IMG/VR virus record: IMGVR_UViG_3300042937_000044
Location: 1 to 27,845 of that record
Source of the DNA: a virus
Reading direction: 5' to 3' (one strand)
DNA length: 27,845 bases
Shown here piece by piece: positions 1-27,845 of the stretch. The notes beneath the pieces were generated by a model. That model searched no databases and had not been told where the DNA came from. It saw nothing but the letters and a program-made list of their open reading frames with translations. The position numbers and the translations under genes were made by a program. The number at the start of each line of letters is the position of its first letter. The first letter of the stretch is position 1.

Positions 1-1
1 T

Positions 2-256
2 TGGGAAGTTTCATGCACTCTAAACACCGCATCAATAGCTACTACTGCAACTGATACAGATACAGTTACAGTTCCAGGCGTTGCTTTGGGCGATATGGTT
101 ATCGGTATGTCTATTGGCGTTTCTGAGGCAGGTTTGGTTCGTAGAGCCTATGTTTCAGCCGCTAATACAGTTACTATCGTGTCTTACAACCCTACAGGCA
201 GTTCTGTAGACTTGGCATCAACTACATTGACCTTGATTATTGGTCGTGCAGTTTAA
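2..256 (+). CDS. Partial virion-type protein of unknown function (3' end only)
   Basis: The reading frame is open from the first complete codon to a TAA at 254-256, so only the last 84 residues are present. The fragment is Thr/Val/Ala-rich with alternating hydrophobic beta-strand patterns (for example GDMVIG and TLTLIIGRAV), which suits a small beta-sandwich virion protein. I do not recognise a named family. A strong terminator follows at once, and small virion-type genes come next, so it may be a head-decoration or capsid-associated protein. That role is inferred from position only. Confidence 0.7.
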   Translation, partial: WEVSCTLNTASIATTATDTDTVTVPGVALGDMVIGMSIGVSEAGLVRRAYVSAANTVTIVSYNPTGSSVDLASTTLTLIIGRAV

Positions 257-258
257 TT

Positions 259-285
259 AAAGGGGGCTAATACCCCCCTTTTTTT
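259..285 (+). terminator. Rho-independent terminator inside the structural region
   Basis: A run of five G (262-266) pairs with C (273-277) across a short loop. Flanking A residues at 259-261 can extend the stem into the T7 run at 279-285. It begins three bases after the stop of the preceding gene. The next gene's Shine-Dalgarno (GGAG, 286-289) starts directly after the T run, so downstream genes need read-through or their own promoter. It probably sets the stoichiometry of an abundant upstream protein. Confidence 0.8.
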
Positions 286-294
286 GGAGTTTTT

Positions 295-471
295 ATGGCT
301 ACTTTTCGTTGTCTAAAGTCGGGAAACACAGTTACTTTCACCTATCAGCATGATATTGATAGCATGAAAGGTCACGAAGGATACGTCCTTGTTGAGGAAA
401 CTCCAAAGAAAGTTGAAGACAAACCTAAGGTTGGAAGACCAAAAAAAGAGGTTGAAAATGTCGGAAATTGA
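295..471 (+). CDS. Small basic hypothetical phage protein (58 aa)
   Basis: ATG follows GGAG with a 5-nt spacer. The N-terminal half (MATFRCLKSGN, TVTFTYQHDID) looks like a short beta-rich fold. The C-terminal half is highly charged and carries a KVGRPKKE stretch resembling an AT-hook or a basic nucleic-acid-binding tail. The 3' end overlaps the next gene by 14 nt in another frame. Small proteins of this shape occur in head-gene regions of many podoviruses, but I cannot assign a function. DNA contact in or near the head is a guess. Confidence 0.65.
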   Translation: MATFRCLKSGNTVTFTYQHDIDSMKGHEGYVLVEETPKKVEDKPKVGRPKKEVENVGN

Positions 472-661
472 TCCAAGAGAATTTGGCAAATTGGAAGCTC
501 AAGTTGAGGCTTTACAAGCAGAAGTCCACGCACTTCGCCAAGATATTAAAACGCTTTTAGAAATGGCAAACAAGTCTAAAGGTGGCTTTTTCGTTGGAAT
601 GGCTATCGCCTCTGTTGTTGGCGGTATCATTTCTTTCATTGCAACCAAGCTAGTTCGATAA
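458..661 (+). CDS. Coiled-coil plus C-terminal TM protein (67 aa), XhlA-like architecture
   Basis: The frame is open from 389, but the start at 458 (MSEIDPREFG) is preferred because it overlaps the previous gene by only 14 nt and gives a clean domain layout. Residues about 10-40 form a heptad-like coiled coil (LEAQVEALQAEVHALRQDI). Residues about 44-65 form one Gly/Ile-rich transmembrane segment ending in KLVR. This coil-plus-TM arrangement resembles XhlA-type accessory lysis or membrane-anchored proteins. It lies among head genes, not in the lysis cassette at 13600-16276, so a holin role is uncertain. Confidence 0.7.
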   Translation: MSEIDPREFGKLEAQVEALQAEVHALRQDIKTLLEMANKSKGGFFVGMAIASVVGGIISFIATKLVR

Positions 662-669
662 GGATTTAT

Positions 670-855
670 ATGCCACAAGTTGGAAACAAGAAATTCCCAT
701 ACACAGAAAAAGGCGAGAAAGAAGCCAAAGAGTATGGCAAGAAGAAATCTATGCCCGTTACTGTAATGATTGCTATTGGTAAGCCTAAAGCCATGCCTAC
801 CCGTGGTGGTCGTACTGCTACCAATATGATGAAGAAATCCACAAGGGGTAAATAA
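670..855 (+). CDS. Small Lys/Met-rich basic phage protein (61 aa)
   Basis: ATG is preceded by AAGGA (660-664) at good spacing. The protein is strongly basic (runs such as GKKKS and MMKKSTRGK), has no membrane segment and no Cys. The stop is fused to the next start (TAATG). Such Lys-rich micro-proteins recur between capsid and tail genes of freshwater and marine podoviruses. Nucleic-acid binding is plausible from charge, but no family function is known to me. Confidence 0.65.
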   Translation: MPQVGNKKFPYTEKGEKEAKEYGKKKSMPVTVMIAIGKPKAMPTRGGRTATNMMKKSTRGK

Positions 856-1136
856 TGGCAATAACTGCTCCAATTACACTTTTGAATGCCGTTGTCGCTA
901 CTGGCGCATCAACCGCAGTTCAAGCTGATCCTGGTCAACCTGCATTCTTACAAGTTTCAGGCATTACAAGTGCTACTGTTGCTTTGCAAGGAAGTTTGGA
1001 CGGGGTAACATATTCAACGATTGGTACAGCCTTAACTGGTGATGGCATTATTACTGTGGCAAATGCGCCTAAGTATTTAAGAGCCAATTGCACAGTTTAT
1101 GTAACTGGCACAATCACTGCCAAAATCATGTACTGA
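855..1136 (+). CDS. Small beta-rich putative virion protein (93 aa)
   Basis: The start shares one base with the previous stop (TAATG). The sequence is low in charge and rich in Ala, Thr, Val and Gly. Features such as LQGSLDGVTYSTIGTAL and APKYLRANCTVYV suggest a jelly-roll or Ig-like beta sandwich, as in capsid decoration or tail-attached proteins. No catalytic motif is visible. Structural role is inferred from composition and from the neighbouring adaptor and hub genes. Confidence 0.65.
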   Translation: MAITAPITLLNAVVATGASTAVQADPGQPAFLQVSGITSATVALQGSLDGVTYSTIGTALTGDGIITVANAPKYLRANCTVYVTGTITAKIMY

Positions 1137-1137
1137 T

Positions 1138-1293
1138 ATGAAAACTAAAGCCCAAAAGAAGATCAGCAAGGTGATGACTGAGTTTGGCAAGGGCAAGTTG
1201 ACTACCAATAAAAAGGTCGTTACTAATCCAAAACAGGCTTTGGCTATTGCTTTATCCGAAGCAGGTATGTCTAAACCAAAGGGTAAGAAATGA
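1138..1293 (+). CDS. DUF6496-like small basic protein (51 aa)
   Basis: The ATG lies one base after the previous stop. The layout is MKTKAQKKISKVMTEFGKGKL, then VVTNPKQALAIALSEAG and a Lys-rich tail. It matches my memory of the DUF6496 phage family, in which a K..M.EFK.GKL element is followed by a NPKQAIAIALSEA helix. The family's function is unknown. The stop overlaps the next ATG (ATGA), so translation is probably coupled. The family name is from memory and unsearched. Confidence 0.7.
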   Translation: MKTKAQKKISKVMTEFGKGKLTTNKKVVTNPKQALAIALSEAGMSKPKGKK

Positions 1294-1436
1294 AACAAGG
1301 TCTATACGCTAACATCAATGCCAAACAAGAACGCATCAAAGCAGGTTCTAAGGAAAAGATGCGTAAGGTCGGCTCTAAAGGTGCTCCTACTGAGGCGGCA
1401 TTTAAGGCTGCGGCTAAGACCGCAAAGAAGAAATGA
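1290..1436 (+). CDS. Small basic conserved phage protein (48 aa)
   Basis: It starts at an ATGA overlap with the previous gene and ends in an ATGA overlap with the next. The protein begins MKQGLYANINAKQERIKAGS and contains KVGSKGAPTEAAFKAA with a Lys-rich end. The LYANI-N-K-R-I-AGS opening is a pattern I associate with tiny phage proteins next to head genes. Function is unknown. The double start-stop fusion argues strongly that it is translated. Confidence 0.65.
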   Translation: MKQGLYANINAKQERIKAGSKEKMRKVGSKGAPTEAAFKAAAKTAKKK

Positions 1437-1726
1437 AATCTCCTGCTTGGCAAACAAAAGAAGGAAAAAACCCCAAGGGGGGCTTGAATGCCAAAGGCAG
1501 AGCATCGTATAATGCAGAAACAGGTGGCAATTTAAAGCCACCAGTCAAGTCGGGAGATAACCCTCGTAGGGCATCCTTTTTAGCACGAATGGGCAATATG
1601 CCTGGCGCTGAGATGAAAGATGGAAAGCCTACCCGACTTTTACTTTCTCTTAGAGCTTGGGGCGCAACGTCCAAGGAAGACGCTAAAGCTAAAGCTAAAG
1701 CGATCTCTAAGAGGAATATGAAGTGA
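1433..1726 (+). CDS. Conserved phage protein (97 aa), possibly DUF6321-like
   Basis: It starts at an ATGA overlap. The N-terminal part (PAWQTKEGKNPKGGLNAKGR, then ASYNAETG) and the middle (PRRASFLARMGNMPG, DGKPTRLLLSLRAWGA) are strikingly motif-like and recur in many phage and marine metagenome proteins. I recall DUF6321 for this pattern but am not certain. The C-terminus is an Ala/Lys repeat encoded by GCTAAA repeats at 1682-1699. The many glycines and basic residues suggest nucleic-acid or head-interior contact, and no enzymatic motif is visible. Confidence 0.7.
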   Translation: MKSPAWQTKEGKNPKGGLNAKGRASYNAETGGNLKPPVKSGDNPRRASFLARMGNMPGAEMKDGKPTRLLLSLRAWGATSKEDAKAKAKAISKRNMK

Positions 1727-2058
1727 GACCAGTATCTGTCGGACTTAACCCAACAGCTAATACGCTGACAACTGTTTATACAGTTCCTACGGGTTATTAC
1801 GCCAAGTTTACTGTGATGTACATTCACAACACTGGCGGTTCGACTAAGCACATTACTGTTCAATGGTATGACGCAAGTGCTGCAACCACCTTGGATATTC
1901 TTACTAACTACGACTTGACTTCAAAGCAATACCTTCAGTTTGATGGCAATGCTTATATCGTTTTAGAAGAAGGCGATAGAATTCAAATTACTACTCAAAG
2001 TGCAAGTACATTTAGTTTTATTGCCACATTTGAAGTATCAGGAGCGCAACGAACATGA
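1723..2058 (+). CDS. Beta-rich putative virion protein (111 aa), GTG start
   Basis: The GTG start overlaps the previous TGA (GTGA), the same coupling as its neighbours but with a different start codon. The protein has regularly spaced strands and turns (YTVPTGYYAKFTVMYIHN, QYLQFDGNAYIVLEEGDRIQ) typical of phage head-decoration or tail-attached beta sandwiches. No Cys or catalytic motif is seen. The stop region overlaps the adaptor gene by 4 nt. A small structural protein at the head-tail junction is the likeliest reading. Confidence 0.65.
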   Translation: MRPVSVGLNPTANTLTTVYTVPTGYYAKFTVMYIHNTGGSTKHITVQWYDASAATTLDILTNYDLTSKQYLQFDGNAYIVLEEGDRIQITTQSASTFSFIATFEVSGAQRT

Positions 2059-2699
2059 CCTACTTAGAACTTGTTAACGATGTGTTGGTTCGCTTGCGTG
2101 AAAGCACAGTATCTACTGTTGGCGAAACAACTTATTCTTCTTTGATTGGCAAATTTGTTAATGATGCCAAGCGTCAGATTGAAGATTCCTATAATTGGAA
2201 TGTCTTAGGACAAACAATTACAATTAGTACTACTTCTGGTACAAGTTCTTATGCTTTGACAGGTGCAGGTCAGAAGTTCCGTATTAACGATGCTATCAAC
2301 ACTACCAGTGTTATAACTTTAGACAACACTACAACTGCGGATATGAACCGCAAGCTAAACTTTGGCACACCTTCTCAGTCCATTCCTAGCGAGTTTTGCT
2401 TTAACGGGGTAGATGGTAGTGGCGACACAAAGATTGACCTGTTTCCCGTTCCTGATGGTGTTTATACACTCAAGTTTGATTTGACCATCCCACAGGCTAA
2501 TCTGTCTGCTGATGGCACTTCAGTCAAAGTATTGGACTATTTGGTCGCCCAGAGTGCCTATGCTCGTGGCTTGATTGAGCGTGGTGAGGATGGAGGGACT
2601 GCTTCTAATGAGGCTTATGCTTTATTCCGTGGGATGCTATCTGACGCTATTGCATTGGAAAGCACTCGTTACCCTGAAGATAACTTTGTGGCGGTCTAA
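2055..2699 (+). CDS. Head-to-tail adaptor protein (SU10/P22 gp4-like)
   Basis: This 214-residue protein begins MTYLELVNDVLVRLRESTVS, the opening of phage adaptor proteins in the SU10-adaptor / tail-tubular-A-like group. These form a ring between portal and tail. Helical ends (residues 1-50 and about 155-205) flank a beta-rich middle, as expected for that fold. It starts at an ATGA overlap and ends at TAATG with the tail-hub gene, the usual gene order adaptor then hub. Family assignment is from sequence pattern and context. The exact subfamily cannot be resolved by eye. Confidence 0.75.
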   Translation: MTYLELVNDVLVRLRESTVSTVGETTYSSLIGKFVNDAKRQIEDSYNWNVLGQTITISTTSGTSSYALTGAGQKFRINDAINTTSVITLDNTTTADMNRKLNFGTPSQSIPSEFCFNGVDGSGDTKIDLFPVPDGVYTLKFDLTIPQANLSADGTSVKVLDYLVAQSAYARGLIERGEDGGTASNEAYALFRGMLSDAIALESTRYPEDNFVAV

Positions 2700-4243
2700 T
2701 GGCAGCTCCTCTACAAAGTCAAAGCATTAGCGCACCAGGCTTTTATGGCCTGAACACGCAAGACTCGCCCCTAGATTTATCTTCTGGCTTTGCTTTGACT
2801 GCTGCCAACTGTGTCATTGACCAATTTGGACGTATTGGCTCACGCAAAGGCTACACACTTGTTAACTCTTCATCGGGCAATCTAGGCTCTAACAATGTGG
2901 GTGTTATCCATGAGCTAGTCCAGACTGACGGGACTCTTACAGTTCTGTTTGCGGGAAATAACAAGATATTTAAACTTGGCACTTCCAACGCAGTGACTGA
3001 GTTGACCTATGGTGGTGGTGGGTCTGCTCCTACTATTACGGCATCCAATTGGCAATGTGCATCTTTGAATGGCATAGCTTACTTCTTCCAAACTGGTCAC
3101 GATCCACTAATTTATGACCCCGCAGTAAGTACAACTACTTATCGCAGAGTCTCTGAGAAGTCGGGCTATGTTGCAACTGTTCCTCAAGCAAATATTGCTA
3201 TTTCAGCGTTTGGTCGTTTGTGGGTTGCTAACACCTCCACAGACAAAGTAACCATTACATTCTCAGACCTGATTGCAGGTCATGTATGGGGTGGTGGCAC
3301 TTCAGGCTCATTGGATGTTTCAAGAGTCTGGCCTAATGGTGCTGATGAAGTGATGGGTCTAGCGGCTCACAATGACTTCTTGTTTATCTTTGGTAAACGT
3401 CAGATTCTTGTCTACTCAGGTGCTTCTACTCCCGCATCTCTTGTTCTAAGTGACACAGTAGGAGCAATAGGATGTATTGCAAGGGATACTATTCAGTCAA
3501 TTGGTACTGATGTGATCTTCTTGTCAGACTCAGGTGTTCGTTCACTGATGAGGACAATTCAAGAGAAGTCTGCACCTCTAAGAGACTTGTCCAAGAATGT
3601 TCGTTCTGATTTATCAGCTTCTTTGGCGGTAGAGACTTTGGCTAATCTGAAGTCTGTTTACTCAGAGAAGAATGCTTTTTACTTGTTGAGCCTACCAGTA
3701 ACAGCACAGGTCTTTTGCTTTGACACGAAGATGCAATTGCAAGATGGGGCATACAGAGTAACTAAGTGGGACTCAATCACACCTACGGCTCTGTACTCAC
3801 TCAGGAATGGTGATCTGTATATTGGTAAGAGTGGCTTTATTGGCAAGTATGGAAGTTTTTTAGATAACACTTCTACTTACCGATTGAGCTACTTTACTAA
3901 CCATGCAGACCTTGGTAATGAGAATCAGATTTCTATTCTGAAGCGAATCAAGACAATCATCATTGGTGGCTCTAACCAAACTGTAACGATTAAGTGGGGC
4001 TTTGACTTTGCTGCCAACTATCTGTCAGGAAATGCTTTTATCCCTGAACAACAGAACTATGAGTATGGCCTTGCTGAATACGGCACAGCAGAATATTCAG
4101 GTGGACTCTTGATTAAGACACTAGATGTAAATGCTTCTGGTGCGGGTAAAATTGTTCAAACAGGTTACGAAACCACTATCAACGGCACTCAACTGTCAAT
4201 TCAGAAGATTGAGATTCAATCTAAGAACGGAAAGATATCCTAA
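2699..4243 (+). CDS. Tail hub / packaged-DNA stabilisation protein (P22 gp10-like)
   Basis: The 514-residue protein opens with GFYGLNTQDSPLDLSSGFA and CVIDQFGRIGSRKGY, typical of the gp10-type tail hub or nozzle protein. In that family an N-terminal arm is followed by a beta-propeller-like body with repeated strand-turn units (for example FLFIFGKRQILVYSG, VIFLSDSGVRSL). It would close the portal-adaptor channel and carry the fibre. Position directly after the adaptor and before the tail fibre matches podovirus order. Start is fused to the upstream stop (TAATG). No enzymatic domain is visible. Confidence 0.75.
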   Translation: MAAPLQSQSISAPGFYGLNTQDSPLDLSSGFALTAANCVIDQFGRIGSRKGYTLVNSSSGNLGSNNVGVIHELVQTDGTLTVLFAGNNKIFKLGTSNAVTELTYGGGGSAPTITASNWQCASLNGIAYFFQTGHDPLIYDPAVSTTTYRRVSEKSGYVATVPQANIAISAFGRLWVANTSTDKVTITFSDLIAGHVWGGGTSGSLDVSRVWPNGADEVMGLAAHNDFLFIFGKRQILVYSGASTPASLVLSDTVGAIGCIARDTIQSIGTDVIFLSDSGVRSLMRTIQEKSAPLRDLSKNVRSDLSASLAVETLANLKSVYSEKNAFYLLSLPVTAQVFCFDTKMQLQDGAYRVTKWDSITPTALYSLRNGDLYIGKSGFIGKYGSFLDNTSTYRLSYFTNHADLGNENQISILKRIKTIIIGGSNQTVTIKWGFDFAANYLSGNAFIPEQQNYEYGLAEYGTAEYSGGLLIKTLDVNASGAGKIVQTGYETTINGTQLSIQKIEIQSKNGKIS

Positions 4244-4244
4244 T

Positions 4245-6827
4245 ATGTCGAATTACACAAAATCCACGAATTTCGCTACCAAAGACAACCTCACCCCTGG
4301 CGATCCACTCAAGGTCGTGCGAGGTACAGAGATTGATACTGAGTACAACAACATTGCTACTGCCATTGCGACTAAGACAGACAATGCCTCTGCCGCAATT
4401 ACTGGTGGTTCAATTACTGGTATTACAGATTTAGCGGTTGCTGATGGCGGTACTGGTGCTTCTACGGCTACTGCGGCTCTGAACAACCTATTGCCTAGCC
4501 AAACAAGTAACGCTAACAAGTATCTTCAAACTGATGGCACAAATGCCTCATGGGATGCAGTCACTCTTTCTACTGCCGACATTACGGGAACTCTTCCTGT
4601 TGCTAATGGTGGTACGGGTGTAACTAGCTCTACAGGTACAGGCTCAGTAGTGTTGTCAAACTCGCCAACACTGGTGACTCCCGCATTGGGAACGCCCGCT
4701 TCTGGCGTGGCAACTAACTTAACAGGTCTGCCAATCTCTACAGGTGTAAGTGGTTTGGGTACAGGTGTGGCTACATTCTTGGCTACTCCTAGTTCAGCAA
4801 ACTTGGCTTCTGCCGTTACAGATGAAACTGGATCAGGTGCTTTGGTGTTTGCCAATAGCCCCACTTTGGTAACTCCTGCTTTAGGTACTCCATCTGCTTT
4901 GGTAGGCACAAACATCACAGGCACTGCTTCAGGTCTTACTGCGGGTAACGTCACTACTAACGCTAACTTAACAGGTGCAGTTACTTCTGTTGGCAATGCT
5001 ACCTCTTTGGGTTCATTTAGTTCTGCTAACCTTTTGGGTGCTTTGACAGACGAGACAGGCACAGGGTCAGCAGTATTTGCTACTTCTCCTACCCTAGTAA
5101 CACCTATTCTTGGAACACCTACTAGCGCAACCTTAACGAACGCTACAGGTCTTCCTATCGCTACAGGTGTATCAGGATTAGGAACTGGTGTAGCAACCTT
5201 TCTAGCGACTCCATCAAGTGCAAATTTAGCGGCTGCCTTAACAGACGAAACAGGAACAGGCTCTGCGGTGTTTGCGACTTCTCCGACATTGGTGACACCA
5301 GTATTGGGTACTCCAACAAGCGCAACATTGACTAATGCAACTGGTTTGCCTTTGACAACTGGAGTAACAGGAACACTACCAACTGCCAATGGCGGTACAA
5401 ACCTAACATCATTCACATCAGGCGGTGTGGTGTACGCATCTAGTTCTAGTGCATTGGCTACTGGGTCTGCTTTAAGCTTTGATGGCTCAAGTTTAGGTAT
5501 TGGTACAAGTTCGCCAAGTACAAAACTTCATGTTGCATCATCTGGGTCAGAGGTTGCAAGGTTTGAAACTACTGGCACAGATATGTATTTGCGTTTTGTA
5601 AACAGTTTTAACGCAGACGGATACATTGGATACCAGAATGCCGCATTGACGTTTTGGACTGTTAATAATTTGAGAGCCACACTTAACTCAACAGGGTTGG
5701 GTATTGGTACAAGTTCGCCAAGTACAAAACTTAATGTGGTTGTGGCTTATTCTTCTGGAACTATTGTTCCCTCTATAAAAATTGCAACTGTTGGCGGTTA
5801 CGATGTTGGAAGCGGAACAGCCATTGATTTTGGACAAGACCAAGGCACTTATTCAACTTGGGTTACAGGGCGTATTGCGTCACCAAGAACAGGCAATAAT
5901 TGGGGTGGTTCTTTAACTTTTTCAACTAACAACAATACTTCTGAAGCTGACCTTGTTGAGCGTATGCGTATTGACTCGTCAGGCAATGTAGGTATTGGTA
6001 CAAATTCGCCAGCGGCAAAAATTGAGGTTGTGGCGGGAACTGGTAATGTAGCAACAGCAACATTTAGGACAGGCGATGCAACAGCCACAAATAATGCGGG
6101 TGGTGGCTTTTATGCCAATTCAAGCGCAACTGCGGGTTCTCGTAACGCAAGATTGTGGCTAGATGCAGACGGGGCAAACTTTGGTGGCTCTGATTATTTT
6201 TACATTGATAAAGTAGGTAATAGCGGGGATGTTTTCCTTATTCAGCAGTCAAATGCCGCAATGACGTTTCAGACTAATGGCACAGAACGAGCCAGAATAG
6301 ACTCTAGCGGTAACTTGCTGGTGGGGACTACGAGTCTAAACCCTTCTGGTGCAGGTACTGATGGTCGTGTTGTTATAAGTAGTGCAAATGGAGGTCAATC
6401 TGCTTTAACTTGCTATAACGCAGGAACAGGTGCGGTCAATATTGTTTCTCTTGAAAACGGAAATGGGCAAGTTGGCAGAATTCAAATAAGTGGAACATCT
6501 ACTTCTTATCTTACATCTTCAGACTACCGCCTAAAAGAAAACATTAAGTCAATGACAGGCGCATTGTCTAAAATCTCACAACTTAAACCAGTCACTTATA
6601 AATGGAAAGTTGATGGGTCTGATGGTCAAGGATTCATTGCACATGAACTTGCTCAAATAGTTCCAGAATGTGTTGGTGGCGAAAAAGATGCTGTGGATGC
6701 TAATGGCAATCCTCAGTACCAAGGCATTGACACATCATTCTTGGTGGCTACATTGACTGCGGCTATTCAAGAACAACAAGCAATCATTGAATCACTCAAG
6801 GCACGACTTGATGCCGCTAATCTTTAA
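4245..6827 (+). CDS. Tail fibre with C-terminal S74 intramolecular chaperone (860 aa)
   Basis: The frame is open from 4131, but the start at 4245, one base after the hub stop, removes a long overlap and begins MSNYTKSTNFATKDNLTPGD, a usual attachment domain. Residues about 130-380 are Gly/Thr/Ser-rich shaft repeats. Three GIGT-S/N-SP-K collar motifs follow. Residues 759-860 form an S74 peptidase-type chaperone opening SDYRLKENI and ending in a coiled coil. In that family the domain trimerises the fibre and cleaves itself off at this Ser (S759). The receptor-binding part is probably the region about 480-755. Host-recognition role is firm by family, the receptor unknown. Confidence 0.88.
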   Translation: MSNYTKSTNFATKDNLTPGDPLKVVRGTEIDTEYNNIATAIATKTDNASAAITGGSITGITDLAVADGGTGASTATAALNNLLPSQTSNANKYLQTDGTNASWDAVTLSTADITGTLPVANGGTGVTSSTGTGSVVLSNSPTLVTPALGTPASGVATNLTGLPISTGVSGLGTGVATFLATPSSANLASAVTDETGSGALVFANSPTLVTPALGTPSALVGTNITGTASGLTAGNVTTNANLTGAVTSVGNATSLGSFSSANLLGALTDETGTGSAVFATSPTLVTPILGTPTSATLTNATGLPIATGVSGLGTGVATFLATPSSANLAAALTDETGTGSAVFATSPTLVTPVLGTPTSATLTNATGLPLTTGVTGTLPTANGGTNLTSFTSGGVVYASSSSALATGSALSFDGSSLGIGTSSPSTKLHVASSGSEVARFETTGTDMYLRFVNSFNADGYIGYQNAALTFWTVNNLRATLNSTGLGIGTSSPSTKLNVVVAYSSGTIVPSIKIATVGGYDVGSGTAIDFGQDQGTYSTWVTGRIASPRTGNNWGGSLTFSTNNNTSEADLVERMRIDSSGNVGIGTNSPAAKIEVVAGTGNVATATFRTGDATATNNAGGGFYANSSATAGSRNARLWLDADGANFGGSDYFYIDKVGNSGDVFLIQQSNAAMTFQTNGTERARIDSSGNLLVGTTSLNPSGAGTDGRVVISSANGGQSALTCYNAGTGAVNIVSLENGNGQVGRIQISGTSTSYLTSSDYRLKENIKSMTGALSKISQLKPVTYKWKVDGSDGQGFIAHELAQIVPECVGGEKDAVDANGNPQYQGIDTSFLVATLTAAIQEQQAIIESLKARLDAANL
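4630..5380 (+). repeat. Tandem shaft repeats within the tail-fibre gene
   Basis: Protein units of about 65 residues recur, each with SPTLVTPxLGTP, then ATGLP, then STGVSGLGTGVATFLATPSS and ANLA-L-DETG. DETG elements begin near 4818, 5046 and 5241. The middle unit is 76 residues because part of the block is replaced. Amino-acid identity between the 5046 and 5241 units is very high, but many codons differ at third positions. The repeat is therefore old or under selection against DNA-level identity. Confidence 0.85.
5496..5732 (+). repeat. Pair of identical 33-bp repeats encoding a collar motif in the fibre
   Basis: The same 33 bases occur at 5496-5528 and 5700-5732, encoding GIGTSSPSTKL. A diverged third copy encodes GIGTNSPAAKI near 5992-6027. 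In contrast to the shaft repeats, these two copies are identical in DNA, which suggests recent duplication or gene conversion and gives a natural crossover point for swapping fibre tips. Confidence 0.85.
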
Positions 6828-6839
6828 AAGGAAAATATC

Positions 6840-7142
6840 ATGACTATCTCAACTACTTGGAAAATTACTCAGACAGACTATCTCACAGCAGATGGTTTCA
6901 TAAATTGTGCCCACTGGACTGCAACTGCGGTTGATGGCGACTACACGGCTTCCATCTACTCCACAGCATCTTGGCAAGCAGGAACACCAACAATACCTTA
7001 TGCCTCAGTTACTGAAGCAGAAGTATTGAATTGGGTCTGGGAAACAGTTGATAAGCAAGCCACAGAAGATGCTCTGGCGGCTCAGATTGCTTTGCAGAAG
7101 AACCCTGTTACTGCAACAGGAACTCCGTGGAGTCAAGCATGA
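6840..7142 (+). CDS. Small conserved protein following the tail fibre (100 aa)
   Basis: It has a good ribosome site (AAGGA, about 6828-6832). The protein contains TTWKITQTDYLTADGFI, a central AHWTATAVDGDYTASIY, then EAEVLNWVWETVDKQATEDAL and QIALQKNPV. This looks like a conserved family (I recall DUF7936) found beside fibre genes in many phages. Function is unknown. Fibre attachment or assembly is inferred from position. It overlaps the next gene by 4 nt (ATGA). Confidence 0.72.
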   Translation: MTISTTWKITQTDYLTADGFINCAHWTATAVDGDYTASIYSTASWQAGTPTIPYASVTEAEVLNWVWETVDKQATEDALAAQIALQKNPVTATGTPWSQA

Positions 7143-7279
7143 AATTAGAGTTAGACGCAAACGAAGTGCAATTTATCTTGAATGTGCTTGGTGAGATGCC
7201 AGCAAAATCAGGCGTGTGGCCTCTTATCGTAAAGATTAAAGAACAGGCTGAAGCGCAAGTTCCTAAAGAATCGGAGTAA
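7139..7279 (+). CDS. Small conserved phage protein (46 aa)
   Basis: The start is an ATGA overlap with the previous gene. The protein reads MKLELDANEVQFILNVLGEM, PAKSGVWPLIVKIKEQAEAQ. The pattern L-ELD..EV..IL..LGE-P-K....LI.KI..QA recurs as a micro-protein downstream of tail genes in many phages. It is probably a helix-turn-helix-like or helical-hairpin fold. No function is known to me, and it may act with the preceding protein as the two are coupled. Confidence 0.7.
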   Translation: MKLELDANEVQFILNVLGEMPAKSGVWPLIVKIKEQAEAQVPKESE

Positions 7280-7284
7280 ACATC

Positions 7285-9933
7285 ATGGCAATTACTAATG
7301 CAGACATATTGGGATGGCTTAACGCCAATCCTAATGCTAATGATGATCTTATTTATAAGACAATGGTAGAGGCTGGTGTAACCACTGAACAATACCTGTC
7401 TGCTACTGGTAAGCCACTTCCTAGAGGAACTTCTACCTCTCAAGTAACCAATGCGGATATTTTGGGATGGTTCAATGCGAATCCTGGCGCAAGTGATGAG
7501 CTGATCGCCAGAACAATGCAAGAGGCGGGAGTATCTCCCACTCGTCTAGCAGAGGTAACTGGTGCGCCTGTTGCAGAGGTTGTCAATCGTTATCAAGCGG
7601 CAATTGCTGCTCCTGTTGCTCCAACAGTTGCGCCTTCTGTTGCCCCTCCTCCTCCAGAGAGATTGCTTGGTGGCCCTGTACAAATGCCCCCTCCAGTGCC
7701 GACTGTAACTAACGCTGACATTCTTGGATGGTTTAACGCTAATCCAAATGCAAGTGATGAACTTATTGCTCAAACAATGAAAGAGGCAGGAGTAACTCCT
7801 ACTCGTTTAGCACAGGTTACTGGCGCACCTGCGGCAGATGTTGCGGTTAGATATGCTACGGCATTATCGCCAACTGTTACTGACTATCAGGGTGCAGTAT
7901 ACGATACTGCAACTATTCTTAAATTAGCTCAACAGATTACTCCATCCATTGATCCTAATGCAGTAAGAGGTGGAGTTTTTAAAACTTCTGGAGAAAGTGT
8001 TGGCTTTAATTATGATGAAGCCTCTAAGATTCTTGGTAAAGCCCCAACTGCGGCAGAACAAGTTGTCTTGGATATGGCTCGTCATTTGGCAAAAGAAGGT
8101 GTTACTGATCTTAGCCAAGTAGATGCAACTGAAACAAATAGACGTTTTGGTTCTACCTTTACAGGCGGTGGCGGTACTATTTATGAGATTAAAAAGGATG
8201 CTGAAGGCAAGCCTATTATCTCTACATGGAGTAAAGACACAAGCGATAAGAAAACCATTTTGACTGGTTTGGCATTAGCGGCACTTGCATTTGGTATACC
8301 TGGTGTTTCCGAAGGATTGTTAAGTACTGCACCTGCTGGTGCAACAATAGGTACAACAGCTTTAACAGCCGCAGAAGCCGCAGGATTAGGTCTAACAGCC
8401 GCAGAAGCGTCAGCATTAGGTTTATCAGCGGCAGAGTTTGCGGCAGCTAGTGTAGGGCCTGGTTTGCTAACAACGGCTCAACTTGCTCAACTTGATCTTG
8501 CATTAGGTGGTGCGGGTGGTACTCCTGGTGCAACAAGCCTTGCGGGGGGTTTAGCTACTGGTGCAACAATTCCGACAATTACGTCTTTGACTGGTGGTAG
8601 TGGTCTTCTTACTGGTGCGGCAGGTGGCATTACTGCTGAATCTGTGGCGGCTAAATTAGCGGCAGATGCGGCTACACAAGCACAACTTCTTAATGCGGGT
8701 GCGGGTGCGTTTACACCTACTTATGTTCCTCCAACAACTACACCAGGATTGCTAACACCTACTGTTGTTCCTCCTACTGGAGTGCCACCTGTTGGAGTTC
8801 CCCCTACTGGAATTCCTCCATCACTTATCAATGCAGGTGTATCAACCGCAGTAAATAGTCTTCTGGGTACTGGTGGAACAACAAACATTCCTAATCTGAT
8901 TTCTGGTGGACTAGGCACAGCAGGTAATCTGCTTCAGATGCAAGAATCTAGGGAAGCGGCTCAAAGAGCGCAAGCCCGTATTGATGCTGAAACTGCGGCT
9001 GCTAAAGCATCTGCGGCTTTTAGACCTGTTGGCATGACTACTCGCTTTGGTACTTCACAATTCCAAGTCGATCCAGTAACAGGTCAGTTGACAAGCGCAG
9101 GGTACACACTAAGCCCTGAAGCCAAAGCACAACAAGACAGGTTCATGGCTTTGTCTCAACAAGGTTTGACTCAAGCTGAACAAGCACAAGCACAATTTGC
9201 TCCTCTTCAAACAGGTGCTCAAAGGTTGTTTGGTCTTGGTAATCAATACTTGGCTCAATCTCCTGAAGCAGTTGCACAGAACTATCTCAATCAACAGATG
9301 GCTTTGTTGCAACCAGGCAGAGAGTTAGAGTTAGCTAATCTGCAAAACAGACTCCAACAACAAGGCCGTGGTGGTTTGGCTGTTGCTCAAGGTGGTGCTT
9401 ATGGTGCTACAACCCCTGAACTACAGGCTTTGTTTAATGCTAGAGCGCAACAAGAGGCTGTCTTGGCGGCACAGGCTCAACAAGCGGGTCAACAACAGGT
9501 TGCTTTCGGTGCAGGATTGCTTGGTACAGGTGCTCAAACAATGGGTCAGTACTATGGTGGTCAACAAGCCGCTTATGCTCCTTACACAACTGCAATGGGT
9601 CAAGTTCAAGGCTTAGAGGCTTTAGGTCAACAACCTTTCCAAATGGGCGCACAACTTGGTCAAACAGCATCTACTGCGGGAGCAAGAGTGGGTCAATTAG
9701 GTTTGCAAGGTGCGGGGCAAAGCGTAGCCTTGGCGACAGGTGCAGATGCAACTAGAAATCTAGGCGCTCAAAGTCTGATAGCGGCAGGTAATCCTAATGC
9801 TCAGTTTGGTTCAGCAATAGGTGGATTGCTTGGTGGTGGCCTTCAGTCAGCATTTAGTGGAACTGGTTTAGGTGCATCAGGCTTCGGAACTGGTCTAGCC
9901 TTTGGAAATCAAGACCTCGGCTTATATTTGTAA
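7285..9933 (+). CDS. Large Ala/Gly/Gln-rich putative internal virion (DNA-ejection) protein (882 aa)
   Basis: GGAG (7273-7276) precedes the ATG with an 8-nt spacer. Three N-terminal repeats start TNADILGW-NANP (residues 4, 55 and 142), each about 45 residues with DELIA-TM-EAGV and a final ATG/VTGAP; a Pro-rich linker lies between the second and third. A hydrophobic segment near residues 325-345 is followed by long Gly/Ala/Thr-rich and Gln-rich regions and a Gly-rich tail. With the next two genes it forms a trio of large low-complexity proteins after the fibre gene, as in podoviruses that eject internal proteins. No lytic transglycosylase motif was seen. Confidence 0.68.
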   Translation: MAITNADILGWLNANPNANDDLIYKTMVEAGVTTEQYLSATGKPLPRGTSTSQVTNADILGWFNANPGASDELIARTMQEAGVSPTRLAEVTGAPVAEVVNRYQAAIAAPVAPTVAPSVAPPPPERLLGGPVQMPPPVPTVTNADILGWFNANPNASDELIAQTMKEAGVTPTRLAQVTGAPAADVAVRYATALSPTVTDYQGAVYDTATILKLAQQITPSIDPNAVRGGVFKTSGESVGFNYDEASKILGKAPTAAEQVVLDMARHLAKEGVTDLSQVDATETNRRFGSTFTGGGGTIYEIKKDAEGKPIISTWSKDTSDKKTILTGLALAALAFGIPGVSEGLLSTAPAGATIGTTALTAAEAAGLGLTAAEASALGLSAAEFAAASVGPGLLTTAQLAQLDLALGGAGGTPGATSLAGGLATGATIPTITSLTGGSGLLTGAAGGITAESVAAKLAADAATQAQLLNAGAGAFTPTYVPPTTTPGLLTPTVVPPTGVPPVGVPPTGIPPSLINAGVSTAVNSLLGTGGTTNIPNLISGGLGTAGNLLQMQESREAAQRAQARIDAETAAAKASAAFRPVGMTTRFGTSQFQVDPVTGQLTSAGYTLSPEAKAQQDRFMALSQQGLTQAEQAQAQFAPLQTGAQRLFGLGNQYLAQSPEAVAQNYLNQQMALLQPGRELELANLQNRLQQQGRGGLAVAQGGAYGATTPELQALFNARAQQEAVLAAQAQQAGQQQVAFGAGLLGTGAQTMGQYYGGQQAAYAPYTTAMGQVQGLEALGQQPFQMGAQLGQTASTAGARVGQLGLQGAGQSVALATGADATRNLGAQSLIAAGNPNAQFGSAIGGLLGGGLQSAFSGTGLGASGFGTGLAFGNQDLGLYL

Positions 9934-9942
9934 GGAATCATC

Positions 9943-11658
9943 ATGGCAGAAAATATCGTAGCGGGTCTGTTTGGCTTGACTCCACAAATGTATCAAAACC
10001 AACAATATGGGCAAGACTTAAATCGTGGCATTGCATTGGCTCAACTCTCTCCTGGTGCTGCGGCTCAAGCGGGACTTCAAGCTAGTGTTGGTCAATTAGG
10101 TCGTGGATTTGCGGGTGCTTTGGGTATTGAAGACCCACAACTTCAGCGCATCACTCAGCAATCTCAATTGTTGCAGAGCTTGGACTTGCGTGATCCGAAG
10201 TCTTTAGAGGCGGCGGCTATAGAGGCTAATCGAATGGGCAATACCCCATTGGCTTTTAAATTGCTTGAATTGTCGGATGCGGCACAAGTAAGGGCGCAAC
10301 AGATGCAAACTCAAAGACAAACTTCTTTGGCTCAACTTGTTGCACAACGTGCCTTTCAACCAGGCACTCCGGAAAGACCTCAAATGTTGGACGTTCAAGA
10401 ACGTGAACAGATGGCAGATCAAGGCACTCCAATGCCTGAGAACATTCCTGCTGTTGCGCCAAGTTTTGACATTGGTAGGGTTGCGCCTGAGTTGATTCGT
10501 ACTCCAGAGGGTCGGAAACAACTTGAGGAGTTGTCAAAGGCTCAAGCATCTGTTGAAACCGCATCTGTTAATCAATTAGCAGCACAATTATTTAATCCTG
10601 ATGGCACACGCAACAAGGCAGTGGAAGCAAGATTGCGGACATCATTGACAGGTCAGAAAATATTGAAGACTGTTGAGCCTGAAACAAAAATCTTGAAAAA
10701 AGGCGACACGCTTGCTACATTTAATCAAGCAACTGGATCATATGATGTGGTGACACCAACTGGAATTGCTCCAACTCCACCAGGGGCTAATCCAATCACT
10801 GCAATGCTTCAGTCTGGGTCAATCACTCCAACAGTAAGAGCGTATGCAGCAGAACTTGAAACACAGTGGCCTAGCTTGGATGCGGATGAAAGACGAAATG
10901 AGTTGTCAAAATTGGCAACAAAAAATCAAACCGCAACAAAAATAGCACAAAAAGATGCTGAAACCAAAGTGGGTGGCAATGAAAAAGTTCAGTCAAGTAA
11001 AGTCACTCCAAATGGCACAACAATCATTGTTATGAAAGACGGAACAACAAGAGTGGTGTCGGCTACAGGAGAAAACTTAACGGGTCAAGCAAGGGCTGAC
11101 GCAATTATTGCATCAGAACAGTTTGGTGCTGAAACACAAGGTACTAGAGCGCAAGCAAGGGTTGGCGGCGAATTGACGGCAAAAGAAGTAGGCAAAGCGT
11201 TTGCTGAGATTGGCAAAATCAAGAAAAATATTGGCAACATTGATGATGCAATTAAAGCCATTGACGAGGGTGCAAACACAGGTGTTATTGCAAGCAAATT
11301 TCCAAATATTACAACGGCATCAATTACGTTAAACAATGTTAGAAGTCAGTTGGGTTTGGATGTGATTGGATCGGTTACCTTTGGCGCTTTGTCAGAGGGA
11401 GAGCTTAACCTTGCTCTTGACACCGCCCTTCCAACAACTTTGCGCCCCCAAGCCCTTAGACAATATTTGACTGACAAAAAAGCTGCTCAAGAAAAATTGA
11501 TTGGATATTTGACTAAACAGGTTTCTTACCTCAACAAGCCAGGCAACAATTTGTCGGGTTGGTTGGAGCAAGCTGGAAAACAAGGCCAGTCAAACTTACC
11601 CGCTAGTGCGGCAGACATACCATCTGGCGTAACTGTAAAGAAAAAAGAAGGTAAATAA
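9943..11658 (+). CDS. Putative internal virion / ejection protein (571 aa)
   Basis: The N-terminal half is Gln/Ala-rich and helical (AENIVAGLFGLTPQMYQNQQ, several QA-rich heptads). The C-terminal third has a distinct domain, SQLGLDVIGSVTFGALSEGE then ALPTTLRPQALRQYL and a final amphipathic helix with GWLEQ. That FGALSEGEL-type end recurs in large podovirus virion proteins and looks like a conserved helical bundle of unknown role. It sits between two other large putative ejection proteins. No enzyme motif is visible, and the role is inferred from gene order. Confidence 0.65.
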   Translation: MAENIVAGLFGLTPQMYQNQQYGQDLNRGIALAQLSPGAAAQAGLQASVGQLGRGFAGALGIEDPQLQRITQQSQLLQSLDLRDPKSLEAAAIEANRMGNTPLAFKLLELSDAAQVRAQQMQTQRQTSLAQLVAQRAFQPGTPERPQMLDVQEREQMADQGTPMPENIPAVAPSFDIGRVAPELIRTPEGRKQLEELSKAQASVETASVNQLAAQLFNPDGTRNKAVEARLRTSLTGQKILKTVEPETKILKKGDTLATFNQATGSYDVVTPTGIAPTPPGANPITAMLQSGSITPTVRAYAAELETQWPSLDADERRNELSKLATKNQTATKIAQKDAETKVGGNEKVQSSKVTPNGTTIIVMKDGTTRVVSATGENLTGQARADAIIASEQFGAETQGTRAQARVGGELTAKEVGKAFAEIGKIKKNIGNIDDAIKAIDEGANTGVIASKFPNITTASITLNNVRSQLGLDVIGSVTFGALSEGELNLALDTALPTTLRPQALRQYLTDKKAAQEKLIGYLTKQVSYLNKPGNNLSGWLEQAGKQGQSNLPASAADIPSGVTVKKKEGK

Positions 11659-11659
11659 A

Positions 11660-13603
11660 ATGGCTAAATTTAGTTACGAAGTTACCATTCCCAACAGCGG
11701 AACGTATGAGGTGGAGTCGGATAAAGAGTTATCAGATGCAGAAGCATATAAATTTGCTTTAGCACAAGCAACGCCATCGGCTCAAACATCGCAACCTAAA
11801 CCACAAAAGTCAGGCGGCCTTGCTGACCTACTCATTGGTGCTGCTGAAACTGCATTGACACTAGGCACAGCGGCTACAGGTGGTTTATTTGGAACAGTTG
11901 GTGGGGCAATAACTGGTGCTCGTGAAGAAATAAAAGCGGGCAGATTTGGCACACCACAGGCGGCTAGAGCAATTAGTGAACGTGCGGGGGCTGGAGCACA
12001 GCAATATACCTATATGCCAAGGACTGAGGCAGGCATGGAGCAGGTTCAAGCTATTGGGCAAGTTGCAGGATTGTTGCCGCCAGTGCTGCCTGGTGCTTTG
12101 CCTGCTGGTATGTTGAGTCAGTCTGTTCGGCAAGCTGCCCCCATTGTCTCGGCTACAGCACTGCGTGGTGCTGAAGCAGTTAGACAGGGTACAGGCCAAG
12201 TGGTTGCCGCAGCCAAAAAGACACCAACCATTGTGCGTGAGTCTTTAGGTTTAGATGTTGCACCAACAACCCAAACAACTCGGGGGAGTGCTGGCGCTGC
12301 CGCTACTCCAATGGGTTTACAGAGAGAACAAACTGCTGAAAGTCTTGGTGTAAAACTTACACTTGGCGAAAAAGAGCGTGAGCCTTCACAACTTGCCTTT
12401 GAAAAAGAGGCAGTTAAAGGGCCACTTGGTCAGCCACTAATAACCAGAGCAGAACAAAATAATCTCTCAATCATGCAAAGATTTGATGAATTGCTTGATG
12501 AAACAGGTGCTGACGTTGCTAAAAGTGGCGACATGACTTTGACCGGAAACAAATTAATTGATGCTTTGTCGTCTGGATATTCTGGCGCAAAAGCAAAAAC
12601 CAAAGCGGCTTATGAGCGAGCAAAATTACAAGGCGAGCTTGAAGTTCCCACATCAATAACAAATGTTGCTGATTACCTAAATCAAAATGCACCAGAGGCC
12701 ACTGTTGCACCAATTTTAAAAGTAGCAAAAGAAAAAGGTTTGTCGCTTGGCATATTTAAAGAATTAGAAGATGGCACATTGCAAGCTCAACCTTCTACTT
12801 TGGCAGACGTAGAACTTTTGAGAAGGTCAATTAACAAGTCTATTGGTATTGACCCAACAAACAAGAATTTTGGACGAGAACTTAAAGAGTCAATTGATTT
12901 GTCAACCGAAGGGTTGGGAGGTGAGGCTTACAAGGAAGCTAGAGCACTTCGTAAACAGCAAGCTATAAAATACGAAGGTCGTGCAATTGTTGCCAATTTG
13001 TTGACAAAAGTTCGTGGGCGTGATGATCCAAAAATTGAGGCAAGCCAAGCATTTCAAAAGTCTATTCTTAACTCAACACCGGAAGAAATTACATTCTTGC
13101 GTAGAGTTCTTTTCACTAGTGGAAAAGATGGGCAACAGGCTTTCCGTGAATTGCAGGGCGCAACAGTTGATTACTTACGCAAAGAGGCCGTAAAGAGTGG
13201 GCGCACTGATTCTCAGGGTCGTCCAGTAGTTGATACTGGCGCAGTTCGCAAAGCAACAGAAGCACTCGATGCTAATGGTCGGTTGGATATTATGCTTGGC
13301 AAAAAAGGAGCACAAAACATTCGTGATGTAAATGAGGTTTTAAGTTACATCAATACTGTTCCACCTGGCACTCTTATCAATAATTCAGGAACTGCTGCCA
13401 CATTAATGGAGAATCTGAAAAACAATTTTGCTGTTGGTGGCGCTGAAATGGCTTTGACTGGATTTTTTACAGGCATTCCAGCGCCTGTTTTGACTTCATT
13501 GCGTGTTGGTATAAATCAAATTAAAACAAACAGGCAAAACGCTAAATTAAAAGCCAGAATAAATCAGGCTTTGAATGAGGCTGAAAAGGCTCAAAAGCCA
13601 TGA
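11660..13603 (+). CDS. Putative internal virion / ejection protein with membrane-active segments (647 aa)
   Basis: The start lies one base after the previous stop. Residues 1-35 form a short beta-type N-terminal domain (FSYEVTIPNSGTYEVESDKE). Residues about 50-85 and 130-150 are Gly/Ala/Leu-rich hydrophobic stretches that could insert into membrane during DNA entry. The central and C-terminal parts are helical and charged, ending in a Lys-rich tail. Layout fits the last of three ejection-type proteins. The stop is fused with a tiny membrane-protein gene (ATGA). Function is inferred, not seen. Confidence 0.65.
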   Translation: MAKFSYEVTIPNSGTYEVESDKELSDAEAYKFALAQATPSAQTSQPKPQKSGGLADLLIGAAETALTLGTAATGGLFGTVGGAITGAREEIKAGRFGTPQAARAISERAGAGAQQYTYMPRTEAGMEQVQAIGQVAGLLPPVLPGALPAGMLSQSVRQAAPIVSATALRGAEAVRQGTGQVVAAAKKTPTIVRESLGLDVAPTTQTTRGSAGAAATPMGLQREQTAESLGVKLTLGEKEREPSQLAFEKEAVKGPLGQPLITRAEQNNLSIMQRFDELLDETGADVAKSGDMTLTGNKLIDALSSGYSGAKAKTKAAYERAKLQGELEVPTSITNVADYLNQNAPEATVAPILKVAKEKGLSLGIFKELEDGTLQAQPSTLADVELLRRSINKSIGIDPTNKNFGRELKESIDLSTEGLGGEAYKEARALRKQQAIKYEGRAIVANLLTKVRGRDDPKIEASQAFQKSILNSTPEEITFLRRVLFTSGKDGQQAFRELQGATVDYLRKEAVKSGRTDSQGRPVVDTGAVRKATEALDANGRLDIMLGKKGAQNIRDVNEVLSYINTVPPGTLINNSGTAATLMENLKNNFAVGGAEMALTGFFTGIPAPVLTSLRVGINQIKTNRQNAKLKARINQALNEAEKAQKP

Positions 13604-13692
13604 AAGATTGGGTTGAAGCAATCATTGCTTCGGCCTGTGTTGCTTGCTTTGTCATCTTTTGTAGCTACATTATTGTTTGGGCGTACCCGTGA
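13600..13692 (+). CDS. 30-residue single-TM micro-protein
   Basis: It starts at an ATGA overlap and ends in a GTGA overlap with the next gene. After MKDWVEA almost the whole chain is one hydrophobic helix (IIASACVACFVIFC, then SYIIVWAYP). It opens the lysis and membrane cassette. It could be a pinholin-like or regulatory micro-protein, but its length is below known holins. The start-stop fusion on both sides is the main reason to believe it is real. Confidence 0.5.
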   Translation: MKDWVEAIIASACVACFVIFCSYIIVWAYP

Positions 13693-13841
13693 AATGGCTA
13701 CTAGTGCTGTCAGTGTTGTTTACATTGGTGGTATCTAGTAAAGAAAAAACTGAATACAGGTGTGTTAGATGGGCATGGACAGGTGATGTCTATAACCGAA
13801 AGGTAGTATGCCTTGAGTGGCAAAAGGTAGATAAGAGATGA
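13689..13841 (+). CDS. Small secreted or membrane-anchored protein with two Cys (50 aa), GTG start
   Basis: The GTG overlaps the previous TGA. An N-terminal hydrophobic helix (MKWLLVLSVLFTLVVSS) resembles a signal anchor. The remainder has YRCVRWAWTGDVYNRKVVCL, with two Cys that could form a disulfide in the periplasm. No lipobox Cys is present. I associate the TGDVYNRKV-CLEW pattern with small lysis-region phage proteins of unknown role. It ends in an ATGA overlap with the next gene. Confidence 0.6.
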   Translation: MKWLLVLSVLFTLVVSSKEKTEYRCVRWAWTGDVYNRKVVCLEWQKVDKR

Positions 13842-14341
13842 TTCCCATCGATCCATTAACCGCTCTAGCTGGCATACAGTCAGCAATCAGCATGGTCAAG
13901 AAGGCTGCGGGTGTTGCCCAAGACCTTTCTTCCCTAGCACCTGTAATTGGTAAGCTATTTGACGCTAAGTCTGTAGCTACAAAAGCCATGCTTCAAGCCA
14001 AGCAGTCTGGCAAAGGCTCGAACATGGGTACAGCTTTGCAGATTGAGATGGCATTAGAACAAGCGAGAGAATTTGAGGAAAGCCTAAAAATGCTTTTCAT
14101 GCAATCTGGAAAAATTGACGTATGGCAGAAGATTAAGGCTCGTCAAGCAGAGATGGACTTGGCAGATGCTAAAGAGATAAGTGCATTAAAGAAAGCAGAG
14201 AAAGCAGCCAAAGAGAAAGAGCAAGAACAACTAGAGATTGGTTTGGCAATTGGTGGAATCTGCTTTGTTTTGTTTCTAGTTTTCGTTGGCGTCAATGAGT
14301 TGATGACATTCTGTGAAGCAACAAGAAGGTGTGGTCGGTGA
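13838..14341 (+). CDS. Helical protein with C-terminal TM segment (167 aa), lysis-region
   Basis: The start is an ATGA overlap. Residues about 1-60 are Ala/Gly-rich amphipathic (LTALAGIQSAISMVKKAAGV). Residues about 75-132 form a long charged coiled coil with many Lys and Glu. A membrane helix follows at about 135-155 (IGLAIGGICFVLFLVFVGV). The short tail holds two Cys. It may be a membrane-anchored virion or lysis-timing protein. It has too long a soluble part for a classical holin. The stop overlaps the next GTG. Confidence 0.65.
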   Translation: MIPIDPLTALAGIQSAISMVKKAAGVAQDLSSLAPVIGKLFDAKSVATKAMLQAKQSGKGSNMGTALQIEMALEQAREFEESLKMLFMQSGKIDVWQKIKARQAEMDLADAKEISALKKAEKAAKEKEQEQLEIGLAIGGICFVLFLVFVGVNELMTFCEATRRCGR

Positions 14342-14493
14342 ATGAGTATCAGAAGACCTTTGACCTATGCCTCAAAATCTTCGTTTACGGATGTGTGGCT
14401 TTATACGCCCTTGGCTTTCTCAAATTTTTGCCGGATGACTTGTCGGACAGGATCGTTAATTTACTGTTGGGTAGAATAGGATTAGGCAAATGA
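14338..14493 (+). CDS. Small single-TM protein (51 aa), GTG start
   Basis: The GTG start overlaps the preceding TGA (GTGA), and its own TGA overlaps the next ATG. The protein has one membrane helix (LKIFVYGCVALYALGFLKFL) followed by a short amphipathic end. Size and topology allow a class III holin or antiholin, but there is no decisive motif. The candidate two-TM holin at 14690 is an alternative. Confidence 0.55.
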   Translation: MNEYQKTFDLCLKIFVYGCVALYALGFLKFLPDDLSDRIVNLLLGRIGLGK

Positions 14494-14693
14494 GATATTT
14501 ATTGCTTCTTTTACTGCTTACTGGTTGCGAAGATCGCTACAGATACAAGTGCCAGAATCCTGACCATTTCCATGCACCAGAGTGCCAAAAGCCTAGATGT
14601 CTGTTTACTCAGCAATGTCCAGAATACTTGGTTGCACCTATCTTAGAGAAAAAAGTTGACGAAGTTAAACCGCAAGAGGAAGCCAAAAAATGA
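14490..14693 (+). CDS. Small Cys-rich lipoprotein (67 aa)
   Basis: A Leu-rich signal peptide ends in the lipobox LTGC, so Cys12 should be lipidated. The mature part carries CQNPDHFHAPECQKPRCLF and a QQCPEYL element, giving about five further Cys suited to disulfides in the periplasm. I associate this C-PD-W/H...C-P-C...CPE pattern with conserved lysis-region lipoproteins of marine and freshwater phages, of unknown function. The tail is Lys/Glu-rich. Start and stop are both ATGA fusions. Confidence 0.7.
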   Translation: MRYLLLLLLLTGCEDRYRYKCQNPDHFHAPECQKPRCLFTQQCPEYLVAPILEKKVDEVKPQEEAKK

Positions 14694-15217
14694 AACTTTC
14701 TGAAGTTAAAAGCACAGAGGAAACTATTGAGCTTATAAAGGTTTATGCGTGGCTTTTTTCTGTGGTTGTTGTCATGCTTGTATTTGGCTTCACAGTGTTT
14801 GCCATGCTTTATTCTGTAATTTTTGTCACACAGCCCCTCAAATCAATGAGTCCGATAGACAGCGCTTTTACCAAGCTCTTGAACGACGTTGTGCTTTTAT
14901 TGGTTGGAAGTATTAGCACATTGATCGGAATGTTTGCCATTAACAAGGGTGCTAAATCATTTGCTGAAAGAAGAAACCCAACACAACCTATGTGTGGCGG
15001 CTATCAAGGTGGTTATCAATCAAGTCCTCCAACCTATAACCCTCAAGGTGCTTATGGCGGTTTGCCTAGCCAACCATTTGGTGCTATGCCTGTTTGGACT
15101 AATCCTGAGTTAGATGAATCTTGGACACCTGGCCCTCCTCCAACTACCCCACCTGACCATTTAGAAGATGACCATGAGCGTGAAGAATTAGCACAAGCTA
15201 GAAAAGAGGCTGAATAA
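14690..15217 (+). CDS. Two-TM membrane protein, candidate holin (175 aa)
   Basis: Two hydrophobic helices are visible, residues about 18-45 (AWLFSVVVVMLVFGFTVFAM) and about 65-88 (VVLLLVGSISTLIGMFAI), then KGAKSFAERR. The last 80 residues are Pro/Gly/Tyr-rich and end in an acidic-basic helix. It directly precedes Rz/Rz1 and the endolysin, where holins usually sit. Two TM helices fit a class II holin, but the long disordered cytoplasmic tail is unusual. No other gene in the cassette is a clearly better holin. Confidence 0.55.
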   Translation: MKLSEVKSTEETIELIKVYAWLFSVVVVMLVFGFTVFAMLYSVIFVTQPLKSMSPIDSAFTKLLNDVVLLLVGSISTLIGMFAINKGAKSFAERRNPTQPMCGGYQGGYQSSPPTYNPQGAYGGLPSQPFGAMPVWTNPELDESWTPGPPPTTPPDHLEDDHEREELAQARKEAE

Positions 15218-15693
15218 TGTTTGGCATACCTTTACCCTACCTTGCTTTAGCTATTGCCATTGCTTTGTTTGGCAGCTATCGAGGTGGCTATCACTTTGGA
15301 TGGGAAGACAGAGACAATGACATGAAGATTGCCATTGCTCAAAAGAATGATGAAGCCAGAGCCAAAGAGAAAGAGCTTGGCGAGAAACTGCAAGATCAGG
15401 AAACGAAACTCAGAAAGGCCCAAGATGATGTCAAGAAAAAGCAGTCTGCTATGCATGAGCTTGCTCGCACTGGTCGGCTGCGCCTCCCAGCCCCAAGTTG
15501 TCCACAAGCCAATGCAAGTGCCGCCATTAGCATTGGAAATCCACAACCCACAGATACCACTGAAACCGAACTTGAGCGACAGACTATTGCAGCTCTTATC
15601 GACATCGCAGCCGAAGGAGACAAAGCCATTGTCAAGCTCAACGCCTGCGCCAACGCCTATGAAGAAGTAAGGAGATTAGTCAATGGTCAGTAA
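15217..15693 (+). CDS. i-spanin (Rz-like)
   Basis: This 158-residue protein has an N-terminal signal anchor (PYLALAIAIALFGSYRGGYH) followed by a charged coiled coil (about 35-85) and a periplasmic tail with two Cys. That is the layout of inner-membrane spanins, which with the outer-membrane partner fuse the two membranes at the end of lysis. The partner lies inside this gene in the +1 frame (15425-15670), the classic Rz/Rz1 nesting. It overlaps the endolysin gene by 11 nt. Confidence 0.82.
   Translation: MFGIPLPYLALAIAIALFGSYRGGYHFGWEDRDNDMKIAIAQKNDEARAKEKELGEKLQDQETKLRKAQDDVKKKQSAMHELARTGRLRLPAPSCPQANASAAISIGNPQPTDTTETELERQTIAALIDIAAEGDKAIVKLNACANAYEEVRRLVNGQ
15425..15670 (+). CDS. o-spanin lipoprotein (Rz1-like), nested inside Rz
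   Basis: It is wholly embedded in the Rz gene in the +1 frame. Two adjacent ATGs (15425 and 15428) follow an AGAAAGG ribosome site at 15413-15418. From the second, the protein begins MSRKSSLLCMSLLALVGCAS, a signal peptide ending in the lipobox LVGC. The mature chain is Pro-rich (VVHKPMQVPPL, QPKETKPLSS), typical of Rz1 proteins. Length, about 80 residues, is within the family range. Which of the two ATGs is used cannot be decided. Confidence 0.82.
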   Translation: MMSRKSSLLCMSLLALVGCASQPQVVHKPMQVPPLALEIHNPQIPLKPNLSDRLLQLLSTSQPKETKPLSSSTPAPTPMKK

Positions 15694-16276
15694 AGAACAG
15701 TTGGCTCAACTTCACATTGGTGAGCAATGGTTAGATGCCCTTAACGCTACTTTTGAGCGTTTTGACATTATGAATCCACTTAGAAAAGCGGCTTTCATTG
15801 GTCAATGTGGGCATGAATGTGGGAACTTCAGGATGCTAGAAGAGGGTTTGTCATACTCTGCGGCTGGTCTAATGAAGACATGGCCTAAACGCTTTGATGC
15901 TGCCAAGGCACAGGCGTGTCAGCGAAATTCAAGGCTCATTGCCAATACTGTGTACGCAAATCGTATGGGCAACAGGGATGAGGCTTCAGGTGATGGGTAT
16001 CGTTTCCGAGGCAGAGGTTGCATCCAGCTAACTGGCTCTAGCTCGTATTTCCACGCTGGCAAGGCGCTGGGTGTTGACTTTTGGGCAGACCCTGATCTTG
16101 TGGCTACACCTCAGTACGCCGCCCTGACTGCGGGTTGGTTTTGGGACACCCATAAACTCAACCAGTATGCAGACTCCCAAGATTACAAAACTTTAACCAA
16201 AAAAATCAATGGTGGCTTTATTGGCTTGGAAGACCGGATCAAACACATTAACCATGCTTTAGAGGTTCTTACTTAA
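15683..16276 (+). CDS. Endolysin, GH19 chitinase-like muramidase (197 aa)
   Basis: GGAG at 15671-15674 precedes the ATG by 8 nt. The protein has the GH19 signature: FIGQCGHECGNFRMLEEGLS with E45 as likely catalytic acid and E54 as second acid, then GDGYRFRGRGCIQLTGSSSY and an INGGFIGLEDR end. In phages GH19 enzymes cleave peptidoglycan. No signal peptide is present, so a holin must release it. It closes the rightward late genes, and its 3' end overlaps a leftward gene by 18 nt. Confidence 0.92.
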   Translation: MVSKEQLAQLHIGEQWLDALNATFERFDIMNPLRKAAFIGQCGHECGNFRMLEEGLSYSAAGLMKTWPKRFDAAKAQACQRNSRLIANTVYANRMGNRDEASGDGYRFRGRGCIQLTGSSSYFHAGKALGVDFWADPDLVATPQYAALTAGWFWDTHKLNQYADSQDYKTLTKKINGGFIGLEDRIKHINHALEVLT

Positions 16277-16453
16277 ATCTCTATAAGCCTCAAGCGCCGT
16301 CTTCAGGTCACACTCAAGCTGTTGAATGCGGTCATCTTGTTCGCACAGTTTGACGTAGCACTCCCCTGCAAAATCAACCAAGCTCTCGCGCTCCCAAATA
16401 TCAAACTTGGGCATTTGAATTTGGCGCTTGCGCCAGCCGCTTTGGTTAGTCAT
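16259..16453 (-). CDS. Small helical hypothetical protein (64 aa), end of leftward operon
   Basis: The frame is open further upstream to 16555, but the start at 16453 (MTNQSGWRKRQIQMPKF) gives only an 8-nt overlap with the gene before it. The C-terminal half is coiled-coil-like (VKLCEQDDRIQQLECDLKTA). No family is recognised. It is the last gene of the leftward operon and overlaps the convergent endolysin stop by 18 nt. No clear terminator was found between the two transcription units. Confidence 0.6.
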   Translation of the reverse strand: MTNQSGWRKRQIQMPKFDIWERESLVDFAGECYVKLCEQDDRIQQLECDLKTALEAYRDLSKNL

Positions 16454-16637
16454 TGACTTCTTTCTTTGAAGGTGCGTCCAGTTCACGGCGGTAATACTTG
16501 GCTGGCATCTTGGCGTTCTTATCCAACTGCTTACGCAGCCACTCAGCGCCGCCAAGTTCTTGCAAGATCATCCAATGTCTATCTGACATTCGGACTTGTC
16601 TTCCCAATAGGGGTTCAGGTGGTTTCGGTCTTGGCAT
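16446..16637 (-). CDS. Small basic protein with a possible DNA-binding helix (63 aa)
   Basis: A Pro-rich start (MPRPKPPEPLLGRQ) is followed by VRMSDRHWMILQELGGAEWL and RKQLDKNAKMPAKYYRREL. The strand-then-two-helices layout with R-x-V-R-M-S and LGGAEWLR resembles small ribbon-helix-helix-type regulators of phages and betaproteobacteria, though this is by pattern only. It overlaps both neighbours (23 nt upstream, 8 nt downstream). Confidence 0.6.
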   Translation of the reverse strand: MPRPKPPEPLLGRQVRMSDRHWMILQELGGAEWLRKQLDKNAKMPAKYYRRELDAPSKKEVND

Positions 16638-16803
16638 TTTGTCTTAGGTGTTTACCAGTTATTCGTCTGACCCAACAGAGTTGGCAGTTCCATTTTGCGC
16701 CCATATCAACACCACCCTCTGGTGGCTTGTCTGCTTGGCACTTAGTGCAAAACTTTAGCTTATGCACAGGATTGACTAGGCCCATTTGAATTGGAGGCAT
16801 CAT
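16615..16803 (-). CDS. Small zinc-ribbon protein (62 aa)
   Basis: Two Cys pairs, FCTKCQADKPPEGG and NCQLCWVRR, separated by 16 residues, form a compact zinc-ribbon as in HNH-associated or small phage zinc proteins. No catalytic His is seen. The start ATGA is fused with the preceding gene's stop, and a second in-frame ATG follows at once. Likely zinc-binding and possibly nucleic-acid-binding. Function is unknown. Confidence 0.65.
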   Translation of the reverse strand: MMPPIQMGLVNPVHKLKFCTKCQADKPPEGGVDMGAKWNCQLCWVRRITGKHLRQNAKTETT

Positions 16804-17018
16804 CAGCGCACTCTCCGAAGTGGCGAGGAATCCAAAATGCGATCACGCTCGGGCGGTGGGGGTGGCATACCCTCACTAGGAGGTGTCCAACCATGCTTGC
16901 GCCAAAGCGCCTGCACATCAGCGCCAGACTCCCATTTAAACTCTACAACGCCATTTTTGCCCATTTTGGTGGGCGTAGATGGGTAACTGATCTTTGAATA
17001 TGGTGGTTTTTCTAACAT
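16803..17018 (-). CDS. Hypothetical protein with W-x3-GW-PPSE element (71 aa)
   Basis: A strong ribosome site (AAGGAGA in the leftward strand, just upstream of 17018) supports the start. The middle, GVVEFKWESGADVQALWRKH then GWTPPSEGMPPPPPERD, contains a compact helix and a Pro-rich stretch. The D-V-Q-x-x-W-R-x-x-GW-PPSE pattern looks conserved in phages, but I know no function. Its stop is fused to the next start. Confidence 0.6.
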   Translation of the reverse strand: MLEKPPYSKISYPSTPTKMGKNGVVEFKWESGADVQALWRKHGWTPPSEGMPPPPPERDRILDSSPLRRVR

Positions 17019-17027
17019 GATGTCTCC

Positions 17028-17228
17028 TTAAAAGGGGATTTGATCCCATTCCCAATGTTCGCACTCAACTGTGCCAGTGATCCACTCTAGCGGTGGTTTT
17101 GCTCCAAACTGCTTACAAATGCCTGTTTCAAAATTATTACATTGTCGGCAATTGACTTGGATAGTGTTGATCTGCTTGACCTGACTATCCAAATGTCTCT
17201 TGATGGCGTTGAGTTCAATAAAATTCAT
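17028..17228 (-). CDS. Small Cys-rich protein ending in CEHWEWDQIPF (66 aa)
   Basis: The N-terminal part is helical (ELNAIKRHLDSQVKQI). The rest carries NCRQCNNFETGICKQF and VECEHWEWDQIPF, giving four Cys plus a His, a likely zinc or disulfide site. The CxxCxxF...C..F...P...W..G...CEHWEWD signature recurs in small phage proteins. Function is unknown. It overlaps the helicase gene by 14 nt, so translation is likely coupled. Confidence 0.68.
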   Translation of the reverse strand: MNFIELNAIKRHLDSQVKQINTIQVNCRQCNNFETGICKQFGAKPPLEWITGTVECEHWEWDQIPF

Positions 17229-18825
17229 GTTCTTTTACCTCGGTGTATTTTCCATTTTTACGGGTCAAAATTCTGATTGGTTCTTTAATTTTGTTAAATA
17301 AAGTCCATGTAAATGCCTCTTGTGTCCCAGACGGGATGTGCGTTCTTTCCCTGCGAAGCCACCAGTTCTCGGCCTTTTGCCTAGCATAGCCAATGTGACT
17401 AAAACAAACCCATTCAGTCGCAACCATAAGCAGGCCAGCGTAGTAGTCAACTCTCAATGAGTCGGGTTTACCCTCTTTGCGGTGGACGGCATAGCCAACC
17501 TTGGTTACATCATGCCAAACAAAGTCATCGGCGCTTGCCCGATTTGACAGAAGCGCTGCCAATGAAACCCTTGCATCAATTGGTTTAGCCTCTTCCTCTC
17601 GGATTTGACCACCGCAATGAATGCAAACAAGAGCTGCGGGTGCATTGCGTTCACCGCAATTGGGGCAGATGCTGTAGGGCGCTTCCTGTGGGCCTGACCT
17701 TTTCTTAGCCCTGCCTTGGATGGTGTCAACTGGCCCAAGGCGCTCAACTGTGTCGGTAAAGTCAAGCACCAGGCAGTCTGTCTTGCCGTCTGCAATTCGA
17801 GTACCCCTGCCCATGCCCTGCACATAAAGCACTGGCGACTTGGTGGGCCTGCACCAAATAATGCAGTCAACGTCTGGCACATCAAAGCCAACCGACAAAG
17901 CCAAGACAGTAACCAAGCAGTGAATCTCGCCGTCCCTAAACTGAGCAATCAGGTCTTCGCGCTCCTGCTTGGGGGTTTCACCACAAACAACGGCGCTTAC
18001 GATCCCAAGTGCGTTTAGCTTGTCAGACAGGCTTTCAGCGTTTTTGACACTCGGTGTAAAGGCAATCCATTTCTTGCGCTCTGAGGCGATTTTGGAGGCT
18101 TCTGTGGCTACTTTGGACAGGTATTTTTCAACCTCGCGGGAAAGTTCGCCAACCTTGTAGTCGCCGTTGGCTATCCCAACATGGCTGGCATCGATGCGGG
18201 TTTCAATGCGATCTGGCGGGACAAGTGGCGCAATGAACTTGGCATCAAGCAATTCGCGCATGGACACTCGGCTTGCAATGCCTGTGAACAATGGCTCATC
18301 CCCATCGGTCAGCCAAACACCATTCCCCCTAAAAGGCGTGGCGGTCATGCCAACAGTCCTGAACTCGCACAACTCACCCAACTTGGACAAGAAGGTGCGG
18401 TACATCCCTGCATCCCCTGCCTTCTGGCTCACCAGATGAGCCTCATCGATCACCACAGCCTTGATGTTGCCAAGCAGGTGAGATGCCCTGTGGATGCTTC
18501 CAATGGTGGCAACAATCACATCTGCTTGGTGTTGCTTCTTGCCCAAGCTGGCGCTGACAAACCCAACGCTGATATTTGGGGGAAGCAAGGCTCTGAGCTT
18601 GGCAGCGTTCTGCTCGGCAAGTTCCTTGGATGGCACTAGCACCACAGTGCGCGGGTGAAACAAAGGCCATTGATCCCACATTTGGCGCACAATCTCAGCG
18701 CAGATCACAGACTTGCCTGCGGCGGTGGGCAAAACCAAAAGAGGGATGTCGTGATCCTCTTGATGCTTTGTCCACCAAGCAAACAAGTCTATAACTGCGC
18801 GGGACTGATACTCACGTAGGATCAA
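17215..18825 (-). CDS. SF2 DEAH-box helicase with zinc ribbon (536 aa), TTG start
   Basis: I prefer the TTG at 18825 because GAGGAG lies exactly 7 nt upstream and the product then begins at ILREYQ, the usual SF2 opening (Q-type motif). An ATG at 18849 adds eight residues but has no clear ribosome site. Numbered from the TTG, motifs are Walker A GKS at 37-39, DEAH at 127-130, TATPF at 161-165 and QGMGRGTR at 336-343. A four-Cys zinc ribbon (CPNC and CIHC) lies at 387-404, then a C-terminal domain of about 130 residues. It probably remodels DNA forks or joints with the recombination genes upstream. Confidence 0.88.
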   Translation of the reverse strand: MILREYQSRAVIDLFAWWTKHQEDHDIPLLVLPTAAGKSVICAEIVRQMWDQWPLFHPRTVVLVPSKELAEQNAAKLRALLPPNISVGFVSASLGKKQHQADVIVATIGSIHRASHLLGNIKAVVIDEAHLVSQKAGDAGMYRTFLSKLGELCEFRTVGMTATPFRGNGVWLTDGDEPLFTGIASRVSMRELLDAKFIAPLVPPDRIETRIDASHVGIANGDYKVGELSREVEKYLSKVATEASKIASERKKWIAFTPSVKNAESLSDKLNALGIVSAVVCGETPKQEREDLIAQFRDGEIHCLVTVLALSVGFDVPDVDCIIWCRPTKSPVLYVQGMGRGTRIADGKTDCLVLDFTDTVERLGPVDTIQGRAKKRSGPQEAPYSICPNCGERNAPAALVCIHCGGQIREEEAKPIDARVSLAALLSNRASADDFVWHDVTKVGYAVHRKEGKPDSLRVDYYAGLLMVATEWVCFSHIGYARQKAENWWLRRERTHIPSGTQEAFTWTLFNKIKEPIRILTRKNGKYTEVKEHEFY

Positions 18826-18976
18826 GTTCGCGCTCCTCAAGCATGACATCTGCCAATTTATAAGCATCTCGCGCTAGGTCATAAACATTGGGCTGACTTT
18901 GGTGAAGCAGGCCAATGACCGCTTGGGCAGCAAAATAGTCTCTCAATGTAATGTTGTCAATTGGTGGGGTTGTCAT
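18812..18976 (-). CDS. Small acidic helical phage protein (54 aa)
   Basis: The ATG overlaps the nuclease stop (ATGA), and the 3' end overlaps the helicase start. The protein contains ITLRDYFAAQAVIGLLHQ and AYKLADVMLEERELDP. The LRDYFAAxA...AYxxAD-ML-ER pattern is a recurrent phage micro-protein of unknown function that I have often seen beside recombination genes. It is translated in a frame that hides the helicase ribosome site, so the two genes are probably coupled. Confidence 0.72.
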   Translation of the reverse strand: MTTPPIDNITLRDYFAAQAVIGLLHQSQPNVYDLARDAYKLADVMLEERELDPT

Positions 18977-20061
18977 ACGAACCTTGCATTATGTTGTTTA
19001 CGCAGATCAAGGGCAAACTCATCCACCAAGGCGGTCTTGTCTGCACAGGCGTGAATTTCTGCGCTACTGATGTGATCAAAGTTTTTGTCTGGATCGCCAT
19101 TGATAAACTGTTTGCCATCTGCCATTTTGTAGATCACATTGTCGCTTTGGTCAAGGTCAACTGGATGGCCTGTTTTAGCAAGCAAGATAGGAATATAGCG
19201 GTGATCATTGCAACCTTTTCGCTGCATTCCTTCTGACAAAACTGTGCTGTGGGAGGCGCATGACCAAACTGCATTGCCGCCCAATTCGGGCGTGGCGTGA
19301 ACGCATGAACGGCACGTTGGCATGGGGACATCTGTGCCGTGGCAGATCGCCTGGTAGTCGCAGAACTTGCACTCAAACCAAGTTGGATCGGTAGACACTC
19401 CAACTGGTGGCTCGGGTGCGGTGATCACAGCCATAGCCTTGTTAACCAGTTCTTGTGCCTCGCACTTGTTGTACTCTAGGCGCTCAGTGTAGATGTCATC
19501 GTTGTCTTTGTTCACCACAAAGTAAAGCGCTCGTTGACAACCATCTTCCCCAAACTGATCGATGCTCCACTTCATGTATATTTGCATCTGCGCGTAGTGT
19601 TCGGGCTTGGCCTTCTTTACGCCATTTTTCTGCATATCTTTAAACATCTTGTCGGATGCGGTCTTGATCTCCAACAAGTGCGGAGACTTCGGCGCTTGCG
19701 GCAGGCCCGTGATGATGCCGTCCGCATTGCCCTGAAAGTGGTGACCAGTTGCGGGTTCAGTGAATGACCACTGCTTGCCCGTAGTGGGGTTGATTTGATA
19801 AACAGTGCAACCAATGGCTGCCAAGTCTGCATAAACCCTTGGCTCTTGTAAGTGACCAGACTGAAACACTCGGTAAAGCCTACCAGAGAACTGAGCAGGC
19901 TTAGACCACCGAAAAGAGTACCAATGTTGGCGCAGACAGGGCTTGCCAATGCTTGACGCACCAAGGTAGGGGCGTTGTAACTCTGAGCCAAACTTTGCCT
20001 TGTAGAAGGCAAAGATGGCATCAGCCACAGGATCAGAAACTGATTGTGGGAGTAAAGCCAT
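18973..20061 (-). CDS. Cas4/AddB-like iron-sulfur PD-(D/E)XK nuclease (362 aa)
   Basis: PD-(D/E)XK motifs are visible: E73 (GHLQEP), D114 (GNADGII), E131-x-K133 (LLEIKT) and Q158 (HYAQMQIYM). Four Cys match the Cas4/AddB/Dna2 4Fe-4S pattern: C42 upstream (GKPCLRQ) and C231, C234, C240 downstream (CKFCDYQAIC). A second cluster, C250, C253, C268 and C284 with nearby His, follows and may bind zinc. The enzyme would resect DNA ends for the annealing ATPase and DUF669 protein encoded beside it. The start shares one base with the DUF669 stop (TAATG). Confidence 0.85.
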   Translation of the reverse strand: MALLPQSVSDPVADAIFAFYKAKFGSELQRPYLGASSIGKPCLRQHWYSFRWSKPAQFSGRLYRVFQSGHLQEPRVYADLAAIGCTVYQINPTTGKQWSFTEPATGHHFQGNADGIITGLPQAPKSPHLLEIKTASDKMFKDMQKNGVKKAKPEHYAQMQIYMKWSIDQFGEDGCQRALYFVVNKDNDDIYTERLEYNKCEAQELVNKAMAVITAPEPPVGVSTDPTWFECKFCDYQAICHGTDVPMPTCRSCVHATPELGGNAVWSCASHSTVLSEGMQRKGCNDHRYIPILLAKTGHPVDLDQSDNVIYKMADGKQFINGDPDKNFDHISSAEIHACADKTALVDEFALDLRKQHNARFV

Positions 20062-20573
20062 TATTTTCTAGCCCAAGCAGGTGCTTTAGACTTGGCGGCT
20101 TCTTGCTCGGCGGTAGGCCATGCAGGGGTTTCAGCAACAGGCGCAGGAGTTGGTGCAGTAGCTGGTGCACTGATGCCACCACCTGCGGCCTCATAGCCCT
20201 TGATGTTGTTACTGGCCTTGTACTGCCCGACTGCCTCGCGCACAGTCACATTGATGCGAACTGGCTTGAAGTGCAGGGCAGCAGTATCCATCAACTTGAT
20301 GACGTTGACCGCATGGCAAAGCGCAGAGAGTTGGCTCTGGGCAATGCGCTGAGTGTCTTCGCTTGTGTGGCGAATGTTCAGGTTCTCATAAACCTTACGG
20401 CCTTTGTGCTGACCATCGATGACCTCAAAGGTAAGTTTCAAGCCTTCGCCGTTGCCAGACTTTAAGGGCTGAACATCAGACTCAACAATGTGAGCCAAAT
20501 AAACGCCCGCAGGCAGTGGGCCTGAAGACTGTTGGGGGGCGACTTGGGATGCGTCAAAATTAAACTGAGCCAT
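20061..20573 (-). CDS. DUF669 family, single-strand DNA-binding-type protein (170 aa)
   Basis: AGGA precedes the ATG by 9 nt. The protein opens AQFNFDASQVAPQQ and carries LPAGVYLAHIVESDVQPLKS, GNGEGLKLTFEVIDG and GRKVYENLNIRH, the DUF669 pattern, a family often encoded beside phage recombinases and treated as an ssDNA-binding protein. The last 40 residues are Pro/Ala-rich and end in WARK, like the flexible tail of SSB proteins. Context with Sak4-like ATPase and nuclease supports a recombination role. Confidence 0.8.
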   Translation of the reverse strand: MAQFNFDASQVAPQQSSGPLPAGVYLAHIVESDVQPLKSGNGEGLKLTFEVIDGQHKGRKVYENLNIRHTSEDTQRIAQSQLSALCHAVNVIKLMDTAALHFKPVRINVTVREAVGQYKASNNIKGYEAAGGGISAPATAPTPAPVAETPAWPTAEQEAAKSKAPAWARK

Positions 20574-20612
20574 GATAAATTTCCTAAAAGTTAAAGTTAC
20601 GAACTGGGGTGA

Positions 20613-21359
20613 TCAAGACTGCGCTTGGGTAAGCGCTGCTTGGAATGCCGTCCAGTCAAGCGGCATATTCTGAAGGCCAAAGCGGTTACCACCGCAATGA
20701 GCCGGATGGGGTTCAACGTGCAAGATGCGCTCACCTGTTGTCGTGGCCTTGGTTTCCTTTTTAGAAAACCCTGCATCGGTTTTGCTTGTGAAGATGCGGT
20801 AGCCTGCATAGCCAATGACATCTGCCCACTCTTGGACTAGGCCAGCGGCCTTGTCGTGCAGTTTCAGGACATGGCTGTCATAGCCTTCGGTTAGTGGGTC
20901 TTCAATGCGCTTGATCTTGTCGTGAGCAATCAGGATGATGCCCATGCCCTTGGCAGAGCGCAGGACTTCTAAACCAGACAACAGGTTACGCCATTCCTCG
21001 GCGGCGGCAACGTAGCCCTTACCAAAGCCTGGTGCTTCAATGTTCTTCCAGTTATTCTGCTTGCACACATACTCTTGGATCATGGGTTCAAGCCAATCCA
21101 GACTGTCAATGAACAAGGTCTGGAAGTCATGGTCTTTGTTAATTAAAGTGTCAATGGCGGCATACACTTCCACCAAGCTAGAAGCCAGTGGGAAAGCGTT
21201 TGCGTCCACCGCATCAGCGCCGTCTTCGGTCAGGATGCCAATGGCGTTGGGCGACATGGCGGCAAAGGTGGTCTTGCCAATCTTGCCTTGGCCTACCACC
21301 ACAATCTTGGGTGAGCGTACACGTTTGGTTTTAGAGATGGATGAGAGATCGAAGGCCAT
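20613..21359 (-). CDS. Sak4-like RecA-fold ATPase (single-strand annealing protein, 248 aa)
   Basis: Walker A is GQGKIGKTT (23-31) and Walker B ends at D85 (TLFIDSLDWL). A later IILIAHD element fits the RecA-core sensor strand. The length and single compact RecA-like domain fit Sak4 (AAA_24-type) phage proteins, which promote annealing together with an SSB. The SSB-like DUF669 gene lies 39 nt downstream in the same operon. The start follows the previous stop by one base and has no strong ribosome site, so it is probably coupled. Confidence 0.82.
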   Translation of the reverse strand: MAFDLSSISKTKRVRSPKIVVVGQGKIGKTTFAAMSPNAIGILTEDGADAVDANAFPLASSLVEVYAAIDTLINKDHDFQTLFIDSLDWLEPMIQEYVCKQNNWKNIEAPGFGKGYVAAAEEWRNLLSGLEVLRSAKGMGIILIAHDKIKRIEDPLTEGYDSHVLKLHDKAAGLVQEWADVIGYAGYRIFTSKTDAGFSKKETKATTTGERILHVEPHPAHCGGNRFGLQNMPLDWTAFQAALTQAQS

Positions 21360-21360
21360 G

Positions 21361-21729
21361 TTAGTCTTTCAGTTCAATGGATGGTTTTGCGGGTTTGCTA
21401 GTTACGAACACTGCTGCCTTGTTGTAGGCGGCAGGGTCAATTTCGGAGAGGGAGCGAAGGTAAGCCAAGTTGACCTCGGCCTTCCAGCGAAATGCTCTTT
21501 GGGCGTTGTCTGGCAGATCGTCAAAATCAGCAGATAAACGATCTGTGTCCACTGAACGGGTAAGTTTCCAAGTGATGGTGAACTCTTCATCCTTATGGAC
21601 TCCTTCGCCAGATTGGGGTTTGGCAAATTGTTCTTCAATCAAGCCCTCGATGCGTAGGCGCTCGGCCTTGGCTTCGTTCTCGGCTTGCTTGGCCTTGCGT
21701 AGCAGTGTTGCCAGTTCAGAGATCGTCAT
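21361..21729 (-). CDS. Conserved hypothetical protein in the recombination operon (122 aa)
   Basis: The frame extends to 21795, but the ATG at 21729 has GAGGA upstream and keeps the overlap with the preceding gene to 14 nt. The N-terminal 35 residues are a coiled coil (LLRKAKQAENEAKAERLRIE). The rest includes TITWKLTRSVDTDRLSADFD and AYNKAAVFVTSKPAKPSIEL, reminiscent of a phage family found just before Sak or Erf-type genes. No enzymatic motif is visible. A recombination-accessory role is a guess. Confidence 0.7.
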   Translation of the reverse strand: MTISELATLLRKAKQAENEAKAERLRIEGLIEEQFAKPQSGEGVHKDEEFTITWKLTRSVDTDRLSADFDDLPDNAQRAFRWKAEVNLAYLRSLSEIDPAAYNKAAVFVTSKPAKPSIELKD

Positions 21730-21991
21730 TTTTATAGTCCTCAAGTGCGGTGGTTGTAATGTGATCAACAAGGCCCTGCAAGAGCAAGTGACCAATGTCT
21801 ATGTCTGTGCCTTTGATGTAGGCGCTGACAAGTTCCATAGTTTCGGCGTAGTCAGGCTCATCAGATAAGCCACGGCTATCGAGTGCGCCAAGTTCTTCAG
21901 GGATGTACTCAAGGTGACAAACCAGATCGACACCTTCTAGTTCGCAGGCGAACTCAATGATTCCTTGGGGGCAGGCGGGTGTGGGGTTCAT
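21716..21991 (-). CDS. Acidic hypothetical protein (91 aa)
   Basis: AGGAG lies just upstream of the ATG in the leftward strand. The protein is acidic (GLSDEPDYAETMELVSAYIK, LEDYKNDDL), with two Cys near the start (ACPQG, FACELEG). No family is recognised. Its start overlaps the stop of the 37-residue gene (ATGA). The acidity and the early leftward position would suit an interaction or inhibitor protein, but this is only inference. Confidence 0.62.
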   Translation of the reverse strand: MNPTPACPQGIIEFACELEGVDLVCHLEYIPEELGALDSRGLSDEPDYAETMELVSAYIKGTDIDIGHLLLQGLVDHITTTALEDYKNDDL

Positions 21992-22101
21992 GCAGTTCTC
22001 CTACATTGTTTGTTGCAGGATGGGTTGTGCTTAGACTGACAAACACCAAGAATTTCGCATCGTGTCAGTTTGGGCTTGATGGGGATCAAGACTGTTTTCA
22101 T
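21988..22101 (-). CDS. 37-residue Cys-rich micro-protein
   Basis: ATGA overlaps at both ends support translation. The protein has KTVLIPIKPKLTRCEILGVC followed by NPSC and KQC, giving four Cys (15, 20, 28 and 32 approximately) in a basic chain, likely a zinc knuckle. The IPIKPKLTRCE-LGVCQ pattern resembles micro-proteins I have seen in leftward phage operons. Function is unknown. Confidence 0.58.
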   Translation of the reverse strand: MKTVLIPIKPKLTRCEILGVCQSKHNPSCNKQCRRTA

Positions 22102-22241
22102 GCTGACCACCATGCAACCAGTAGGGCTGCCAAGCTGATGCCAATGGCAAGGGCTGTGAGAAGGTCAAGACCTGCTTCTGCGCGGGCGGTGAGCCTTGCG
22201 TTCTTGACTTCGGGGTAGTGGTAGTGTCTGTGGTGTTTCAT
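22098..22241 (-). CDS. Small membrane protein with His-rich start (47 aa)
   Basis: The protein begins MKHHRHYHYPEVKNARLTAR and ends in a single membrane helix (LDLLTALAIGISLAALLVAW). The His-rich start may bind metal. The YPEVKNARL-ARAEA element followed by one TM is a recurrent phage architecture of unknown function. Its stop overlaps the next ATG. A possible hairpin (22252-22268) lies just upstream of it. Confidence 0.62.
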   Translation of the reverse strand: MKHHRHYHYPEVKNARLTARAEAGLDLLTALAIGISLAALLVAWWSA

Positions 22242-22251
22242 GTTGTTCTTT

Positions 22252-22268
22252 CGGGGGCTTGCGCCCCG
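22252..22268. repeat. Short GC-rich inverted repeat between two leftward genes
   Basis: Five base pairs (CGGGG with CCCCG) enclose a 7-nt loop between the first and second leftward genes. No T run follows on either strand, so it is not a full intrinsic terminator. It could pause transcription, stabilise an mRNA end, or be chance. Confidence 0.4.
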
Positions 22269-22274
22269 TTTGGT

Positions 22275-22505
22275 TTATGCGTAGTTATTGCGGATAAGAA
22301 AGGCAATTAATTCGCTACGTGTACCTTCGCGGTACTTGCCGCCAACTGGGTAAACGTACAACTTGCCGCTGTTGAGTTCACCAATCATTTGTTCTGCTGC
22401 GGCTTCGCGTTTTTCGATGCGCGCCAAGAATCTGTCTTCTGCTGCCAAGCGGCGGTTTTGGCGTGCATCCATGTGCTTGTTAAATTTAATTTCTGCTGCG
22501 TTCAT
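22275..22505 (-). CDS. First gene of the leftward operon, basic helical protein (76 aa)
   Basis: The frame is open to 22541, but the ATG at 22505 has AAAGGA about 7 nt upstream. Residues about 1-45 are a charged helix rich in Arg, Lys, Glu and Ala (KFNKHMDARQNRRLAAEDRF, RIEKREAAAEQM). The end is a short beta-type segment (KLYVYPVGGKYREG, then RSELIAFLIRNNYA). As the promoter-proximal gene it should be made very early. I do not recognise the family. It lacks a helix-turn-helix motif, so it is not an obvious repressor. Confidence 0.68.
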   Translation of the reverse strand: MNAAEIKFNKHMDARQNRRLAAEDRFLARIEKREAAAEQMIGELNSGKLYVYPVGGKYREGTRSELIAFLIRNNYA

Positions 22506-22531
22506 TTTGTTTCCTTTGGCCTCTCGGCGTG

Positions 22532-22557
22532 ATGCCAACAAACAATTTCGTTGGCAT
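22532..22557 (-). other. Perfect 8-bp stem-loop at the predicted 5' end of the leftward mRNA
   Basis: ATGCCAAC (22532-22539) and GTTGGCAT (22550-22557) are perfect inverted arms with a 10-nt loop. The predicted transcription start from the leftward promoter falls at about 22557, so the mRNA would begin with this hairpin. That could protect the transcript from 5' decay, or the arms could be a second operator. Seen directly; role inferred. Confidence 0.6.
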
Positions 22558-22563
22558 GGATGA

Positions 22564-22593
22564 ATTATCTAGCAGATCGCTAGATGTCGTCAA
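22564..22593 (-). promoter_or_regulatory. Leftward sigma-70-type promoter
   Basis: On the leftward strand TTGACG (22593-22588) and GATAAT (22569-22564) are separated by 18 bp, each matching the consensus at five of six positions. A start near 22557 leaves a leader of about 50 nt before the ATG at 22505. The spacer contains the palindromic operator (22567-22585), so a bound repressor would block polymerase. It should drive the whole leftward recombination operon. Confidence 0.7.
22567..22585. promoter_or_regulatory. Palindromic operator, ATCTAGC-n5-GCTAGAT
   Basis: Perfect 7-bp arms flank a 5-bp centre, inside the leftward promoter. The half-site GCTAGA recurs at 22601-22606 and 22664-22669. 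The first two copies are 22 bp apart, the last two 63 bp, close to whole helical turns, and the last overlaps the rightward -10. The YdaS/Cro-like product encoded at 22681 is the natural candidate to bind. Seen in sequence; binding is inferred. Confidence 0.65.
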
Positions 22594-22640
22594 GCGTTTT
22601 GCTAGAAATATTTGAATTATTTGCATAGGTGTTTTCCCTA

Positions 22641-22671
22641 TTGCCAAAAAAGTCTATCAATGTGCTAGAGT
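22641..22671 (+). promoter_or_regulatory. Candidate rightward promoter, predicted near-leaderless transcript
   Basis: TTGCCA (22641-22646) and an extended -10, TGC-TAGAGT (22663-22671), lie with a 19-bp spacer. A start near 22678 leaves only about two or three bases before the ATG at 22681, and no ribosome site is visible upstream, so the regulator mRNA may be leaderless. An alternative, TTTTCC with TATCAA (22632-22660), gives a short leader with no clear ribosome site. The GCTAGA half-site overlaps the -10. Confidence 0.45.
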
Positions 22672-22680
22672 CGATGTCCT

Positions 22681-22899
22681 ATGAACACACAAATACCACC
22701 AGATGAGCGCCGACAACTGGCAGAAAAAGTTGGCATTAACGAGCAGTACCTTTACCAGTGCCTGACAGGGCGCAGGGAGATGTCAGCGTGGGAGGCTGTC
22801 AGAGTGGAGCAGCAGAGCGAAGGGCGGCTGACTCGGCAAATGGTCTGTCAGGGCAGTTGGCAGTCTATTTGGCCTGAGTTGGTGGAGGCACAACAATGA
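22681..22899 (+). CDS. YdaS/Cro-like helix-turn-helix regulator (72 aa)
   Basis: The protein contains RRQLAEKVGINEQYLYQCLT then GRREMSAWEAVRVEQQSEGR and WQSIWPELVEAQQ. This is the YdaS-type HTH layout: two helices for DNA reading, G-R-R-MS, then E-x-x-S-x-G-R and an IWPEL end. Such proteins act as Cro-like regulators of phage early genes. It is read from the divergent region with phased operator half-sites, and its ATG has no ribosome site. The stop overlaps the primase-helicase ATG. Confidence 0.82.
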   Translation: MNTQIPPDERRQLAEKVGINEQYLYQCLTGRREMSAWEAVRVEQQSEGRLTRQMVCQGSWQSIWPELVEAQQ

Positions 22900-24986
22900 C
22901 TAACCTAACAACAATATTCCCCAACGGCTTTGCAGTTGCCACAGAGAGCCAAGACCTGATCAACCCTGAAGAGGGGTTCAGAAGGCATTGTGAGGCTGCG
23001 GGTCTTGTGATCAAAGACCAGATCATTGCAGATGGTGAGATTCACAGGGTGGCTCATGTATCTTCCAAGAAAGGTGCATTGGATGGTTGGTACATCTTGC
23101 ATTCCAGTGGCAAAGTGCCTGTTGGCATTGCAGGGTGTTGGAAAGAACCAGTGTTTGAGAGCAAATGGGTGGCAGATACTGGCAGGCAGATGTCGTTCAC
23201 TGAGCGCTTTGAGCATGACAAGTGGATCGCAGACGTTAAGGCTAAGAAGGAAGCTGACAGGCTGGCTAGTCAGGCGGTGGCAGCAGAACGTGCAGAGGAT
23301 GAGGTTGGGACTTATGCAGATGCGTCTGACGATCATCCATACCTTGTGAGGAAACATATCCAAGCTCATGGGATCAAGATTGATCGTGCAGGTAGGTTGG
23401 TTGTGCCTGTGATCAACCAAGGTGGGGAAATCCTAAGTTACCAAACCATTGATGCAGATGGCAACAAAAGGTTCTTGAAGGGTGGCAAGATTGAGGGTGG
23501 ATTTTACGAGTTGCGAGGGAATCGGAAGATTGTGTTCATTGGTGAGGGTTTTGCAACCTGTGCATCGATCCATGAGGCAACAGACTACACAGTTCTTGTG
23601 GCGTTTGATTGTGGGAACTTAGCCAAGGTAGCGAAGAGTGCCAAAGAGATGTTCCCAGGCTCGAAGATCATCATTGGCGCTGACAATGACCAGTTCACGG
23701 AGGGCAACCCTGGTGTGGCAAAGGGCAGGGCTGCGGCGGCTCTGGTGTTTGGGGAGATTGTTTACCCATCATTTGGAGAGTCTGACATGGTGGACAACAA
23801 ACCAACAGACTTCAATGACCTTCACTGCCTGCAAGGTCTGGATGCAGTCAAAGAGCAGATTGAGCGCGTAGCAGGCCCAATGCGGGACAAGTTGGCGTTT
23901 GAGTTCACTCGGGCAGATAACTTACAACTTAGCCAGATCAATTGGATTGTCGATGATTACATTGAGAGTGACTCCCTAGCGCAAGTGTTCGGTGACCCAG
24001 GCGGTGGTAAGAGTTTTGTCTCCATCGACATTGCCTGCTGCGTAGCAACAGGAAAGCCTTGGCATGGGCATGAGGTCAAGCAGGGCAGTGTGTTCTACAT
24101 TGCCGGAGAAGGTCATAACGGCCTTGCAAGGCGGTTCAAGGCATGGCAGTTGGGAAATGGTCAGACATTGGATGGAGCGCCTTTGTACAAGAGCCATAGG
24201 GCGGCGCAGTTGTACGATGCAACCGAAGCGGCTGTTGTGGCTGAGAGCATCAAGGAGCTTTCAGCGCAAGCTGGGACTGTCCCTAGCCTGATCATTATTG
24301 ATACTTTAGCCAGAAACCACGGCGGTGATGAGAACTCCACCCAAGACATGAATGCCTTTATCCAGCATCTGGATGTTTATCTGCGCCAACCTTGGAAATG
24401 CTGTGTCTTGGTGGTTCACCACTCAGGCGTGGCAGATAAGGATCGTAGCCGTGGGTCAACCGCCCTGAAGGGTGCGCTTGATGCAGAGTATCGCTGCCAG
24501 TTGGATTCGGGAACTAAAACCATAGCCTTTGAATCTAAGAAAATGAAAGATGCAGAAATGCCTGCACCTAAGAACTTTCAGATCACTCAGGTTGACCTGC
24601 CCATCCAAGACAAAAACGGATCGCCAGTTCGGGGTGCATACCTTACGGCGGTGGACATCAGCGGCCTGACTAACTCAATCCAGAAGAAAACCTATCTCGC
24701 AGGCAACCAAAGGAAAACCCTAGACTGCTTGGTTTCAATCCAAATGAACCATGAAAAGAACGGCATTGTGGACTTGGTGACCTACGATGAGTGGCGCGAA
24801 TCTGCCAAAGAACATGGCATCAAGTCCAACAGGTTTAGGGAAGTTGTGGACAGTTTGGTCAAAAAATTACTGGTTCTTGAGGACTCCAAAGGCTATAGAA
24901 TTAAGCCAAATGATGGGAAGATCATTGAACCGAAACTTACCGAATCGGTAACCGAATCGGCTAATTCGGTTGAACCGAAACTATGA
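22896..24986 (+). CDS. Primase-helicase: Toprim plus RepA/DnaB-like ATPase (696 aa)
   Basis: It begins at an ATGA overlap. Residues about 210-310 form a Toprim domain (VFIGEGFATCASI with E217; GADND with D263 and D265). Residues about 345-560 form a RecA-type helicase (Walker A GDPGGGKS at 366-373, Walker B LIIIDT at 465-470, later VLVVHHSG). The fusion resembles plasmid and phage RepA-type replicative primase-helicases. No N-terminal CHC2 zinc finger was seen. The final 20 residues (EPKLTESVTES and on) are encoded by the CCGAA array and look like by-products of it. It probably initiates replication nearby. Confidence 0.87.
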   Translation: MTNLTTIFPNGFAVATESQDLINPEEGFRRHCEAAGLVIKDQIIADGEIHRVAHVSSKKGALDGWYILHSSGKVPVGIAGCWKEPVFESKWVADTGRQMSFTERFEHDKWIADVKAKKEADRLASQAVAAERAEDEVGTYADASDDHPYLVRKHIQAHGIKIDRAGRLVVPVINQGGEILSYQTIDADGNKRFLKGGKIEGGFYELRGNRKIVFIGEGFATCASIHEATDYTVLVAFDCGNLAKVAKSAKEMFPGSKIIIGADNDQFTEGNPGVAKGRAAAALVFGEIVYPSFGESDMVDNKPTDFNDLHCLQGLDAVKEQIERVAGPMRDKLAFEFTRADNLQLSQINWIVDDYIESDSLAQVFGDPGGGKSFVSIDIACCVATGKPWHGHEVKQGSVFYIAGEGHNGLARRFKAWQLGNGQTLDGAPLYKSHRAAQLYDATEAAVVAESIKELSAQAGTVPSLIIIDTLARNHGGDENSTQDMNAFIQHLDVYLRQPWKCCVLVVHHSGVADKDRSRGSTALKGALDAEYRCQLDSGTKTIAFESKKMKDAEMPAPKNFQITQVDLPIQDKNGSPVRGAYLTAVDISGLTNSIQKKTYLAGNQRKTLDCLVSIQMNHEKNGIVDLVTYDEWRESAKEHGIKSNRFREVVDSLVKKLLVLEDSKGYRIKPNDGKIIEPKLTESVTESANSVEPKL

Positions 24987-25125
24987 ACCGAATTAACCGA
25001 AACTTACCGAAACTTACCGAAACTGGAAGCCCAAACAGTCGGTATTTCGAACCGAAACTTACCGAAAGGGTATACATACCCATTCGGTTTCGGTTCGTAA
25101 ACTGTTTCGGTTCGGTTCGGTTCGG
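24929..25125. repeat. Iteron-like CCGAA array, candidate replication origin
   Basis: Seventeen CCGAA/TTCGG pentamers lie in 197 bp. Ten are in the + orientation (first at 24930, last at 25062). Seven are reversed (one at 24965, then six from 25083 to 25121). The 10-mer ACCGAAACTT is exact at 24929, 24996, 25006 and 25051, with variants between. Start-to-start spacing in the left half is mostly 9-13 bp, about one helical turn. The array begins inside the last codons of the primase-helicase gene and runs into the following spacer. Such phased repeats beside a replication gene are typical of iterons. Binding by the primase-helicase is inferred. Confidence 0.75.
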
Positions 25126-25186
25126 TTTTTGGGAAATCGGGCAAGGTTGGGAAAGTTGGGAGTTGGTTGGGAGTTGGCATGATTGA
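24983..25186 (+). CDS. Questionable 67-residue frame within the CCGAA array
   Basis: It begins at an ATGA overlap with the primase-helicase stop and runs through the array. The product is low-complexity (NRINRNLPKLTET, RFRFVNCFGSVRF), as expected from reading a CCGAA repeat. The fused start is the only support, and the protein would be a product of the repeats. I include it as possible but think it more likely non-coding. Confidence 0.25.
   Translation: MNRINRNLPKLTETGSPNSRYFEPKLTERVYIPIRFRFVNCFGSVRFGFWEIGQGWESWELVGSWHD
25061..25088. repeat. 28-bp inverted repeat at the switch point of the CCGAA array
   Basis: Thirteen-base arms (25061-25073 and 25076-25088) differ at one position and are separated by two bases. 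Each arm holds one ACCGAA motif outward and GGGTAT inward. To its left motifs are nearly all CCGAA, to its right all TTCGG, so it is the axis of the array. It could be a cruciform, a dimer-binding site or a strand-opening point. Confidence 0.7.
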
Positions 25187-25526
25187 GGTCAGAATGAACA
25201 TGAAGATTGTCAGTGTGGCGAACATGAGATTGCATTGGGCGGTCAAAGCGAAGTTGACGAGGGATCAGAGAACGAGGACTCGGATGAGCTTGGCTGCTGT
25301 GGCTCAGTCTTCTGGCGTGGAGATGCTTCCGGCGACTGTGGTTTTGACCAGAGTTGCGCCAAGGCGCTTGGATGGGGATAATTTGCAGTCTGGGTTCAAA
25401 GCAGTCAGGGATGGTGTCGCTGATTGGCTTGGCGTGGATGATGGCAATCGTCTGGTGGATTGGCAGTATGCCCAAAGGTCAGGCAGGCCAGGCGAGTACG
25501 CTGTGGAGATTGAGGTGATAAGATGA
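25179..25526 (+). CDS. RusA-like Holliday-junction resolvase (115 aa)
   Basis: ATG at 25179 follows GGGAG by 6 nt. A second ATG at 25194 also has a GAGG site, so the start is uncertain. The core, VAPRRLDGDNLQSGFKAVRD then GVADWLGVDDGN, carries the Asp residues (LDGDN, KAVRD, DD) of RusA-type endonucleases. The protein then has a W-x-YAQ-x-GEYAVEIEV end. RusA resolves four-way junctions before packaging, which fits a replication-recombination cassette. Confidence 0.8.
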   Translation: MIEVRMNMKIVSVANMRLHWAVKAKLTRDQRTRTRMSLAAVAQSSGVEMLPATVVLTRVAPRRLDGDNLQSGFKAVRDGVADWLGVDDGNRLVDWQYAQRSGRPGEYAVEIEVIR

Positions 25527-25624
25527 ACGTGTGCGCGCAGTTGCCATTGATTGTCGCACCTTCGGGGAAAGCGCTTTGCGGCGTGAGTACCCTTTTTTTT
25601 GGGGGTTGTTATGGCTGTAGGTAG
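25523..25624 (+). CDS. Possible 33-residue micro-ORF over a T8G5 tract
   Basis: It starts at an ATGA overlap with the resolvase stop and ends at TAG (25622-25624). The product is Cys/Gly-rich (four Cys). The reading frame passes through T8 (25593-25600) and G5, and the next gene starts inside it at 25611. It could be a coupling leader. The only support is the fused start, so this call is weak. Confidence 0.3.
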   Translation: MNVCAQLPLIVAPSGKALCGVSTLFFGGCYGCR

Positions 25625-25871
25625 ACCAGCTAACCCAAAGTCAAAATACTTTCAGCGCATCCTAAAGCCCGCAGAGAAAAAGATTTTGGTTCACGCAGGC
25701 CGTGGCGATATGTCCGCTGGCTTTCATCATTTGCTTGAAGTCTATTCATTTTTATGGATGCAAGGTTTTAGACCGCATAAGAGCCTTGATTGCTTGCAGG
25801 TAGGCAATGGTACAGACGAAGCGTCTGAGAGCGATACAGAGGGTTTTGATGCGTCTGGAGAGCATTCCTGA
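25611..25871 (+). CDS. Hypothetical protein with GRPANP start (86 aa)
   Basis: The ATG follows a G5 run (25601-25605), a weak ribosome site. The protein starts MAVGRPANPKSKYFQRILKP and has AEKKILVHAGRGDMSAGFHH followed by LLEVYSFLWMQGFRPHKSLD. The tail is acidic. The layout, a basic arm, a strand and two helices, would suit a small ribbon-helix-helix DNA-binding protein. I do not recognise a family. It precedes the gene-free region. Confidence 0.55.
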   Translation: MAVGRPANPKSKYFQRILKPAEKKILVHAGRGDMSAGFHHLLEVYSFLWMQGFRPHKSLDCLQVGNGTDEASESDTEGFDASGEHS

Positions 25872-25923
25872 ACTGGTTGGATGGTTTGCTTATTCCTCAC
25901 AAATTTTTGGTACACAAAAGTGT

Positions 25924-25965
25924 ATACAGTTTGGTATGCAGTTTTGAATACAGTTTGGTATGCAG
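25924..25965 (+). repeat. 18-bp direct repeat pair with 24-bp period
   Basis: ATACAGTTTGGTATGCAG is found at 25924-25941 and 25948-25965, with six bases between. GGTATGC recurs a third time at 25965-25971. A small inverted repeat (TACAC/GTGTA, 25911-25924) lies just upstream. It may be an iteron-like or protein-binding element of the adjacent DnaA-box region. Confidence 0.75.
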
Positions 25966-26032
25966 GTATGCGTGGAATGCACCCACAGCCTCTTTCTCTT
26001 TTTTTCTCCCGCCCAAACCGATCCGAACCCAG

Positions 26033-26121
26033 TTATCCACAAGGGTCTTGTTCAACTTGTCCACAGTTTGCTGTGGATAACTTGCTGAGTACAAACAAAG
26101 TATTCAAATATCTGTGGATAT
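26033..26121. other. DnaA-box cluster (two perfect, two near-perfect), candidate origin
   Basis: TTATCCACA is perfect at 26033-26041 (+) and at 26072-26080 (-). TTGTCCACA lies at 26057-26065 (+), and ATATCCACA at 26113-26121 (-), each one mismatch from the box. The second and third together form an inverted repeat with 10-bp arms (26057-26080, one mismatch). AT-rich DNA follows. Four boxes in 89 bp are unlikely by chance and suggest host DnaA acts here in replication or terminase regulation. Seen in sequence; function inferred. Confidence 0.7.
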
Positions 26122-26304
26122 CTTTGCTTCAACTTAACATAATGGTCATTGTATAAAGCAGAATCGGGAAAACCCTTGGTTTTGGGCGGTTTTGCATGGG
26201 GGGGAGGGGGTCGGCCTCGCCGTGATAATTGTAGGTACACCCCACCCACCGAAAAAGCGAAATGGACTACAATTGCCCAAACCCATCTTCCCGAAAGGAA
26301 AAAA

Positions 26305-26697
26305 GTGGAATTCACCCCTGCAACTGAAGAGAGAAAGAAAAAGCCTGGTCGTCCCAAGGGTTCGGTCAAGATGACCATTCAGCGCTATGCGAACAACCCA
26401 CCCAAGGTATTGCCCAAGACGGATCACCAGCGCCTCAAAGAGTTGAAAGAACTAATGATCCGGTCTGGCGGTAAGGATGTAGCGCAGAAGGTGATTGACA
26501 TTGCGCTCAACGATGACCACCCAGGCCAGATGGCAGCGCTCAAGATGTGCATTGACAGAACACTACCGATCTCAATGTTTGAGAAAGACAAGAGCCAAAG
26601 GTCAGCAGTCACGATCAATATCACTGGTTTGGGGCAAGAGCCAACGATCATCGACACCTCTGATGAGCCTCAAGACGTAGAGGCTAAATATGGCTGA
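26305..26697 (+). CDS. Terminase small subunit (130 aa), GTG start
   Basis: The open frame extends back to 26149, but AAGG (26295-26298) sits 6 nt before the GTG at 26305 and the upstream translation is Gly/Pro-rich non-protein-like sequence. The product begins MEFTPATEERKKKPGRPKGS, a basic AT-hook-type DNA-binding arm, followed by helices (DHQRLKELKELMIRSGGKDV, DDHPGQMAALKMCID) as in phage small terminases that recognise the packaging site. The stop overlaps the large terminase start by 8 nt. Confidence 0.78.
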   Translation: MEFTPATEERKKKPGRPKGSVKMTIQRYANNPPKVLPKTDHQRLKELKELMIRSGGKDVAQKVIDIALNDDHPGQMAALKMCIDRTLPISMFEKDKSQRSAVTINITGLGQEPTIIDTSDEPQDVEAKYG

Positions 26698-27845
26698 TCT
26701 GAACTTTTCTTTACTTCCTTGGCAACAAGAAGTCTTCAAAGACCAAACAAGGTTCAAGGTTGTGGCTGCCGGAAGGCGTTGTGGCAAAAGCAGGATGGCG
26801 GCAGTTACCCTACTGATTGAAGGACTCAAGTGTCCACAAGGCTCTGCGGTTCTTTATGTGAGTCCCACTATGGGACAATCAAGACAGATTATCTGGGACT
26901 TATTGCTAGACCTTGGTAGAGAGGTTATTCAGAGCAGTCACGTCAACAACCTAGACATTACCCTGATAAACGGAGCTAGGATATACGTTCGTGGTGCGGA
27001 TAGACCTGATACGCTCCGTGGAGTCTCTCTGACCTATGCCGTTCTTGACGAGGTTGCCGACATTAAACCCGAAGCATGGGAACAGGTCATTCGAGCAAGT
27101 TTGTCTGATAAACGGGGGAGAGCACTCTTTATCGGCACTCCCAAAGGACGCAATTGGTTCTACGATACCTTCAAACTAGGTGAGTCAGAAGATGATCCTG
27201 ATTGGAAGAGTTGGCACTTCACCACTGCTGATAACCCCTTGATTGACCAAGCAGAGATAGATTCCGCTAAAAAGACCCTGAGTTCCTTCGCTTTCAAGCA
27301 AGAGTTTATGGCTTCTTTCACCAATGCGGGTTCTGACATCTTCAAGGAAGAGTGGATCAAATACGGGGTAAAACCTGAACATGGAAGCTATTACATCGCT
27401 GTTGACCTTGCGGGATTCGAGGAAGTTGCCAAACAAGCAGCCAACTCTAAGAAGCGTCTGGACGAGTCTGCTATCTCAATAGTTAAGGTCACAGACGATG
27501 GAAAGTGGTTTGTTGAGAAGATTGAACATGGACGTTGGGACATCCGAGAGACCGCCTCCAAGATACTGATTGCCATTCGGGACTACCGCCCTTTAAGTGT
27601 GGGGATAGAGAGGGGGGCGTTAAAGAACGCTGTTTTGCCCTATCTTTCAGACTTGATGCGAAAGAACAACACCTATGCTCATATCGTGGATTTGACCCAC
27701 GGGAATAGAAAAAAAGCAGACAGAATCATCTGGGCTTTACAAGGTAGGTTCGAGCATGGCAGAATTGTGTTAAATTCGGAAGAAGATTGGGATGAGTTTG
27801 TAGACCAGTTAATCCTGTTCCCTGCTCAAGGAGTCCATGATGACT
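26690..27845 (+). CDS. Terminase large subunit, partial (385 residues seen)
   Basis: Walker A is AGRRCGKSR (27-35), the Walker B acid pair D120-E121 lies in AVLDEVAD, and the coupling motif is IGTPKGR (148-154). The nuclease domain begins with D239 (YYIAVDLAGF) and continues with VGIERGALK and HGNRKKADR. The ATPase would drive DNA into the head, and the RNase H-like nuclease would cut concatemers. The 3' end runs off the window. It overlaps the small subunit by 8 nt. Confidence 0.92.
   Translation, partial: MADLNFSLLPWQQEVFKDQTRFKVVAAGRRCGKSRMAAVTLLIEGLKCPQGSAVLYVSPTMGQSRQIIWDLLLDLGREVIQSSHVNNLDITLINGARIYVRGADRPDTLRGVSLTYAVLDEVADIKPEAWEQVIRASLSDKRGRALFIGTPKGRNWFYDTFKLGESEDDPDWKSWHFTTADNPLIDQAEIDSAKKTLSSFAFKQEFMASFTNAGSDIFKEEWIKYGVKPEHGSYYIAVDLAGFEEVAKQAANSKKRLDESAISIVKVTDDGKWFVEKIEHGRWDIRETASKILIAIRDYRPLSVGIERGALKNAVLPYLSDLMRKNNTYAHIVDLTHGNRKKADRIIWALQGRFEHGRIVLNSEEDWDEFVDQLILFPAQGVHDD

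Follow-up and report, generated by a model that had tools for sequence, protein, structure and literature searches.

A cluster of short repeats at the 3' end of a primase-helicase gene is very likely the initiator-binding part of a phage replication origin. Its reader appears to be the winged-helix tail domain of the enzyme encoded beside it, and the cluster is very probably the point at which copying of the phage DNA starts. The cluster was found in a sequence that makes up the whole of an IMG/VR virus record (27,845 bp, hereafter the window). The initial annotation had read iterons beside a replication gene as an origin, and the comparative evidence presented here supports this reading as the best explanation.

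The repeat array and the primase-helicase gene

Between positions 24929 and 25125 the window contains 17 exact copies of CCGAA or its complement TTCGG within 197 bp, ten of them direct and seven inverted, the exact copies lying at 24930-25125. This confirms the initial observation. When the complete window was shuffled 500 times with dinucleotides preserved, the highest number of motifs per 197 bp was five (mean 2.4), and unrelated 5-mers were nowhere in the window clustered to a comparable extent. The left arm of the array (24929..25066, + strand) is composed of ten direct CCGAA copies (ACCGAAACTT units) and one inverted copy at 24965. The right arm (25083..25125, - strand) consists of six inverted repeats, of which the final four follow one another in tandem as 5-bp TTCGG units. 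The order described at first, ten direct and then mostly inverted copies, was found with one of the inverted copies inside the left half. From left to right the motifs are spaced by 10, 12, 13, 10, 13, 9, 10, 10, 35, 10, 21, 6, 17, 5, 5 and 5 bp. A phasing of about one helical turn in the left half is borne out only loosely by these spacings, which vary there between 9 and 13 bp, and the best-fitting period of 11 bp (R=0.82) was picked post hoc.

The switch point of the array is marked by a 28-bp inverted repeat without strand (25061..25088), which pairs at 12 of 14 positions. Six of the pairs make up an inner stem (GGGTAT/ATACCC); after one A.A mismatch, six more make up an outer stem that is formed by an inverted pair of the repeats. 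The inner stem belongs to the central hairpin GGGTATACATACCC (25068..25081, no strand). With about 56% AT the array is not notably AT-rich, the only TA-rich part being the centre of the hairpin. The array begins at codon 678 of the 696 codons of the primase-helicase gene and therefore encodes the last 19 residues of the protein; it extends 139 bp beyond the stop codon, so that the claim of an array running from the coding sequence past its stop is upheld.

The gene (22896..24986, + strand) encodes a primase-helicase of 696 aa with Toprim_3 and AAA_25 (RSF1010 RepA-like) domains according to Pfam and PHROGs. The Toprim_3 primase domain covers residues 213-314 (23532..23837, +; Pfam E 1.6e-9) and the AAA_25 RecA-type hexameric helicase domain covers residues 339-513 (23910..24434, +; Pfam E 5.5e-38). 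These were the only Pfam domains in the protein; neither a SaPI/PICI-type Rep nor a superfamily 3 helicase was matched. Profile comparison showed a match of the helicase core to RSF1010 RepA (1g8y, E 1.2e-8, profile 341-496). Among the surrounding genes covered by the Pfam and PHROGs scans, at 17-26 kb, none matched a RepC or RepB' family, and no Rep_3 domain was detected by Pfam in the scanned genes.

The AlphaFold2 model of the whole primase had a mean pLDDT of 41 with only the C-terminal domain usable, and this domain was then refolded separately. The resulting winged-helix model (local pLDDT about 80–89) displays the order helix-helix-helix-strand-strand. Top Foldseek matches of the C-terminal model were winged-helix domains including those of ORC2, MCM8 and Cdc6, although all matches were above E 0.05 and none reached E<=0.001. 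The domain spans residues 601-672 (24696..24911, +) and ends immediately ahead of the array. We propose it as the reader of the repeats on the basis of AlphaFold2, Foldseek and the co-variation described below.

Directly upstream, and overlapping the primase gene, lies a gene for a small YdaS/Cro-like HTH regulator (22681..22899, +), which matches Pfam YdaS_toxin at E 1.3e-4, below the curated cut-off, and the repressor family PHROG 35. The first gene past the array (25179..25526, +) encodes a RusA-like resolvase (PHROG 9203, E 9.5e-4, a weak match). A divergent recombination block with Sak4, SSB, a Cas4-type nuclease and a helicase is located nearby. Beyond the RusA gene, 3.7 copies of a 12-bp direct repeat GTATACAGTTTG were found at 25922-25965, followed by a cluster of DnaA boxes. 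Motif scanning placed a perfect box TTATCCACA at 26033..26041 (+), listed with a one-mismatch box TTGTCCACA at 26057-26065, and a second perfect box TTATCCACA at 26072..26080 (-), listed with a one-mismatch box ATATCCACA at 26113-26121. A TTG-start ORF without PHROG match occupies the small-terminase position (26149-26697); in the relative L070 a different protein is encoded there. Elsewhere in the window an 882-aa ORF (7285-9933), the first residues of which match a head fibre family, contains a coding 30-bp tandem repeat at 8363-8435. A host search by scanning genome contigs yielded no relative.

Conservation and co-variation of the repeats

Absence of the array from close relatives that keep the gene had been named initially as a finding that would speak against the origin reading. 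Eighty near relatives were compared, and an array is present in each of the 78 that have a complete primase gene, so that the reading was not refuted. The fusion of array and gene holds for the window but is not obligatory, since in 12 near relatives the primase is separated from the array by at least one other gene and the array is nevertheless retained. Accessory genes are inserted in different lineages (L040, L050, L057, L062, L067, L068, L070, L077 and L079), forming a kind of cargo slot beside the putative origin; by eye they are PAPS-reductase-like, adenine-methylase-like or other. Flanks and core of the repeats vary in concert within each genome (TTACCGAAAC, GTACCGAA, GCACCGAA, CGTCCGGA).

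A distant set was made up of 80 further relatives together with Alteromonas phages XX1924 and PB15, Salicola phage CGphi29 and Idiomarinaceae phage 1N2-2. In most of these the corresponding position is taken by an array with a different core (TGAACC, TGTACC, TGTCCC, TGACCC, CCCCCT, GGTAAC, GGGAAC and GGTCCG). At least seven copies of one 6-mer per 300 bp were counted downstream of the primase at 125 of 160 loci compared to 6 of 278 control stretches, while some distant relatives, e.g. L382, L400, L411, L413 and L414, had no clear array by the 6-mer method. The ACCGAAACTT core of the window represents one of at least 12 cores that are specific to lineages; the mirrored layout around a hairpin is conserved instead. 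Scans of the whole collection for the patterns CCGAA-N5-CCGAA and GTCCG-N5-GTCCG matched many contigs and served as leads.

Repeat classes were defined by the commonest 6-mer. Co-variation was determined for the whole C-terminus first and then for the winged helix alone, because in some phages the array encodes the last residues of the protein. For 27 dereplicated near relatives the Mantel r with the repeat profile was 0.888 for the winged helix, 0.313 for the primase body, 0.175 for RusA and 0.022 for the upstream HTH protein, and the winged helix retained a partial r of 0.876 given the other three proteins; the Mantel permutation ignores shared ancestry, which is the same for the RusA and HTH controls and was controlled only through the other proteins and trees. 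By parsimony, the 12 repeat classes of 85 loci require 11 changes on the winged-helix tree, which is the theoretical minimum, versus 30 on the body tree. For 38 near relatives the corresponding numbers are 3 and 11, the count on the body tree being no better than shuffled labels, which average 10.6.

Two relatives, L062 and L068, share 99.2% protein identity over the body (residues 1-590), 100% identical HTH proteins and 95% DNA identity through the body and again at RusA. Their winged helices are 45% identical and their repeat similarity is 0.00. Judged from these alignments the pair is a natural swap. For L070 and L079 the intervening methylase gene is alignable in parts, but the flanking winged helix and array are not. 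Within one sub-family a SAKQY helix is accompanied by GGTAAC arrays and a SAKVY helix by GGGAAC or CGGAAC arrays; a few neighbouring residues vary along with Q/V, so that Q/V is one of several candidate contacts. As far as can be judged from sequence comparison, the repeat core tracks the C-terminal winged-helix domain of the primase exclusively among the proteins compared. Domain and repeats appear to change together across related phages, giving at least 12 different matched pairs, and this co-variation strongly predicts binding of the winged helix to the repeats.

Mirrored layout, DnaA boxes and possible functions

In the lineages examined direct repeats are followed by a hairpin with variable stem and then by inverted repeats. 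Across 24 lineage cases picked by hand, 84 cores were direct and 16 inverted within 60 bp to the left of the central palindrome, compared to 3 direct and 60 inverted cores within 60 bp to its right. Pairing percentages of the palindromes are biased because these had been selected for pairing, and a comparison of stem lengths with controls was used in their place. With the repeat itself barred, the longest perfect stem had a mean length of 8.1 bp in array regions, 5.6 bp in primase genes and 5.2 bp in shuffles. The stems (GGGTATACATACCC, GTGCTTATAAGCAC, GAACGTGTCTATAGACACGTTC, ACACACCTTTAGGTGTGT) vary in sequence, while self-complementarity and a TA-rich centre are kept. L374 and L340 have the same hairpin between different repeats; hairpin and reader specificity therefore constitute separate modules. 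A terminator scan listed the palindrome as well, but the tail ATTCGGTTTC lacks a T-run and none followed the palindrome in the relatives inspected, so that the hairpin does not represent an ordinary terminator.

The distribution of DnaA boxes is, in our view, independent evidence for an origin. In the clade of the window, 30 of the 31 near relatives left after dereplication have them 0.5–1.5 kb beyond the array, the distance in the window being about 1 kb. In the distant relatives 69 perfect TTWTCCACA boxes were counted in 17.7 kb of array regions (29 of 61 loci) versus 3 in 285 kb upstream, corresponding to a 370-fold enrichment. L339, L340, L374, L397 and L398 each have two perfect boxes before the array and one after. 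TTWTCCACA was not found near the array of the Alteromonas phages PB15 and XX1924, the array of PB15 lying at about 19.7–20.0 kb of KX982260. The DnaA-box stretch of the window (26033-26121) is conserved yet inverted in L024, L020, L013 and L010, in which blastn aligned it on the opposite strand. GC skew, which had been proposed as a check, did not discriminate: in the window, PB15 and CGphi29 the turning points are found near the divergent gene switch (1–3 kb away from the array in PB15 and CGphi29) and are uninformative for the origin.

Binding of the primase-helicase to the repeats could also serve mainly regulation, i.e. autorepression, transcription or copy number, with the origin located elsewhere, for example at the downstream DnaA boxes. 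The conserved box cluster beyond the array in the clade of the window and the fact that the array usually adjoins the 3' end of the gene in the relatives would be compatible with this, but we consider it unlikely, since the boxes of distant relatives flank the array itself on both sides. The array is moreover found downstream of the gene and not at a promoter, it stays intact despite intervening genes, and the hairpin lacks the T-run of an ordinary terminator. It is very unlikely that the array serves DNA packaging as a cos/pac site, with the small terminase as its reader, or that it serves partition. The gene at the small-terminase position does begin about 1 kb downstream of the array, but the repeat class follows the winged helix of the primase and loci that share their repeats have different genes adjoining the array. 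Still less probable is an operator of the upstream HTH protein: the low Mantel r given above shows HTH divergence to be unrelated to repeat class, and L062 and L068 combine identical HTH proteins with unrelated repeats, even though YdaS/Cro-like proteins bind repeated operators and the HTH gene lies immediately before the primase gene, with which it overlaps. That the repeats are a functionless product of slippage, as the 5-bp tandem run at the right end might suggest, is hardly conceivable given the conserved mirrored orientation, the self-complementary hairpin, the joint change of the repeats in step with a single protein domain, and the retention of the array beside inserted genes.

In the favoured reading, in which the array is the place where the initiator binds, the short repeats would be bound by the winged helix at the C-terminus of the primase-helicase, and this binding would gather several subunits at the two oppositely oriented arms. 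The RepA-type helicase could then assemble on either side of the TA-rich hairpin and would presumably melt the DNA there, and after opening the Toprim domain would prime. Such double-hexamer loading, with two oppositely loaded hexamers, would give rise to two forks and bidirectional replication. Help probably comes from host DnaA, the boxes of which flank the array in distant relatives and lie about 1 kb past it in the window.

Relation to known replicons and implications

By analogy, the array resembles P4 alpha-ori, SaPI/PICI Rep-ori, SCCmec Cch2 and RSF1010 in function, while the window system lacks a defining feature of each of P4, SaPI/PICI and RSF1010. The helicase of P4 alpha belongs to superfamily 3 and P4 requires a second site, crr. 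The helicase of the window is instead of the RecA-type AAA_25/RepA family, and its array is mirrored around a hairpin with DnaA boxes present. According to the account given in PMC4234260 (citing Ziegelin and Lanka 1995, Yeo et al. 2002), P4 alpha unites a Toprim-type primase, a helicase and a C-terminal winged helix binding the origin repeats in one protein; the window protein is similar in its Toprim_3 domain (E 1.6e-9) and predicted C-terminal winged helix. The Rep-ori of SaPIs and PICIs is located just 3' of the initiator-helicase gene with short repeats read by the C-terminal domain of the helicase, PICIs contain two sets of iterons, and the iteron of SCCmec Cch2 is 5 nt long (PMC6092414, PMC7581432). 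The array of the window likewise lies immediately 3' of a putative initiator gene and has two opposed repeat sets. However, SaPI/PICI and Cch2 use another helicase family and are elements, not full phages, and PICI iterons flank an AT-rich stretch whereas the repeats of the window flank a hairpin of which the centre is TA-rich.

RSF1010 oriV combines iterons with the short stem-loops ssiA/ssiB (PMC4234260). The RepA-type hexameric helicase is homologous to that of the window protein (1g8y, E 1.2e-8), but in RSF1010 separate proteins read the iterons (RepC), unwind (RepA) and prime (RepB'), whereas primase, helicase and proposed reader are one chain in the window. The pRN1 plasmid and the BIP-1 phage encode a primase-helicase with C-terminal winged helix and have a downstream stem-loop of conserved structure and variable sequence (PMC4234260). 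The winged helix, a predicted one in the window, and a stem-loop 3' of the gene are shared with the window; an archaeo-eukaryotic primase, an SF3 helicase, the lack of iterons and a stem-loop of about 100 nt are not. Rep_3 iteron plasmids also have DnaA boxes near the repeats (which flank the array in our distant relatives and are about 1 kb from it in the window), but they use iterons of about 17–22 bp and a Rep_3 initiator, compared to repeats of 5–10 bp and no Rep_3 here. SV40 and papilloma origins contain short inverted repeat groups. Their initiator-helicases, large T antigen and E1, read their own origin and have an N-terminal DNA-binding domain (PMC7581432); they differ from the window protein in the position of this domain and are unrelated to it. 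Among the titles and abstracts retrieved from a mainly open-access literature collection, none described the arrays.

As a tentative proposal, to which we give somewhat less than even weight, the conserved body of the enzyme may take at least 12 interchangeable winged helices as plug-in readers, each with its mirrored array and a hairpin loading two opposed hexamers. Domain and array would be swapped together, even across an intervening gene. This would produce origins that do not cross-react and may bar co-infecting phages or satellites from each other's replication protein.

Besides those of P4, SaPI and a few plasmids, not many origins of elements carrying a self-contained primase-helicase are, to our knowledge, known. 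The arrays also mark a probable origin in the sequenced isolates PB15, XX1924, CGphi29 and 1N2-2, the records of which contain no origin annotation in the stretches viewed. The family also offers candidate replicons that do not cross-react. At least 12 pairs of reader and repeat occur in it naturally. Some of them belong to nearly identical enzymes between which the reader has been swapped, and in one case the residue at a single helix position (Q or V) accompanies one base of the repeat. The specificity of initiators for their origins, and how it evolves, therefore become directly testable.
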